A stretch of 64,000 bases of DNA from Myxococcales bacterium (lineage in GTDB: Bacteria > Myxococcota_A > Polyangia > Polyangiales > Houyiibacteriaceae), in the NCBI GenBank assembly GCA_029862185.1, contig JAOTXX010000007.1, positions 1-64,000 on the forward strand, read 5' to 3'. The position numbers and the translations under genes were made by a program. A model generated the notes under the pieces. The model searched no databases. It was given only the letters and a program-made list of their open reading frames with translations, and was not told where the DNA came from. Below are positions 1 through 64,000 of this stretch, one piece after another (positions within the stretch are counted from its first letter, which is position 1; every line of letters begins with the position of its first letter).

Positions 1-150
1 GCCGTGAACGAGCTCTGCGCCAAAGCGCTCGTTCACGCCAACCGCGTACACGTCGCGCAGCGCGCCCTGGGCGAGGAAAATGCTCCCGCCGAGCGCCAGA
101 AACACCGACAAGCCAATCGCGAATAGAATCTTTCGCTCGAACCGGCTCAT
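1..150 (-). CDS. Probable sensor histidine kinase, N-terminus only (runs off the window)
   Basis: Only the first 50 codons are present. They encode a short basic N-terminus (MSRFERK) followed by one hydrophobic segment at about residues 8-28, so the product starts with a membrane anchor facing an extracytoplasmic region. The ATG at 150 overlaps the TGA of the DUF4390-like gene (ATGA), so the two are translated together. In many proteobacteria a DUF4390 gene lies directly before an NtrY-type sensor kinase; that precedent, plus the membrane-anchored start, is the only basis for the kinase call. No kinase domain is visible here. Confidence 0.45.
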   Translation of the reverse strand, partial: MSRFERKILFAIGLSVFLALGGSIFLAQGALRDVYAVGVNERFGAELVHG

Positions 151-740
151 TCGGGCACCTTCAAAAGCGCGCCTCGGAACGCAATGCTGCGTTCGGCTTT
201 GCAGATCCGGCGCCTGACGATGTTGACGCTAATGGGACCGACCGGATCCCCGCCAGAGGCAGGACGGATGAGCTCGGTACACTGCTTCTTCGAGATTGGG
301 TTGAACTCCGCCTTCACGGCGAAGTAAATGTCTCTTCCTTTTTGTAGCTCGTAGCTCTTCGGATCCCCGACGAACAGGCCTTGGACGACCAGGCATCGGT
401 CGAGCACCTGTTCCAGCGTTTTGAGCCGCTCGCTTTGATCGCCGATGCGAACGAGATAGCCGTCCTCCCAGAGGTCGCGGGTCACGTCGCAGCCAAATTG
501 CCGGATGCCCATCCTCCAGTCCGAGCCGTTCAGATGTGCGCTGACGGTCACTTCCATGCGCTTTCGAAGCCCGCTCGATAGCTCCCGACGCACGCGCTCG
601 TCAGCGAGATCTTTTGCCGAGAACGAGACCGAGGCGGCACCGCGTGACCAGGTCACGCCGAGGTCACGGATCGAAAGTTGCGACTGCCCGTAGGCAAGCG
701 CTGCGATCAGCAAGACCAGCGCTGCAAGCCCGAATCTCAC
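147..740 (-). CDS. DUF4390-like exported protein
   Basis: 197 codons starting at GTG 740, which overlaps the stop of the Omp85 gene as GTGA. An N-terminal hydrophobic segment ending in ALAYGQ is a likely signal peptide, and the mature part begins with the pattern LSIRDLGVTW. The body has the features of DUF4390 proteins: a beta-rich domain with a central RKRMEV segment and a C-terminal FRGALLKVPE end. The function of the family is unknown. Position between an outer-membrane Omp85 gene and a probable sensor kinase suggests an envelope role. Longer in-frame starts upstream would run into the Omp85 gene and give a non-secretory N-terminus, so they were not used. Confidence 0.6.
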   Translation of the reverse strand: MRFGLAALVLLIAALAYGQSQLSIRDLGVTWSRGAASVSFSAKDLADERVRRELSSGLRKRMEVTVSAHLNGSDWRMGIRQFGCDVTRDLWEDGYLVRIGDQSERLKTLEQVLDRCLVVQGLFVGDPKSYELQKGRDIYFAVKAEFNPISKKQCTELIRPASGGDPVGPISVNIVRRRICKAERSIAFRGALLKVPE

Positions 741-2383
741 AGGCGGACGAACCCCAGTATCGTCGAGAAACCGAACTGGAAGACACCGACCCGCGTGTCG
801 AATCGGAAACCAAAGTCGAAGGTCAGGTCGAGCGGAAAGCGCGAAATTCCGCTGTAGCCGACGACCCCGCCGAAGCCGGTCCGCTGGTTCCTCAGGTCTG
901 TCAGAGAAATCAGCCCGATGAGCCCATAGACGTTGACCTCGCGAAGCCCGCGTTCGCGCTCGTTTTGATAGACCGGCACGTCGTATCCGACGTCGAGCCG
1001 CCACGCGAGCTCGCCGAGGTAATTGTTTTCAATCGAAGTGCCCAAGAGATTGGGCGGTGGACGCGCGTCGAGCTGCATCTCGAGGAATCTCGACGGGATC
1101 AGATCCGAGAGATCCGAGATGTGATAGAGGTAGAAGAACGGCGTGTTCCCGAAGGCCGCGCCGCCGAAAAATCCGATTCGAATGGTGTGCTTCCACGGAA
1201 GCCGCCACCAGCGTCTCACCCAGACGTCGATCTTGATGAAGTCGTAGTCGCTGCCGAGCGCGCGTGTTCCAAGCATGACGTCGCCGACGAACAAGACACC
1301 CTCCTTCGTGATGCCGGGGTCGTCGCGCTTGTCGAAGGTCAGCCTGAACCGCAGCGAAGAAACGAAGCTCCTGCCGTCTTGAATCGAGAAATCGATCGGC
1401 TGGATCTCGTTGCCAACGACCTCGCTGGCAGCCTCGGGGCGGCCAAGCACGCTGACGATGTCGCCGATCCAATCGAGGCTGTAGCGCAGCTTGCTGGTGA
1501 ATTCCTTGCCGGTGCCGACCATGAAACCGCCCCGCCGATAGCGGACGACCGCATTGGTGACGACCGAGCTGCTAGGACAGGTCGGTGCGCCGCAGGGCAC
1601 GCTGACCAAGGGATTGTTCCCATAGAACTCCCTGCCATTGAGAAAGAAAGTGCCGAATCGGACGCCGTATTCACTCTTGATCAGCTTGGGGTACCGCAGG
1701 TCCAAGCGTCCGCCCTGCTGGAATTCGCTGACCAGCGCGGTCCCGGACAAGCGGATGCCTAGGCCGGCGAGGTTGGTCTCCGTGACCTTGAACCCAAGCC
1801 AAGGAAACAGTGTGCGGCCGCTGTCGGTGGTTCGTCGGACGCTTTCCGACAGGCCTGCGACCAGTTTCTCGATGACGAAGGTATTACGCTCCTTCACTTG
1901 GACGACGAGCACCACGTAGCCCCGTTCCGCACCACGTTCGAGACGGATGTCGACGCTGTCAAACCAGCCGGTGCCCATCAGTCGCCATTCGGTATCCAGG
2001 AGCTCCGGTGATTCCGGATCGAGAAAGTCGCCCTGCTTCAATGGAACGAACTTGCGAACCACGTGCGCTTTGGTTCTCTTGTTGCCAATGACGACGATGC
2101 CCTCGAGCACGTAGCGGACTTGCGAGGAAACTTGATCCGAATGGCGACCTTCGCTGGCTACGCCATACGGGTCGCGAAACTCCTCTGCGTCTTCGTCTTC
2201 GGATGCACCCTGCTCCTTGGGAGCCGGAACGACGTCGCCGGGACGATATGGCTCGCCCCTAGGATCCAGATCCTGCGCACCGGCGATCGAGGGAGAGGTC
2301 ACGCCCGCCGCCAGAAGCGAGACTAGATGAAGGAAGGCGATCCGGCTGGGCAGCCAGCGTCCCGGTCGCAAGCGCGGGCTCAC
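737..2383 (-). CDS. Omp85/BamA superfamily outer-membrane protein with one POTRA domain
   Basis: 548 codons from GTG 2383, placed 10 bases after the stop of the DUF4388-type gene with GGAG just upstream. A signal peptide is visible (basic RLRPGRWLPSR, hydrophobic IAFLHLVSLLAAGV, cleavage near AGAQ). After a charged acidic linker comes one POTRA-like unit (VRYVLEGIVVIGNKRTK to VVQVKERNTF, about residues 85-180), then a long region of alternating hydrophobic strands with many Gly, Tyr and Arg residues, including FDKRDDPGITKEG and a C-terminal strand ending in aromatic and Leu residues. BamA has five POTRA domains; this has only one, so it is more likely a specialised Omp85 protein than the main assembly factor. 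Confidence 0.8.
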   Translation of the reverse strand: MSPRLRPGRWLPSRIAFLHLVSLLAAGVTSPSIAGAQDLDPRGEPYRPGDVVPAPKEQGASEDEDAEEFRDPYGVASEGRHSDQVSSQVRYVLEGIVVIGNKRTKAHVVRKFVPLKQGDFLDPESPELLDTEWRLMGTGWFDSVDIRLERGAERGYVVLVVQVKERNTFVIEKLVAGLSESVRRTTDSGRTLFPWLGFKVTETNLAGLGIRLSGTALVSEFQQGGRLDLRYPKLIKSEYGVRFGTFFLNGREFYGNNPLVSVPCGAPTCPSSSVVTNAVVRYRRGGFMVGTGKEFTSKLRYSLDWIGDIVSVLGRPEAASEVVGNEIQPIDFSIQDGRSFVSSLRFRLTFDKRDDPGITKEGVLFVGDVMLGTRALGSDYDFIKIDVWVRRWWRLPWKHTIRIGFFGGAAFGNTPFFYLYHISDLSDLIPSRFLEMQLDARPPPNLLGTSIENNYLGELAWRLDVGYDVPVYQNERERGLREVNVYGLIGLISLTDLRNQRTGFGGVVGYSGISRFPLDLTFDFGFRFDTRVGVFQFGFSTILGFVRL

Positions 2384-2393
2384 GAAGGCCAGA

Positions 2394-3308
2394 CTACTCC
2401 AGTGGCGGGAGCGAGGCGAGAAGCCAGAGACACGCGGCCACCACGAGGAAAACCCCGCCAACCCATGCGAGCGTGCGTAAGGAACCAATCCGCCTGCCGT
2501 CGTCCTTCGACTTCATCGGGCTAGTTGTAGCAGATTCCGTTGTGAAGGAGGGAGAATAGTCGAGGGCGTGCCAGCTCGGCCGCAGCTCGGGCAGATCATT
2601 CTCTCCGGGCCGGCGAATGATCCGGATCGTCGCGTCCTCGTCGAGCGCTTCCATGCGCGGGCCGAGTCCGGAGACCGGAGTCGCGTCGACACGACCAAGG
2701 TCGGCAAGACCTTCTTCGAAGGCGTCGAGCAAGGGAAGGACGGTTGGGTCTTTCGGAGGCGCGGTGGAGGCCTTGTCCCGAAGCGCAGGGGGCAATGTTT
2801 CGCGCGGCGGCGGGACGGCATCGACGCGAAAGGTCCCTTCGGTCCATTCGAGGGCCAGTACGTAATCTGCGGCAGTCCCACCGTCGATGCTGACGTCCTG
2901 CAGCTCGCCCTTTTCGTAATATGCGATCGCGAGCCGTCCCCGATGCTCGAGCAGGAGCCGACCGGTGAGACCCGCGCCCTCGCAATAGCGCATCAAATCG
3001 GCGGGCGGGTGTACGGCGATCGAGCCGCGCCGTGTGGTGTCGGTGCCGCGTGAAACCGGAAGGTGCGGAAGCTTCGGATACACCGCAAACTCGCCTTCGC
3101 GGAGGGAGAGTAAAACCTGGAGCGCACGTTCTTCATCGGTGGATGTTTCGGCATCTGCAACCTGGCCTTGCACGAGCCGAACGGTGCCCGAGCCCGACTC
3201 GCTCTGAAAGGTCAGCACACCAGTGGTGCGGATCTCTTCGAGGCCGCCAAGCAAGTCCCCGACGCCTTCCTCCGGGATCGTTCCTTCAAAGACCGCTTGG
3301 GCAATCAT
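2394..3308 (-). CDS. DUF4388-type double-domain protein with C-terminal membrane anchor
   Basis: 304 codons from ATG 3308 (MIAQAVFEGTIPEEG). Two similar units are visible: residues about 5-90 (GVLTFQSESGSGTVRLVQGQVADAE) and about 100-185 (LTGRLLLEHRGRLAIAYYEKGELQDVS). Each has the DUF4388/PatA-N pattern of a strand, a gap and 'G-x-(I/V/L)-x-x-(A/V)'. A Pro- and acid-rich linker follows, then one transmembrane helix near residues 280-300 and a short tail. Such proteins are common in myxobacteria, often in regulatory or polarity pathways, but no partner is visible. It is probably cotranscribed with the Omp85 gene. Confidence 0.6.
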   Translation of the reverse strand: MIAQAVFEGTIPEEGVGDLLGGLEEIRTTGVLTFQSESGSGTVRLVQGQVADAETSTDEERALQVLLSLREGEFAVYPKLPHLPVSRGTDTTRRGSIAVHPPADLMRYCEGAGLTGRLLLEHRGRLAIAYYEKGELQDVSIDGGTAADYVLALEWTEGTFRVDAVPPPRETLPPALRDKASTAPPKDPTVLPLLDAFEEGLADLGRVDATPVSGLGPRMEALDEDATIRIIRRPGENDLPELRPSWHALDYSPSFTTESATTSPMKSKDDGRRIGSLRTLAWVGGVFLVVAACLWLLASLPPLE

Positions 3309-3398
3309 GACTGATGGAAGTGCTTCCGAAGGCAACAATTGTCAAGGCGCCTGGGGCCGCGTCGGCTCCCGGTTGGAGGTCCAGAAATTCCATATAAT

Positions 3399-4670
3399 TC
3401 ACGGAAAGATGCCGCGCTCTGCGTAGGACGTCGCGAGGCTTTCGAGCGCCAGTGAATATGCCGCAATTCGGGGATCGATCTTCTTTTCAGTCGCGTAGAA
3501 CATCGTGCGCTGATACGCGCGGCGGATCATGTGAAGCAACCGCCGCTGTACTTCTTCAGAGTCCCAGTGCTCGCTGTTCCGATTCTGCACCCATTCGTAA
3601 TAGCTGACGGTCACGCCGCCCGCGTTGGCCAGGATGTCGGGGATGACGGGAACGCCACGATCGGCCAGCACCGCGGCTCCATCAGGGTTGATTGGGCCGT
3701 TTGCGCCTTCGGCAATCAAGCGCACCTTGAGATTGTTTGCTTCCTCTGCGCCGACTTGATTTTCGAGCGCGGCTGGAATGAACAGGTCTGCCTTGGTTTC
3801 GAAAAACTCTTTCCGCGTGATCTTGTCGCCGCGCGGGTAACCTGCGATCGAGCCGTTGGCCTGCACGTAGTCTTGAAGCTTGTGCGCGTTGAAGCCTTCT
3901 TCGTTTCGCAAATAGCCGGAGTGATCGCCGGTCGCGATCGTCGAAACCCCGAGCTTCGCTAGTAGAACGGAGGCGTTTGAGCCCACGTTGCCAAAGCCCT
4001 GAACGATGGCGGTCGCGCCTTCGAGATCAAAGCGATTCTCGCGCGCCCATTCTTTGATGCAATGCACAACGCCCTGGCCGGTCGCAGCTTCGCGGCCCTC
4101 CGAGCCGCCCGAATTGATGGTCTTTCCGGTCACTACAGCTCGCTGGTCGTTCTTTTCATAAGTGGGCCCGGTGTTGATGTACGTGTCCATCATCCAAACC
4201 ATGGTCTGGGAATTGGTCCCCATGTCGGGTGCCGGAATGTCGTGTGACGGGCCGATATTGCTGCCCAACGCGTGGGTGAATCGCCGCGTGATGCGCCGCA
4301 GCTCATCGATGGAGTGCTCTCGCGGCTTGAACTTGATTCCGCCTTTGCCCCCCCCAAATGGAATGCCGAGCAGCGCGCATTTCCAGGTCATTTGTGTCGC
4401 AAGCGCCTTGAGCTCGTTGAGCGTGACCTGCTCGTGGTACCGCATTCCTCCCTTGTAGGGGCCCATCACGTTGTTGTGCTGAACGCGATAGCCTTTGAAC
4501 ACGCGCATTTCGCCGCTGTCCATCCGCACCGGGAAATGAATGATGAGCTCGTTCTTCGGTTCCGCGAGGATCGCCTTCACGTGAGACGGAAGGCCGGTGA
4601 GCGCGGCAGCCTGTTCGATGTAGCCCTGAACGACTTCGAAGAACCGATACTCTTCCGGATTGGCGGACAT
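3399..4670 (-). CDS. gdhA: Glutamate dehydrogenase, NAD(P)-dependent
   Basis: 423 codons, the usual length for the hexameric enzyme, which interconverts glutamate and 2-oxoglutarate plus ammonium in the cytosol. Key parts are the substrate-binding region GPYKGGMRYH, the catalytic lysine region IPFGGGKGGI, PAPDMGT, and the Rossmann nucleotide-binding motif VQGFGNVGS in the second half. The open frame continues well upstream of ATG 4670, but that extension has no family similarity and the known N-terminus begins at MSANPEEYRF. The gene is divergent from the hydrogenase operon, with 220 bases between the two starts. Confidence 0.93.
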   Translation of the reverse strand: MSANPEEYRFFEVVQGYIEQAAALTGLPSHVKAILAEPKNELIIHFPVRMDSGEMRVFKGYRVQHNNVMGPYKGGMRYHEQVTLNELKALATQMTWKCALLGIPFGGGKGGIKFKPREHSIDELRRITRRFTHALGSNIGPSHDIPAPDMGTNSQTMVWMMDTYINTGPTYEKNDQRAVVTGKTINSGGSEGREAATGQGVVHCIKEWARENRFDLEGATAIVQGFGNVGSNASVLLAKLGVSTIATGDHSGYLRNEEGFNAHKLQDYVQANGSIAGYPRGDKITRKEFFETKADLFIPAALENQVGAEEANNLKVRLIAEGANGPINPDGAAVLADRGVPVIPDILANAGGVTVSYYEWVQNRNSEHWDSEEVQRRLLHMIRRAYQRTMFYATEKKIDPRIAAYSLALESLATSYAERGIFP

Positions 4671-4890
4671 CCGGGCGATGCTACCGCGTGCCCTTCTCGC
4701 TCGGCAAATATCGGCGCAAATATTTCGCGTGATCACCGCAAAACGCAAGATGCGCGCGACCTCTAGAAAACGGTTCTCAAGAGCGTTGCAAGCCTTGTTT
4801 TCGGGGGCCTCGCGACGGTAGAGTCCCCTCACTGGGCGGCTGATAAGATTAGTGCCGCGTCCTTTGCTCTGCAACAGCGAGGAGGATCCA
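4671..4890 (+). other. Divergent intergenic region between gdhA and the hydrogenase operon
   Basis: 220 bases that must hold the promoters of both gdhA and the hydrogenase operon. The octamer GCAAATAT occurs twice about 13 bases apart near 4706-4726 and could be a regulator site. A weak -10-like TAAGAT lies near 4843. I found no sigma-54 -24/-12 pair (GG and GC with ten bases between) of the kind that drives some hup operons. A strong GAGGAGG ribosome binding site sits just before ATG 4891. Confidence 0.3.
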
Positions 4891-6021
4891 ATGGATGAAC
4901 CGGGAAGTGACTTCCGGCGGGAGTTAGAGGCGCGCGGCGTGTCACGTCGCGAGTTCATGGGCTTCTGTTCTGCGATGGCGGTGATGTTTGGTTTGCCGAA
5001 AGGCGCGACGGCCATGATTGCCGACGCGATAGAGAACAAACCAAAGCCAACCCTGGTCTGGCTCAACTTCCAGGACTGTGCGGGGAACACCGAATCATTC
5101 CTTCGTGCGAGTAAGCCGACGGCAGCCGAGGTGATCCTCGATCTGATCTCGATCGACTACCACGAGGTGATCATGGCAGCGGCCGGTCACCAAGCGGAGG
5201 AGAACCTTCACAACGTCGTCAAAAACCAGAAGGGTGCATACCTCGCCGTCGTCGAAGGCTCGATCCCAACCGGCGCGAACGGCGCGTACTGCACCGTTGG
5301 CGGGAAGGCGGCGATCGACATTGCCAACGAGGTATGCGGCAACGCGCTGGCGACGATTGCAGTCGGAACCTGCGCATCGTTTGGCGGTATCCCGGCGGCA
5401 TCGCCAAATCCGACCGGCGCGCTCGGCGTGTCCGATGCGGTGCCCGGTGTGAAGAATCTGATCAACCTCTCGGCCTGTCCGGTGAACGCCCAGAACCTCA
5501 CCGCAACGCTGGTGTATTTCCTGACCTACGAAAGGTTCCCTGCCCTCGACAGGCTGAATCGCCCGCTTTTTGCGTACGGGAAGTCGATTCACGACAACTG
5601 CGAGAGGCGTGCGCACTACGACACCGGACAGTACGTCGAGCAATGGGGCGACGAAGCCCATCGCGACGGCCATTGCCTCTACAAGATGGGCTGCAAGGGC
5701 CCCGTTTCGTTCCAGAACTGTCCGAACGTCGGTTGGAACGACAACACGAGCTGGCCGATCGCGTGCGGCCACGGTTGCATCGGCTGCGCCGAACCGGACT
5801 TCTGGGACAAGATGACGCCGTTCTACGCGCACCTTCCAGGCTTCCCCGGATTCGGCAAAGGATCAAACATCGACAAGGTGGGCTTCTGGGCAGCCATCGG
5901 TGTCACCACCGCGTTCGCCGGGCACACCTTGGTACATCTCGGAAAGAAGCTCGTTGGAACGGGCGCGGATCATGCACCCGAGGGCCCGCCGGAGCGAACC
6001 GATGAAGGAGGCGCAGAATGA
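4891..6021 (+). CDS. hupS: [NiFe]-hydrogenase small subunit, Tat-exported, membrane-anchored
   Basis: 376 codons with a strong GAGGAGG site before ATG 4891. It carries the iron-sulphur clusters that take electrons from the NiFe site. The twin-arginine motif SRREFM (residues 18-23) is followed by a hydrophobic stretch, so the folded dimer is exported. Cluster residues visible: Cys63, Cys161 and Cys196 (proximal), His234, Cys237, Cys262 and Cys268 (distal), Cys277, Cys296 and Cys299 (medial). The second proximal cysteine is replaced: the motif reads DCAGNTES, with Asn66 where C-x-x-C is usual. An extra Cys292 replaces the usual Ser before GHGC. A C-terminal helix at about 329-350 anchors it to the membrane beside the cytochrome b. 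The symbol follows group 1 uptake enzymes; the subgroup is not settled. Confidence 0.93.
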   Translation: MDEPGSDFRRELEARGVSRREFMGFCSAMAVMFGLPKGATAMIADAIENKPKPTLVWLNFQDCAGNTESFLRASKPTAAEVILDLISIDYHEVIMAAAGHQAEENLHNVVKNQKGAYLAVVEGSIPTGANGAYCTVGGKAAIDIANEVCGNALATIAVGTCASFGGIPAASPNPTGALGVSDAVPGVKNLINLSACPVNAQNLTATLVYFLTYERFPALDRLNRPLFAYGKSIHDNCERRAHYDTGQYVEQWGDEAHRDGHCLYKMGCKGPVSFQNCPNVGWNDNTSWPIACGHGCIGCAEPDFWDKMTPFYAHLPGFPGFGKGSNIDKVGFWAAIGVTTAFAGHTLVHLGKKLVGTGADHAPEGPPERTDEGGAE

Positions 6022-7724
6022 CTCATATCGTTGTCGACCCGGTGACCCGCATCGAAGGCCATTTGCGCATCGAAGCGGAGATCGAGGGCGGTCAGGTCTC
6101 CAACGCTTGGTCGTCTTCGACCATGTTCCGAGGGATTGAGATCATTTTACAGGGCCGCGACCCGCGCGATGCCTGGGCCTTTACTCAGCGCATCTGTGGT
6201 GTCTGCACGACCGTGCACGCGATCGCTTCGATCCGTGCGGTCGAAGACGCGATCGGCGCCAAGCCGCCACCCAATGCGCGGATCCTCCGAAACCTGATCA
6301 TCGCGTCCCAGTGCATCCAGGACCACGTGATCCACTTCTACCACCTGCACGCGCTCGACTGGGTCGACATCGTGTCGGCACTCGAGGCGGATCCGGCCGA
6401 AACGTCCGCGCTTGCGCAGTCGATTTCGGATTGGGGAAAGTCCAGTGCGACGTACTTCAAGGGCATCCAGGACCGGGTCAAGGGGCTGGTCGAGCGAGGC
6501 CAGCTCGGGCCGTTCGCCAACGCGTACTGGGGCCATCCGTCCTACAAGCTTCCGCCGGCAGCAAACCTGATGGCGGTCGCGCACTATCTCGAAGCGCTCG
6601 AGTGGCAGCGTGAGTTCATCAAAATGCACGCGATTCTCGGCGGCAAGAACCCGCATCTGCAGAGCTTCCTGGTTGGCGGCATGGCGACTCCGGTCGACCC
6701 GGACAAGCAGGCTTCGCTGAACATCCACACGATCGCGGAGTTCAAGAAGTTGATTGCCGGCGCGCAGGAGTTCGTGAGCAAGGTGTACATCCCGGACCTG
6801 CTTGCGGTCGCTTCGTTCTACAAGGACTGGGCCGGCTACGGCGCAGGCGTCGGCAACTACATGGTGTATGGAGAGTATCCGCTCGACGACGAAGCCAATC
6901 CGGAGCTCTACATTCCATCGGGCATCATTCGCGCGCGCGACATCTCGAAGGTCGAAGAGTTCGATCCTTCGAAGATCACCGAGCAGATCACGCACTCCTG
7001 GTACGACTACGCGGGCGGTGAGGACCAGGCACTGCACCCGTCGGAAGGTGAAACCAAGCCGAACTACACCGGTCCGAAGCCACCATTCGAACGCCTGGAC
7101 ACCTCGAAGAAATACTCGTGGCTGAAGTCGCCCCGCTACGGCGGAGTGCCGATGGAGGTCGGGCCTTTGTCCCGAATGCTGGTCTCGTACGTTCGCGGCC
7201 ACGAGAAGGTGCAAGGCCTGGTCAACCACGTTCTCAAGACGCTCGGTGTTGGACCGGAAGCCTTGTTCTCGACGCTTGGCCGTGTCGCAGCGCGAGGTAT
7301 CGAAACTCAGGTGCTGGTCGACAAGATCGGAGACTGGGTCGACGAGCTGGCCGACAACATGGGCAAGGGTGAGCTTCGCATCCACGACAACAGCAAGTGG
7401 GATCCGGAGAGCTGGCCCGCCGACTCCATGGGAGCTGGTTTCCACGAGGCGCCGCGCGGCTCGCTAGGACACTGGGTCCACGTGAAAGATGCAAAGATCG
7501 AGCGCTACCAGTGCGTCGTTCCGAGCACCTGGAACGCCGGCCCACGGGACTCCGGCGATGCGCCAGGCCCTTACGAGGCAGCCTTGGTCGGGACCCCGGT
7601 CGCCGACCCGGAGCAGCCGATCGAGATCCTGAGGACGGTTCATTCGTTCGACCCGTGCATGGCGTGCGGTGTGCACGTCGTCGAACCCGGAGGGCGCGAG
7701 ATCACTCGCGTGAAGGTGCGATGA
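6018..7724 (+). CDS. hupL: [NiFe]-hydrogenase large subunit
   Basis: 568 codons, start overlapping the hupS stop as ATGA. It holds the NiFe(CN)2CO active site. The four nickel-binding cysteines are present: RICGVC (Cys60, Cys63) near the N-terminus and DPCMACGVH (Cys547, Cys550) near the C-terminus. Fifteen residues (VVEPGGREITRVKVR) follow the conserved His553; this is the tail removed by the HupD-type protease after nickel insertion, so the enzyme matures by the normal route. Other group 1 marks include DPVTRIEGHLRIE at the start. It pairs with the adjacent small subunit and is co-exported by that subunit's Tat signal. Confidence 0.96.
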   Translation: MTHIVVDPVTRIEGHLRIEAEIEGGQVSNAWSSSTMFRGIEIILQGRDPRDAWAFTQRICGVCTTVHAIASIRAVEDAIGAKPPPNARILRNLIIASQCIQDHVIHFYHLHALDWVDIVSALEADPAETSALAQSISDWGKSSATYFKGIQDRVKGLVERGQLGPFANAYWGHPSYKLPPAANLMAVAHYLEALEWQREFIKMHAILGGKNPHLQSFLVGGMATPVDPDKQASLNIHTIAEFKKLIAGAQEFVSKVYIPDLLAVASFYKDWAGYGAGVGNYMVYGEYPLDDEANPELYIPSGIIRARDISKVEEFDPSKITEQITHSWYDYAGGEDQALHPSEGETKPNYTGPKPPFERLDTSKKYSWLKSPRYGGVPMEVGPLSRMLVSYVRGHEKVQGLVNHVLKTLGVGPEALFSTLGRVAARGIETQVLVDKIGDWVDELADNMGKGELRIHDNSKWDPESWPADSMGAGFHEAPRGSLGHWVHVKDAKIERYQCVVPSTWNAGPRDSGDAPGPYEAALVGTPVADPEQPIEILRTVHSFDPCMACGVHVVEPGGREITRVKVR

Positions 7725-8461
7725 CACCCCCGCCGACGGCCGCGGTCAAAGGAGGTGCTCGCCCCCAGGTGAGCCCCCGTCGGCATGACGTTGAAGGCAT
7801 CGAACGAGTCTATGTCTGGGACTTGCTGGTTCGAACGACTCACTGGCTCATCATGGTTTCGGTGTTCATCCTTGCAATTACCGGTGTGTTCATCGGCAAG
7901 CCATACCTGATCCCCTCGGGGCCGCCCGGCGAGCACTTCGTGATGGCGACGGTGAAGGTCGTGCACTTCTATACGGCCATCATCTTTGCGCTCGCGGTTG
8001 CATCGCGCATCGCATGGATGTTCGTGGGTTCGTACTACGCGCGCTGGCATCAGTTTGTACCGGTCGGCAAGCGACGACGCGGCGATGTGTTGAAGATGTT
8101 GAAGTTCTATTCGCTGGTCGACAAAGAGCCGCCGCTCAACGTCGGTCACAACCCCTTGGCGGGCTTGACCTATCTCCTGGTGTTTGGCCTGTATCTCACG
8201 TTGATCCTCACCGGCTTTGCTCTCTATTCGGTGAGCGCAACGGGCTACATGGAGTTCTGGGAGTTCCTGCTTCCAATCTTCGGCGGCGCACAGACGGCGC
8301 GCTGGATCCATCACCTGGCGATGTGGTTCCTTCTGGGCTTCGTCGCCCACCACATCTGGAGCGCAATGCTGGTGTCTCGCATCGAAGGGATGGGCCTCAT
8401 CGACTCACTGTTCAGCGGCTACAAGTTCTTACCAAAGAGCTGGCGCAATCGGGATGACTGA
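7721..8461 (+). CDS. hupC: Hydrogenase cytochrome b subunit (Ni/Fe-hydrogenase b-type)
   Basis: 246 codons, ATGA overlap with hupL. Four hydrophobic helices carry the histidines expected to hold two b haems: TTHWLIM in helix 1, VHFYTAI in helix 2, and HHLAMWF plus VAHHIW in the last helix. Family members anchor the hydrogenase dimer on the outer face of the cytoplasmic membrane and pass electrons to quinone. The N-terminal 25 residues are Pro- and Arg-rich and cytoplasmic. Length and helix pattern match HyaC/HupC. Confidence 0.9.
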   Translation: MTPPPTAAVKGGARPQVSPRRHDVEGIERVYVWDLLVRTTHWLIMVSVFILAITGVFIGKPYLIPSGPPGEHFVMATVKVVHFYTAIIFALAVASRIAWMFVGSYYARWHQFVPVGKRRRGDVLKMLKFYSLVDKEPPLNVGHNPLAGLTYLLVFGLYLTLILTGFALYSVSATGYMEFWEFLLPIFGGAQTARWIHHLAMWFLLGFVAHHIWSAMLVSRIEGMGLIDSLFSGYKFLPKSWRNRDD

Positions 8462-9002
8462 CCGCACGCCGGTCCTAGTTCTGGGGCTCGGCAATGTTGT
8501 CTGCATGGACGACGGCGCTGGTATCGCCGCCGTTCACAAACTCATTCGTGAGTACCAGTTCCCGGAGGGTGTCGTCGTGCTAGACGGCGGCACGCTCGGG
8601 CTCTCGCTTCTGCCTCTGGTCGACAGCGCCGATCAGGTGATCCTCGTCGACGCGATCGGAGCCGACGGGCCGCCCGGAACGCAGGTCCGGATCGAAGGCG
8701 AAGAGGTGGCTCCGGCGGTCTACGAGCGCCTTTCCCCCCATCAAATTGGGGTTGCGGACCTGCTTGCAGGGGCGAGCCTGCTCGATCGGTATCCAGACCG
8801 CGTGGTGATTCTCGGAGTTGTTCCGGAGTCGATCGAGCTCGGGCTCGAACGAACGCCTGCCGTCCAGGCAAGCATCCCCGAGCTCGTCGAGCGCGTGGTC
8901 GAAGAGCTCAGATCACTAGGGTATCCACCGGTCCCATCTACGGAGAGTCGCGATGAAGGCCATGGGAGCACTGCTCATGTCGCTCGCACTCTTGGGGTGT
9001 AG
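8454..9002 (+). CDS. hupD: Hydrogenase maturation endopeptidase
   Basis: 182 codons, start 8 bases inside the end of the cytochrome b gene. The family removes the C-terminal tail of the large subunit once nickel is in place. Seen: GLGNVVCMDDGAG at the N-terminus, LVDAI (metal-binding Asp), and LSPHQIGVADLL (metal-binding His). These match the three nickel-sensing positions of HybD; the first is Asp rather than Glu, as in several relatives. The last 20 or so residues, after LRSLGYPPV, lie over the start of the next gene and are unlike the family, so the reading frame probably just runs on. Confidence 0.9.
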   Translation: MTDRTPVLVLGLGNVVCMDDGAGIAAVHKLIREYQFPEGVVVLDGGTLGLSLLPLVDSADQVILVDAIGADGPPGTQVRIEGEEVAPAVYERLSPHQIGVADLLAGASLLDRYPDRVVILGVVPESIELGLERTPAVQASIPELVERVVEELRSLGYPPVPSTESRDEGHGSTAHVARTLGV

Positions 9003-9351
9003 CGCCGAAGTCAGCCCGTTCTCCGTGGACTACGACAAAGTCGAGGTCCCCATTGCCCAACTTTCGTCTGACGAAGCGCGCGCACGCGGCAGGACACTGT
9101 TCAAAGAGAAGTGCGCGCTGTGTCACGGCGATCGGGCAGACGGAAACGGGGTGCGGAGCCAGGGGTTGTCTCGGAAGCCAGTCGATTTCGGCAGCCCCGG
9201 CTGGAGATCGAACGCGACCGCGATCACGGTGTTTGAGGTCTTGAGCGAAGGCAAGCGCGGTACTTCGATGCCGGCCTGGCCGACCCTGAGCGACGGGCAG
9301 AAGTGGGACCTCGTCGCTTATGTATTGAGCGTCGCCGAGGATGGACCGTGA
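8953..9351 (+). CDS. Monohaem cytochrome c lipoprotein
   Basis: 132 codons, with GGAGAG 6 bases before ATG 8953, overlapping the end of hupD by 50 bases. A lipoprotein signal peptide ends in the lipobox LLGC (Cys16), so the mature protein is lipid-anchored outside the cytoplasmic membrane. One haem site CALCH lies near residue 55 and a distal Met is available in GTSMPAWP near residue 108. The fold fits a small class I cytochrome c. Its place inside the hydrogenase operon suggests it takes electrons from the hydrogenase or its cytochrome b, or links them to another acceptor; this is inferred from context only. Confidence 0.85.
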   Translation: MKAMGALLMSLALLGCSAEVSPFSVDYDKVEVPIAQLSSDEARARGRTLFKEKCALCHGDRADGNGVRSQGLSRKPVDFGSPGWRSNATAITVFEVLSEGKRGTSMPAWPTLSDGQKWDLVAYVLSVAEDGP

Positions 9352-11627
9352 TGGCTGGGCATCGCATCGAAATCCGAGGAACCGTGCAAGGGGTCGGTTT
9401 TAGGCCCTGGGTCTACCGACTGGCGCGTAGGGTAGGTGTCGTCGGAAGAGTGCGAAACGACCCTCGGGGCGTGACGATTGAGGCGTTCGCAACCAAATCC
9501 ATCCTCGACCGATTTGTGGCGGAATTACAGAGAGATACCTTGCCCGCGGCGCAGATCGCAGAGCTCCGCGAGACGAGGATTCCGGACGAGAACCTCGATG
9601 CCTTCGTGATCGAGTCGAGCGATGCCATCGGCCAGAAGGCGCTGTCGATTCCCCCCGACCTCGCAACCTGTGAGGACTGCAGAAACGAAATTTTGGATCG
9701 TCACGAGCGGCGCTTCGGATACGCCTTCACCAACTGCACGGCGTGCGGGCCTCGCTTCACGATTGCGACGGGGATACCGTACGATCGCGCAGCCACGACG
9801 ATGTCGGGGTTCCTGATGTGCGCGGCATGCAAGGCCGAATACGACGACGTCCAAGACCGACGCTTTCATGCACAGCCCAATGCCTGTCCGGAATGCGGGC
9901 CGGCGCTCAGCTTGGATCGACTTGATGGTCGAGCGGCGACTGCGATCAACGCGCTCGCAGACGCGGCGGAGCTCTTGTCACGTGGCGGAGTGGTTGCGGT
10001 CAAAGGCTTGGGGGGGTTTCATCTCGCATGCGATGCAACCGACGGCGCCGCAGTTCGTCGGCTCCGGGAACGCAAGCATCGTGACGAGAAGCCATTCGCC
10101 GTCATGGTAGGGAGCCTCGCTGCAGCACAGGCACTTGCGGAGATCCGTGCCGATGAAGAGGCCCTTCTCACGGCGGCCGAACGGCCCGTGGTCCTTCTGC
10201 GCCGGCGCGAAGACGCGGGTCTCGCAGTCGAAGTCAGCCCGGATACCTCCCTCGTTGGCCTATTTTTGCCCTATACGCCGCTCCACCACCTGCTTCTCGA
10301 GGCGGTTCGGCGACCTCTCGTCATGACCTCGGCCAACGTGTCCGACGAACCAATTTGCTACGAGAACGACGAAGCTAGGGAGCGTCTAGAGGGGATTGCG
10401 GATGCGATCTTGCTCCACAATCGTGAGATCGCGATGCGCTGCGACGACTCGGTCAGCCGAGTGATCGCCGGGGTGCCTACCCTCATGCGCCGGTCGCGCG
10501 GCTTCGTGCCGAGGCCGTTCTATTTGTCTCGCCCGGTGACGCGTCCGGTCCTCGCCTGCGGCGCGCATCTAAAGAACACGTTTTGCATTGCGATGGGCGA
10601 CACCGCTTACTTCGGACCGCACATCGGCGACCTCGAAACCGTGGCTGCGCTAGATTTTTTCGAAGAAGCGATCGAACGGATGCAAACGATCCTCGAGGTT
10701 CGTCCAGATATCGTTGCACATGATTTGCACCCTGGATACCTGTCGACGCGGTACGCGAAGGCGCGCGACGATGTGACCCTGGTCGGCGTTCAGCATCACC
10801 ACGCACACGTGGTGAGCCTGATGGCGGAGCACGGGATGCAGGGCACGGTGCTCGGCGTGGCGTACGATGGCACGGGTTTTGGCGAAGACGGAACGTCTTG
10901 GGGTGGCGAGCTTCTTCTTTGTTCTGCAGAGCGATACGAACGCTTGGCGACGTTTCGGCCCATCCGCTTGGCGGGCGGGGATCTCGCCATGCGCGAGGTA
11001 TGGAGAATCGGCTTCGCGCTCCTACACGACGCTTACGACGGCGCACCACCAAGCGATTCGATTTCGCTTTTGGGTGATGTGAGCTCGAAGTCCATTGAGC
11101 TGGTGAAGCAGATGATCGAGCGCGAGCTCAACGCGCCGCAAGCGCGGGGTGTCGGACGTTACTTCGACGGCCTTGGCGCGCTGGCATTGGGGCGCGCTCG
11201 CTCGACGTACGAAGGTCAGGTGGCGATTGCATGGGACCAGGTCGCAAACGAATCGGTCTCTGACGCATACCCCTTCGAGATCGACCGGTCGCACACGCCC
11301 TGGGAAGTGGACCTCCGGCCGGCGGTGCGCGCCGCCGTCGACGACCTGCGGGCCGCAACACCGGCCGGCGACGTTTCGGCGCGCTTCCACAATGCACTGG
11401 TCGCGGTCACGGCAGAGCTTGTGAAGGCGCTTTGGGCAGACCGCGGCGAGCTGCCCGTGGCGTTGACCGGCGGTGTTTTTCAGAACGCTTGGCTTGCCGG
11501 CGGGATTGAGAAGGAAATATCCAATAAAAACAGAGTTTTACGGCACAGTGAAGTTCCGCCCGGAGATGGCGGAATCGCCCTCGGTCAGGCCTTGATCGCG
11601 GACGCCATTCTGGGAGACAAAGGTTGA
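9351..11627 (+). CDS. hypF: Carbamoyltransferase HypF
   Basis: 758 codons from ATG 9351 (TGATG overlap with the cytochrome stop). HypF uses carbamoyl phosphate and ATP to make the thiocarbamate on HypE that becomes the cyanide ligands of the NiFe site. Domains in order: acylphosphatase (GTVQGVGFRPWVY, residues 8-22), two zinc fingers (Cys107, Cys110, Cys129, Cys132 and Cys157, Cys160, Cys179, Cys182), YrdC-like (VVAVKGLGGFHLACDA), and Kae1-like (HHHAHVVSLMAEHG, AYDGTGFGEDG). All catalytic landmarks and the full length are present. Confidence 0.96.
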   Translation: MAGHRIEIRGTVQGVGFRPWVYRLARRVGVVGRVRNDPRGVTIEAFATKSILDRFVAELQRDTLPAAQIAELRETRIPDENLDAFVIESSDAIGQKALSIPPDLATCEDCRNEILDRHERRFGYAFTNCTACGPRFTIATGIPYDRAATTMSGFLMCAACKAEYDDVQDRRFHAQPNACPECGPALSLDRLDGRAATAINALADAAELLSRGGVVAVKGLGGFHLACDATDGAAVRRLRERKHRDEKPFAVMVGSLAAAQALAEIRADEEALLTAAERPVVLLRRREDAGLAVEVSPDTSLVGLFLPYTPLHHLLLEAVRRPLVMTSANVSDEPICYENDEARERLEGIADAILLHNREIAMRCDDSVSRVIAGVPTLMRRSRGFVPRPFYLSRPVTRPVLACGAHLKNTFCIAMGDTAYFGPHIGDLETVAALDFFEEAIERMQTILEVRPDIVAHDLHPGYLSTRYAKARDDVTLVGVQHHHAHVVSLMAEHGMQGTVLGVAYDGTGFGEDGTSWGGELLLCSAERYERLATFRPIRLAGGDLAMREVWRIGFALLHDAYDGAPPSDSISLLGDVSSKSIELVKQMIERELNAPQARGVGRYFDGLGALALGRARSTYEGQVAIAWDQVANESVSDAYPFEIDRSHTPWEVDLRPAVRAAVDDLRAATPAGDVSARFHNALVAVTAELVKALWADRGELPVALTGGVFQNAWLAGGIEKEISNKNRVLRHSEVPPGDGGIALGQALIADAILGDKG

Positions 11628-11646
11628 TGCCCCAAGGAGCTTTTCC

Positions 11647-11970
11647 ATGTGCTTAGGTGTTCCCGGCAAGGTGGTCGAAGTCGATCGCGAGAACCAGATC
11701 GCGACCGTCGATTTTTGGGGCGTGAAGAAACAGGTGCGCCTCGAGGTTTGTGATGCGCCGGTCGATCCGGGCGACTTCATCTTGAATCACGTGGGCTTTG
11801 CGATTCGGCGGATTCCACCGGAGGAGGCCGCCGAGACCTTGGCCCTGTACGACGAGCTTCTACGGCTTGCCGACGAGCACGATTTGATGACGGCCGATGT
11901 GCGCGCCGAGATCGCCGCAGCGCCCGATGCCACGGATCGCTCCAAGAGAACATCCAATGAATCTCAATGA
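11647..11970 (+). CDS. hypC: Hydrogenase assembly chaperone HypC
   Basis: 107 codons. The family-defining N-terminus MCLGVPGKVVEV is intact; Cys2, exposed after Met removal, carries the Fe(CN)2CO unit and docks it on the large-subunit precursor. HypC works with HypD as the scaffold for iron-ligand assembly. A GGAG site lies 8-9 bases before ATG 11647. The C-terminal 25 residues extend beyond typical HypC and overlap the start of hypD by 14 bases. Confidence 0.95.
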   Translation: MCLGVPGKVVEVDRENQIATVDFWGVKKQVRLEVCDAPVDPGDFILNHVGFAIRRIPPEEAAETLALYDELLRLADEHDLMTADVRAEIAAAPDATDRSKRTSNESQ

Positions 11971-13105
11971 CCCGCTGGCTCAGTTGAAGTTTCGCGACCC
12001 GGAGCGCGCGCGAGGCCTTCGCGAGGCGCTCGATCGCCTAGTGCATCAAGCCGACCACGCCCCGGTGTCGGTGATGCACGTGTGCGGAAGCCACGAGCAG
12101 GCGATCGCAAAGTTTGGGCTGCGAGCGGCTTTTCCCTTGGATTTGCAGGTGATTATGGGCCCTGGGTGCCCGGTGTGTGTGACGGACGTCCCCGAGGTGG
12201 ACGAAGCCGTCGCGCTCGCAAGACAGGGTGTTCGGATCGCTTCGTATGGCGACATGCTGCGGGTGCCTGGTACCTCGCAGTCGCTTGCGGACGCGAAAGC
12301 CGAGGGCGCGAACGTCGACGTGGTGTACAGCGTGACACAGGCCGTCGAGCTCGCGAGGGAACACGACGAGGAGATCGTTTTTTTCGCGTCCGGGTTTGAA
12401 ACGACGGCGGTCGCCACGGCGGCTGTCTTGGTCGACGATCCGCCCGACAACTTTTCGGTGCTCTCTGCGCACAAATACATACCCCCGGTGATGGAGATCG
12501 TCGCCGAGATGCCGGAGACCAAAATCGAAGGGTTCCTCGCAGCAGGCCACGCCGCCACGATTACCGGCTCGGCCGTGTTCGAAAAGTTCGTCGAGCGGCA
12601 TCGCCTGCCCGTGGTGATCGCAGGCTTCGAACCACTCGACGTCATGGCAGGCCTGGTCAAGCTCATGGAGGTCATCAACAGCGGCGAACCAAGAGTCGAG
12701 AACGCCTTTCCGCGCTGTGTCACACGCGAAGGGAACGTTCACGCACAGAAGCTCTTGTGGAGGGTGTTCCGGGCGACCGGAGGCCGCTGGCGTGGCATCG
12801 CCCATGTCCCGAACGGGAACCTTCGTCTGCGCGATGAGTTCGCGAAGTACGACACCAGGAGGCGCTTCACCATCGACGCGTCGGCGCTTTGGAGTTACGC
12901 ACCGCCAAAGCTGGTTCAGCAGTGCCAGTGTGGTGACATCATGGCGGGGATCGCATCACCGGCCGACTGTCAGCTATTCGGGAAGGAATGTACGCCCGAT
13001 ACGCCGGTCGGCGCTTGCATGGTGAGCGCGGAAGGCACCTGCAAGATCTGGCATCAGTACGGGGGTCGACCCGATCTTCGTTCGATCAAGCGAGGGGCTG
13101 CATGA
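11957..13105 (+). CDS. hypD: Hydrogenase formation protein HypD
   Basis: 382 codons from ATG 11957. HypD is a [4Fe-4S] scaffold that, with HypC, builds the Fe(CN)2CO centre. Visible motifs: HVCGSHE with the catalytic cysteine, GPGCPVCVTD, FASGFETT, and the C-terminal cluster region CQCGDIMAG, ADCQLFGKECTP and GACMVSAEGTC. The order and spacing match the family. It overlaps both neighbours slightly (hypC by 14 bases, hypE by 4), consistent with a coupled hyp unit. Confidence 0.96.
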   Translation: MNLNDPLAQLKFRDPERARGLREALDRLVHQADHAPVSVMHVCGSHEQAIAKFGLRAAFPLDLQVIMGPGCPVCVTDVPEVDEAVALARQGVRIASYGDMLRVPGTSQSLADAKAEGANVDVVYSVTQAVELAREHDEEIVFFASGFETTAVATAAVLVDDPPDNFSVLSAHKYIPPVMEIVAEMPETKIEGFLAAGHAATITGSAVFEKFVERHRLPVVIAGFEPLDVMAGLVKLMEVINSGEPRVENAFPRCVTREGNVHAQKLLWRVFRATGGRWRGIAHVPNGNLRLRDEFAKYDTRRRFTIDASALWSYAPPKLVQQCQCGDIMAGIASPADCQLFGKECTPDTPVGACMVSAEGTCKIWHQYGGRPDLRSIKRGAA

Positions 13106-14139
13106 CGCGCAACGCCCGCTTCGTCGATGAACGCATCACGCTCAAGTACGGAACGGGCGGTGGTGCGATGCGCGCGCTGATCGAGCAGGTGTTCGCAAAG
13201 GGCCTCGGCGACGTTGAAGACGGCATCGGCCTCGGGGCAATGGACGACGGCGCGGCCATCCGCATCGGCGACCAGTACCTCGTCATCGCGACCGACTCGC
13301 ACGTCGTGCAGCCCATCGAGTTTCCTGGCGGCGACATCGGACGCTTGGCGATTTCTGGAACCGTCAATGATCTCGCCATGATGGGAGCAACGGAGCCCTT
13401 GGCGTTGACCTGCGCGGCAATCATCGAAGACGGCTTCCCGAGAGATGATCTGGTGCGGATCTGGGCGTCGATCCGCGCAACCTGTGAAGAGGCCGGAACC
13501 ACGATCGTCACCGGCGACACGAAGGTGATGGGCCACGGTGAGCTCGATGGCCTGGTGCTGAACACGACTGGCGTAGCGCTGACGTCGCGCTTGGTTTCCG
13601 ATTCTGGCTTGCGCCCGGGTGACAGGATTTTGGTCACCGGAACGATGGGTGATCACGGGCTTGCAATCATGGCGACGCGCAACGAGCTTGCATTGGAGAC
13701 GACTCTAGAGTCCGACGTCGCGCCGATACACACGCTGGTCCGACGAGCCTTGGACGTCGGCGGGGAGGGCGTGGTTGCTCTCAAGGACCCCACCCGCGGC
13801 GGGCTGTCGAGCGCGCTCCACGAGATGGCGGAGAAGAGCAGCGTCGGAATCATCGTAGACGAGACCGCCGTACCACTGCGCGACGAAGTTCGCGCCGTGG
13901 GCGAGCTGCTTGGAATCGACCCCCTCGTTTCCGCGAATGAAGGGAAGGCGGTCTTTGGTCTTCGACCCGAGGTCGCAGCGGGGGTGCTCGATGCGATCCG
14001 CTCGCACCCTCTCGGACGGAACGCCGCAATTGTTGGTGAATGTGTCGCCGATCGGCCGGGATTCGTGATTCTCGACACCGGGTTTGGAAGCCGTTTGCTG
14101 GCCGAAGCCGAGGGCGAGCTGCTCCCGAGGATTTGCTGA
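13102..14139 (+). CDS. hypE: Carbamoyl dehydratase HypE
   Basis: 345 codons, ATGA overlap with hypD. HypE accepts the carbamoyl group from HypF on its C-terminal cysteine and dehydrates it with ATP to thiocyanate. The C-terminus reads LLPRIC, exactly the required ending. The AIR-synthase-like ATP fold shows MDDGAAIRIGD and DPTRGGLSSALHEMA. Early in the protein LKYGTGGGAM matches the family start. It is intact and of standard length. Confidence 0.96.
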   Translation: MTRNARFVDERITLKYGTGGGAMRALIEQVFAKGLGDVEDGIGLGAMDDGAAIRIGDQYLVIATDSHVVQPIEFPGGDIGRLAISGTVNDLAMMGATEPLALTCAAIIEDGFPRDDLVRIWASIRATCEEAGTTIVTGDTKVMGHGELDGLVLNTTGVALTSRLVSDSGLRPGDRILVTGTMGDHGLAIMATRNELALETTLESDVAPIHTLVRRALDVGGEGVVALKDPTRGGLSSALHEMAEKSSVGIIVDETAVPLRDEVRAVGELLGIDPLVSANEGKAVFGLRPEVAAGVLDAIRSHPLGRNAAIVGECVADRPGFVILDTGFGSRLLAEAEGELLPRIC

Positions 14140-14142
14140 GCC

Positions 14143-14985
14143 ATGAGCGAAATGAAGCATATACGGGTCGAGCGGGAAGGGGCGGTTGGCTTTCTGACGA
14201 TTGCGCGCCGTGAGCGTTTGAACTCCCTCGATGTGGAGACCGCTCAGGATTTCCGAAGGGCGGGTCTGCAGCTCGCGCGCGATCGCGACGTCCGCGCGGT
14301 CGTGGTTCGAGGCGAGGGCGGCGTGTTCTGCAGCGGCGCCGACTTGAAGTACATCCGCGACGGCGGCGATCGCGATGACCTTGGTTACCTGCAACCGGAG
14401 ACCCGCAAACCAGACGAAGGCTACGGGGAGATTTTCAAACAGATCCTCGAGTACATCCACAGCACGATCTCGGAGATACGGCGCGCCCCGAAACCGTTCA
14501 TCGCCGCGGTCGATGGCCCTGCCGCTGCCGGGGGTTTCGGAATCGCGATGAGCTGCGACCTGGTGATCGCCTCCGAGCGCGCCTGGTTCGAATGGGCCTA
14601 CCTCAAGACGGGGCTCACCGGCGCGGAGAGCTCGACCTTCTTCTTGCCTCGCTTGGTCGGGCTTCGGAAGGCGCTTGAGCTCGTGCTCCTGAACCCGCGT
14701 TTGAGCGCGCGCGAAGCGCTCGACTGGGGCCTAATTAACCGAGTAGTTTCAAATGGTTCGCTTGATTCGGAAGCGGCCCGGATCGCCGCCCAGCTAGCGG
14801 AGTCACCCACGGCGGCGGTGGGCGTGGCGAAGGGCCTCCTCAATCAGGCTGCCGGCATGGATCGTCTCGACGTTCACCTCGATTCGGAGCTTACCGAGCT
14901 CGCACGGATCGCCGACGGCCCCAACTTCGCAGAAGGTCTCGCGGCTTTCTTCGACAAACGCTCACCGGAGTTTGAAAGCGAGTAG
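14143..14985 (+). CDS. Crotonase-superfamily protein lacking the usual hydratase glutamates
   Basis: 280 codons lying 3 bases after hypE and 3 bases before hypA, so part of the hyp transcript. The crotonase fold is clear: the oxyanion-hole segment GVFCSGADLKYI (residues 60-71) and GPAAAGGFGIAMSCDL (125-140) followed by LPRLVG and the AREALDWGLINRVV helix. Against rat mitochondrial enoyl-CoA hydratase the two catalytic glutamates are missing: the position of Glu144 is Gly133 and that of Glu164 is Tyr153 (Glu150 is nearby). It is therefore unlikely to be a standard hydratase. An isomerase, thioesterase or hydrolase of the superfamily, or a scaffold, is possible. No such protein is a known Hyp factor. 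Confidence 0.8.
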   Translation: MSEMKHIRVEREGAVGFLTIARRERLNSLDVETAQDFRRAGLQLARDRDVRAVVVRGEGGVFCSGADLKYIRDGGDRDDLGYLQPETRKPDEGYGEIFKQILEYIHSTISEIRRAPKPFIAAVDGPAAAGGFGIAMSCDLVIASERAWFEWAYLKTGLTGAESSTFFLPRLVGLRKALELVLLNPRLSAREALDWGLINRVVSNGSLDSEAARIAAQLAESPTAAVGVAKGLLNQAAGMDRLDVHLDSELTELARIADGPNFAEGLAAFFDKRSPEFESE

Positions 14986-14988
14986 CGC

Positions 14989-15336
14989 GTGCACGAGTAT
15001 TCCATCGTCGCTTCTCTGATCGATCGCGTGCAGCACGAAGCTGCGCTGCACGGCGGCTCTCGCGTGCATCGCCTGCATGTGAAGATCGGCGAGCTGTCCG
15101 GCGTGGAAGTCGACTTGCTGAAGACCGCGTTCGACACGTTTCGCGAGAGAACAATTTGTGCTGGCGCGGAGCTTGCGATCGACACGGTTGCCCCGGCTTG
15201 GGCCTGTCCATCCTGCGACCGGAGCCTCGCACTTGGTGCGATCTTGCGGTGCGACGATTGCGGAAGGCCGGCTCGGATGGTGCAAGGCGACGAGATCATC
15301 TTGGAACGGATCGAAATGGAGGCCCCCGATGTGTGA
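14989..15336 (+). CDS. hypA: Hydrogenase nickel incorporation protein HypA
   Basis: 115 codons from a GTG start, giving MHEYSIVASLID; His2 and the free N-terminus form the nickel site, so this start is fixed by function. The zinc site has CPSC (73, 76) and CDDC (88, 91). HypA takes nickel from HypB and delivers it to the large-subunit precursor. Length and sequence are standard. It follows the crotonase gene by 3 bases and overlaps hypB by 8. Confidence 0.94.
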   Translation: MHEYSIVASLIDRVQHEAALHGGSRVHRLHVKIGELSGVEVDLLKTAFDTFRERTICAGAELAIDTVAPAWACPSCDRSLALGAILRCDDCGRPARMVQGDEIILERIEMEAPDV

Positions 15337-16075
15337 AACCTGCGGTTGCGGTGACCCGGAAATCGTACCGATCGAGGTGCAGGAGCGAATCCTCTCGGAC
15401 AACGACGCCCAGGCAGGGCATAATCGTAGTCATTTCAAAGGCTTAGGTGTCTTGGCGATCAACCTGATGGGTTCGCCCGGAGCCGGGAAAACCGCCGTTC
15501 TAGAGGCGACTTCCAAGGCCGCAGCGGGGCGCCTCAAGCTTGGCGCGGTCAGCGGTGACCTTGCAACCGAGCGTGACGCCGATCGACTCAATGCCGCGGG
15601 CATCGTTTCGTCGACCATCACCACGGGGTCCGCCTGCCATCTCGATGCGCGGCTCGTGCACCACGCCCTGCACCACTTCCCGTCGGGCGACCGCGATATC
15701 TTTTTCATCGAGAACGTTGGCAACTTGGTGTGCCCGGCGATCTACGATCTCGGGCAAGCCGCCAACGTGGTGACGCTTTCGGTGACCGAAGGTGAAGACA
15801 AGCCGCTCAAGTACCCGGTCATGTTTCAAAAGGCGGATCTGGTGTTACTGACCAAGGTCGATTTGATTCCGCATTTGGATTTCGATGTCGCCGCGGTCGA
15901 AGACGCGCTCGCCCGAGTGATGCCAGGAGCCAAGATGCTGAAGGTGTCGGCAAGAACTGGCGAGGGAATCGACGTTTGGCTGCACTGGCTCGAGGAGCGC
16001 CGTCCTGCAGCCGTGGACCGGCCGCCTGAGGCCCATCACGAGCACTCACACGAGCACCAGCATGAGCACCACTAG
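15329..16075 (+). CDS. hypB: Hydrogenase nickel incorporation GTPase HypB
   Basis: 248 codons from ATG 15329. The N-terminus MCETCGCG carries the high-affinity CxxCGC nickel motif. The GTPase core shows the P-loop GSPGAGKT (48-55), ENVGNLVCP, and TKVD for guanine recognition. The C-terminal 15 residues are rich in His and Glu, a second metal-storing region at the opposite end from that of most HypB proteins. It hydrolyses GTP to release nickel to HypA. It overlaps hypA by 8 bases and the next gene by 14. Confidence 0.95.
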   Translation: MCETCGCGDPEIVPIEVQERILSDNDAQAGHNRSHFKGLGVLAINLMGSPGAGKTAVLEATSKAAAGRLKLGAVSGDLATERDADRLNAAGIVSSTITTGSACHLDARLVHHALHHFPSGDRDIFFIENVGNLVCPAIYDLGQAANVVTLSVTEGEDKPLKYPVMFQKADLVLLTKVDLIPHLDFDVAAVEDALARVMPGAKMLKVSARTGEGIDVWLHWLEERRPAAVDRPPEAHHEHSHEHQHEHH

Positions 16076-16715
16076 CCTTTTCGCATCACTTGCGATTGCG
16101 GCGGTCACCGTAGGGTCGTTGCATTCTTTGGCGCCCGACCACTGGGTGCCCATCGCGGCGGTCGCGCGGGCGCGTGGCTGGTCCAGGGGGCGCGCGGCGC
16201 GGGTCGCGTTTCTTTGCGGGCTTGGCCATGTGACGGTTTCAGTCCTGCTCGGACTGCTCGCGCTGCTGTTCGGCGCGCAGCTTTTTGAATCAATCGGCGA
16301 GCGAATGGTGTCGATCGCGGGTTTGCTCTTGATCGGCTTCGGCGTCGCGTATGCGATCTGGGGTCTGCGTGGCGCGTTCGCTCACCGGCTGCACGGTCAC
16401 CATCATCACCACTACGATCACGTGCACGACGCGTCGCGGGCCTCGACCTGGTCACTGTTCTTGATCTACTGCGCGGACCCTTGCGTCGCCGTGATTCCGA
16501 TCCTTTTCGCGGCCGCACCGCTGTCGGCCGTCGAGACGCTGTCGATCGTCGTCGCCTACGAGGTTGCCACGGTCGGCGCGATGGTCGCGCTGGTCGCCGT
16601 GGCGCACTCAGGCGCCCAACTGTTCAAAGGCAAGTGGATCGAGCGCTATGGCGACAGCATGGCCGGCGCGCTGATCGTGGCAACGGGCGTCATGGTTGCG
16701 TTCTTGGATTGGTGA
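16062..16715 (+). CDS. His-rich membrane protein, probable nickel permease (NicO/UreH-like)
   Basis: 217 codons, starting inside the end of hypB. Six or so hydrophobic helices are visible. Helix 1 carries HSLAPDHWVP, similar to the H-x4-DH metal signature of nickel/cobalt permeases. A loop after helix 3 holds HGHHHHHYDHVHD, a plausible metal-collecting segment, and ADPCVAVIPILF follows in the next helix. Function as nickel uptake for hydrogenase is inferred from the motif and from overlap with hypB. Sulphite/TauE-type or cation-efflux proteins of similar layout cannot be excluded. Confidence 0.7.
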   Translation: MSTTSLFASLAIAAVTVGSLHSLAPDHWVPIAAVARARGWSRGRAARVAFLCGLGHVTVSVLLGLLALLFGAQLFESIGERMVSIAGLLLIGFGVAYAIWGLRGAFAHRLHGHHHHHYDHVHDASRASTWSLFLIYCADPCVAVIPILFAAAPLSAVETLSIVVAYEVATVGAMVALVAVAHSGAQLFKGKWIERYGDSMAGALIVATGVMVAFLDW

Positions 16716-16760
16716 CGAAGCCGGGGCGACATCTGGCACCGGAGCGCTATAGAGAAAGAA

Positions 16761-17594
16761 ATGCATATGAAAATCGTTGAAAAATTGCTCAAACCCATCC
16801 TCGCAGTGCTCCTTTTGGTCGGGCTCACGGGCTGCACCCAGGTGGACGCCGGCAACCTGGGCGTCATCATGAAATGGGGCGAGATTCAGGATGTCGCGCT
16901 TCAGGAGGGCATCCATTTCCGAACGCCGGTGAAGACGCAGATCATCAACATCTCGACGCGCGTCCACAAGATGGAAGCGAGCGCGACCGCATCTTCGAAG
17001 GACCTCCAGGTCGTGTCGACGAAGATCGCGTTGAACTACCGAATCGACGCAGCTCAGATCGTCGAAGTGTTCCGCAACATCGGGACACGGATGGCCGTCG
17101 AGAACACGATCATCGATCCCGCACTTCAAGAGTCGCTCAAGCAGGCGACAGCGCAGTACACCGCCGAAGAGCTGATCACCAAGCGTCAGGAGGTGAAGGC
17201 GACACTGGGTGACAGCATCAAGGTCACGCTCGCCAAGAGCGACATCCTGGTGACCGAGCTGTCGATCACGGACTTCCAGTTCGCCCCCGAGTACCAGCAG
17301 GCGGTCGAAGCCAAACAGGTGGCGGAGCAGCGCGCGCTTACCGCGAGGAACGACCTGGCGCGCATCAGGGTCGAGGCCGAGCAGGCCGAGGCCAAGGCAC
17401 GGGGTGTGGCGAATGCGATGCTCGCCAGAGCGGAGGCCGAGGCGAAGGCTCAGGAGCTTCTTCGCAAGACAATTAGCGCTGAAATCGTCTACTTGCGGGC
17501 GGTCGAGAAGTGGGATGGAAAGCAGCCGACGATCGTCGGCGAGGGCGGTGCCATCCTCGATCTCGGTGCGATCAAGAAGGCCGCGGGACGCTGA
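16761..17594 (+). CDS. SPFH/prohibitin-domain lipoprotein
   Basis: 277 codons; GAGAAAG precedes ATG 16761, and ATG 16767 two codons on is an equal candidate. An N-terminal hydrophobic stretch ends in the lipobox LTGC, so it may be lipid-anchored rather than held by a helix, which is unusual for the family. The SPFH domain runs from GVIMKWGEIQDVALQEGIHF to about residue 190, followed by an Ala/Glu/Arg-rich coiled coil (VEAEQAEAKARGVANAML) typical of prohibitin-like proteins. These form membrane rings that steady or regulate membrane complexes. It ends the hydrogenase transcript, 45 bases after the permease gene; a role in hydrogenase stability is only a guess. Confidence 0.85.
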   Translation: MHMKIVEKLLKPILAVLLLVGLTGCTQVDAGNLGVIMKWGEIQDVALQEGIHFRTPVKTQIINISTRVHKMEASATASSKDLQVVSTKIALNYRIDAAQIVEVFRNIGTRMAVENTIIDPALQESLKQATAQYTAEELITKRQEVKATLGDSIKVTLAKSDILVTELSITDFQFAPEYQQAVEAKQVAEQRALTARNDLARIRVEAEQAEAKARGVANAMLARAEAEAKAQELLRKTISAEIVYLRAVEKWDGKQPTIVGEGGAILDLGAIKKAAGR

Positions 17595-17597
17595 AGA

Positions 17598-18554
17598 TCA
17601 GTCGCCGTTGACCAGGCTCGCGAGCTTCGGGAGGAGCGAGCTGTGGAGCCGATCGTGCTTGGGGTCGTTGCTGCTCATCGCGCGCAAGATGCCGTTTTGG
17701 TCGATCAGGTGGAAGCCTGGGATCAACTTCCTCGATGCCGCACTGATGAATCGTTGGTCTCCGATCAGCACCACTTGGTTCTTGCGGCGGTCCATCCCGA
17801 AGTGACTTGCCCAGGCGCGCGCGTCTTCTTCGGTGGGTGGGCTGCGGCCGTCCATTCCGTAGAGGACGAGTTGGACGAAGACGACATCGGGATGTTCGAG
17901 TGAGAGCTTCGCGTAGCCGGTTGCGTAGCGCTCGATGGAATCGAGACCCGGCTGCGGTTGGATTCCGCGGAAGCGGCTCTTTCCGGGCTCGTTCCCACCG
18001 GCAAATGCATGGCATGCTTTGCAGGTCAGCCCGACGACCTCGAGGAGAATCACCTTGCCCTGGAAGTCGCTGATCGCGCTGACCTGCCCCGTTTGGTCCT
18101 TCAAGATCAGGTTCGGGTAGAACTGGCCGACGACTGGCGGCCAGCCTCGAAGCGGCTGTTCGGGCTGATAGCTCGCTGGCTTTTGGGCGCGAATCTCGGT
18201 GATTTCCGGCTGCGAGCCAGCGGGGGGCGCAGGCCGGCTACGGCCCGGCTGCAGCGCCGCCGGGTCCATCTGTTTCAACGCGGCGATCGGGTCTTTCTCG
18301 ATCTCGCGCATCCAGTCTTTCTGCTCCGGTGGCGGTGGTGCTTGAAACTTGGACGCCACCCAGTCGGCGTCGATCACCGGAGGAGCCGCGTCATCCTCGT
18401 TGGCTGGGCTCGCGCTTTGCGTGTCCGCCGACCGGGCTGCTTCAGATCTGCTTCGGTCGCATGCAGGCGAGACGACGACAAGTCCGAGAACGAGCGCCAC
18501 GACGAAGTCAGACGCGAGCGAAAAAGGACTCGACTTGGGCTCAGGCTCGTACAC
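17598..18554 (-). CDS. TlpA-like thioredoxin-fold protein
   Basis: 318 codons from a GTG start, converging on the SPFH gene with 3 bases between the ends. A hydrophobic segment (VVALVLGLVVVSPAC) near the N-terminus ends in Cys, a signal peptide or possible lipobox, so the protein is probably extracytoplasmic. After a Pro-rich acidic linker comes a thioredoxin-like domain: GQFYPNLILKDQTGQVSAISDFQGKVILLEVVGLTCKACH, with the redox pair CKAC near residue 177. It then has a long insert and ends with ...PGFHLIDQNGILR. Substrate unknown. It follows cdsA by 12 bases. Confidence 0.75.
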   Translation of the reverse strand: MYEPEPKSSPFSLASDFVVALVLGLVVVSPACDRSRSEAARSADTQSASPANEDDAAPPVIDADWVASKFQAPPPPEQKDWMREIEKDPIAALKQMDPAALQPGRSRPAPPAGSQPEITEIRAQKPASYQPEQPLRGWPPVVGQFYPNLILKDQTGQVSAISDFQGKVILLEVVGLTCKACHAFAGGNEPGKSRFRGIQPQPGLDSIERYATGYAKLSLEHPDVVFVQLVLYGMDGRSPPTEEDARAWASHFGMDRRKNQVVLIGDQRFISAASRKLIPGFHLIDQNGILRAMSSNDPKHDRLHSSLLPKLASLVNGD

Positions 18555-18566
18555 GGCGAGACAATA

Positions 18567-19412
18567 TCAGAAGCCAGCGATGAAGTGTCCGTAGGCCCAG
18601 GTCGCCGGCGCGGTAAAGGCAAGCGCGTCGGCCCGATCCAGAATCCCCCCGTGCCCAGGCAGGATGCCCCCGCTGTCCTTGACCCCGCTGCTGCGTTTGA
18701 GCACCGAGATCAAGAGGTCGCCGGCCTGACCGGCAGCGCCCGCGAGAATGCCGAGCGCGATTGCATCGATGGGCCCGAGCCCCGGCAAGAAGAAGCTCAT
18801 GATGACAGCGCCTACGACCGAAGCTGCCAGGCCGCCGGCCGAGCCTTCGAGGGTTTTTTTAGGCGAGATTCGGGGTGCGAGCTTGGTCTTTCCGAACTTG
18901 CGCCCGACGAAATAGGCGGACGTATCGCTTCCCCAGGCAAGCACCATCGTGAGCAAAACCCAGGCTCCGGTCGGATCGAAATCGCGGACGAGGGCGACCG
19001 CGGCCAAGGTGCCGCCGACATAGACCGGTGTCCCCAACAACCATCCGACTCGCACGCTCGCATTGTGTAGCGGATCGTCTTGCAAGAGGCTCCAGGCCAT
19101 CGCACCGAGAATGATGATCAGCACGGCACCGTACACGGCGCTCGCGGTCGTCGTGAACATGAGCGTGTATGCGAACAAGACGGCGGTCATCGAGCCCCAG
19201 CTTCGAAGCCCGCGCGAAGATGGAACCTTCATCGCCATGAGCTCGTAACCACCGATCGCGATCGCCGCCAAGATGAACGTCTGCCAGACCCAACGCGGAC
19301 CAACGAACATCATCCAGATGATAATTGGAATCAGCGGGACGACCGTCGCGACCCGGAGCGCGGTTCCGGACAAACCCTTCTTCATGGGTGGTTGTTCGAT
19401 CGCGTCGTTCAT
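18567..19412 (-). CDS. cdsA: Phosphatidate cytidylyltransferase
   Basis: 281 codons from ATG 19412 (ATGA overlap with uppS). The enzyme makes CDP-diacylglycerol from phosphatidate and CTP in the cytoplasmic membrane, the branch point of phospholipid synthesis. Several hydrophobic helices are visible and the C-terminal part shows the family signature in SDTSAYFVGRKFGKTKLAP...SPKKTLEGSAGG and then KRSSGVKDSGGILPGHGGILDRADAL. The uppS-cdsA order is widely conserved. Confidence 0.95.
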   Translation of the reverse strand: MNDAIEQPPMKKGLSGTALRVATVVPLIPIIIWMMFVGPRWVWQTFILAAIAIGGYELMAMKVPSSRGLRSWGSMTAVLFAYTLMFTTTASAVYGAVLIIILGAMAWSLLQDDPLHNASVRVGWLLGTPVYVGGTLAAVALVRDFDPTGAWVLLTMVLAWGSDTSAYFVGRKFGKTKLAPRISPKKTLEGSAGGLAASVVGAVIMSFFLPGLGPIDAIALGILAGAAGQAGDLLISVLKRSSGVKDSGGILPGHGGILDRADALAFTAPATWAYGHFIAGF

Positions 19413-20185
19413 ATTGCGCGTTCCAATTTGTGGGGTCCTTTGCGAACGGTTGCGTCTTCGTCGACACCCGGAACCAGGCCGAATCGGCGCTCCCTGCCCT
19501 GGTAGTCCCGAACCGCAGAATACAGCGAAATTGCATCGAAATCGGGCCAAAGCTCGTCCGTGAAATAGAGCTCAGCGTAGGCGGATCCCCACAGGAGAAA
19601 GTTGCTGATCCGCTGCTCGCCACCGGTGCGAATCAGCAGGTCCACCGGCCCCAAATCCATCGACGGCAAGAAGCGATCGATCGCCGCTTCGTCGATCTCG
19701 TCGGGTTCGATCTCGCCGTCACGTGCTGCGCTCGCAAGCGCGCGAGCCGCATCGATCAGCTCTTCGCGCCCACCGTACGAGAGCGCCAGCGTCAGCGTCA
19801 TCCCTTCGCAAGCTTCGGTCTCCGCGCTGAGTGCTCGCAAGCGTGACTGCGCATGTTTCGGGAGCTTGTGCAAACGGCCAATTGCTGACAGGCGAATCTC
19901 GTTGTCGAGAAGCTCGTTGCGTTCCGTTACCAAGCACTCGCAAAGCAGATCGACCAGCGCGTTGATCTCCGCTTCGGGCCGATCCCAGTTCTGTTCGCTG
20001 AACGCGTACAAGGTCAGCGCCGGAATGCCGAGCCGTCGAGCCGCACGCATCGTCGCGCGCACCGCATCGGCACCGCGCTCGTGACCGGCGGTGCGTGGCT
20101 TGGATCTCGCCTGCGCCCATCGCCCGTTGCCGTCCATGATGATCGCGACATGCTTCGGAATGCGGCTAACATCGACCAAGGCCAT
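19409..20185 (-). CDS. uppS: Isoprenyl transferase (undecaprenyl diphosphate synthase)
   Basis: 258 codons. It condenses isopentenyl diphosphate units in cis to build the C55 carrier for cell-wall synthesis. Visible motifs: HVAIIMDGNGRWA with the catalytic Asp, LTLYAFSEQNWDRP, LALSYGGREEL, and DLLIRTGGEQRISNFLLW. Full length. It heads the uppS-cdsA-tlpA-like unit, and its start faces that of the CbpA gene. Confidence 0.96.
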   Translation of the reverse strand: MALVDVSRIPKHVAIIMDGNGRWAQARSKPRTAGHERGADAVRATMRAARRLGIPALTLYAFSEQNWDRPEAEINALVDLLCECLVTERNELLDNEIRLSAIGRLHKLPKHAQSRLRALSAETEACEGMTLTLALSYGGREELIDAARALASAARDGEIEPDEIDEAAIDRFLPSMDLGPVDLLIRTGGEQRISNFLLWGSAYAELYFTDELWPDFDAISLYSAVRDYQGRERRFGLVPGVDEDATVRKGPHKLERAI

Positions 20186-20252
20186 GGCGAGCGAGTATCA
20201 TGTGACCCGAACGGCAGCAAGAACGGCTATGAGCGACGGGCCGAGGACAGAG

Positions 20253-20284
20253 TTGACACTTTTAGATTTTAATTATGCCATACT
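20253..20284 (+). promoter_or_regulatory. AT-rich promoter region upstream of the CbpA gene
   Basis: TTGACA (20253-20258) is followed by an AT-rich run and CATACT (20279-20284), 20 bases on, a longer spacing than ideal. The stretch stands out in an otherwise GC-rich gap of 191 bases between uppS and the J-protein gene. I did not find a CIRCE inverted repeat (TTAGCACTC-N9-GAGTGCTAA). Confidence 0.35.
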
Positions 20285-20376
20285 TGTCGTAATTGGTTTG
20301 GTTTTGACCCGCATGCGCTCGATTTCGAACCGGGCCAGCGTTGAAAGAAGGCTTCGAGTGATTATGTTGGTCCACC

Positions 20377-21342
20377 ATGGCTGACCGCGATTTCTACGGT
20401 GTTTTGGGGGTGTCGCGGGATGCAAGCCCAGCGGAGATCAAGAAGGCGTATCGCCAACTTGCCAAGGAGCTGCACCCGGACCGCAACCCAGACAACAAGG
20501 AGGCCGAGGAGCGCTTCAAGGACGTCTCGGCGGCGTACGCGGTTCTCTCGGACGTAGAGAAGCGGAAGCTGTACGACGAGTTTGGGGAGATGGGCCTTCG
20601 CGAAGGCTTCGACCCAGAGGCTTATCATGCCGCAACGCAGGGGGCCGGGGGCTTTGGTGGCTTCGACTTCGGGGACATCTTCGGGGCAGCGGCTCGGGGG
20701 CAGCGAGCCGGTGGTCAGGGCGGCCACTTCGATTTCAACTTGGAAGATCTCTTGGGTGGCGCCGGCGCCGGCCGTGGTGGTTATGTACGAGTTCCCCGAA
20801 AAGGCGCTGACCTCCGTTCGGAGGTTACGGTGGATTTCCGGGACGCGGTTCTGGGCTGCACCAAGGAGCTGAGCCTTCGAACGGATAAAGGGGATCGTAC
20901 CCTCAAGGTACGGATCCCGGCGGGGGTTCGGAACCAGGGCAAGATTCGGCTTCGGGGCCAGGGCGGCCAAGGCTTCCAAGGTGGCCCCCGGGGCGATCTG
21001 GTTCTAGAGGTGAAGGTTCGAAAGCACCCCTACTTCTCCATGCGGGGCAAACAGCTGCACGTGAAGGTGCCGGTGACGCCACTCGAAGCGTACGCCGGGA
21101 CGAAGGTGAACCTGCCGACGCCCGAAGGCATCGTGCAGCTCTCGATCCCTGCCGGCTCCAAGAACGGCTCCAAGCTCCGACTGCGCGGCAAAGGGATCCA
21201 GCCGAAGGACAAGCCCCGAGGGGATCTGATCGCGCGCCTCGAGATCGTCCTGCCAGAAGGACGCGACGAGGAGGTCGAAGAGGCCTTGAAGACTGTCCAG
21301 GATGCCTTCGACAACGACCCGCGTGCGAGGCTCCAGCTCTGA
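20377..21342 (+). CDS. cbpA: CbpA-type J-domain co-chaperone
   Basis: 321 codons. The N-terminal J domain contains the HPD motif in [10 protein letters not shown] (about residue 33) that stimulates DnaK ATPase. A Gly/Phe-rich linker (residues 70-130) leads to two C-terminal substrate-binding domains. There is no CxxCxGxG zinc domain, which sets it apart from dnaJ at 29288 and places it in the class II CbpA-like group. In E. coli CbpA also binds curved DNA; that has not been shown here. The two parS-like sites lie just after its stop. Confidence 0.9.
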
Positions 21343-21343
21343 G

Positions 21344-21359
21344 TGTTTCACGTGCAACA
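21344..21359. promoter_or_regulatory. parS-like site 1 (ParB-binding)
   Basis: TGTTTCACGTGCAACA differs from the parS consensus TGTTTCACGTGAAACA at one of 16 positions. The core CACGTG and both outer TGTT/AACA ends are kept, so it is a near-palindrome. It begins one base after the cbpA stop codon in a gene-free gap. Confidence 0.75.
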
Positions 21360-21386
21360 TCCCGAGAATGAGGCGGCGGCCCAAGA

Positions 21387-21402
21387 TGTTTCACGTGCAA
21401 CG
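21387..21402. promoter_or_regulatory. parS-like site 2 (ParB-binding)
   Basis: TGTTTCACGTGCAACG, 14 of 16 matches to the parS consensus and identical to site 1 except for the last base. The centres of the two sites are 43 bases apart, close to four turns of the helix, so both face the same side of the DNA. Confidence 0.7.
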
Positions 21403-21455
21403 TCCCCGGCGAGGCGGGTTTGACCGTCGCGTGCCGCTGGGCTTAGATCCCACCC

Positions 21456-22619
21456 ATGGGCTTTGAGCGCCAAATCGAGGAAGCGCTCTCCGAGCTCAAA
21501 GCCTCCGGCCTCCTGCGAAAGCCGCTCCGAATCTCAGGCCCCCAGGGCCCCGAAGTCGTGATCGACGGCAAGCCGGTGCTCTGCCTCTGTTCCAACAACT
21601 ATCTGGGCCTCGCCAACCATCCGGCCATTGCAGCAGCCGCTGAGGCCTCCCTCCGTCTAGATGGGGTCGGCGCCGCCGCGTCGCGTCTGATCACCGGCAC
21701 GATGGATGCGCACCGGGAGGCCGAGGGTGCCTTTGCCGACTTCCTCGGGGCTTCTGCAGCCGCGTTGTTCTCGAGCGGCTACGCTGCCAACGTCGGCACC
21801 ATCCAAGCGCTCGTCGGTCCAGGCGACGTCGTCTTCAGCGATGCGCTCAACCACGCGAGCCTCATCGACGGCTGTCGACTTTCGCGAGCGGAGATCCATG
21901 TCTACGCACACCGAAGCCCCGGCGATCTCGAGTCGCTGCTCGCGCAGCATCGAGCGAAAGGCGGGCGCGCGCTCGTGGTCACCGATTCGCTCTTTTCGAT
22001 GGACGGCGTGACCGCGCCACTGGTTGAGATCGCGAGGCTGGCCCATGCCTTCGACGCCGGCCTGCTCGTCGACGAAGCGCATGCCCTCGGTGTGCTCGGG
22101 CCAAACGGTCGAGGCGTTGCCGCCGCCGCTGGCGTCAAGCCAGACCTCGTCATCGGCACCCTAGGGAAGTCCTTCGGTCTCGCAGGCGCGTTCGTCGCGG
22201 CGAGCGAGCCCACGGTCGCCTTGATTCGCAATAGAGCCCGAAGCTTCGTCTACTCGACCGCACCACCTCCGATGCTCGCCCGTGCCGCGATTGCGGCGCT
22301 CGGCGTGGTTCGTGACGCGGAGGATCCACGCCGCTCATTGCTCACCCACGCCGCCACGCTCCGTGCGGGGCTCCGGGACCTGGGCTTTGATGTGCCCGAC
22401 GGCGAGAGTCAGATTCTACCTGTCTTGATCGGTGAGAACGATCGTACCATGCGGCTCTCGGCGGAGCTCCTCGACCAAGGTGTCTTCGTCCAAGGGATTC
22501 GGCCACCGACCGTGGCACAAGGAACCGCGAGGCTTCGGTTGACACCCATGGCGACACATCGACCAGAACAGATCGACAGGGTGATCAACGCATTCGCATC
22601 GCTCCGCAACCCAAGATAG
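21456..22619 (+). CDS. bioF: 8-amino-7-oxononanoate synthase
   Basis: 387 codons. A PLP enzyme that joins pimeloyl thioester and alanine in biotin synthesis. Seen: CSNNYLGLANHP near residue 45, GTMDAHREAE, SDALNHASLIDGCRLS, VVTDSLFSMDG, VDEAHALGVLG, and the PLP lysine in GTLGKSFGLAG. Length matches BioF. The closely related 2-amino-3-ketobutyrate CoA ligase is possible by sequence alone, but bioD 10 bases downstream supports biotin synthesis. Confidence 0.92.
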   Translation: MGFERQIEEALSELKASGLLRKPLRISGPQGPEVVIDGKPVLCLCSNNYLGLANHPAIAAAAEASLRLDGVGAAASRLITGTMDAHREAEGAFADFLGASAAALFSSGYAANVGTIQALVGPGDVVFSDALNHASLIDGCRLSRAEIHVYAHRSPGDLESLLAQHRAKGGRALVVTDSLFSMDGVTAPLVEIARLAHAFDAGLLVDEAHALGVLGPNGRGVAAAAGVKPDLVIGTLGKSFGLAGAFVAASEPTVALIRNRARSFVYSTAPPPMLARAAIAALGVVRDAEDPRRSLLTHAATLRAGLRDLGFDVPDGESQILPVLIGENDRTMRLSAELLDQGVFVQGIRPPTVAQGTARLRLTPMATHRPEQIDRVINAFASLRNPR

Positions 22620-22629
22620 GAGGCCTACC

Positions 22630-23304
22630 ATGAAGGGCGCGTTCATCACGGCGACGGGCACAGGAGTTGGGAAGACATGGCTTGCGACCGCACTTGCAAG
22701 TGCCTGCGTGCAACGGGGCAAACACGTCGCCGCGATCAAGCCGATCGAAACCGGCGTCGATCCGGATCCAGTCGATGCGCTTGCGCTCGCGCACGCGTGC
22801 GGTGACGAATCCCTGGCGAACGCCGCCGGTCTGTATCGCGCAAAGGAACCGCTGGCACCGTACGCGATTCAAAAGCGAGGAGGCCCGAGTGTCGGTTCCT
22901 TACGCGCACTGGCCAAACGCGTGCGCGAGCTTTCAAGCGAGGCAGACTACGCGATCGTCGAAGGCGTTGGCGGGGTGCTCGTTCCACTCGATCGCGAACA
23001 CACCATCGCGGACTTCGCTGCGTTGCTCGATCTGCAAACCGTTCTCGTTGCACGCAACGCACTCGGCGTTCTGTCGTACACGCTCACTGCAGTGGAAGCG
23101 CTCCGCAAGAGGAAGATTTCGGTGCGTGCCATCGTGCTCAACCACGTGGATCGAAGCTACAAGGACGACCTCAGTCGCAGCTCGAATGCCGACGTGCTCG
23201 CCGATTACATCCCGCGCATTCCAATTCTGCGTGCGCCACGGGTACAGAGCGCTGCCGACCTGGTCGATACGGCTTCACTCCTCCTCAACGCTTTGAAAAT
23301 ATAG
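22630..23304 (+). CDS. bioD: Dethiobiotin synthetase
   Basis: 224 codons, preceded by AGGAGG. It closes the ureido ring with CO2 and ATP in the biotin pathway. The P-loop FITATGTGVGKTW is at residues 5-17, IKPIETGVDP follows, and VEGVGGVLVPL lies near residue 115. It follows bioF in a two-gene unit. bioA and bioB are not in this window. Confidence 0.94.
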   Translation: MKGAFITATGTGVGKTWLATALASACVQRGKHVAAIKPIETGVDPDPVDALALAHACGDESLANAAGLYRAKEPLAPYAIQKRGGPSVGSLRALAKRVRELSSEADYAIVEGVGGVLVPLDREHTIADFAALLDLQTVLVARNALGVLSYTLTAVEALRKRKISVRAIVLNHVDRSYKDDLSRSSNADVLADYIPRIPILRAPRVQSAADLVDTASLLLNALKI

Positions 23305-23322
23305 GGTTTCTGCTATTCGCAA

Positions 23323-23344
23323 TGGGTATCTATTTCGATACCTA
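23323..23344. terminator. Weak hairpin between bioD and the TPR gene
   Basis: TGGGTATC and GATACCTA form an 8-pair stem (one G-U) around the 6-base loop TATTTC, in the 42-base gap between two converging genes. No clear T-run follows on either strand, so a bidirectional terminator role is only possible. Confidence 0.3.
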
Positions 23345-23346
23345 CT

Positions 23347-24111
23347 TCAGAACTTTCCTGATACCATCAGCCCGGTCGGCGAGAAGAAAACCTGCGTCGT
23401 TCGCTTCTCTTTCGCGCGCCTGGCGCCGATCGCAAACCAGGCCGCGCTGCCTGCCAGAGCTGCGATGCCAAGGCCGCCGTAGACGAAGGTCCATGCCGTC
23501 GCGGAGCTCTCCACCGTGCACTGCCCAGCGACTTCACGGCTGCACGATCCATCTTGCGCGAGACCGACGCTCATCGCCGTAACACCGGCAACGCCGACGG
23601 CAGCCAAGACCGTCCCACCGATGATCGCCGAGCTTGGCAGGCGTCGACCGTCCCTCATGTTTTGCTCTTCCGCGGCCGCCTGATAACGAATCGCTGCCTC
23701 CTCGAGCGCACGCTCCGTCGATTGCCGTTCGTCGATGGATTGTTGAAGGGCTTCGATCCTTCCGCGCACTTCCGCTTCCCGTGTCGGGCTCTCGGTTTCG
23801 TCGAGATAGTGCTGAAACGCTTCGAGGGCTTCTTGTTCACGCTGGAGTCGATCGGCAGCAACGCCGATGTTGTATTGGAGTGCGGGTCTGCCGCTCAGCC
23901 GATACGCATGACGAAAGAAAACCAACGCGCCTTCGTAGTTGGCCTGCTCGAACGCTTCGCGCCCTCGCTCGAAGTACTCGCGTGCGGCGGCATCGTCGGC
24001 GGTCTCTTGCGCGACGGCAGGCACCGCAGACAGCATGCCGAGCAGTAGCGCGGCGGCGCACGTCCAACGGCTCGCAATCCCCCAGGTCTCTTTCACCGTT
24101 TCAAGATACAC
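23347..24111 (-). CDS. TPR-repeat envelope protein with two C-terminal helices
   Basis: About 254 codons. I chose GTG 24111 because GAGGG lies 8 bases upstream; GTG 24096 is an alternative. The N-terminus has a signal peptide ending at AVAQ. Two or three TPR units follow (AREYFERGREAFEQANYEGALVFFRHAYRL and the next about 35 residues), then a charged coiled coil. Two hydrophobic helices (IIGGTVLAAVGVAGVTAMSVG and FVYGGLGIAALAGSAAWFAIG) close the protein. This layout recurs in myxobacterial genomes, usually without a known function. It converges on bioD. Confidence 0.7.
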   Translation of the reverse strand: MYLETVKETWGIASRWTCAAALLLGMLSAVPAVAQETADDAAAREYFERGREAFEQANYEGALVFFRHAYRLSGRPALQYNIGVAADRLQREQEALEAFQHYLDETESPTREAEVRGRIEALQQSIDERQSTERALEEAAIRYQAAAEEQNMRDGRRLPSSAIIGGTVLAAVGVAGVTAMSVGLAQDGSCSREVAGQCTVESSATAWTFVYGGLGIAALAGSAAWFAIGARRAKEKRTTQVFFSPTGLMVSGKF

Positions 24112-24229
24112 GGGCCAAGCCCTCGTCGGCAAACCCGGCAAGGGACCGAATTTTCAGCTCATGGAGGCTCTCGCGGGGGGCCTTCGAGTTGCATGCGGAA
24201 ACGCCGCAGCTATACGAACGCCCGACCTC

Positions 24230-24305
<76 letters not shown>

Positions 24306-24376
24306 TTTTTCGAGGCTCGAGGAGTCCGGCCGAGACGAGTTGCACCATCAGTAACCGCGGCTACGCTCCGCCGCCT

Positions 24377-25465
24377 ATGACTCGCGCAATCAACTTCAGT
24401 GCGGGGCCAGCGACCCTTCCGCTGCCAGTCCTCGAGTATGCCCACAACGAGTTCCTCGATCATGAAGGCACGGGGATGTCGCTCATCGAGCACAGCCATC
24501 GCGGTGCTGCGTACGCGAAGGTTCATGAAGAAGCCAAGTCGCTCATCCGCGAGCTGATGAACGTCCCGGACACGCACGAGATCCTCTTCATGCAGGGTGG
24601 AGCCTCGGCTCAGTTCGCGCTGGCCCCAATGAATCTCCGTGGCGACGGTCAATCGGCCGACTACATCAACACCGGCGCATGGAGCGACAAGGCCATGGCC
24701 GAAGCCCTGATTACCGGCGCGGCGCGTGAAGCAGGCACCGGCAAGGTTGACGGAAAATACACGCGCGTTCCCAAGCAGGCCGAGCTCGAGCTCGACCCGA
24801 GCGCGGCGTACACGCACTTCACGAGCAACAACACGATCATGGGAACGCAGTTCCACCAGTTCCCAGACAGCGGCGACGTTCCGCTCGTGGCCGACATGTC
24901 GAGCGACATCCTTTGGCGCCCAATTGACGTGTCGAAGTTTGGGCTGATCTATGCCGGCGCCCAGAAGAACCTCGGGCCTGCGGGCGTCACGGTTTTGATC
25001 TTTCGCAAAGACCTGGCGGACCGGAGCCCAAGCACCATCCCCAAGATCTTCCGCTACAAGACGATTCTCGACGGGAACTCGCTGCAGAACACCATTCCGA
25101 CCTTCGCGGTGTACATGGTTCGTAATGTCCTCCGCTGGGTCCGCGATCAGGGCGGCGCCCCCGCGATGGAGAAGCGCAATCGGGACAAGGCAGGCTCCAT
25201 CTACGGAATGATCGACGACAACCCAGGCTTCTTCCACTGCCCGGTCGAGGTCGAATCACGCTCGATGATGAACCCGGTCTTCCGTCTCCCGACCGAAGAC
25301 CTCGAAAAGAAGCTGATCGCCGAAGCCGCGGAAGCCGGCATGTTGGGTATCAAGGGCCACCGCTCGGTCGGCGGCATCCGCACCTCGATCTACAACGCCA
25401 TGGAGCCGTCGGACGTTCAGAAGTTCGTCGACTTCGCCAAAGCCTTCGCCAAGAAAAACGGCTAG
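24377..25465 (+). CDS. serC: Phosphoserine aminotransferase
   Basis: 362 codons from ATG 24377 (MTRAINFSAGPATLP), the standard start; the frame is open further upstream across the tRNA but that part is not coding. The enzyme makes 3-phosphoserine from 3-phosphohydroxypyruvate with PLP. Seen: FSAGPATLP, EILFMQGGASAQFA, THFTSNNTIMGTQF, ADMSSDILWRP, and the PLP lysine in YAGAQKNLGPAG. Ends with GIRTSIYNAM. serA and serB are not seen here. Confidence 0.95.
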   Translation: MTRAINFSAGPATLPLPVLEYAHNEFLDHEGTGMSLIEHSHRGAAYAKVHEEAKSLIRELMNVPDTHEILFMQGGASAQFALAPMNLRGDGQSADYINTGAWSDKAMAEALITGAAREAGTGKVDGKYTRVPKQAELELDPSAAYTHFTSNNTIMGTQFHQFPDSGDVPLVADMSSDILWRPIDVSKFGLIYAGAQKNLGPAGVTVLIFRKDLADRSPSTIPKIFRYKTILDGNSLQNTIPTFAVYMVRNVLRWVRDQGGAPAMEKRNRDKAGSIYGMIDDNPGFFHCPVEVESRSMMNPVFRLPTEDLEKKLIAEAAEAGMLGIKGHRSVGGIRTSIYNAMEPSDVQKFVDFAKAFAKKNG

Positions 25466-26190
25466 GTCGTCGCCCGCCCAACGGCGTATGTAGCGTACAA
25501 ATAGCGGCTGATTTCGGCAGATTCGAACATCTGTGCGCCGGTGTTCGGGTCGCACAGATAGGGCACCTGCATCTTGCCGGAGATCGAGACGTAATCGCCA
25601 CGATCGGGACTCCTTCGGGGCACGTTGTGCAATCGGTAGGGCAGCTCCAGCTCGCACAGGGACTCGCGAGCGATTCGGCAAAACGGCGACCCCTCGTAGG
25701 AGTAGAGCTCGAGCAGCTTCTCGGGCTGTCGCGAGCGGACCACGTGGCGGCCGCGGTTTGGACGAAACGCCGACGCGATCATCGACGTGGTCACCGCGAA
25801 AGCGCGTTGCCGGAGAAACCAGGGGGCGACGCCGTCACCGTACTCGCGGAAGAGGTACTCGACGATGTCCGCCGACTCGTACATCGCAACTCCGGTGTTT
25901 GGGTCTACCAGATACGGAAACTGGTAATGACCGCCCTCCCGTTTGACCTTCTCCCGGAACAACTTGCCGCCTTTCGGACAGGGATAGACGATCGGATCGA
26001 GGCTGAGCGCTGACAGGGCTTCACGCGCGATCCGGCAGTACGGACAGACCTCGAACTCGTAGAGCTCGAGCGGCTGGGCGGGGGACTTTCGTCGCTCGTA
26101 ATGGACGTTGCCAAAATTGGGGCGCGCCGCACTTGCGGCCGTCGCGGTGGTGACATCGAGGAAGCGCGTGAGATCCACGATCTCTCTCAT
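25462..26190 (-). CDS. Tandem glutaredoxin/GST-N-domain protein
   Basis: 242 codons from ATG 26190, overlapping the end of serC by 4 bases. Two copies of a thioredoxin-fold unit are visible: LELYEFEVCPYCRIAREAL (about residues 42-60) with YQFPYLVDPNTGVAMYESADIVEYLF, and LELYSYEGSPFCRIARESL with MQVPYLCDPNTGAQMFESAEISRYLY. Each ends in the glutathione-binding E-S-A pattern. The first copy keeps a CPYC pair; in the second it is SPFC, with one cysteine lost. There is no GST all-helical C-terminal domain. Substrate unknown; related plant and bacterial proteins are unassigned. Confidence 0.8.
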   Translation of the reverse strand: MREIVDLTRFLDVTTATAASAARPNFGNVHYERRKSPAQPLELYEFEVCPYCRIAREALSALSLDPIVYPCPKGGKLFREKVKREGGHYQFPYLVDPNTGVAMYESADIVEYLFREYGDGVAPWFLRQRAFAVTTSMIASAFRPNRGRHVVRSRQPEKLLELYSYEGSPFCRIARESLCELELPYRLHNVPRRSPDRGDYVSISGKMQVPYLCDPNTGAQMFESAEISRYLYATYAVGRATT

Positions 26191-26233
26191 TAAGGAGCCT
26201 GCCCCAGTTTTCAAGGGGTGATAGCCTTCGGCG

Positions 26234-28228
<1,995 letters not shown>

Positions 28229-28259
28229 CCACCTGAAATCAGAGCGTTCCCCAGGCAAG

Positions 28260-28315
28260 GATCGCAGCGCCATGTCTTGTTTGCCCAGGGCCCTCAGTCT
28301 TTTGACGCTGCGATC
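28260..28315. terminator. Inverted repeat at the uvrB / RluA-type gene junction
   Basis: GATCGCAGCG (28260-28269) and its exact complement CGCTGCGATC (28306-28315) are separated by 36 bases and followed by TTT on the plus strand. The right arm overlaps the last codons of the minus-strand gene. It may act as a two-way terminator for these converging genes; the loop is long for an intrinsic terminator. Confidence 0.4.
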
Positions 28316-29208
28316 TTTGAAGCAGAAGTAGTGTAATTCCAGCTACTTGTGGTGGTGGAGAGTGTCCCCACTCGGAGGGAGCTGGCGTGGAGGTGGTGGT
28401 GGTCGAGGGGGGGGGCGCCGTAGAGGGAGTCGCCTAGGAGGGGGTGGCCTATCGACGCCAGGTGGACTCGGATTTGGTGGCGTCGGGCGTTGTTGGCGCG
28501 AATCTCCACCAGGGAGCCCTGTTCTGCTGGCGTGCTGCTCAGCACTTCTGTTCTCGCGGCTTGGGCGCCGAGCCGTTTGAGCTCGCGCGGGTCGGTGCAT
28601 ACTTGGACTTTGCGGCGGTCCCGTGGATCGGCCGCAATGGGCGTGTCGATGACGATCGGAGCCGGGACGACTCCGACGCAGCGCGCGAGATATTTCTTTT
28701 CGATTTCGCCGGCCTGCAACATTCGTCGTAGCTGGTCGAACGTTTGCTGATCGCGCGCGGCAAGCATTAGCCCGGAGGTGCCAGTGTCGAGCCTGTGTAG
28801 GATCCCGGGCTCCCGCTTTCGGTAGCCGACGCCTCGCATTTCCGGATATCGGGCGACTAGCGCGCCGGCCAGAGTGCCAAGCTCGCCTTCCCGCAGCGGG
28901 TGGCTCGGTACGCCGGCAGGCTTGTCGACCACCACGTACGAATCGGTTTCGAGAAGGACCTCGAGCGCCAGGCCCGGATCAGGGGCAGCGTGGAAGTCCG
29001 CCGGGCTGGGCAGGTTGTCGAGGGTCACCCTGTCGCCAACCACCAGGGAATAGCTCTTTTTGACCCGACGCCCGTCGACTCGAACCTCGCCAGTTTCTAT
29101 GAGAACCTTGGCTCGCGCGCGGCTGAGCTCGGGAATGCGACGGGCGAGAAACACATCGAGCCTCTCGCCGGCCACCTCTCCTTCGATTTCGAGCTCGACC
29201 GCCGACAT
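28294..29208 (-). CDS. RluA-family pseudouridine synthase
   Basis: 304 codons from ATG 29208 with GGAGAGGAG upstream. An S4 RNA-binding domain ([24 protein letters not shown]) leads to the catalytic domain with the RluA motif [12 protein letters not shown] (catalytic Asp) and [20 protein letters not shown] near the end. It isomerises uridine in rRNA or tRNA; RluD is the closest pattern but the target is not certain. The C-terminal tail is short and rich in Ser and Thr, and its codons lie over a G-rich low-complexity stretch (28384-28415). The gene ends 66 bases from uvrB. Confidence 0.9.
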
Positions 29209-29287
29209 CTGGCTCCTCTCCCACACTATTGCCCGCTCTTCCACGCCGTTTGCACGCTCATGCGGCACGTCTAAACTCCGAAACTCA

Positions 29288-30382
29288 GTGTCCAAGCGTG
29301 ATTACTACGTGATTCTCGAAGTCAGCCGCGCCGCGTCGGCCGACGAGATCAAGCAAGCTTATCGCGCACTCGCGATGAAGTACCACCCCGATCGCAACCC
29401 GGACGACCCTGCGGCCGAGGATTCGTTCAAAGAGGCGAGCGAAGCGTACGCCGTCCTTTGCGATGCGGACAAGCGGCAGCAGTATGACCGCTACGGACAC
29501 AGCGCATTCGAGAACGGCGGTCCGGGCTTTGAACCCGGTGACTTCGGCGCCGTCAGCGACATCCTCGAAGGGCTGTTTGGCGAGGTGTTCAGCAGCGGAC
29601 GCCGCAAGCGTCGGAGTGCACGCGACCTCAACTACGACCTGGAGATCTCGTTCATCGACGCCGCGCTCGGCGTCGAGAAAAAGATCGACGTCAACCGCCC
29701 CGCCCCCTGCGCAACCTGCGAAGGCGGCGGCGCAAAACCCGGCACGCCGGTCCACAGGTGCAATGTCTGCCAAGGACGCGCGCAGGTGAAGTATCAACGC
29801 GGCCTCTTTGCCGCCGCGCGACCCTGTCACGCCTGCCGCGGCACCGGGAAGAAGATTCCGATTCCATGCGAGGACTGCAAGGGCTCCGGCACGAGGATGC
29901 GCGCCGAATCGATGAGCGTGAAGATCCCCGCGGGTGTCAAAGATGGCGCGGTTCGCACGGTCCGAGGGGCGGGCGAGGCCAGCGCGGACGGGAACGGCGA
30001 CCTTCACATCAACATCAAAGTGACCGATCACATGCTGTTCGAGCGCGACGGCGCCGACATCCTGATTTCGGTCCCTATCTCGTTCCCCCAAGCTGTTCTT
30101 GGCGCGAGCATCGATGTGCCGACACTCGACGGAAATGTTTTGATGAAGGTTCCTCCGGGGACCCAATCGGGAAAGGTCTTCCGGCTGCGCGGCAAAGGAA
30201 TCCCGGTCTACGGGGGCTACGGCAAAGGCGATCAGCTCGTGACGGTCCTGGTCGAGGTGCCTCAGGAGATCAGCCGGCGTCAGCGCAAGCTGATCAACGA
30301 GCTCGCTCAGGAGATCGGCGATGAATCCCACCCGCAGCAAGCCAGCTTCATCAAGAAGCTTCGAGGCTTGTTCGACTCCTAG
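29288..30382 (+). CDS. dnaJ: Chaperone DnaJ (class I)
   Basis: 364 codons from GTG 29288 ([12 protein letters not shown]). The J domain contains HPD in [12 protein letters not shown] short Gly-rich linker is followed by the zinc domain with four CxxCxGxG-type units: [32 protein letters not shown]. The C-terminal substrate domains follow. It delivers unfolded proteins to DnaK. The linker is less Gly-rich than in E. coli and includes [11 protein letters not shown]. It diverges from the RluA-type gene with 79 bases between starts. Confidence 0.95.
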
Positions 30383-30428
30383 CCGAACGCGGGCTTGCGC
30401 TGTGACGAAGGCTTGCCAAGGTACGCCC

Positions 30429-31106
30429 ATGCGAACCGCAGTTTTATTCATGTTGGCCGGGGCACTCCTCGTCGGGTGCCCCAAAGAAGAAGACGCCGAG
30501 CCCAAGAGCCAGGGGGAAGAAACCCCAGCGCCCAGCGAACCAAAGGCGAACGAGGTGACCCAAGACAAAAGTGGAGTCCCAAACCAATACACGGTCGAGC
30601 TCGACACGACGAAGGGCGCGATCGTGATCGAGGTGCGCCGCGACTGGGCGCCGAACGGAGCCGACCGCTTCTACGAATTGGTGCAGAACGGCTACTTCAC
30701 CGACGTTGCGTTCTTTCGGGTGGTTGGCGGCTTCATGGCGCAGGCTGGCATCAGCGGCGACCCAGCGGCCAACGCCGTCTGGCGCGAAAAACGAATCCCC
30801 GACGACCCGGTCAAGGCCAGCAACATGCGTGGCACCGTCACTTTTGCGACCTCCGGACCCGATTCGCGCACCACGCAGTTCTTCATCAACTTCACTGACA
30901 ACTCGCGTCTCGACGGGATGGGCTTTGCACCCATCGGCAAGGTCAAAGACATGGCGCCAGTCGATGCCCTCTACGACGGCTACGGAGAAGGGGCTCCTGG
31001 TGGCCGCGGGCCTTCGCAAGGGCAGATGCAAACGCAGGGAAACAGCTACCTCAAGGCGAGCTTCCCGAAGCTCGACTACATCAAGAGCGCCCGAATCATC
31101 GAGTGA
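30429..31106 (+). CDS. Cyclophilin-type peptidyl-prolyl isomerase, lipoprotein
   Basis: 225 codons from ATG 30429. The signal peptide ends in a lipobox (LLVGC), then an acidic, Pro-rich linker of about 35 residues, then a cyclophilin domain: VELDTTKGAIVIEVRRDWAPNGADRFYELVQNGYF, VAFFRVVGGFMAQAG, RTTQFFINFTDN, and LDGMGFAPIGKV. The catalytic Arg-x4-F-M-Q-A pattern is present in part. It probably assists folding of outer-envelope proteins. The 3' end overlaps recF by 11 bases on the other strand. Confidence 0.88.
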   Translation: MRTAVLFMLAGALLVGCPKEEDAEPKSQGEETPAPSEPKANEVTQDKSGVPNQYTVELDTTKGAIVIEVRRDWAPNGADRFYELVQNGYFTDVAFFRVVGGFMAQAGISGDPAANAVWREKRIPDDPVKASNMRGTVTFATSGPDSRTTQFFINFTDNSRLDGMGFAPIGKVKDMAPVDALYDGYGEGAPGGRGPSQGQMQTQGNSYLKASFPKLDYIKSARIIE

Positions 31107-32205
31107 CGCGACCGCCGTCTACGTGGAAATCGACCCGGTCGTTCTCCAGGAGGATGAACTCCGGATGGGTCGTCGTCAGAAAGACCTGGCCGCCGGCGTG
31201 ACTCAAGACCTCGAAGAATCGACGATTTCGGCTCCGGTCGAGCTCGCTCGAAACGTCGTCCAGCAGGAGAATCGGCACGCGCCCGGTGCGCTCGCTGAGC
31301 AGATCGAGCTCCGCCGTCTTGAGTGCAAGGACGATCGTGCGGTGCTGCCCCTGTGAGCCGTGATGACGCGCCCCGACCTCGTCTAGCTGGAGCTCGAGAT
31401 CGTCCCCATGAGGACCGTCCGCCGTGAACCCACGCGCAACGTCCTTGCTGAAGGCACGCTCGAGCGCCGCGGCAATCGCGTCCTCCGTCGGCTCGACCCG
31501 AGGCAAGTAGCGAACCGCCAGCGGCGTATCACCAGCGAACACTTCTGAGAAGGCGCGCACCACCCGCGGCGCGAGATCATCGATGAGGCGGCGACGGGCC
31601 TGCCCTACGACGGCCCCTGCCTTGCTGAGAATCGCGTCGTAGGCGCGAACCGAGCGTCGATCGCTACGGTCTTCCTTGAGCAAGCGATTGCGGCTGCGAA
31701 GGGCCTTCTCGTAGCTTGCGAGGCTCGAGCCGTAAATCGGGTCCATCTGCTCGAGCATTCGATCGAGAAACGCGCGCCGCTTGTCCGCCGAACCCGACGC
31801 GAGAACCAGATCTCCGGGGTGGAAGAGCACCATCCGAACCGCCTGGTGCCAGACGCTGGTCGTGCGCGGACGTTTCCCGTCGAGCTCCAGGCGTCTTCGC
31901 TGCGAACGGCCGAGCTCGATCCGCAGCTTGTGGGGCGCCGGCCCTCCTTCGAGCCTCGCTTCGAGCACGGCCGCGTCTGCGCCGAGCGCGATCAGGTCGT
32001 CGGTTTTTCCGCCGCGAAAGCTCCTGAGGCCGCCCAGGTAATGAATCGCCTCGAGAAGGTTCGACTTTCCGGCTCCATTGTCTCCGTGGATGACGTTGAA
32101 GTGCGAACCCGGCTCGAACGCCGGCAATTGCAGATTGCGAAAACCTTGGGCGCGCATGGCGGTTACCCGGCTCGGGGTCTCAGCGTTGCGCGAGTCGAAG
32201 GTCAA
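31096..32205 (-). CDS. recF: DNA replication and repair protein RecF
   Basis: 369 codons. RecF is an SMC-like ATPase that, with RecO and RecR, loads RecA at gaps. Walker A FNVIHGDNGAGKSNLLEAI (residues 37-55), signature GARHHGSQGQHRTIVLALK, and Walker B ILLLDDVSSELD are seen. It follows dnaN by 17 bases in the standard dnaA-dnaN-recF order. gyrB, which often comes next, is not here; a lipoprotein gene converges instead. Confidence 0.95.
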   Translation of the reverse strand: MTFDSRNAETPSRVTAMRAQGFRNLQLPAFEPGSHFNVIHGDNGAGKSNLLEAIHYLGGLRSFRGGKTDDLIALGADAAVLEARLEGGPAPHKLRIELGRSQRRRLELDGKRPRTTSVWHQAVRMVLFHPGDLVLASGSADKRRAFLDRMLEQMDPIYGSSLASYEKALRSRNRLLKEDRSDRRSVRAYDAILSKAGAVVGQARRRLIDDLAPRVVRAFSEVFAGDTPLAVRYLPRVEPTEDAIAAALERAFSKDVARGFTADGPHGDDLELQLDEVGARHHGSQGQHRTIVLALKTAELDLLSERTGRVPILLLDDVSSELDRSRNRRFFEVLSHAGGQVFLTTTHPEFILLENDRVDFHVDGGRVTR

Positions 32206-32222
32206 CGCCCTGCCCTGTTCTA

Positions 32223-33359
32223 CTAGATGCGCATGGGCATGATCACGCCAATGAAGTCGGAGTTGTCTCCAACCGGCTTCAGCACGCCCGGGTCACGCTC
32301 TCCGCTGAGCTCGATCGCGATTTCGTCGTGTGTTAGCGCACTCAGTGCATCCAGGAGGTATCGCGCGTTGAAACCGATTCGGAGCTCGTCACCGGCGTAG
32401 TCGACGTCCACCTCTTCGCTGCCCTCTCCCACTTCGGGGTTCTGGCTCTGTAACCGCAGCACACCCGGCTCGATGGTCAGCTGCACGCCGCCGCTCTTGT
32501 CGTTGGCCACCAAGCTGATGCGCCTCAGCGCTTCGACGAGTGGTCCACGCGCAGCAATGACCGTCCGGCTCTGCGTGCTTGGAATGACCTTGTCGTAGGG
32601 CGGAAAGTTCTCGTCTGCCAGCTTCACGTTCAGACAAAGGTCGTCTCGAAGAAAGAACGCATTGCCGCCCGCCGTGGCCACTCCAATGGTGGAAGGCTCG
32701 TCGCCTTTGCCCTTGCCTCCTTTTACGTCGTCGAGAAGCCGCTTGAGCTCGCTGATGCCCTTGTGCGGCACGAGCATGCTGAAGTTCATCATCGAGCCTT
32801 TTCCAGTGATTTTGTGCTCGGCTTTCGAGAGACGATGGCCATCGGTGGTCACCATGCGGACCATCTTCCCATCGCCTTCGAACAATGTCCCTGCGAGGTG
32901 CGGTCGCGTATCATCGTGAGACATCGAGTACTGGGTCAGCGAGATCAGCTCTGCGAGAAATCCGGCATCGAGATGGGCGAAATCTGCATCCCCCGGATTG
33001 GGCAACGGCGGGAAGTCTTCGCCGGGCATCGCGGGGATGCGATACCGAACCTTGCCGCACCTGAGCTCGACTGCATGGCTGTCGCTGAGCTTCCAGCTCA
33101 CCTCACCATCGGGAAGGTTCTTGACGATGTCGAACAAGGTTCGTGCTGCAACGGCAATCGTTCCACCCTTCTTGATGTTTGCTGGAACGAGCGCGGTGAC
33201 TCCAAGATACAAATCGGTCGCAGACAAACGAAGACGGTCGGGCCCTTCAGCCGTAAGCAACACATTCGATAAGATGTGCATCGAGCTTTTGCGGTCAGCG
33301 ACACCGTGGGTACGCGCAAGGCCACGGAGGAACTGCTGCTTGTCGATCGTGAGCTCCAT
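32223..33359 (-). CDS. dnaN: DNA polymerase III beta subunit (sliding clamp)
   Basis: 378 codons from ATG 33359 (MELTIDKQQFLRGL); AGGAAG lies about 11 bases upstream. Clamp features include RKSSMHILSNVLL near residue 25, LPDGEVSWKL, IPAMPGEDFPPLP and the C-terminal FIGVIMPMRI, which forms part of the partner-binding pocket. It tethers DNA polymerase III to DNA. Length is normal. It lies 345 bases from dnaA, with recF directly downstream. Confidence 0.96.
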   Translation of the reverse strand: MELTIDKQQFLRGLARTHGVADRKSSMHILSNVLLTAEGPDRLRLSATDLYLGVTALVPANIKKGGTIAVAARTLFDIVKNLPDGEVSWKLSDSHAVELRCGKVRYRIPAMPGEDFPPLPNPGDADFAHLDAGFLAELISLTQYSMSHDDTRPHLAGTLFEGDGKMVRMVTTDGHRLSKAEHKITGKGSMMNFSMLVPHKGISELKRLLDDVKGGKGKGDEPSTIGVATAGGNAFFLRDDLCLNVKLADENFPPYDKVIPSTQSRTVIAARGPLVEALRRISLVANDKSGGVQLTIEPGVLRLQSQNPEVGEGSEEVDVDYAGDELRIGFNARYLLDALSALTHDEIAIELSGERDPGVLKPVGDNSDFIGVIMPMRI

Positions 33360-33371
33360 GTTTCGGTTCAC

Positions 33372-33704
33372 TTCCTAGAAGACTGTGTCTGTGTATCCAC
33401 CGCGTTAGATCTAGTAATTTAAAAATTCGTCGTCGTCTTAACAGCTGTGAATTGTGGATGAAGCAAGGTAAGCGTTTGAGAGAACAGGGCTTTGACTGGT
33501 TTTCGAAATGGGGATTGATCCTGAGTGGATCGGGGAGAAACGAACTCTCGGGCAATCCACAGGGGCCGTCCCCAGCTTGATCTCAGCTTCGCCACAGGCG
33601 CTGGTATACACCAAAATCCCGCTGAAAGCTCAGGCCAGCGAGGCCCTCTCGAGAAGCCCCGCCAACCGCCAAAACAGGTCTAAATAGCCGGTTGGGCCTG
33701 CGCA
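33372..33704. other. dnaA-dnaN intergenic region, DnaA-box-like sites and AT-rich tract
   Basis: 333 bases without a gene. DnaA-box-like nonamers (consensus TTATCCACA): GTATCCACC at 33393, TGTGGATGA at 33453 (reverse of TCATCCACA, one mismatch) and CAATCCACA at 33553. An AT-rich tract around 33411-33432 (TAGTAATTTAAAAATT) could unwind. Either this gap or the one upstream of dnaA is the replication origin; it must also hold the dnaN promoter. Confidence 0.5.
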
Positions 33705-35063
33705 TCAGATGCCGAGCTTGCGCTCGATTGCGCCCACGGCGCCAAGGACCCGTTCGTCCTGGTCCTCCATCAGGCCGCCGATCTTACGAACGGCGCTGAG
33801 GACCGTGGTGTGATCCTTGCCGCCAAAGCGTTCGCCGAGCTCGGGGTAGCTCGTCCCGAGGCGTTGCCGGCAAACGTACATCGCGACCATTCGGGGAAAG
33901 CTCACCGCACGGTGCCGCCGTCTGGACTTGATGTCGGCAAGACGGATTCCGAAGTAAGCGCATACGATGCGCTGAATGTCTTCGACCGTCATTGCCGTGT
34001 CCTGATTGGGCAACACCGCCCGCATCGTTTCTTTGGCCAGCTCGAGGTCCATGGGGAGGCCCAGAAGCTCGGCCTTTACCGCAACACGAAGAAGGGTACC
34101 TTCGAGCTCGCGAACGTTGCTGCGGACGGTTTGAGCCAAGAAGAGCGCAACCTCGCTCGGAAGCTCGATTCCCTCGCTCTCCGCCTTCTGCTGCAAGATG
34201 GCGATTCGGGTATCGAGCTCGGGCGCCTGGACGTCGGCGACCATGCCGGACTGAAAGCGGCTGACCAAACGTTCCTGCATTTCGGAAATCTGGTGCGGAT
34301 ACACATCGGAAGTCACGACGATCTGCTTGTCCGAGTGATAGAGAGCGTTGAACGTGTGGAAGAACTCCTCTTGGGTCTGCTCACGGCCGGCCAGAAACTG
34401 GATGTCGTCCATGAGTAGAACGTCACACTGCGTGCGGTACCGCTTCCGGAAAGAGTTGATTTCGTGGTTTTGCAACGACCAGATGAACTCGTTGGTGAAG
34501 CGTTCCGCCGACACGTAGAGGGTTCGCGCGCGCGGATTTCGCTGCACGATCGCGTGGCCGATTGCATTCACCAGATGCGTCTTGCCGAGGCCGACGCCTC
34601 CGTAGATGAAGAGCGGGTTGTAGCGACGTCCGGGGTCGGAGCCACAGGCCACGCTTGCGGCATGCGCGAGTTGATTGGCAGGGCCGACGACGAAATTCTT
34701 GAAGCGGTACTTCGGGTTGAGGTCCGCGGAATCCGGAGGCTTCGGGGTTGCCCGGGGCGGGCGCGGGGCGGGCGGCGGGCTCGTCTCGCGTCCAGCCTGC
34801 GCCTTTTCACGCAGCGTCTCGTCGAGCTCCCAGCGAACCTTTTTCGGCATGCGCGTTTCGCCGGCCTCCGCTTGCAAGGTGTCGAGAATCAGGTCGAGGT
34901 AATGCGCCGCAATCCATTCTGCGAAGAACTGATTCGGAATCCTGAGGACGAGCGAGTCGCTCTCGATGCCGCCGAACTGAACGGGCTGCAGCCATGTTTC
35001 GAAGTTCTCGGCCGAGAGGTGCGCCTTGAGAATGCCCAGCGCTTGTTCCCACAGTTGTTCCAT
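33705..35063 (-). CDS. dnaA: Chromosomal replication initiator DnaA
   Basis: 452 codons. Domain I (MEQLWEQALGILKAHLSAENFETWLQPV) binds DnaB-helicase partners, a Pro-rich domain II follows, then the AAA+ domain with Walker A FIYGGVGLGKTHLVNAIG, Walker B LLMDDIQFLAGR, and sensor SDVYPHQI. Domain IV at the C-terminus (RHRAVSFPRMVAMYVCRQ, FGGKDHTTVLSA) binds DnaA boxes. The start has AGGGC 6 bases upstream. Confidence 0.97.
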   Translation of the reverse strand: MEQLWEQALGILKAHLSAENFETWLQPVQFGGIESDSLVLRIPNQFFAEWIAAHYLDLILDTLQAEAGETRMPKKVRWELDETLREKAQAGRETSPPPAPRPPRATPKPPDSADLNPKYRFKNFVVGPANQLAHAASVACGSDPGRRYNPLFIYGGVGLGKTHLVNAIGHAIVQRNPRARTLYVSAERFTNEFIWSLQNHEINSFRKRYRTQCDVLLMDDIQFLAGREQTQEEFFHTFNALYHSDKQIVVTSDVYPHQISEMQERLVSRFQSGMVADVQAPELDTRIAILQQKAESEGIELPSEVALFLAQTVRSNVRELEGTLLRVAVKAELLGLPMDLELAKETMRAVLPNQDTAMTVEDIQRIVCAYFGIRLADIKSRRRHRAVSFPRMVAMYVCRQRLGTSYPELGERFGGKDHTTVLSAVRKIGGLMEDQDERVLGAVGAIERKLGI

Positions 35064-35511
35064 CGAGCCCTAGCCCCCTAAAAACACGCAGTTGTGCATT
35101 CACGTCCACAAGCCATCCACAGCTTGGAAGCGTCGAGTAATCGTACCCATCCAATCGATTTTCGCCCACCTTGGCGACCGCCCAACCGTCTCATCCGACT
35201 GAAGGGCGCCGAAACTAGCAGCGAGTTTCCGAGGCGTCTACGGGGATCGACAAACTAATTTCTAACCACTCGTGATCGCGAAAGATTCACCAGCAGTTTT
35301 TTTGACAGAGGGCAGCGTTGCTTTACGTGTCGTTTCACAGCTGTTGACAAGCTGTTGCAATCATTCCGAATTACGTCTTGTTATCGTTTGCGCAACATGC
35401 GACGCGCCTCGAAGCTCATTTCATCCACAACGCTGCGCATCTTTCAACAACCGAGATCACTTGCGAACCACGCGACTCGTCGCTCTCTTCCACAAGATAT
35501 CCACTGCCTAC
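35064..35511. other. oriC: Candidate replication origin (oriC) upstream of dnaA
   Basis: 448 bases without a convincing gene, next to dnaA. DnaA-box-like sites on the plus strand: CCATCCACA at 35113, TCATCCACA at 35421 (one mismatch), ATATCCACT at 35497. TCATCCACA also occurs, reversed, in the dnaA-dnaN gap. Further short TCCACA cores are at 35105 and 35489. Two TTGACA hexamers (35302, 35344) lie on the plus strand, facing the 3' end of the next gene, so they are not obvious promoters for it. The region also contains the dnaA promoter. Confidence 0.55.
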
Positions 35512-36501
35512 TCACGATGTTTCCGATGGGTTTCGTACGAACGCGTTCACCTTTTCCCACTGAGCGTAGAGCCAGCGCAGCCGTTCATCGGGCTCTTTTG
35601 GAATGTCGTTTGCGTTTACACGCCACAAGTGCACGTGCACTGTCGATCCCACGACTTCGCCGCTCAAGAGGTCTTTGATTTTCGCAAACGCTTCGAGTCC
35701 GGTGTGAGCGAGGAAGACGCAGTCGACTGAAGGGAGCTCTTCGAAAACGGTCAGCACACCGGCCGGCTTCGGTGGAAGCACATGAGTGAGCCTCCGTGCC
35801 GCAGCCAAGAGCGGTGAAGCCTCCGCTTCGAGCTCGCGAAGTGCTTTTTCACGCTTTTTGGGGGAAAAACGCGTTCCTTCGGGGAAGATCAGCACGCCGT
35901 CCGTTCCGAGATTTTGGACCAGCGCCCGAATCCCTTCGAGCTCGCGTTCGACGTCGCCCGTCCGGTCTACGAAGTAGTTGGGCAAGGCGTGGCCGACGAT
36001 GTCGATGCACGGATCGAACAAGAGCTCCTGCTTGAGGACATAGCGAAGCCGGTAGTCATGGGGCCGCTGAACGTAGACGCTCGGCAGGAGCGTATCGAGA
36101 ATGCTCGCATGGCGAACCAGCAGAATCGTGGGCCCGGGCATCGAGCAGTCGGCACCTTTGACGACAATTCGAAGACGTAGCGCCTTCGCGGCAACGCTCC
36201 ATGTCAAGTTCGCCCACCAAAGTTGGAGTCGGTAAAGACGACGCAGTCGCGGCTCGCCGCCTGCCCGCATCGAAAAGGTCCACGCGACGAACACTAGCGC
36301 TATCAGCTCCAAGCCCAAGTAGAACCAGGCAAAGAGCAAGAGCCTCAAAACGATGAACGAGCGACCGCGGGCGAGACCGACGAGGAGCGCAGCCACGACC
36401 CAGAGCGGGCTCAGCAAGGTGAGCAAGAGCCACGACAGCGCGTAGATCGACGTGGTGACCACGCGCCGCCGGATCGGAACGCGCTTTGCCGGTTTCACCA
36501 T
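35512..36501 (-). CDS. PlsC-type 1-acyl-glycerophosphate acyltransferase
   Basis: 329 codons. Three hydrophobic helices occupy residues about 18-75. The acyltransferase motifs are present: RHASILDT (the H-x4-D catalytic pair), then VDRTGD and FPEGTRFSPKKRE, followed by PAGVLTVFEELPSVD. It probably transfers an acyl chain to lysophosphatidate or another lysolipid in the membrane. A SDR gene lies 9 bases upstream on the same strand, so the two may share a transcript. Length is above that of minimal PlsC because of the N-terminal helices. Confidence 0.85.
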   Translation of the reverse strand: MVKPAKRVPIRRRVVTTSIYALSWLLLTLLSPLWVVAALLVGLARGRSFIVLRLLLFAWFYLGLELIALVFVAWTFSMRAGGEPRLRRLYRLQLWWANLTWSVAAKALRLRIVVKGADCSMPGPTILLVRHASILDTLLPSVYVQRPHDYRLRYVLKQELLFDPCIDIVGHALPNYFVDRTGDVERELEGIRALVQNLGTDGVLIFPEGTRFSPKKREKALRELEAEASPLLAAARRLTHVLPPKPAGVLTVFEELPSVDCVFLAHTGLEAFAKIKDLLSGEVVGSTVHVHLWRVNANDIPKEPDERLRWLYAQWEKVNAFVRNPSETS

Positions 36502-36510
36502 GCCCGCACG

Positions 36511-37464
36511 CTAGCTGGCTTTTTCGAGGCCGGACAAGGTGCCGGACCAACCGCTAAGCTCGGTCAGCCGCGTCCAAAGCGATTCTCGCTCCGCTGGCGT
36601 TTCCTTCGTCCCTCGGAACCGATGTGTCGGTCGTGGCCTTCGATCGTGCCAGAACTGGCCTGTGGACTGCCCGGCTTCGTCAGACGCACACAGCCAAACG
36701 ATTGTGTCCGCGCCCTGTGCCGGCGTGCGCAGCAGCGGCTTCGTGAGCTTGTAGAATCGCGGCAAGGAGTCGGAAACACCGGGGGTGTCGGCCCAGCCGG
36801 GGTGCATCGAGTGAACGACGACCCCGCGCTCTCGCAGGGCGTCCGCCCAAAGCTCCGTCAAGATGACCTGCCCTCGCTTCGCACGCGCGTAGGCCACCGC
36901 GCCGTCGTATCGACCTGTCTTCATCTGTAGGTCATCGACGCGAATCCGCTGGGCGTACATGCCACCCGACGACACATTGACGATCCGCGCTGGCGCCTCG
37001 AGCTTGTCGATGAGCAGGTTGGTCAAGAGGAAGTGACTCAATAGATTGGTGGCGAAGCTGGTTTCGAAGCCGTCGCAGGTCTCGGACCGCTCCGGCAGGA
37101 GCACCCCGGCATTGTTGACGAGGATGTGAACGGGCGCTTCGATCCGGCTGGCGAGTGCACGGACCTGCTCCATTTGGCTCAAATCCGCGATTTCCGAGCG
37201 AAGCTTGGAATTGCCGGTTTCGCTGCGAATTCGCGCGACGACGGCCTCGGTCTTCTCGGGGTTCCTGCCAACCAGCACCACACTCGCCCCGAGGCGGGCA
37301 AGCTCCGATGCCGTTTGGCGGCCCAGTCCCGACGTGGCGCCAGTGACGACGGCGGACCTTCCCGTCAAATCCTCCTCATTTCGCGGCTGGGGCCGCAAGC
37401 GGAACCCGAGCGCCGTGTAACCGACAACGGATTTGTCCAGTATCGTATCGAGCATCCTGTGCAC
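36511..37464 (-). CDS. Short-chain dehydrogenase/reductase (retinol-dehydrogenase-like)
   Basis: 317 codons from GTG 37464; ATG 37455 three codons on is a possible alternative. The Rossmann dinucleotide motif TGATSGLGRQTASELARLGASVVLVGRN (about residues 41-68) and NNAG (118) are clear. The catalytic tetrad gives SSGGMYA and YARAKRGQV (Y-x3-K). The C-terminal WHDRRPRPTHRF pattern matches DHRS-type proteins active on lipids or aldehydes. NAD(P) preference and substrate unknown. It is adjacent to an acyltransferase gene. Confidence 0.88.
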   Translation of the reverse strand: MHRMLDTILDKSVVGYTALGFRLRPQPRNEEDLTGRSAVVTGATSGLGRQTASELARLGASVVLVGRNPEKTEAVVARIRSETGNSKLRSEIADLSQMEQVRALASRIEAPVHILVNNAGVLLPERSETCDGFETSFATNLLSHFLLTNLLIDKLEAPARIVNVSSGGMYAQRIRVDDLQMKTGRYDGAVAYARAKRGQVILTELWADALRERGVVVHSMHPGWADTPGVSDSLPRFYKLTKPLLRTPAQGADTIVWLCASDEAGQSTGQFWHDRRPRPTHRFRGTKETPAERESLWTRLTELSGWSGTLSGLEKAS

Positions 37465-37600
37465 TTAGAGCCACTTCTTTTCGCTCGCAATGCTGCGCGG
37501 GAACAATGCCGGCCACGTGCGCGTTGAGCTCTTGGTCGCGCCGGAGTCGACAATTTGGAAGGGTGATCCATCGCTGTTAGCTTCCGCGGGAGTACGACCC

Positions 37601-38551
37601 ATGGGGGGAATACAAGCTTTGTGGGCGACGGTGATCGTTGGTCTCCTGTCCGCCTTGTGTCCGGCGACACCCGCGCTGGCCCAGATCCAGGCACCTTCGG
37701 GTGCCGGTGGCCGCGGCGATCCTGTGCTCGTTCCTACCGAGGACACGCTCGAAACCACCTACGGCTTGGCGATGGGTGCGGGCGTACGCGCAGGGGCCAC
37801 GGCGATCTCCGCGTTGGCGTACAACACGTCGAACATGGCTGCGGTCAGCACCTATCACGTCGAGGCGTTCAGCCAGATCATCCCAGGCAGCAAGAGCAAT
37901 GGCGGAACGTACTGGACGATCGGCAGCTCGGTCACCGACTCGACCACCAGCAAGAAGATCGCCTTGGGCACGAGCTTCCGAGGCATCTTCAGCGGCGACC
38001 GCCGGCGCTATGACGGATGGGATTGGCGGTCCGGCATCGGGATTCAAGCCATTCCCCAGCTCGGCATCGGCCTCGGCTTTCGATGGGGTCGGATGAAGTC
38101 GAGCCGCTTCGAAGGGCAGCGGCTCGGGCCTTCGTTCGACGGAATCACACTCGACGCGTCGATGACGATCACGCCCATCCCTTGGCTCAAGCTCGCAGGT
38201 CTCGGGTACAACCTCATCAAGACCTACTCCTCGCTCGCGCCGCAGATGGCCGGCGGCAGCGTCGCGCTCACTCCGATCGAGTCCTTCACGATCGGCGGGG
38301 ACGTCCTCATCGATTTCACGACCTTCGAGAAGAACAAGTTGATCGCAGGAGCAGGCGTGAGCTACATCGCTGGCGAAATGGTGCCGCTTCGGCTTGGCTA
38401 CCGCCGGGATCAGGGCCGCAACCTCAACCAGATCACCGCCGGTGCGGGCTTCAACAAAGGCAAAGTCGGCGCGGAAATGGCGCTCCGGCAGGACATCGGG
38501 GCACGCAAAGAGACCTACCTGCTCTTCATGTTTCGCTTCGTCGTGCAGTAG
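37601..38551 (+). CDS. Predicted outer-membrane beta-barrel protein
   Basis: 316 codons from ATG 37601. A signal peptide (VIVGLLSALCPATPALAQ) is cut near residue 27. The rest lacks hydrophobic helices and shows alternating strands rich in Gly, Ser and aromatics (LGIGLGFRWGRM, FTIGGDVLIDFTTF, VSYIAGEMVPLRLGYRRD), ending in a terminal strand LLFMFRFVVQ, typical of a porin-like barrel. No family was recognised. An open frame upstream to 37490 is not part of a signal-peptide start. Confidence 0.65.
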   Translation: MGGIQALWATVIVGLLSALCPATPALAQIQAPSGAGGRGDPVLVPTEDTLETTYGLAMGAGVRAGATAISALAYNTSNMAAVSTYHVEAFSQIIPGSKSNGGTYWTIGSSVTDSTTSKKIALGTSFRGIFSGDRRRYDGWDWRSGIGIQAIPQLGIGLGFRWGRMKSSRFEGQRLGPSFDGITLDASMTITPIPWLKLAGLGYNLIKTYSSLAPQMAGGSVALTPIESFTIGGDVLIDFTTFEKNKLIAGAGVSYIAGEMVPLRLGYRRDQGRNLNQITAGAGFNKGKVGAEMALRQDIGARKETYLLFMFRFVVQ

Positions 38552-38563
38552 CGGCTACGGCGA

Positions 38564-39358
38564 CTACTGCTTGGCTCGAGTAAAGCCGAAGTGCAGGACA
38601 CCGGGCATGTGGCGGCCGGCAAACGCCGCGGCCTTACCATGCACGGTGAAGGTGTACTCACGTTTGCGTTTCGCAATGGCGTCGACCATCACGCGCGCGG
38701 CGCGATCCGCGGGCCACATCAGATTCTTTGGGCGTCGGTCTTCGCGGGCCCCGTCGAACCTCCCCTGGTTGTCGACTTGAGCGATCTCGCTTTCGATGTA
38801 GCCTGGATGAATCGTCGTGCAGCTGACGCCGCTTCCATGAAGCTCGATGGCGAGCACCTGTCCGATGGCACGCACCGCATACTTCGATGCCGAGTAGGCG
38901 CCAACTCCAGGCGTGCTCATCATCGCGGTCACGCTGCCGATCAGCGCAAGGCGACCCTCGCGTTCGCGCAGGTGTGGGATCGCGTAGCGCGCCGTCATCG
39001 CTGCGCCGATGACATTGACATCGAGTTGGCGCCTCCAGTCGGCCGCGGAGAGCTTTTCGATCCGACCCGCGACCGAAAAACCGGCGTTGGCAACCGCGAC
39101 ATCGAGGCCTCCCAGACCTCGCACGACCTTTTGAACCGCTTCAGCGACCGAAGCCTCGTCTGCGACGTCACATCGGACGGCCAGCCCTTTGGCTCCCTGT
39201 GATTCCAGCTCCTTTACCACTTCTTGAAGCCGCTCTTCGCGCCTGCCGGAGACTGCCACCGCCGCGCCTTCCTTCGCGAACGCCAACGCGAGCGCACGGC
39301 CGATCCCGCTGCCTCCGCCGGTGATCCAAACGACTTTGTTTTCGAAACGCTTGGCCAT
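38564..39358 (-). CDS. Short-chain dehydrogenase/reductase
   Basis: 264 codons. ITGGGSGIGRALALAFAKEGAAVAVSGRR at residues 12-40 binds the dinucleotide, NAG lies near residue 91, and the catalytic S...YSASKYAV (Tyr-x3-Lys) near 155. It ends with a short basic tail. Classical SDR with unknown substrate. It stands alone between the barrel protein and the RND pump genes, converging on the first. Confidence 0.88.
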   Translation of the reverse strand: MAKRFENKVVWITGGGSGIGRALALAFAKEGAAVAVSGRREERLQEVVKELESQGAKGLAVRCDVADEASVAEAVQKVVRGLGGLDVAVANAGFSVAGRIEKLSAADWRRQLDVNVIGAAMTARYAIPHLREREGRLALIGSVTAMMSTPGVGAYSASKYAVRAIGQVLAIELHGSGVSCTTIHPGYIESEIAQVDNQGRFDGAREDRRPKNLMWPADRAARVMVDAIAKRKREYTFTVHGKAAAFAGRHMPGVLHFGFTRAKQ

Positions 39359-39407
39359 GATCTGCGCCTAGCAGCTCCCCGGGCTGCTTGCCATGGGCCG
39401 GCACTGG

Positions 39408-42400
39408 CTATTCTGCTGTCGTATCGACGGGTTCGTCTGCGGCCGCGGCGCCCGGGTCCGTAGCCCAGCGGGTCAGCGGTGCGAACCGCCGCGAGAGTCG
39501 CCGGGCGAGGTCGACGTCGAGCCGGTACAGACAGGGAACCACCAATAGCGTAAGCAGTGTCGAGAAGGTCAGGCCGTAGACGATCACCTGGGCCATGGGC
39601 GCCAAGTGAGGAAGGCTCTCGGTCGCCAGCGACAGAGGAAACAACCCTGCAATCGTGGTGATGCTGGTCAGGAAGATCGGCCGAAGGCGCAGCTTTCCTG
39701 ACTCGACGATCGCCTCGTCGAGCGCCAGGCCGCGACCCCTCCGTTTGTTGATGAAATCGACCAGAACGAGCGAATCGTTGACGACGATTCCCGTGAGCCC
39801 AACCAGACCAACCAGTGCGATCAGGCCAATTGCGTTGGGGCTGAGCAAGAAGCCTCCGGCCACGCCGATGAACGACAGTGGAATGGCGGCCATCACGACG
39901 AGCGGCTGGGAGAAGCTCTGAAACTGGGTCGCCAGGATCGTGTAGATCAGCAACATCGCGACGATGAACGCTCGGAAGAGCGAGTCCACAGATTCCTGCG
40001 TCTCCTCGAACTGGCCGCCGTACTCGAACCGAATGTCGGGGTTGGCTGCTTCGAGCGGTGCCAACTTCTTTTGCAGCCTCGAGTTGACCTCTCCGCTGTT
40101 GGTTGCGTCCTCGTCGATTCCGGAAAGAACGCTCACGACCCGCTTCTGCTGGTAGCGGCGAATCACGCCCGGGCCCCGGCCATGTGAGACTTCTGCGATT
40201 TCGCGAATGGCCACTTCATCGCCGGTAGGCGCGATCAGCTGCAGGGAGGCGATGCGTGCAGGGTCCTCCTGCACGTCTTCTCGCAGTTGGACGACGATAT
40301 CGATTTCGTCGTCGCCTTCACGAAGTGTCGATGCGGGAGTCGCTCCGAACGCGCTGCGCAGCCATCCGCTGACCATCTCCGGCGTGAGGCCATGAAGCGC
40401 CGCGCGCTGCTCGTCGACTTTGATTTGGAGCTCCTGCTTGCCGAGCTCGTAGTCGTGGCTTGCGTTGCGCGTGCCCGGCGTGAGGCGAACCTCGGCGAGC
40501 ACCTGCTCGGCCAGCTCAACCAGGCGTTCGTAGTCTTCCCCCCGAATACGGACAGCGACCGGAGCGCCCCTCGGCGGCCCGGCTCTCACCTCGACGATCT
40601 CGAGGCGTGCCGGCCCCACGACGTCGTCGTAGAGCGCGCTCACCTGCGCTACCAGATCGCGACCGGCATGGAGGCTGCTGCGCGCGGTGATCGGAACGAC
40701 GAAGACCGTCACCATACCAAGATGGTCGCCCGAGCTGAAGCCCATGTCGGTGCGAGTCATGCCGCGAACGGCGACGGTGGCTTCGACGTCTGGATTGTCG
40801 AGCGCCATGATGCGTGCGTCGAGCTCGGCGAGAAGCGACTCGGTTTCCTCTTTCGATGCGTCGGTCGGCATGTGAATCCGAACGTCGAACATGTTCGGAT
40901 CGCCTTCGGTCAAGAGGATCACCTCCTTCACGCTGAACGCGATGGCGACCATCAACGCACAGACGGCGTAGGCGCCGAAGATGACGCTCGCCCGATGCTG
41001 AAGGGACCAGCGGAGAATTCGTTCGTAGGCGACCAGAACGCGAGCGCCGGCGCGTTGCAAACGGGTCTTCGGGGGCCCGGACTCGGCGTTCTTTCGATGC
41101 GAAAGCTTTCCGAAATCGGCCATGTGGCTCGGCAGGATGAACATGGCTTCGATGAGCGATGCTGCGAGCGAGGCGACGACGACCTTTGGGATGATGGAAA
41201 ACGCATCGCCGAGGACGCCCTCCATCATGAGAAGGGGCAAGAACGCGGCCCAGCTGGTGAGCGTGGATGCGACCACCGGCCAGAAGACTTCTTGGGTGCC
41301 GACGACGGCGGCCTTCCGCCTCGGCATCCCCTCTTCCATGTGCCGGTAGATGTTCTCGATGATGATGATCGCGTCGTCGACCACCACGCCGAGGCACAGG
41401 ATCAAGGCCATCAGCGACATCATGTTGATCGTGATGCCCATCATGTGCATCGCGATGATCGCCCCGGCTAACGCGACCGGAAGCCCAACGCCAGCCATCG
41501 TGGCGTTGCGTGCGCCGACGGCCACCCAGAGCAGAAGCAGCACGAGCAAGAGCCCCACCGCGGCGTTCGTGTAAAGCGTGCCGAGGGAGTGCTCCACCTC
41601 TGCGGCAGCGTCGCCAAACAAGTCGATCTTGACGCCTGGCGGCAGCGTCGGGCTCATGCGCGCGACTAGTGCACGCACGTCCTCGCTGATCTGAACGCTG
41701 TCCGCCTGCTCTTCTTTGCGAACCGTGAGCACGATTGCAGGCTCGCCATTCACACGCCCGCTGTACTTGCCGGCCGCAAAAGTGTCTGAGACTTCCGCGA
41801 CGTCGCCAACGCGCACCGAGCCACCGGCCTGGTCGGGTCGGATCACCACACGGGAAAGCTCGTTGACATCATCGACGCGCGTCATTCCGCGCACGAGCCG
41901 GGCATCGCCCTGACCCTTGGTCGTCCCGGCCGGCACGTTGGCAGCTCTGAAGCGAAGCGCATCGCTCACCGCGGTGAGTGGAAGCTGATACGCGGCGAGT
42001 CGGTCCGGATCGACATCGACCCGGAATTCGCGGTCTCGAATGCCGTTGCGCCAGATGCCCGACACCCCGGATAGACGTTCGATTCGTTCCGCCATGTCTT
42101 TGCCGACTTGGCGCAGGACGACTTCCGGGACCTCACCTCGAATCGCAACCGCGATCGTCGGGAAGTCGACTTTGAATTCGCGCACGACGGGGCGCTCCGC
42201 GTCGATCGGCAAATCATCGAGGCGGTTGATCTCGTTCGAGACCTCCATGATCGCGCTCGTGATGTCCTCGACGTCGTCGTCCAAATGGAAGCTGACATAC
42301 GAAACGCCTTCCTTGGACACGCCCCAGATCTCTTCGACCTTGTCGACGTCGCCGACCGCGTTTTCGATAGGGATCGTGACCAGCTGTTCGATTTCTTCGG

Positions 42401-42566
42401 GCGAGGCGCCCACGTAGACGGTCGTGATATTTCCCCAGCCGGTTGGCAGCGTCGGCAGCGACTCGCGGTGCATCACGCTCATCACCATCGCCCCGACCAC
42501 TACTGCCGAGATCGCCACGAGATTGACGAGCACGGGCTGACGAACTGCAAACGAGGGGATGCTCAT
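39408..42566 (-). CDS. RND-family efflux pump inner-membrane transporter
   Basis: 1052 codons, the usual length of HAE-type RND pumps. Twelve membrane helices in two halves are separated by large extracytoplasmic loops. The proton-relay aspartates are in LCLGVVVDDAIIIIENIY (helix 4). The first helix starts with FAVRQPVLVNLVAISAVVVG, and the C-terminal half repeats the pattern (GLVGLTGIVVNDSLVLVDFI). It exports drugs, lipids or metals with proton antiport. Its start overlaps the adaptor gene's stop as ATGA. The outer-membrane channel is not in the window. Confidence 0.95.
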   Translation of the reverse strand: MSIPSFAVRQPVLVNLVAISAVVVGAMVMSVMHRESLPTLPTGWGNITTVYVGASPEEIEQLVTIPIENAVGDVDKVEEIWGVSKEGVSYVSFHLDDDVEDITSAIMEVSNEINRLDDLPIDAERPVVREFKVDFPTIAVAIRGEVPEVVLRQVGKDMAERIERLSGVSGIWRNGIRDREFRVDVDPDRLAAYQLPLTAVSDALRFRAANVPAGTTKGQGDARLVRGMTRVDDVNELSRVVIRPDQAGGSVRVGDVAEVSDTFAAGKYSGRVNGEPAIVLTVRKEEQADSVQISEDVRALVARMSPTLPPGVKIDLFGDAAAEVEHSLGTLYTNAAVGLLLVLLLLWVAVGARNATMAGVGLPVALAGAIIAMHMMGITINMMSLMALILCLGVVVDDAIIIIENIYRHMEEGMPRRKAAVVGTQEVFWPVVASTLTSWAAFLPLLMMEGVLGDAFSIIPKVVVASLAASLIEAMFILPSHMADFGKLSHRKNAESGPPKTRLQRAGARVLVAYERILRWSLQHRASVIFGAYAVCALMVAIAFSVKEVILLTEGDPNMFDVRIHMPTDASKEETESLLAELDARIMALDNPDVEATVAVRGMTRTDMGFSSGDHLGMVTVFVVPITARSSLHAGRDLVAQVSALYDDVVGPARLEIVEVRAGPPRGAPVAVRIRGEDYERLVELAEQVLAEVRLTPGTRNASHDYELGKQELQIKVDEQRAALHGLTPEMVSGWLRSAFGATPASTLREGDDEIDIVVQLREDVQEDPARIASLQLIAPTGDEVAIREIAEVSHGRGPGVIRRYQQKRVVSVLSGIDEDATNSGEVNSRLQKKLAPLEAANPDIRFEYGGQFEETQESVDSLFRAFIVAMLLIYTILATQFQSFSQPLVVMAAIPLSFIGVAGGFLLSPNAIGLIALVGLVGLTGIVVNDSLVLVDFINKRRGRGLALDEAIVESGKLRLRPIFLTSITTIAGLFPLSLATESLPHLAPMAQVIVYGLTFSTLLTLLVVPCLYRLDVDLARRLSRRFAPLTRWATDPGAAAADEPVDTTAE

Positions 42567-43681
42567 GGCTCCTGGGCTCGTTCGGCGGACGAGAGGCTCG
42601 ACGCGTCGAGCGGCACCACCTGGACTTTGGAGCCGTCCACGACCCGGGTCACGCCCTTGATGACGACGGTCTCGCCGGGCTCGATGCCCCGTACGATTTG
42701 GGCGAAACCCGCACCGACCGAGCCGAGCTCGATGGCGCGGCGCCGTGCGATCCCGTCCTCGATGACGTACAGGTGCTGGCTGCCAAAACGCTCGAAAACC
42801 CCGTCTAGGGGCACTCGGATCTCGAATTTCGGCTCGCCGGTGACGACCTCGAACTTGGCAACCAGGCCGGGCCGCAGCCGCCCGCCGTGGTCGTCGAGCT
42901 CGATTTCGACTGGAAGCCGGCGCGTTCGTGGATCGATGACTTCGCCGACCCGCACCACCTTCCCCGTGAAGACCTCGCCTGGGCGTGCGTAGACGGAGAT
43001 GGTCGCGTGCGAGCCCACGGTCACGTCGATCGCTTCCCGCGGGTCGAGCAAAACGCGGGCCTTCAACAGGCTCGTGTCGGCCAGGCTGAGCATTGGGCTC
43101 CCGGGCGCTAAGTACTCACCGAGCTCGACCATTCGATCGACCACCGTCCCGCCGAACGGAGCGCGGACCACAGCATCGGTGACGCCCCGCCGAGCGAGTC
43201 GTGCCTCGGCGCGTGCAGCATCACGCGAGGCGGAAGCGAGACGGACCGCATCCTTGGCGTCGTCGAGGCGCTGCTCGGGCAGGCCTCCGGTTCGAACGAG
43301 TTTCTTGGTCCGCTCGAGCTCGCGCGCTGCCTGCGTCAGTCGTGCCTCGCTTTGCTCGACCGCTGCGTTCGCCGCCTGTGCAGCGGAAGCCGGCCGACCG
43401 ACATCGAGGCGGAGCAGAACCTGACCCTCTTCGACCCGCTCACCGGCTTCGACGAGAACCTCGACGACTCGGCCCGCGGTTTCCGAGCGGATGTTTGAAT
43501 GCCGGTTTGCAAGAATTTCGGCGGTTGCGACCGAGGTGGGAGTCACCTTCTGGGCCTCGATCGTCGCCGCGTGTACCGGTGGCGGAGGCGCCTCGGTTGC
43601 GGCGGGGGCCGTAGCCGTGCAGCCGGCTGCCCAGAGCAGGAGCATCGGCAAGCAGGGTTGAAACGAAATACGCGCCACCAA
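42563..43681 (-). CDS. RND pump periplasmic adaptor (HlyD/AcrA-type)
   Basis: 372 codons. A lipoprotein-like start (LWAAGCTATAPAA) is followed by Ala/Pro spacer, a barrel-sandwich half (RSETAGRVVEVLVEAGERVEEGQVLLRLD), a long alpha-helical hairpin rich in Glu, Ala and Arg (VEQSEARLTQAARELERTKKLV), and the second lipoyl half and beta barrel (VRAPFGGTVVDRMVELGEYLAPGSPM). It links the transporter to an outer-membrane channel. Genes are coupled by ATGA. Confidence 0.93.
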   Translation of the reverse strand: MVARISFQPCLPMLLLWAAGCTATAPAATEAPPPPVHAATIEAQKVTPTSVATAEILANRHSNIRSETAGRVVEVLVEAGERVEEGQVLLRLDVGRPASAAQAANAAVEQSEARLTQAARELERTKKLVRTGGLPEQRLDDAKDAVRLASASRDAARAEARLARRGVTDAVVRAPFGGTVVDRMVELGEYLAPGSPMLSLADTSLLKARVLLDPREAIDVTVGSHATISVYARPGEVFTGKVVRVGEVIDPRTRRLPVEIELDDHGGRLRPGLVAKFEVVTGEPKFEIRVPLDGVFERFGSQHLYVIEDGIARRRAIELGSVGAGFAQIVRGIEPGETVVIKGVTRVVDGSKVQVVPLDASSLSSAERAQEP

Positions 43682-43735
43682 GGAACCCTGTGTTTGGATT
43701 CACCGTTCGGCAAGAAGAAAAACGTCCGTGCTTTT

Positions 43736-44575
43736 TCAGCGCAGGACTGCGTAGGCGTTGCTCAAACAGAGCTGGGCGGGACGTTCCGCGGTGCTGACGC
43801 CCAGCACCACGCGCCCTGCTTCGTCCCAGCTGCGGACGATGAGCGTCTCGCCCGGGAATACCGGGTTGCTGAACTGCCCACGAAACGTCGCGAGCTTGTT
43901 TGGATCTCCGGCGCAGGCACCGCGAACAAGAGCGCGGCCGGCGTACCCATAGGTGCAGAGCCCATGCAGAATCGGCTTTTCGAAACCGACGCCGGAGGCG
44001 AACTGCGGGTCGGCGTGAAGCGGGTTGTAGTCACCGTTCAAGCGGTAGAGCAGCGCCTGCGTTGGCGCGACTTTCTCGTTGGTTTCGAAGTCCGGCTTTC
44101 GATCCGGCAGCGCGACGCGTTCGGTCTTCGGGGGCCGTGCGCCGCCAAAGCCGCCGTCGTTTCGCAGGACCAGCGTCACCTCGCCTCGGATGATCAGCGC
44201 ATCGTTTTCATCGAACGCTTCGATCGCAAAGACCGACATCGCCAATCGCTTCAGGTCATACAGGCCCGACACGCGGCCGATCACGCGGAGCCGGCCGCTC
44301 GGGCGGAGCGGCGCGAAGATTTCCATTTGCTGGCTGTGATGCACCATGCCGCTCCGGTCGCAGCCAAGCCGATCGACCAGGGCATCGAACACCGCAAAGG
44401 TCGGAATCGTACCAAACGTGGGGAGCACTTTGGGCCCCCGGCCTTCGTAGAGATAATCCAGCTCATCGTCGGCCGACGCCCCAACGCCGAGCGCGTAGAT
44501 CACCGTGTCGCGCCAGCCATAATTGAATTCGATGGGTGGGGCTTCGTAGCCCAAGCTCTCGGGGTCGATGGCCAT
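43736..44575 (-). CDS. MaoC-like enoyl-CoA hydratase (peroxisomal-type hydratase 2)
   Basis: 279 codons from ATG 44575 (MAIDPESLGYEAPP). Two hot-dog halves are present. The second contains the R-specific hydratase 2 motif: YRLNGDYNPLHADPQFAS (catalytic Asp and His) followed by GFEKPILHGLCTYGYAGRAL. It hydrates trans-2-enoyl-CoA to (R)-3-hydroxyacyl-CoA in fatty-acid or polyhydroxyalkanoate routes. The start of the neighbouring phosphofructokinase gene is on the opposite strand, 70 bases away. Confidence 0.9.
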   Translation of the reverse strand: MAIDPESLGYEAPPIEFNYGWRDTVIYALGVGASADDELDYLYEGRGPKVLPTFGTIPTFAVFDALVDRLGCDRSGMVHHSQQMEIFAPLRPSGRLRVIGRVSGLYDLKRLAMSVFAIEAFDENDALIIRGEVTLVLRNDGGFGGARPPKTERVALPDRKPDFETNEKVAPTQALLYRLNGDYNPLHADPQFASGVGFEKPILHGLCTYGYAGRALVRGACAGDPNKLATFRGQFSNPVFPGETLIVRSWDEAGRVVLGVSTAERPAQLCLSNAYAVLR

Positions 44576-44645
44576 CTCGCTCGGACCGAGTAGAGCGCCT
44601 GCCGGCAAGGATGGCAATCCGGCGCGCCAAAGCCTAGAGTTCGGC

Positions 44646-45986
44646 GTGGCCAAGAGAGTGAATCGAGTTGCGATCGTTTTTTCGGGAGGCCCCGCCCCGG
44701 CGGCCAACGCGGTCATCGCTGCTGCCACGACGTCATTCTTGGAGGCCGGCATCGATGTGCTCGGCGTGTTTCACGGGTATACCAATCTCCAGGACTACGA
44801 CCCGGTCAGCCATCCCATGGTCCCCCTGGAGCACTACCGCCCGCTCGCGCCCGCCGACATTCGTGGCATCCGCAACACCCGGGGCATCATCATCGGCACG
44901 GCGCGCGTCAATCCCGGGGCTGCGATCGAAGCTCCCTCGGACCTCTTCGACCCACAAAAGACCCGGCGACTTGCAAGGATTCACCATGCGCTGGCCGACC
45001 TTGGCGTCGATGCGCTGATCTCGATCGGCGGCGATGATACGCTCAAAACGGCGAACTATCTCTACGAGTATCAGCGGCATCACGTTGCCGAAGAGAATCG
45101 CATTCGCATCGTCCACTTGCCGAAGACCATCGACAACGACTATCGCGGCATCGACTTCACTTTTGGTTTTTTCACGGCGGTGGACGTCATGGCCAAAGAG
45201 CTCTTGAATCTCCGCGCCGACTGCGTCGCGACGAGCAGCTACTTCATGGTCGAAACCATGGGCCGCAAAGCCGGCTGGCTATCTTACGGCGTCGCGATCG
45301 CCGGTGAAGCCAGCATGGTCGTATCGACCGAAGACGTGCAGGGCGACTTGGCGATCGAAGAGGCCCGCGTTGACCCGGTCACTGGCGAGCAAACGGTGGA
45401 GCTTCGGCTTTCGATCACCGCCCTGGTCGACCGCATCATCGATATGATGCTCGAGCGCGAACGCCGCGATCAGTATTACGGAACGGTGGTTCTGGCCGAA
45501 GGCCTCGCCGAGCTCCTACCGCAAAACGCCTCGGCCGGATTGCCCCGTGACGAGCATGGTCACATTCGATTGGCCGCCTTCGACTTGGCCAAAGTAGTCT
45601 GCGATCGTGTCCAAGTCCGCTACGAGGAACGCACCGGCAGGCGCAAGAAGGTTCGGCATATCCAACTCGGCTACGAGTCGCGATGTGCGCCGCCGCATGC
45701 ATTCGACGTCATGCTCGCGAGCCAGCTCGGCATCGGCGCCTACCGTGCCTTGGTCGAAGAACGGCTCGATGGCCACATGGTGAGCGTCAGCGGCCAACTG
45801 GACCTGCGCTACATCGAGTTCTCGAAGCTGATCAACGCGCAGACCCTGCGGACCGAGGTACGCTTCATCCCGAATGGAAGCGACTTCCACCGCCTCGCGC
45901 GGTTCCTCGAGGCCCAAACCGACCGCTTTCATGCGTGGAGCCCGGGTCAACGTTTCGAGCCAGAAAGCGAAAAGCTTACAGAGTAA
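44646..45986 (+). CDS. pfp: Diphosphate-dependent 6-phosphofructokinase
   Basis: 446 codons from GTG 44646 (VAKRVNRVAIVFSGG). It phosphorylates fructose 6-phosphate. The motif near residue 128 is SIGGDDTLK; Asp in place of Gly in the GGDGT of ATP enzymes is the known mark of pyrophosphate use. PKTIDND (159-165) and MGRKAGW are also present. Length is above that of the 320-residue ATP enzyme and matches long PPi-type enzymes. The reaction is reversible, so it may serve glycolysis or gluconeogenesis. Confidence 0.88.
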   Translation: MAKRVNRVAIVFSGGPAPAANAVIAAATTSFLEAGIDVLGVFHGYTNLQDYDPVSHPMVPLEHYRPLAPADIRGIRNTRGIIIGTARVNPGAAIEAPSDLFDPQKTRRLARIHHALADLGVDALISIGGDDTLKTANYLYEYQRHHVAEENRIRIVHLPKTIDNDYRGIDFTFGFFTAVDVMAKELLNLRADCVATSSYFMVETMGRKAGWLSYGVAIAGEASMVVSTEDVQGDLAIEEARVDPVTGEQTVELRLSITALVDRIIDMMLERERRDQYYGTVVLAEGLAELLPQNASAGLPRDEHGHIRLAAFDLAKVVCDRVQVRYEERTGRRKKVRHIQLGYESRCAPPHAFDVMLASQLGIGAYRALVEERLDGHMVSVSGQLDLRYIEFSKLINAQTLRTEVRFIPNGSDFHRLARFLEAQTDRFHAWSPGQRFEPESEKLTE

Positions 45987-46002
45987 CTCCGAAGGCTTCG
46001 TT

Positions 46003-46230
46003 TCAGAACGGGCGTTCGTTGACTTGACGAACGCGCTTCCGACGGCGGCGCGCAGCCTCTGCGGCCTTCTTCCGTTTCTTAATCGAAGGCTTCATGTAAT
46101 GACGGCGGCGCTTGAGCTCCCGGAGGATGCCCTCGGTCGCCATCTTGCGCTTGAGGTGCTTGACCGCACGCTCGAGTCCACGTTCACCAACGTGAACTTC
46201 GATAGGCTTGCACTGTACGGTTTCGACCAT
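46003..46230 (-). CDS. rpsU: 30S ribosomal protein S21
   Basis: 75 codons with AGAAGGAG before the start. The small, very basic protein has the S21 pattern: IEVHVGERGLERAVKHLKRK, ILRELKRRRHYMKPSIKKRKK and an Arg/Lys-rich tail. It binds the 30S platform near the 3' end of 16S rRNA and supports initiation. It lies 112 bases from the end of clpB on the same strand and may have its own promoter there. Confidence 0.94.
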   Translation of the reverse strand: MVETVQCKPIEVHVGERGLERAVKHLKRKMATEGILRELKRRRHYMKPSIKKRKKAAEAARRRRKRVRQVNERPF

Positions 46231-46341
46231 TAACGCTTCTGCTCCTTCTAAGAGCGCCGGAGGCTTACACAGTGTACACGGTGGCGCAAGGCAGCCCGGT
46301 TTTTCCAGGGGCAGGCCTCGTAAATGCTCGTAAGCACGCCC

Positions 46342-48951
46342 TTATTCGGCTCTGAGGCTCGTTTCGGCCCCGCCCGCGGAATTCGCCGTTTCGAAAACGA
46401 GCTTTCCATCGCCCGCATCGACCCGAATCGTGTCGCCCGCGCCGAATCGCCCCGCCAGGATGTCCTCGGCCAGGCCATTCTCGAGGTAGCGCTGGATCGC
46501 GCGCTTGAGGGGACGGGCGCCGTAGGTCGGATCGTAACCCACGTTCGCCAGGAAGCCCTTGGCATCGTCGGTCACGTCGAGCTGCATGTCACGCGCGGCC
46601 AGACGCTTCTCGAAAATCCGGAGCTGCACGTCGACGATGCTTCGCAGCTGTGCGCGGTCGAGCCGGTGGAAGATGATCGTCTCGTCGAGTCGGTTGAGGA
46701 ACTCGGGTCGAAACGCGTCGCGCAGGTCTTCGGTGACCGCCTCGCGCATCGCCTCCTCGTCGTCGAGAGCCATGATGTGATGTGAGCCGACGTTCGACGT
46801 GAGAATAATCACGACGTTTTTGAAGTCGACCGTGCGCCCTTGGCCATCGGTCAAACGACCGTCGTCCAAGACCTGCAAAAGAACATTCCAGACATCGGGA
46901 TGCGCCTTTTCGACTTCATCGAAGAGGAGTACGGCGTACGGACGTCGTCGCACTGGCTCCGTCAACTGCCCGCCCTCTTCGTAGCCGACGTACCCAGGAG
47001 GTGCGCCGATGAGGCGAGCGACCGCGTGCTTCTCCATGTACTCGCTCATGTCGAGCCGGATCATCGCCTTGTCGTCGTCGAACAGGAAGTCCGCAAGCGC
47101 ACGCGCGAGCTCGGTCTTGCCGACTCCAGTCGGCCCGAGAAACAGAAACGAACCAATGGGCCGGTTCGGCTCGCTCAAGCCAGCGCGGGAGCGCCTGACC
47201 GCGTTGGACACAGCAACGACAGCCTCATCTTGACCGATCACGCGCTCGCGGAGACGATCTTCCATTCGAAGAAGCTTGTCCTTCTCACCTTCGAGCATCT
47301 TGCTCACGGGGATGCCGGTCCACTTGGAAACGACCTCGGCAATGTCCTCGTCCGTCACCTCTTCCTTCAGGAAAGAGGCGCTCGTCTGCACCTCGGCGAG
47401 CTTCTGCTGCGCCTGAGTGACCGCCGATTCGGCAGCGGGGATTTCGCCGTATTGCAGGCGCGCTGCCTCCTCGTAGTCGGTGGTGCGCTCTGCGCGTTCG
47501 AGGTCGAGGCGAAGGGTTTCGACCAGCTCCTTTTTCTCGCGGATCTCGGTGATCAACTCTCTTTCGCGGAGCCACTGGGCGCGCATGGTGTCGCGCTGCT
47601 CTCGAAGCTCCGAAAGCTCTAGCTCGAGGTCCTCCAGACGCTTCTTGCTCGCGTCGTCCTTCTCTTTTCTGAGTGCTTCTCGCTCGATCTCGAGCTGAGT
47701 CAGCTTGCGCTCGACCGTGTCGATCGGCGCAGGCAGGGAGTCGATCTCCATCTTCAGTCTCGAGGCGGCCTCGTCGACGAGATCGATCGCCTTGTCCGGC
47801 AGAAAACGATCTGTGATGTACCGCTCACTCAGCGTAGCCGCAGCTACGATCGCCGAATCTTGAATACGGATGCCGTGGTGAATTTCGTAGCGCTCCTTGA
47901 GCCCCCGCAGGATCCCGATCGTGTCGGGCACCGAGGGCTCGCCGGCAAACACAGGCTGGAAACGCCGCGCGAGCGCAGCGTCCTTTTCGATGCGCTTTCG
48001 ATACTCGTCCAGTGTCGTTGCGCCTATGCAGCGCAGCTCTCCGCGTGCCAGGGCCGGCTTGAGCATGTTGCTCGCGTCCATCGAGCCTTCGGCCGCGCCA
48101 GCGCCGACGAGGGTGTGCAGCTCGTCGATGAAGAGAATCACCGCTCCTTTGGCGTCCTCGATCTCTTTGAGAACCGCCTTCAGCCGCTCTTCGAACTCGC
48201 CGCGGTACTTCGAACCGGCCACCAGCGCGCCCAGGTCGAGCGCTAGGAACTTCTTGTCTTTCAGGCCTTCGGGCACGTCGCCCTGGATGATCCGGTGTGC
48301 GATGCCCTCCGCAATCGCGGTCTTCCCGACACCGGGCTCACCGATGAGCACGGGGTTGTTCTTAGTGCGGCGCGAGAGAACCTGCATGACCCGGCGGATT
48401 TCTTCGTCACGGCCGATCACCGGGTCGGTCTTCCCCTGGCGCGCCGCTTCGGTCAGGTCGCGCGTGTACTTTTCGAGCGCCTGGAACTTGCCCTCCGGAT
48501 CGGGGTCGGTCACGCGTTGACTGCCTCGGACCTCTTGCACCGCCTTGAGCAGCGTTGCGCGGTCGACGCCCTGCGCGACGAGTGCCTTCTTCAGCTGTCC
48601 GTCGCTGTACGCAGCAAGGAGGACATGCTCCGCCGATGTGTACTCGTCTTTGAGGGCTTCGGTTTCTTTCCAAGCGTTGTTTAGAAGGTCGCGCAGGCGT
48701 GACGCAATGCCGGGCTCCGCACCGCCCGCGACCTTCGGCATGCGGTCGAGGACTGCGCCTTGCGCGCGGATCAGACCTTGAAGATCAGCCCCGGCCTTTT
48801 CGAGAATGGCAGGCGCCAGGCCGCCGGCCTGGGCTAGAAGCTCGAGCAGCAGATGCTCCGGGTACACTTCTGGATTGCCTCGATCGCCCGCATTCTGCTG
48901 TGCGGCAACCAGGGCCTCGCGTGTCTTCGTGGTGAGTCTATCGAGTCGCAT
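46342..48951 (-). CDS. clpB: Disaggregase ClpB
   Basis: 869 codons. ClpB uses ATP to thread and resolve protein aggregates with DnaK/DnaJ. An N-terminal Clp-N repeat domain (residues 1-145) is followed by two AAA+ modules: Walker [19 protein letters not shown] (about 205) and [19 protein letters not shown] (about 605), with Walker [20 protein letters not shown] in the first. A coiled-coil M domain ([14 protein letters not shown] to the 500s) separates them and marks ClpB rather than ClpA or ClpC. The frame is complete. Confidence 0.97.
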
Positions 48952-48960
48952 TTCGGCCTA

Positions 48961-48987
48961 AGTTAAGCACTGCAAAGGGCCCGTCAA
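48961..48987 (-). promoter_or_regulatory. Possible clpB promoter
   Basis: On the minus strand TTGACG (48987-48982) is followed 15 bases later by TTAACT (48966-48961), 10 bases before the clpB start at 48951. Spacing is short for sigma-70, and no clear sigma-32 pattern was made out. Confidence 0.35.
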
Positions 48988-49017
48988 TAGTTCGACAGAG
49001 ACCGAAAACGAGGCAAT

Positions 49018-49512
49018 ATGGGTCGGGTGCGCCCCCTGACTCTCGCCGCCCTCGCCGTCCTGCTAATCGCCTCCTGCAAGAGCGAGCCAACGCCTACCGG
49101 TTTCGAGTCACCGAGCGCCACCATCGACTCGCTCTTCCGCGCGTACGGTGTGCAAGACATGCGGCAAGACGAAGCCCGCCGCCGACTTCAAGCGCACGAG
49201 CGATTCGAGCTCCTCGATTCGAAGCTCTTTCGAATCTGCTTCTCCGACTGGCAAGGAGAGCACGATCACGCCTTGGGAGGTTTTGTCTTCGGGCAGCTCG
49301 TCGCGGGCAAAGACGAGCTCGAGATCGAGCTCGAAGGCAACACCGCGAAGGTCCGAGCCGCCTCGGCATCGGCCGAGCTGACACCGATCGTTCTCGTCAA
49401 ACAGGATCGAGCCTGGAAGATCGACCTTCGCAAGAGCGTGCCCTCGCAAGTCCGCCAGAGCCTCTACGAGGTCTACCGTCGCGCGCGCCGGGCCGAGCGC
49501 AAAGCCCGCTGA
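49018..49512 (+). CDS. Small lipoprotein of unknown function
   Basis: 164 codons with GAGG 5 bases upstream. The signal peptide TLAALAVLLIASC ends in a lipobox (Ala-Ser-Cys). The mature protein contains SATIDSLFRAYGVQDMRQDEARRRLQAHERFEL and a terminal VRQSLYEVYRRARRAERKAR; the middle shows ELEGNTAKVRAASASAELTPIVLVKQDRAWKIDLRKSV, which resembles DUF4878/NTF2-like lipoproteins. Divergent from clpB. Function unknown. Confidence 0.7.
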   Translation: MGRVRPLTLAALAVLLIASCKSEPTPTGFESPSATIDSLFRAYGVQDMRQDEARRRLQAHERFELLDSKLFRICFSDWQGEHDHALGGFVFGQLVAGKDELEIELEGNTAKVRAASASAELTPIVLVKQDRAWKIDLRKSVPSQVRQSLYEVYRRARRAERKAR

Positions 49513-49521
49513 GCTGCTCGC

Positions 49522-51357
49522 TCAGCGAATCGTAAACGGTGTGACGTCGATCCGCTCGCCGGCCGAAGCGTTCTTCAACGCCTCTTGCAGCATCCGCAGC
49601 TCCCTCGGGTGGGGATTGAGCGCCAGGCCGGCGCTGACGGTTCGAAGCGCAGCGTTCGTGTCGCCGATGGATGCAAAATAGAGGGAATCGGTGTAATGGC
49701 GCCAGATCAGCTGGACCTCGGTGTGCGAGTCGATCGGATGGCCGATCCGTTGGTAGACGTCTCCCCAAAACGCAGCGTGCTCATGCATGGCTCGTGCCTC
49801 GTCGGTCTCGGTCGTGTCGGCCGTCAGCACGCGATGGTACAAGTGCTCGGGGACGAGCAGGTCCATCAGCTCTTGGGTCACTCTCACGTCCATCTCTACG
49901 TAGACCGGGCGAAGCGCGGCAAGGCTTTGGAGCTCCGGCGCACTTAGCGTGCCGTCGAGAACGTAGCTTCGCAGAAGAGGCGTCAGCTCGGGCTCGTCTC
50001 TCACATAGCGGTCCACGAGCTTTGGGTAGCTGAGCAAGGGGAGCGGGATCATCGTGACGTCGGGCCGATTGAGCTCCTCGGCCTCGCCGCCCCAGTAGCG
50101 AAAGATCGTCTGCGGGTTGTGGACCAGGACGATCGAACGTGCGGGTAGCGAGCGGCGAAGCCCATCATCGAACACGTCCGTGTCGGCGAAGCTCGCGAGC
50201 GTCGAACCATCGAGCGAGCGAAGGAATTGGAACGACGCCGCAAGTGCAAGGAGCGCTCCGAGCGCGGGCGCCAGCTTCGACTTGCCCGGCACCGCTTCGG
50301 CGAGCGCAGAGAGCAAAACGCCGATGGCGAAGACCGCGAAGATCGCGAGCGATGCATATGAAACCATGAAGTAGGCAATCGCATCGGGGTTGCCGCGAAC
50401 GAAGCCCAGCGTCGCGCGCCCAAGCACGTACACCAACCAGAGGGTCAGCCAGAAAAGGCCGAATTTCCGAGACGAGCTGACCCGGAGCATGAAATAGGCG
50501 CCGAGCAGCGCCACCGCGAGCGTCACGACATGGAGGTCTCGAGCCGTTGCGATCAGAACGTCCGCAAGGGTCTCTCCAAATGGCGAGACGGCTTCCGGTG
50601 AGATGCTCTTTTGAAACGCCTGCGCGCTGATCACCCAAACGAAGCGTCCGGGGCTCGATGGATCTCCGAGATTCAAGAACGGGTCTTGGAGCGCTCGCAG
50701 CGGCAGGTAGAGGTAGGTCATCAAGCCAGCGCTCACAAAGCCGGTCGACCATGCGAAAGGCCGCCATCCCCAAGTCTTCCAGATTCCCAGCAAGAGCCAG
50801 AGCGATGGCACGATGGCGAGCAGCGCGATGAAATGATGGTTGGCGAGCGCAAGGCCGAGTGCCAGGGCGGCCTGGTAGAGCGGGCGGACGTCGCCCTGCG
50901 GTCCTTCTTGTCCCGTAATGGAAACGCGAAGCAGTCGCTCCATTGCGATGCACAGGAGCGACGCTTGCAGGGCGTACACCTCGGGTCGCACCGCTTGAAA
51001 CCACCAGCCCTGGCTTCCGGCAACCCACCAAGTTGCTGCGAGCGCAAGAGGAAAGCGCAGCGAAGGTCGAATCGCATCGCTCACCGACAGGCTCGTCTCG
51101 AATGCAAAGAACAAGGCCACAGCGGCAACCGCAAGCAGAACCGCACAGAGCACGGCGACCCGAAACGAGAGCGCGCCGATGGGAAGTAAATTCGCCGTGC
51201 CGAGGACGATGGACGCGAGTGGATGGCCGGGTGGGTGCGAGATGCCGAAGTCCGCGGCCGCCGCGACGAACTCGCCGCTGTCGAGCCAATGCGCAAACCC
51301 CGACGCAGTGCCCAGATAAGCCAAGAGCGGCGGAACCCCGGCGAAAAGCCCCTTCAT
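49522..51357 (-). CDS. DUF2723-family multi-spanning membrane protein
   Basis: 611 codons from ATG 51357 (MKGLFAGVPPLLAYL). The DUF2723 signature is visible at the start: DSGEFVAAAADFGISHPPGHPL, where the acidic residue aligns with the catalytic Asp/Glu of GT-C transferases, then about ten hydrophobic helices. The C-terminal 190 residues are soluble. It has the shape of a membrane glycosyltransferase that uses lipid-linked sugars, but no substrate is known. It converges on the lipoprotein gene. Confidence 0.82.
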   Translation of the reverse strand: MKGLFAGVPPLLAYLGTASGFAHWLDSGEFVAAAADFGISHPPGHPLASIVLGTANLLPIGALSFRVAVLCAVLLAVAAVALFFAFETSLSVSDAIRPSLRFPLALAATWWVAGSQGWWFQAVRPEVYALQASLLCIAMERLLRVSITGQEGPQGDVRPLYQAALALGLALANHHFIALLAIVPSLWLLLGIWKTWGWRPFAWSTGFVSAGLMTYLYLPLRALQDPFLNLGDPSSPGRFVWVISAQAFQKSISPEAVSPFGETLADVLIATARDLHVVTLAVALLGAYFMLRVSSSRKFGLFWLTLWLVYVLGRATLGFVRGNPDAIAYFMVSYASLAIFAVFAIGVLLSALAEAVPGKSKLAPALGALLALAASFQFLRSLDGSTLASFADTDVFDDGLRRSLPARSIVLVHNPQTIFRYWGGEAEELNRPDVTMIPLPLLSYPKLVDRYVRDEPELTPLLRSYVLDGTLSAPELQSLAALRPVYVEMDVRVTQELMDLLVPEHLYHRVLTADTTETDEARAMHEHAAFWGDVYQRIGHPIDSHTEVQLIWRHYTDSLYFASIGDTNAALRTVSAGLALNPHPRELRMLQEALKNASAGERIDVTPFTIR

Positions 51358-51433
51358 CCAGTTGGAACGCAAAGCCCGGCCATGATCAACCGACGCACCC
51401 AACCGCGTCAAATCTCCGAACAAACCACACAAC

Positions 51434-51758
51434 CGGAGAACGGCTTGCGGGCGTACCGTGACGCAGCGGAACGCGACGCGTGGGTTCAACGGACGGGGCG
51501 GCTTAAGCGCTACCGCGGGTGTGGTGTGGGGGGTTGGTGGGCTTGAGGCCTGGTCAGGTTTAGTTGCACCCCCCCCCCCCCCCCACCCGTAATCCTCCCT
51601 GGCGCGGCGGTCGCTGCGCTTCGCCTTGCCGGCGCGTCCGCGCCGGGCTTCGCCCTTCGGGCTCGCGCTGCCGCCTGCTGTCTGACGGAGGGTCGCTTCG
51701 GTGCCGCACTTCTACGCGCTTTTTTCCGCGTCCCGGTACGCCCGCGAGTTGTTCTCCG
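51434..51758. repeat. Intergenic repeat copy 1 with 31-base terminal inverted repeats
   Basis: 325 bases bounded by imperfect inverted repeats, 51434-51464 and 51728-51758, matching at 27 of 31 positions and sharing GCGGGCGTACCG. The core (51524-51675) is GC-rich with several small hairpins such as CCGGCGCGTCCGCGCCGG, and it is shared with 55921-56077. There is no transposase. This is the form of a MITE-like or other dispersed palindromic element. Confidence 0.75.
51569..51584 (+). repeat. Homopolymer run of 16 C
   Basis: An uninterrupted run of 16 C within repeat copy 1, absent from copy 2, where the matching place reads ACCGCCCGCCCACCCCC. It may vary in length between cells. Confidence 0.9.
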
Positions 51759-51819
51759 ATCGTGCTTTTTGGAAGTGCAGCTGTGTTCCGAAGTTGGGCA
51801 TTTGTGACATAGTGCGTTG

Positions 51820-52305
51820 ATGCCGAAGCGTGGCGTGAAGTACTGGCTCATGAAGAGCGAACCCGAGAGCTATTCGATCGACGACCTCGAGCGCGATGGC
51901 CGCGAGCCCTGGGATGGCATACGAAACTACCAGGCTCGGAACTTCATGCGCGATATGGCAGCAGGTGACCTCGTCATCTTTTACCACTCGAGCGCAAAGC
52001 CCCCTGGCGCGGCGGGGGTCGCCCGCATCTGCTGCGCGGCCTATCCAGACCCGACGCAGTTTGACGAGAAGAACAAGCACTACGACCCCAAGTCCGACGA
52101 GGACGATCCCCGCTGGTCCCTGGTGGACGTCGAGTTCGTCGAGAAGTTCGCCGAAGAGATTCCACTTCAAACGCTCAAGGAGGACCCGGGGCTCGAAGGC
52201 ATGCGGGTCACGCAAAAGGGCTCGCGCCTCTCGGTCCAGCCGGTGGAGAAGAAGCACTTCAAGCGTGTGCTGAAGATGGCTGGGGCGAAGATGAAGTTGC
52301 GATAG
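51820..52305 (+). CDS. EVE-domain protein
   Basis: 161 codons from ATG 51820. The EVE (PUA-like) fold is clear: KYWLMKSEPESYSIDDLERDG, WDGIRNYQARNFMRDMAAGDLVIFYHSS, and GVARICCAAYPDPTQF, with WSLVDVEFVEKF. EVE proteins bind modified bases in DNA or RNA; the THYN1-like subgroup is the best match. It follows repeat copy 1 and has no obvious partner gene, so no defence-type context can be claimed. Confidence 0.9.
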   Translation: MPKRGVKYWLMKSEPESYSIDDLERDGREPWDGIRNYQARNFMRDMAAGDLVIFYHSSAKPPGAAGVARICCAAYPDPTQFDEKNKHYDPKSDEDDPRWSLVDVEFVEKFAEEIPLQTLKEDPGLEGMRVTQKGSRLSVQPVEKKHFKRVLKMAGAKMKLR

Positions 52306-52398
52306 GGCCCGAACCCGAACCCAAACGGAGCTCGGGCTTTCGCGGCATGGCAGTCAACTATCTGGAATCACAGCTGTTCTGAGGGGCTAGCCTGTCCC

Positions 52399-53283
52399 CT
52401 AGATCCAGCGGTCTTCGGCGGTTGCGGAAATGGGGCTGAGGGTCAGCCTTACATGGTGCCGCTTCTTCTGGCCGTTTTCCTTGCGGTGCCGCGGGACCTC
52501 GGCCGCGTTGACGTAGAGGACGCCGTCTTGGGTGATCTGCGCGGGGCGTCGCTTTCCGGACTTGGTTTTGCGGTGCATGTGGCCGGCGACGGTCGCGAGC
52601 ACGGTTCGGCCGCTGCTCTTGGCGTACTGCACCGCCTCTTCGAGATCCCGGTCGCCCCAGTCTTCTTCTTTCTTCCGAAAGTCACAGCCCCAGATCGAGT
52701 CTGCGCGGTCGCCTAAACCCGAAGGCCCGTTGTGCGCGAGGAACAAGATCGGCGCGTCATCGCAGCGGTCGACTAGACGCTTCAACCGTGCGGCCGATGC
52801 ATCCATCGAGTCTATGCCGTAGCGTTTAGCGAGATAGCGAAGGCAGGCGAGGCGCCTTCCGCCGATCGAATGCGGTCGACACACCACGATGTTCAATGGA
52901 ACGCCGGCGGGGGCGATGCGGCGCCGGCTGTAACCGAGGAGCTCCACGTCGCCGAGTGTACGCTCGAGGCTTGCACAGCGACCGGCCTGACCTTGGCAAA
53001 ACGCGCTTCGAAGCCGGTGCGCACGCGGTGCGATTTCCGCGCCGAGTTGAAGGGCGTGGAGGCCGTCGTGGTTGCCGGGAATGCACATCGCCGGCACGCG
53101 AAGCTGGCGGAGTAAACGCGCCACGCGGCGCCCTCGCAGCTGCGTATAGCCCGCCAAATCGCCTACGAACAGCACTAGATCGTATTCGCGGCGGTTGAAG
53201 TAAGCGACGTCGGCGTCGTCCCAGAAGAGATGAACATCACCGATTACGGCAACCGTTGCCACTTGCACGGCGTCGTCGTCCAT
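52399..53283 (-). CDS. Calcineurin-like metallophosphoesterase
   Basis: 294 codons. The five metal-binding blocks are present: GDVHLFW, FVGDLAGY, IPGNHDGL, LAHNGPSG and AGHMHRKT. The length and the extra C-terminal part (KTKSGKRRPAQITQDGVLYVNAAEVPRHRK) resemble TIGR04168-type phosphoesterases. It hydrolyses a phosphate ester; substrate unknown. It converges on the EVE gene with 93 bases between them. Confidence 0.88.
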   Translation of the reverse strand: MDDDAVQVATVAVIGDVHLFWDDADVAYFNRREYDLVLFVGDLAGYTQLRGRRVARLLRQLRVPAMCIPGNHDGLHALQLGAEIAPRAHRLRSAFCQGQAGRCASLERTLGDVELLGYSRRRIAPAGVPLNIVVCRPHSIGGRRLACLRYLAKRYGIDSMDASAARLKRLVDRCDDAPILFLAHNGPSGLGDRADSIWGCDFRKKEEDWGDRDLEEAVQYAKSSGRTVLATVAGHMHRKTKSGKRRPAQITQDGVLYVNAAEVPRHRKENGQKKRHHVRLTLSPISATAEDRWI

Positions 53284-53336
53284 GGGACGAAACTTAGCCG
53301 ACCTAGAGCCGCGCGCGAGCGGGAAGGGACCTTTCG

Positions 53337-53759
53337 ATGACAGCTCCGACCATCCAGAGACGTGAACCTGCGCTGGTGTTGGTTCTGAGCGTCGTCACCT
53401 TTGGGCTCTATCTACCGTTCTGGTACCACGGCATCTACGAAGACCTGAAGGCGCTCGATGGACGCACTCCGACCGGTCACGGTTTCTGGCTCGACTTTCT
53501 CTTCGTGATTCTTACATTCGCCATCTACGGCATCTGGGTCGACTACCAGATCTCACAGCAGATCGCCGAGTTCGAGGAGCGCAATGGCCTCGGTCCAGCG
53601 CAAGACACCTCGATCATTGCGGTGATTCTCGACGTCGCGTCGTACGCGACCGTCTTCGTGACCAACTTCATCACCAGCGCGATTCAACAAGACCAACTCA
53701 ATCGCGTCGTCGAAAAGCTCGAATCGCGCCTCCCGAGCGACGCTGGGCTTCCGGCCTAG
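53337..53759 (+). CDS. DUF4234 membrane protein
   Basis: 140 codons. Three or four short hydrophobic helices are spaced by Trp- and Tyr-rich segments. The pattern VTFGLYLPFWYHGIYEDLKAL and FAIYGIWVDYQISQQI matches DUF4234, of unknown function. It diverges from the phosphoesterase and lies 7 bases before mobA, so it may be cotranscribed with it. Confidence 0.75.
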   Translation: MTAPTIQRREPALVLVLSVVTFGLYLPFWYHGIYEDLKALDGRTPTGHGFWLDFLFVILTFAIYGIWVDYQISQQIAEFEERNGLGPAQDTSIIAVILDVASYATVFVTNFITSAIQQDQLNRVVEKLESRLPSDAGLPA

Positions 53760-53766
53760 GCCCGTC

Positions 53767-54351
53767 ATGCTGGCGCCTCCGCTCCTCGCTATCTTCGTCG
53801 GGGGGAAGTCGCGCCGAATGGGCGAGCCCAAAGGGCTCCTCTCGATTCCAGGCAGCTCGGAACCGATCCTCGAAGCGCTGGTTCGGCGCGGCCGCGAGGC
53901 GGGTTTCAAAACTGTGCTCGTCGGTGAGGCAACGCCCTACGCACGGCTCGCGGAGGGCGTGCTCCGGCTCGACGACGACCCCCCGGGCGCTGGCCCTCTC
54001 GCCGGCCTGCACGCCGCCCTACGTCACGCGTTGAAGACCCATCGGTCACAGCTCGTCGCGATCGCTTGCGACATGCCTTTCGTCAGTCCCGAAGCCCTCG
54101 CAGAGGCTCGCGACCATGTCAGCACTGCCATCGTCGTCGCGCCGAGGCGGGCGCCGGATGCGCCCTGGGAGCCCATGCTCGCTCGATACGACGCCGTCCG
54201 TCTTGCCGACCCTCTGGCGGAAGCCATTTCGCGGGGTGAGAGGTCCTTTCAAAAGCTCTTCGCGTCGATCGACATTGAGGCGCTGCCCCTGAGCGAGGCG
54301 GTCGCCCGGGCGCTCGAGGACTGGGACCGCCCCGAAGACCTGGTCCGATAA
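53767..54351 (+). CDS. mobA: Molybdenum cofactor guanylyltransferase-like protein
   Basis: 194 codons. The nucleotidyl transferase motif GGKSRRMGEPKGLL (residues 12-25) is followed by DDDPPGAGPLAGLHAAL and AIACDMPFV, matching MobA/MocA enzymes that attach GMP or CMP to molybdopterin. MobA proper normally begins LAGG; here it is FVGG, so a MocA-like or other sugar-type target is possible. No other moa/mog gene is nearby. Confidence 0.8.
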   Translation: MLAPPLLAIFVGGKSRRMGEPKGLLSIPGSSEPILEALVRRGREAGFKTVLVGEATPYARLAEGVLRLDDDPPGAGPLAGLHAALRHALKTHRSQLVAIACDMPFVSPEALAEARDHVSTAIVVAPRRAPDAPWEPMLARYDAVRLADPLAEAISRGERSFQKLFASIDIEALPLSEAVARALEDWDRPEDLVR

Positions 54352-54386
54352 GCCTCTGTGCGAGCTGCCTGCTAGGCTCCGGCGCG

Positions 54387-55478
54387 ATGACCGACATCGC
54401 CCATGCTCTTGCAGACACCCTGCTCGCGCTGACTCGGATTCCAAGCCCCATCGGAGAGGAAGCGGAGCTCTGCGATCATGTCGAAGCGCGACTGACCGGC
54501 AGCTTGGGCGGCGAGGCGATCACGCGTTTCCACGACAGCTTGATCGTTCACGCGGCAGCGCGGAACGACGCTCCACGGATCGCACTCGTGGGTCATCTCG
54601 ACACGGTGCGCACCCAGCACGACGGGCCGCCGCGCATCGAGGGCAACCGTCTGTACGGGGCCGGCGCGGCCGACATGAAATCCGGCTTGACCATCATGAT
54701 CGAGCTGGTCGAGCGCCTCGATCTCGATGAGCTGCCCTGCGATCTCACTCTGATCTTCTACGAGCGGGAAGAAGGCCCGTTCGAGGAAAACCGGCTCGGA
54801 CCGATCCTCGACACGCACCCCGCGCTCCACGACCTCAACCTGGCGATCTGCCTCGAGCCGAGCGATAACCAGATGCAGCTCGGCGCGATGGGCTCGATTC
54901 ACGCGACGCTGACCTTTCTCGGGCGAACAGCCCACAGCGCGCGGCCCTGGCAAGGCGACAACGCGCTCTACAAAGCCGCGAATTTCATCCGCGAGCTCGA
55001 GCAGCGGGAACCACACGACGTCGAGCTCGACGGCTACCTGTTTCGTGAGGTGATGACACCGACCGTGGTTCAGGGCGGCGGGCCGCGGAACGTCGTTCCC
55101 GGTCAGGCAGAGCTCAACGTCAACTATCGCTTCGCTCCGGGCCGTACCGCCGAAGAAGCATTCGCGGAGCTACGCGAGCTGGCAGGAAACCAATGCAAGA
55201 TTCAGGCGACCGACCTTTCGCCCGCGGGTCATCCGCACGCCAGCGATCCCTACATCCAGCACCTGATGCGCTGCGGCGTGAACGGGGTTCGTAGCAAGCA
55301 AGCCTGGACGGATGTGGCGCGCTTCGACGCGATTGGCGTGCCTGGCGTCAACCTGGGTCCCGGCACCGCGGCTCAGGCACATCAACCGAATGAATACACC
55401 GAGCTCGACCAGGTTGCCGACGGCTACGCGATCTTCGAACGGTTCTTCACCAAGCGAGAAGACAACCCGCTCTACTGA
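54387..55478 (+). CDS. dapE: Succinyl-diaminopimelate desuccinylase
   Basis: 363 codons. An M20-family zinc amidohydrolase in the lysine/peptidoglycan diaminopimelate pathway. Motifs: LVGHLDTV, GNRLYGAGAADMKSGL, EREEGPFEENRLG with catalytic Glu-Glu, and NVNYRFAPGRT. The pattern SIHATLTFLGRTAHSARPWQGDNAL matches the dimer-domain His region of DapE from actinobacterial and myxobacterial relatives. It follows mobA by 35 bases. Confidence 0.9.
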   Translation: MTDIAHALADTLLALTRIPSPIGEEAELCDHVEARLTGSLGGEAITRFHDSLIVHAAARNDAPRIALVGHLDTVRTQHDGPPRIEGNRLYGAGAADMKSGLTIMIELVERLDLDELPCDLTLIFYEREEGPFEENRLGPILDTHPALHDLNLAICLEPSDNQMQLGAMGSIHATLTFLGRTAHSARPWQGDNALYKAANFIRELEQREPHDVELDGYLFREVMTPTVVQGGGPRNVVPGQAELNVNYRFAPGRTAEEAFAELRELAGNQCKIQATDLSPAGHPHASDPYIQHLMRCGVNGVRSKQAWTDVARFDAIGVPGVNLGPGTAAQAHQPNEYTELDQVADGYAIFERFFTKREDNPLY

Positions 55479-55496
55479 GCGTGGGCTACTCGCGCA

Positions 55497-55811
55497 TTAT
55501 TTTTTGCACTCGCCGAACGCCTTGAATGCGCGCGCTGGTGAGACCGCGCGGACCAGAACCTCGGCCGTGCCCTGGGGCTCCACGCTCACCGACTGCCGGG
55601 GCGAAGGATCGACGTCGGTCCACACTTCGCATTGAAGCGTGATGTCGCAGCGATTGGTCACGATGACGATGTGCTTGTACGCAAGCGCGCCGTAGCGAGC
55701 TTCGCCCCGAATGCTGTAGCAATTTTTCATGTCGCCGTCCTCGCCCAGGGCCGGGAGGGCCGTGGTGAGAACGATTAAGGCAGTGAACAAACTCTTGACG
55801 ACGGCTCTCAT
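55497..55811 (-). CDS. Small secreted protein with four cysteines
   Basis: 104 codons from ATG 55811 (MRAVVKSLFTAL). Signal peptide ending at ALPALG. The mature part holds four cysteines (KNCYSI, NRCDI, LQCEV, GECKK), likely two disulphides, and is beta-rich. No family recognised. The start lies between two repeats: its upstream side is next to repeat copy 2. Confidence 0.6.
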   Translation of the reverse strand: MRAVVKSLFTALIVLTTALPALGEDGDMKNCYSIRGEARYGALAYKHIVIVTNRCDITLQCEVWTDVDPSPRQSVSVEPQGTAEVLVRAVSPARAFKAFGECKK

Positions 55812-55851
55812 GATGTCTCCCATTGTCCGAGATTACAGACGCAGCGCAAGT

Positions 55852-56127
55852 AATGGCTATTCAAGGGGGTTAAGTAGCTCCGTCCGTGCCCGCATTGGGC
55901 GGGGGGTTGTGCTGCTGCGGGTGTTGTGGGGGGTGGTTGGTGGGCTTGGGGCCTGGTTAGGCTTGGTTACACCGCCCGCCCACCCCCACCCGTAGTCCTC
56001 CCTGCCGCGGCGGTCGCTGCGCTTCGCCTTGGCGGCGCGTTGCGCCGGGCTTCTCCCTTCGGGCTCGCGCTGCCGCCGAACCCCCGCATCGTGTTCCGCC
56101 GCGCCCCTGTATTCATATCCATTCAAT
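55852..56127. repeat. Intergenic repeat copy 2
   Basis: The core 55921-56077 matches 51524-51675 of copy 1 in the same orientation, including GTGGGCTTGRGGCCTGGTYAGG and GCGGCGGTCGCTGCGCTTCG. Ends are less certain: AATGGCTATTCAAGGGG on the left and AATGGATATGAATACAGGGG (read from the right) form a degenerate inverted pair. No gene inside. Confidence 0.6.
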
Positions 56128-56130
56128 GGG

Positions 56131-56244
56131 AGAACGGCTCGGGATGGGCAGCACAGGGATTGGGTCGAGCCTAGCCGTGGGTCGTCTTAAGGAATAGGGG
56201 GCGAGTGGGTCCCAATCCCGAGCACGCCCGTCGCGAGCCGTTCT
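56131..56244. repeat. Long imperfect inverted repeat 3' of aspS
   Basis: Two 34-base arms, 56131-56164 and 56211-56244, match at 26 positions; the outer 11 (AGAACGGCTCG) and the inner 9 (GGGATTGGG) are exact, with a mismatched bulge between. The 46-base loop lies between. On the minus strand this follows aspS by 24 bases, so it may stabilise or end that transcript. Confidence 0.65.
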
Positions 56245-56268
56245 TCGATCATATGGTTGGTCCGTCTG

Positions 56269-58140
56269 CTACTCGAGTGTCTTGATCTTCAGGTCGAGGA
56301 GCTGCTCGGGGTCGACACGCGAGGGCGCCGAGGTCATCAGGTCGTTGGCTCGCTGCGTCTTCGGGAACGCGATCACGTCGCGAATCGACTCGGTCTCTGC
56401 GGCTAGCATGGCGACCCTATCCATACCGAACGCAATGCCGCCGTGGGGCGGGGCGCCGTAGGTGAGGGCGTCGAGGAGGAAGCCGAATTTCTCGCGGGCC
56501 TCCTCGTCGCTCAGGCCGATCACTTGAAAAACCTTCTTTTGGACCTCGGGGTCGTGCAAGCGAATCGAGCCGCCTGCGATCTCGAAGCCGTTGAGCACGA
56601 GGTCGTAGCGATAACACAGGACTTTGCCCGGGTCGCTCTCAAGCAAGTCGATGCATTCGTCGTGCGGGCGAGTGAAGACGTGGTGCGCGGCTTCCCAGCG
56701 CTTCTTTTCCTCGTTGCGGTCGAACAACGGCGGATCGACGACCCAAAGAAAGTTCCAAGTCCCCGCGCTGCCGGTCTCGGGAACCATGCCTAGCTTCCGC
56801 GCGACATGCAGACGAAGGTTGGCCATCACGGTGTGAACCTTCGCCGTCGGCCCAAATTGGAAGAAGATGAGATCCCCGTCCTTTGCTCCGACCCTCTCGT
56901 TGACGGCCTTCCGGAACTCTGGCGTGACCATCTTGGCGAGCGGGCTCTGCAACCAGTTGCCCTCGCCGTCGACCTTGGCGCGCGCCAAACCCTTGGCGCC
57001 CATCTGGCGCACGAATTTTTCGAGCGCGTCGAGATCCTTCCGCGAGAAGCCGTGGCCAGAGGGAACGACCATCCCCTTCACGATCTCGGTAGGAAGGTCT
57101 CGTCGGTACGCGCCGTCGCTGAACTTCTTTGCGATCGGCTCGAGCATGCCGATTCCACCGCCGTCATGCTCGACGGTCAGGTCGGTCAGGTCGACGTGCT
57201 CCATTCCAAAGCGCATGTCCGGCTTGTCATTGCCGTAGCGCTCCATCGATTCTGCGTAGGGAATCCGAGGGAATTCGCCGCTCGGGTAGCGCTCGAGCAG
57301 GTCGATTCCGAGGACTTCCTTCCAGAGCCGGAACACCAATCCTTCGAGGACTTTAAACAGGTCGTCCTGATTGATGAACGACATCTCGACGTCGATCTGG
57401 GTAAACTCCGGCTGCCGGTCGATGCGCAGGTCCTCGTCGCGAAAGCAGCGAACGATTTGGTAGTACTTGTCGTAGCCCGCGCACATGAGCAGCTGCTTGT
57501 AGAGTTGGGGGCTTTCTGCGAGCGCATAGAAGTGGCCGCCGTAAAGACGGGACGGAACTAAGAAGTTTCGTGCGCCGCCCGGCGTGTATTTCACCATGAA
57601 CGGCGTTTCGACCTCGATGAAACCGTTGTCGTTGAAATAGTTGCGGGCCTGATGATTGAGCTTGCTCCGCATCATCAGGTTCTTCTGAAGCGTCGGGCGT
57701 CGCAGATCGAGGTAGCGGTACTCGAGGCGCTTGTCCTCGCCCGTCGTGATCTGATCTTCGATCTCAAACGGAGGAGTCTCAGCCTTGTTGAAGATCGTCG
57801 CTTCGAGCGCAATGACTTCGATGGCCCCAGTCGCGAGCCGCGGATTGCGAAGGCTCGTGCCATCATTCTTGGCACCCCGATCGCGAACCCTGCCGCGTAT
57901 TCCGAGCACCCACTCCGAGCGCGCTTTGTCCGCGGTTTCGAACGACGCTTTGTCGCTCGTCTCTGGGTCGAAGACGACCTGGGTCAGCCCATCGCGATCG
58001 CGTAGGTCGATGAAGATGCAGCCGCCGTGGTCACGTCGGTTATGCACCCAGCCGAAGAGTACGATCTCCTGATCGATGTTCTCTTCTCTCAGTTCACCAC
58101 AACTATGCGTACGCTTGAGCTCGTCGATGAAACGGGCCAC
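56269..58140 (-). CDS. aspS: Aspartate--tRNA ligase (probably non-discriminating)
   Basis: 623 codons, bacterial type with GAD insertion. The OB anticodon-binding domain reads WVHNRRDHGGCIFIDLRDRDG; class II motif 2 FRDEDLRIDRQPEFTQID and motif 3 GIAFGMDRVAML are seen, as is the flipping-loop region. His38 in RRDHGG is the residue found in enzymes that also charge tRNA-Asn; Leu there (E. coli RRDLGS) marks strict enzymes. A GatCAB amidotransferase would then be needed. AspRS usually has GARD before the FLVPSR segment; here it is GARN. Confidence 0.95.
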   Translation of the reverse strand: MARFIDELKRTHSCGELREENIDQEIVLFGWVHNRRDHGGCIFIDLRDRDGLTQVVFDPETSDKASFETADKARSEWVLGIRGRVRDRGAKNDGTSLRNPRLATGAIEVIALEATIFNKAETPPFEIEDQITTGEDKRLEYRYLDLRRPTLQKNLMMRSKLNHQARNYFNDNGFIEVETPFMVKYTPGGARNFLVPSRLYGGHFYALAESPQLYKQLLMCAGYDKYYQIVRCFRDEDLRIDRQPEFTQIDVEMSFINQDDLFKVLEGLVFRLWKEVLGIDLLERYPSGEFPRIPYAESMERYGNDKPDMRFGMEHVDLTDLTVEHDGGGIGMLEPIAKKFSDGAYRRDLPTEIVKGMVVPSGHGFSRKDLDALEKFVRQMGAKGLARAKVDGEGNWLQSPLAKMVTPEFRKAVNERVGAKDGDLIFFQFGPTAKVHTVMANLRLHVARKLGMVPETGSAGTWNFLWVVDPPLFDRNEEKKRWEAAHHVFTRPHDECIDLLESDPGKVLCYRYDLVLNGFEIAGGSIRLHDPEVQKKVFQVIGLSDEEAREKFGFLLDALTYGAPPHGGIAFGMDRVAMLAAETESIRDVIAFPKTQRANDLMTSAPSRVDPEQLLDLKIKTLE

Positions 58141-58305
58141 TTCAGGTCTCCTTCAGCCCGGTTTTTCGGGCGGGGCGGGAAGGTAGCCGCCTCGCACCCC
58201 GCGTCAAGTACGCTCCGATTTGTTCGCACGTACAGGCAGTTGCGCTTCTGCGGTCCGCCGTAGACAATGCGCCGGGGGACACGCGACCAGTCGAGTGAGG
58301 GAGAT

Positions 58306-58908
58306 ATGGCTGCCGAAGAGATCGAATGCCACGTATGTGGCGCGAGCAATCCCAAAGTTTCAGAGCGCTGTCGCTCGTGTGGAGCCCGCCTGTCGGAGCT
58401 CGCCTCGGAGCTCAGTGAAGAGGAGGTGTACGCCCGTCGGCATCAGCCTGACGAGTTCGAGCTTCGCTGGGTATTCATCTCTTTTGGGCTTTTCCTGGTC
58501 ATGGCGGCGCTTGCTGTGGCGCTCTTGCCTCTCATCATCTCGGCGTACGATCCGCAGGGCTTCCCTGGAATCGTCATCGTCATCGTCCTTTGGTTCATTG
58601 GGGCCGGGACCATCAACTACCTCTCGCCCGGGAAGAACTTCCTCGAACCGCCGGTCGGAGGGTTCCTCGCCGCGATTCTCACCATGGTCTACCTCTCGAG
58701 CATTGCGGACGTCTACCAACTCTCGACGGGCGCCTATGTGCTCGGCGTCTTGATGGCCACGATGATGGCGCTGATGGGTGCCTTCGTCGGTAACCTACTC
58801 CGCAGCGATGACGAAAAGCCCGCGCCGAAAAACAAGCGCCCGAGGCCACGGCGATCGCGCCGCGTCAAGGCCGCCGGAGGGGCAACGGGACGAGCAAAGT
58901 CGAGCTAG
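58306..58908 (+). CDS. Zinc-ribbon membrane protein
   Basis: 200 codons from ATG 58306 with GAGGGAG upstream. A zinc ribbon opens the protein (CHVCG...CRSCG, residues 8-26), then four hydrophobic helices between about 52 and 165, then a very basic tail (KNKRPRPRRSRRVKAAGG). No named family recognised. The tail and ribbon face the cytoplasm. Divergent from aspS. Confidence 0.7.
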   Translation: MAAEEIECHVCGASNPKVSERCRSCGARLSELASELSEEEVYARRHQPDEFELRWVFISFGLFLVMAALAVALLPLIISAYDPQGFPGIVIVIVLWFIGAGTINYLSPGKNFLEPPVGGFLAAILTMVYLSSIADVYQLSTGAYVLGVLMATMMALMGAFVGNLLRSDDEKPAPKNKRPRPRRSRRVKAAGGATGRAKSS

Positions 58909-59645
58909 AGGCGCAGGCGTACCCCGAAGCCGGGGATCAACACGAAGCCGCCCCGGTTGAGCGAGCCCCCCGCGTGGTCGATGAACCAGTATTCGTACGC
59001 GGCGGTCAGCTCCACCAGCGCGTGAATTCGCCGCACGCCGAGCGCCATGCCGATCACGGGCCCCAGTCGGACCCCCGCTCCGCTGGCCCTTTGCTCGGAG
59101 CCTGTGACCTGGAAGTCACCAAAGACGTACTCCCCGCTGCCGCGCGCGCCCAACCACAGCTCGTAGATGCCTCCGAAGTCGACTCCGTAGACGAACGGAA
59201 CCTCGAACCCGACGCGCCCGCCGCTGCCGGATCGATCGCGATCGGGAATCCAGCCCCCGTACGGCGCGAGGCCCACGATCAAGCTCGATCGGGTGGTCCC
59301 CTCCTGCAGCACCCGCTCGTAGCGCGCCTCGGCTTTGACGGTGGAGCCGGAGACCATCAAGCCCAGGTCCCAGTTCCTGGCGATTCCGTAGCGCCCGTAC
59401 GCCATTGGAACCACACCGCCCGCGTCCGCTGCGTAGCGGTACTGCGATTCGCCCGGGTCGAGGACGGCCGGGTCTCTCAGATCACCGAGCGGCACCCGGG
59501 CAGCGCCGCCCAACGCGAGGTCGGTGCGGTGCTTCGGCGTGGTCGAACCGCCGCTCATCGCGGGCACCGCGGTCGCACAGCCCCCTAGAGCTACGAGTAG
59601 CGCTACGAGCGACGCGAGCAACAGAGCGAGCCCAGTCCACTTCAC
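58905..59645 (-). CDS. Lipoprotein with beta-barrel-like body
   Basis: 246 codons. The signal ends in the lipobox GGC (residue 22 region). The rest is rich in Gly and aromatic strands (YGVDFGGIYELWLGARGSGEYVF, LVELTAAYEYWFI, GFVLIPGFGVRLRL) and has no helices. An outer-membrane barrel with a lipid anchor, or a lipoprotein beta domain, is likely. It overlaps the rimO stop by 4 bases. Confidence 0.65.
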   Translation of the reverse strand: MKWTGLALLLASLVALLVALGGCATAVPAMSGGSTTPKHRTDLALGGAARVPLGDLRDPAVLDPGESQYRYAADAGGVVPMAYGRYGIARNWDLGLMVSGSTVKAEARYERVLQEGTTRSSLIVGLAPYGGWIPDRDRSGSGGRVGFEVPFVYGVDFGGIYELWLGARGSGEYVFGDFQVTGSEQRASGAGVRLGPVIGMALGVRRIHALVELTAAYEYWFIDHAGGSLNRGGFVLIPGFGVRLRL

Positions 59646-61051
59646 GGTAGCGTTCGTAGCTTAACTTTGGGTGGCCTGGGATCTTTTGCGTCGGGTGGTG
59701 CGTCGCGCCCGCCTCGAGCGTCGATGAAGTCGCCCATGAGGTCGTAGTCCGCGGCGTCGGTCACGAGAACTCGCCGGATCTCGCCAGCCCGCGCCGTACC
59801 ATTGGCCAAGTACACGCTTCCGTCGACCTCGGGCGCCTGGCCCCACCAGCGTCCCTGGAGCAGCAGGTCAGTTTCGTCGCTCACTCCTTCGACCAGAACG
59901 TCGAGCTCGGTACCCACACGCAGTTCCAAGCGCTCACGGCTGATCGGACGCTGCAGGTCCATGAGCGCCTCGCGCCGCGCTTCGGCAACGTCGGAATCCA
60001 CCGCGTCGGCCATGTCGCCGCTCGGGGTGCCGTCTTCGGGCGAATACAGGAACACGCCGACATGATCGAACTCGGCCCATTCGACGAAGCTCCGAAGCTC
60101 CTCGAAGTCGGTCTCTGTTTCGCCCGGGTGTCCGACGATGAACGTGGTTCGAAATACGAGATCGGGAATCGCCCGACGCAAACGCTCGACCACCTTGTAC
60201 ATGCGATCTCCGCCATGTCCGCGCCGCATGACGCGCAGCACCGAATCCGACGCGTGCTGAAGCGGCATGTCGACATAGGGGAGAACCTTCTCGTGCTGGG
60301 CGATCGTCTCGATGAGGGAGTCGCTCAGCTTCTCCGGGTAGAGGTAGTGAGCGCGAATCCAGCGAATACCATCGACCTCCGCGAGCGCCGCGAGGAGCTC
60401 GTCAAGCGACTCTCGTTTGGCGAGGTCGCGTCCGTACGCAATCGTGTCTTGGCTGATCAGATTCAGCTCGACCACCCCTGCAGCGGCCAAGATGCCAGCC
60501 TCGCGCACCAGATCTTCGATCGTGCGCGAACGTTGCTTGCCGCGGAATGACGGGATTGCGCAGAAGCTGCACTCTCGGTTACAGCCCTCGGCGATCTTCA
60601 CGTAGGCGCGATGGGTCTGGCCGGAGAGGACCCTCGGGTCGTTGGCGCGCATGGTGTACTGGGCCGGGTTGCCCACCAGCATTCGTTCCTTGGCCCCGCC
60701 GAGCACGCTCTTCAATTTCAGCATGTCGCTCGAGCCTAGGAAGTGGTCGACCTCCGGAAGCTCGCGGGACAGCTCGTCGGGGTAGCGCTGGGACAGGCAG
60801 CCCGCCACGACGAGCTTCTCACAGCTGCCGCTTGCCTTGTGGGCGCTCATCTCGAGGATTGCGTCGACCGACTCCTCTTTGGCGGGCCCGATGAAACCGC
60901 AGGTGTTGATGACGATCACCTCGGCCTCGGCGGGGTCCTCGACGATCTCGAAGCCGGACTGGTCGCTCACGCCGAGCATGACCTCGGTATCGACGCGGTT
61001 CTTCGCGCATCCCAGCGACACGAAATGTATGGTCCTCGGCTCCCCCATCAC
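59642..61051 (-). CDS. rimO: Ribosomal protein S12 methylthiotransferase
   Basis: 469 codons from GTG 61051, with ATG 61048 a close alternative. It adds a methylthio group to Asp of S12. The UPF0004 domain holds three cysteines (SLGCAKN, NTCGFI, AGCLSQ), the radical SAM triad is CNRECSFCAIP, and the C-terminal TRAM domain follows (ISRERLELRVGTELDVLVEG). The SLGCAKN and IPSFRGKQRSR forms identify RimO over MiaB. Confidence 0.95.
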   Translation of the reverse strand: MMGEPRTIHFVSLGCAKNRVDTEVMLGVSDQSGFEIVEDPAEAEVIVINTCGFIGPAKEESVDAILEMSAHKASGSCEKLVVAGCLSQRYPDELSRELPEVDHFLGSSDMLKLKSVLGGAKERMLVGNPAQYTMRANDPRVLSGQTHRAYVKIAEGCNRECSFCAIPSFRGKQRSRTIEDLVREAGILAAAGVVELNLISQDTIAYGRDLAKRESLDELLAALAEVDGIRWIRAHYLYPEKLSDSLIETIAQHEKVLPYVDMPLQHASDSVLRVMRRGHGGDRMYKVVERLRRAIPDLVFRTTFIVGHPGETETDFEELRSFVEWAEFDHVGVFLYSPEDGTPSGDMADAVDSDVAEARREALMDLQRPISRERLELRVGTELDVLVEGVSDETDLLLQGRWWGQAPEVDGSVYLANGTARAGEIRRVLVTDAADYDLMGDFIDARGGRDAPPDAKDPRPPKVKLRTLP

Positions 61052-61123
61052 GCCTGGTTACCGGGAAATTCGACGCTAAGCTAGCCGGCCGCCCCGGCCC
61101 GCGACGCGGGTTTCCGGGTCGAT

Positions 61124-61151
61124 TTGCCTCCCCAGCAGATTGCCGTATAAG
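61124..61151 (+). promoter_or_regulatory. Promoter upstream of rpsD
   Basis: TTGCCT (61124-61129), 16 bases, then TATAAG (61146-61151). The 157-base gap upstream of rpsD has no other gene, so S4 is probably made from its own promoter. No leader attenuator was identified. Confidence 0.5.
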
Positions 61152-61208
61152 GGCCGCCTCGCGCGGGCAGGGCAAAAGCCCAGGGATTTCGCGCCAGGAG
61201 CCTCATAG

Positions 61209-61829
61209 ATGTCTCGATACACAGGACCCAGGGTAAAGCGCATGCGCGCGCTCGGCATCGACCTTCCCGGTCTGTCGCGCAAGACCATGTGGGATCGCCC
61301 CTATCCCCCGGGCGTCCACGGGCCGAAGTCGGCCCGCCGCCGAAAGATCAGCGACTTCAAGAAGCAGCTTCTCGAAAAGCAGAAGCTGCGTTTCAACTAC
61401 GGGCTCAACGAGGGGCAGTTCCGGCGGCTCTACCACGAAGCGGTGCACAGCAAGGAACCGTCCGGTGACAAGCTGGTCGAGTTTCTCGAGCGTCGCCTCG
61501 ACAACTTCGTGTTCCGCTCCGGCTTTGCGCCGACGATTCCCGCTGCGCGTCAACTCGTCTGCCACGGCCACTTCCTGGTCAACGGCCGGCGTCTCGACAT
61601 TCCGTCGTATCGCGTCCGTGAAGGCGATGTTGTGAGCCTCCGCGAGCGCAGCCAGGAGCTGCCGACCGTCGCTGCATCGCTCGACGACGTCCGCCTCGCG
61701 CGCCCCGATTGGATCGAGTTTGATGAGGGAAAGAAGACCGCTACGGTCAAGGGCGCCCCGAAAGTCGACTCCGTGCCCTTCGCGCTCGAGATCGACCTCG
61801 TCATCGAGTACTACTCGAAGCAGCTGTAG
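61209..61829 (+). CDS. rpsD: 30S ribosomal protein S4
   Basis: 206 codons. S4 nucleates 30S assembly on 16S rRNA. The S4 RNA-binding domain is RRLDNFVFRSGFAPTIPAARQLVCHGHFLVNGRRL. The N-terminal zinc-binding cysteines of some S4 proteins are absent (zinc-free form). It lies outside the rps/rpl cluster; in many bacteria rpsD is with rpsM and rpoA, so this placement is notable. Confidence 0.94.
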   Translation: MSRYTGPRVKRMRALGIDLPGLSRKTMWDRPYPPGVHGPKSARRRKISDFKKQLLEKQKLRFNYGLNEGQFRRLYHEAVHSKEPSGDKLVEFLERRLDNFVFRSGFAPTIPAARQLVCHGHFLVNGRRLDIPSYRVREGDVVSLRERSQELPTVAASLDDVRLARPDWIEFDEGKKTATVKGAPKVDSVPFALEIDLVIEYYSKQL

Positions 61830-61901
61830 GCGCTCGCGTGGGAGCGTGGCGGGTCCACGCACTGCGATAACGAAGCCGCTTGTTCGACGTAGTTTCACTG
61901 C

Positions 61902-62588
61902 ATGCAAAGCGTCGACGTCATCATTCCGGTTCTCAACGAGGAGGCCGCGCTCCCCTGGGTGCTGCGCGACATTCCTCGCCCACCGGTTCGGCGAGTCGTC
62001 GTTGCCAATAATGGCTCGACCGATCGCACGGCGGCGCGGGCGCTCGAAAACGGGGCTCAGCTGGTGCATGAGCCCGAGCGTGGGTACGGAGCGGCCTGTT
62101 TGAAGGCGCTTGCGCACCTCGCGGACGACCCGCCGGAGATCGTCGTCTTTTTGGACGGCGACTACAGCGACCACCCTGACGAAATCGATGCCCTCGTCGC
62201 GCCGATCCTCGCGGGCGATGTAGACCTGGTGATCGGCTCGCGTGCGCGCGGCTCCCGGGAGCGGGGCGCGCTCAGCCCACAGCAGCGTGTCGGGAACGCG
62301 ATCGCCTGCCGCGCGCTCCGGCTCTTTTACGGGGTGCGCTACAGCGACCTCGGTCCGTTTCGCGCGATCCGCTGGCAGACCTTGCAGGCCCTGGGGATGG
62401 TGGACCGCAACTACGGCTGGACGGTCGAGATGCAGATCAAGGCTGCAAAGCGCGGCGTCCGGTATTGCGAAGTGCCCGTCTCCTATCGGCGGCGAATCGG
62501 CGTCTCGAAAGTCAGTGGCACCGTGCGCGGCTCCTTGGGTGCGGGCGCGAAGATCATCTGGCTGCTAGGCCGCTACGCATGGGGCTAG
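61902..62588 (+). CDS. Family 2 glycosyltransferase (DPM1-like)
   Basis: 228 codons. N-terminal VDVIIPVLNEEAALPWVL and VVANNGSTDRT bind the nucleotide sugar; FLDGDYSDHPDE supplies the metal-binding DxD. LFYGVRYSDLGPFRAIRW is typical of the dolichol-phosphate mannose synthase-like branch. It transfers sugar to a lipid or other acceptor in the membrane, inner face. No membrane helix is included. It overlaps the next gene by 10 bases. Confidence 0.88.
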   Translation: MQSVDVIIPVLNEEAALPWVLRDIPRPPVRRVVVANNGSTDRTAARALENGAQLVHEPERGYGAACLKALAHLADDPPEIVVFLDGDYSDHPDEIDALVAPILAGDVDLVIGSRARGSRERGALSPQQRVGNAIACRALRLFYGVRYSDLGPFRAIRWQTLQALGMVDRNYGWTVEMQIKAAKRGVRYCEVPVSYRRRIGVSKVSGTVRGSLGAGAKIIWLLGRYAWG

Positions 62589-63247
62589 CGCAGCTCGCGG
62601 TCTTCGTTCGGCCGCCGAAGTCAGGAACGGTGAAGACTCGGCTCGCGGCGCGCTTGGGAGACGCGGGCGCCGCGCGGTTGTACCAGGCCTTTGCCGAGGA
62701 CACCATCGCGCTCTGTTCTCGCGTTCGGGCCGCGGGACGCGTGCACCTGGCACTTTGGTCTGCCGGCTCCGACGACACCGTCTCCGATTGGGCGAAGCGC
62801 CTTGGTACCTCGCCGCGAATTCAGCCCGCAGGTGACCTGGGCGTGAGGCTCGCTGCGGCCTTCGACGAGGGCCTCCGGGACTACCAACGCGTCGTCATCA
62901 TCGGTAGCGACATGCCCACGCTACCGATTGAGCTCATCGGCGCCGCCTTTGATTCCCTCGAGCGCAGTGCGTTCATGCTCGGCCCAGCCCACGACGGAGG
63001 CTACTACGCGATCGGGGCTACCCGGCGCGTTCGCCCGAGCTTCGAAGGGGTCCGCTGGTCTACGGGAAACGCCCTTGCTGACACGGTCAAAGCGAACGCT
63101 CCGCAGCAGCCCGCGATGCTCCCGCCCTGGTACGACATCGACGAGCCCGAAGACCTGGCCGTGCTGCGCGCGCACCTCTCCATCGATCCCGCCGCCGCTC
63201 CGGCAACGGCGCGCTGCATGGCCGAGCTCGCTCGCACTCAAAGGTAA
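62579..63247 (+). CDS. TIGR04282/DUF2064 family nucleotidyl- or glycosyl-transferase
   Basis: 222 codons from ATG 62579, inside the end of the glycosyltransferase gene. LAVFVRPPKSGTVKTRLAARLG and VIIGSDMPTLP, then LGPAHDGGYYAIG, are the marks of this family, structurally related to MobA and CofC. In other bacteria such genes pair with glycosyltransferases and radical SAM enzymes; no radical SAM partner for it is present here. It converges on the phospholipase gene, overlapping by 10 bases. Confidence 0.85.
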   Translation: MGLAQLAVFVRPPKSGTVKTRLAARLGDAGAARLYQAFAEDTIALCSRVRAAGRVHLALWSAGSDDTVSDWAKRLGTSPRIQPAGDLGVRLAAAFDEGLRDYQRVVIIGSDMPTLPIELIGAAFDSLERSAFMLGPAHDGGYYAIGATRRVRPSFEGVRWSTGNALADTVKANAPQQPAMLPPWYDIDEPEDLAVLRAHLSIDPAAAPATARCMAELARTQR

Positions 63248-64000
63248 GGCGTCCACAGCCGTGCGGTTCCGTCCCGGAGCCTTCGAAAGAGAGATCGGCC
63301 GTCGAGCTCCTGGATTGTCAGCAGCCGCGCGTCGATCAAACGGTTCCGAACGTGATCTTCGAGGTTTTGCCCGAGCCCCTCGTCGTAGCATTCCAAATTG
63401 AACTCGAAATTCAGACGCAGGCTGCGCGGATCCCAATTTGCCGAGCCGATCGACGACCAGTAACCGTCGACGACGAACAACTTCGAATGATCGAAAGGTG
63501 GCGGCGTGAGCCAGAGCCGAATCCCTTGGTACAGCACCCGTCGGTAGTTACCCCACATTGCCCAGCGTACGACGGGAAGGTTCCCGACCTCGGGCACGAT
63601 GATGTCGACCTCGACGCCGCGCTGTGCCGCGAGATGAAGCGACTTCATCAGAATTGAGTCCGGCAAGAAGTAAGGCGTCATGATTCGAATCGAGCGTCGT
63701 GCAGCCCCGACCGCTGCGAGGAACACCCAATGAAGCTTGTCGATGTCCCGGTCAGGGCCGTCGTTGATGCCCCGCGCCAGCGTCTCCCCCGCCGGCGCAA
63801 GCTCGGGAAACCATCGTCGCCCTGCCAGACGCTCGCCCGTCGTGAAAACCCAGTCGCGTGCAAACGCTTCCTGAAGCTGCGCCACCACGGGGCCGTGGAC
63901 TCGAAAGTGTACGTCCTTCGTCGGATAGCCTGGCTCGGACGACAAGACCGAGTCCTGCCGAATGTTCATCCCGCCGGTGAACCCCACTCGGCCGTCGACG
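63238..64000 (-). CDS. Phospholipase D / cardiolipin synthase family, 3' part
   Basis: The last 254 codons or so; the gene continues beyond the window (the frame is open to 64000 with VDGRVGFTGGMN). Only the second HKD motif is included: FDHSKLFVVDGYWSSIGSANWDPRSL. Before it are DIDKLHWVFLAAVGAARRSIRIMTPYFLPDSILMKSL and a helix-rich segment. This pattern fits cardiolipin synthase (ClsA/ClsB-like), which joins two phosphatidylglycerols, but other PLD enzymes look alike at the C-terminus. Confidence 0.88.
   Translation of the reverse strand, partial: VDGRVGFTGGMNIRQDSVLSSEPGYPTKDVHFRVHGPVVAQLQEAFARDWVFTTGERLAGRRWFPELAPAGETLARGINDGPDRDIDKLHWVFLAAVGAARRSIRIMTPYFLPDSILMKSLHLAAQRGVEVDIIVPEVGNLPVVRWAMWGNYRRVLYQGIRLWLTPPPFDHSKLFVVDGYWSSIGSANWDPRSLRLNFEFNLECYDEGLGQNLEDHVRNRLIDARLLTIQELDGRSLFRRLRDGTARLWTPYL

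Follow-up and report, generated by a model that had tools for sequence, protein, structure and literature searches.

Does the [NiFe]-hydrogenase encoded in a 64,000-nucleotide stretch of a Myxococcales genome (the window: positions 1 to 64,000 of contig JAOTXX010000007.1, forward strand) have an unusual proximal iron-sulfur cluster, and if so, is it a curiosity of one sequence or the property of a class of enzymes? In its small subunit, the C-x-x-C motif that should supply two proximal ligands is replaced by C63-A-G-N66, in the context Q-D-C63-A-G-N66-T-E-S (Table 1). The original prediction had read the motif in this way, with Asn specified by AAC and with Cys161 and Cys196 retained, and all of this is confirmed; the medial ligands C277, C296 and C299 and the distal ligands H234, C237, C262 and C268 are likewise kept. 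What follows establishes the substitution as a trait of a clade of enzymes that is best filed as group 1f, finds no other cysteine that takes over from the missing one, and considers the cluster that might be held by the three remaining thiolates.

Table 1. Hydrogenase locus of the window: genes, and residues of the small subunit discussed in the text.
Feature	Position	Strand	Remarks
[NiFe]-hydrogenase small subunit, group 1f type	4891..6021	+	376 aa; TIGR00391 412 bits, PF01058, PF14720; Tat signal, C-terminal membrane helix 324-358
Proximal-cluster motif C63-A-G-N66-T-E68	5077..5094	+	read from sequence/translation
Asn66 codon AAC, replacing fourth proximal Cys	5086..5088	+	
Cys149	5335..5337	+	enriched in Asn/Asp enzymes, not required
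Cys161, proximal ligand	5371..5373	+	homologue alignment
Cys196, proximal ligand	5476..5478	+	homologue alignment
Val198	5482..5484	+	column Pro in 37/48 four-Cys rows, 0 Asn/Asp rows
Hydrogenase large subunit	6018..7724	+	RICGVCTTVH and DPCMACGVH intact
b-type cytochrome of Ni/Fe hydrogenase	7721..8461	+	TIGR02125 over cut-off
Hydrogenase maturation protease	8454..9002	+	family profile
Small c-type cytochrome, predicted lipoprotein (lipobox LLGC)	8953..9351	+	overlaps protease gene end
hypF	9351..11627	+	family profile
hypC	11647..11970	+	family profile
hypD	11957..13105	+	family profile
hypE	13102..14139	+	by sequence and place
Enoyl-CoA hydratase/isomerase-like gene	14143-14985		between hypE and hypA
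hypA, GTG start	14989..15336	+	family profile
hypB, start inferred	15329..16075	+	by sequence and place

Operon and host genome

The small subunit gene heads an operon that continues with the genes for the large subunit, cytochrome b, protease and cytochrome c, followed by hypF, hypC, hypD, hypE, the hydratase-like gene, hypA and hypB. The expectation of a respiratory enzyme bound to the membrane is borne out. A cytochrome c gene also follows the protease gene in most relatives of the Asn clade (L042-L044, L046, L047, L049, L055, L056), and none was found beside the Roseiflexus or Geobacterales copies; the lipoprotein cytochrome may serve this subclade as an additional electron carrier. A similar hydratase-like gene adjoins hypA and hypB in two relatives (L026, L029), where it lies upstream of the hydrogenase.

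The host genome holds three genes for the heme-copper oxidase subunit COX1. A search of the same genome found no other NiFe hydrogenase, no nifH over cut-off, no RuBisCO and no CoxL, a gene content consistent with a heterotroph that respires H2 as a supplement.

Conservation of Asn66 and assignment to group 1f

Changing AAC to a Cys codon requires two base changes, which is confirmed, and the judgment that a single sequencing error is unlikely can now be put more firmly: congeneric genomes rule it out. Asn is present in 12 of the 12 genomes of the genus (window counted) whose homologue spans the motif, always as CAGN, and the codons of the motif vary synonymously among them, including AAC/AAT for Asn itself. 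CAGN or CCGN also appears in homologues that are 62-71% identical, from Acidobacteriota, Pseudomonadota, Nitrospirota and other Myxococcota; a search of plasmids for relatives yielded only matches of <60% identity. Occurrence of the same residue in independent genomes that differ by synonymous codon changes argues that Asn66 is real and under purifying selection, and with operon and NiFe motifs intact as well, the probability that it reflects a sequencing or assembly error, or an enzyme in decay, is negligible.

With the motif columns left out, a tree of 113 small subunits places the window's enzyme in a 26-row clade in which every member has Asn (SH-aLRT 100). This clade is nested in a 66-row clade (SH-aLRT 86, with support of 95 for an inner 57-row branch) composed of 45 Asn, 12 Asp and 9 Cys rows, among which are two from Roseiflexus (L063/L067; Asn, CAGN) and those of Geobacter/Geomonas (Asp; CxGD in Geobacterales). 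The C. necator MBH and E. coli Hyd-1 and Hyd-2 lie outside it. Group 1f replaces this proximal Cys by Asn or Asp, as the window's CAGN does, and enzymes of Roseiflexus and Geobacter that carry one of these residues there have been assigned to it (2016, PMC5364354); because the window's enzyme shares their clade, group 1f is its best filing, an assignment that combines the tree with the names given to these enzymes in the literature.

Three other groups were considered and set aside. The group 1d references, enzymes of the [4Fe-3S] cluster type, fall outside the window's clade, and the supernumerary cysteines of that group (Cys19 and Cys120 of Hyd-1) are absent from the window's small subunit, which has Gly at both columns (G65, G166). 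Group 2a has the same C-x-G-N motif (CSGN in Huc, at the same column of PDB 7UTD/7UUR), but its Huc-like representative (L017) is split off by a long branch with support of 100: the motif is shared, the ancestry of the trait is not. For group 1h, the motif C-D-G-D given in the original prediction is found at the matching column of C. necator HofK, and differs from CAGN.

It also follows from the literature that Asn in this position, which the original prediction did not know as a natural occurrence, is not new: it is a published trait of group 1f, and is on record for group 2a as well (PMC5364354), in Huc (CSGN) and in Nostoc HupS (PMC4070099, PMC6616624). Replacement of Cys at proximal position 2 by Asn in Nostoc punctiforme and by Asp in Geobacter was described in 2014 (PMC4070099). 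This analysis adds two points: the residue has changed repeatedly among Asn, Asp and Cys, and a nearby proline is absent from all Asn/Asp enzymes.

Switching at position 66 and the search for a substitute ligand

Over all rows of the best tree, at least 11 changes among Asn, Asp and Cys have occurred at position 66, although fewer are required if only the well-supported branches are counted. Nine members of the 66-row clade have Cys at this position, two of them from Terriglobia (L073, L082) and the others from Chloroflexota (L064, L081, L088-L090, L109, L116; Anaerolineae and related), so that the clade contains natural four-Cys versions of the enzyme. For six of these (L081, L088-L090, L109, L116), no cytochrome b gene was found in the stretch examined. 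CAGN/CTGD also occurs in group 1 enzymes outside the group 1f clade, in Campylobacterota (L111, L115) and Nitrospinota (L110, L117), on long branches whose placement is uncertain. Two rows from the window's own order (L018, L019) read CGGD instead of CSGN and branch with Huc-like L017; their group is unsure: they at first resembled group 1h, and the best match of L019 among solved structures is Huc. Asn/Asp switching may have taken place in that branch also.

Does the residue at position 66 follow the respiratory life of the host? COX1 is present in 35/36 genomes with Asn, 9/12 with Asp and 5/9 with Cys (57 genomes; Fisher test, Asn vs Cys, p = 0.004, ancestry ignored). The association is suggestive, but shared ancestry and incomplete genomes confound it; since the tree offers only four independent pairs, it gains no phylogenetically controlled support.

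An alternative that would leave the cluster unchanged is that some other cysteine provides the fourth ligand, making a normal four-Cys [4Fe-4S]. The sole candidate is Cys149, found in 53 of the 62 Asn/Asp rows and in just two of the 48 Cys rows. Its distribution nevertheless fails it in both directions: nine Asn/Asp rows have Thr, Val, Ala, Gly or Glu in its place, while two Cys66 rows have it, and none of the cysteines in the alignment is both invariant across the 48 Asn rows and absent from the Cys rows. Cys149 also sits where a predicted helix ends, 12 residues ahead of the proximal ligand Cys161. We regard its service as a ligand as very improbable. The original prediction had named, as an outcome that would speak against an altered cluster, many relatives with the same Asn and a normal cluster held by another cysteine; the relatives are indeed many, but in the alignment no other cysteine takes over.

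The loss of the fourth Cys is accompanied by a second change. The proline that stands two residues after the last proximal Cys in most four-Cys rows (C-P-P; Val198 in the window) is missing from every Asn/Asp row, and from Huc (CPA) and HofK (CPV) as well. It may represent a shared second-sphere change beside the cluster, with too few independent switches for a test. In the large subunit, the columns that tell Asn/Asp enzymes apart from Cys enzymes offer no obvious partner residue; His213 of the NPH motif is retained, and we take it for the His that adjoins the proximal cluster. An AlphaFold2 model of the small subunit alone, without cofactors, has the expected fold, with [NiFe] small subunits as its best PDB matches, and at a mean pLDDT of 69 is too poor for ligand geometry.

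Proposed function, cluster type and related enzymes

We judge it probable, at about 0.85, that the locus specifies a functional, aerobic [NiFe] uptake hydrogenase of group 1f, in which three Cys hold a proximal cluster of raised potential. This reading draws together the CAGN motif and Asn clade, the published Asn/Asp of group 1f, the activity of an engineered Cys-to-Asn enzyme (C81N, below), the [3Fe-4S] cluster of Huc, the lack of a replacement Cys, the intact operon and the COX1 genes. The enzyme would be exported by the Tat pathway and anchored in the membrane with cytochrome b, delivering electrons from H2 to an aerobic respiratory chain; these would pass from the NiFe site to the proximal cluster, then through the medial and distal clusters to cytochrome b and the quinone pool. 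The proximal cluster would be bound by the thiolates of Cys63, Cys161 and Cys196, with Asn66 beside its fourth corner.

As to what occupies that corner, the C-x-G-N motif has two reported outcomes: the proximal cluster of Huc is [3Fe-4S] by cryo-EM at 1.52 Å and by EPR (PMC10017518), whereas for Nostoc HupS a [4Fe-4S] cluster with three Cys ligands and one Asn has been reported (PMC6616624). A characterized proximal cluster of a group 1f enzyme was not found in the literature searched. By analogy with Huc, a [3Fe-4S] cluster has somewhat better than even chances, and would be the likelier alternative to a [4Fe-4S] cluster with Asn or water as its fourth ligand. That Asn66 instead genuinely ligates a [4Fe-4S] cluster, as reported for HupS, is a serious contender of rather lower probability; the overall function would be the same and only the cluster type would differ. 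Asp occupies the same column in the Geobacterales group 1f enzymes and, as a parallel in group 1h, in HofK, and the repeated switching of position 66 suggests that the fourth corner is in use; it is the directly observed cluster of Huc, with its identical C-x-G-N, that weighs against Asn ligation.

Either cluster type should raise the potential relative to a four-Cys [4Fe-4S] and favor H2 oxidation in air. The potential of [3Fe-4S] clusters is given as about 250 mV higher than that of [4Fe-4S] (PMC10017518), which would favor H2 oxidation over H2 production. The suggestion that Asn66 may alter redox potential or O2 tolerance is plausible, by extension of potential, affinity and O2 tolerance from other enzymes. 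Oxidation of H2, both aerobic and sub-atmospheric, has been associated with group 1f (PMC6776052). A more sweeping proposition is that loss of the fourth Cys together with loss of the Pro after Cys196 constitutes a convergent high-potential three-thiolate device of groups 1f, 1h and 2a, switched by host aerobicity in group 1f, and that the window's Myxococcota clade comprises unrecognized atmospheric H2 oxidizers; this we consider rather unlikely. Quite apart from it, group 1f presents a natural series of similar enzymes that have Asn, Asp or Cys at a single position of the proximal cluster, a series that would allow the Huc and HupS outcomes to be compared in Tat-exported group 1 enzymes and would also suit analysis of effects on potential, affinity and O2 tolerance.

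The related systems compare with the window's enzyme as follows. The engineered HynS C81N of A. macleodii, which has Asn in place of the second proximal Cys, is active in H2 evolution, as C81D also is active, but it is artificial and set in a background with two other engineered ligand changes (PMC4070099). HofK of C. necator (group 1h; PDB 5AA5) has lost the fourth proximal Cys at the same column and follows the last one with C-P-V, but has Asp rather than Asn and a different operon. The group 2a enzymes, Huc of M. smegmatis and Nostoc HupS, share C-x-G-N at the same column and have C-P-A, not C-P-P, after the last proximal Cys; identity to the window's protein is only ~27% (L017), HupS is without a Tat signal (PMC6616624), and the oligomeric Huc itself reduces menaquinone (PMC10017518). 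From the group 1f enzymes of Roseiflexus, Geobacter and Acidobacterium, which belong to the same clade, carry Asn/Asp for the same Cys and are followed by genes for cytochrome b and protease, nothing essential differs, apart from the lipoprotein cytochrome c gene that the window's subclade adds after the protease: to group 1f, the window contributes a well-supported myxobacterial branch.
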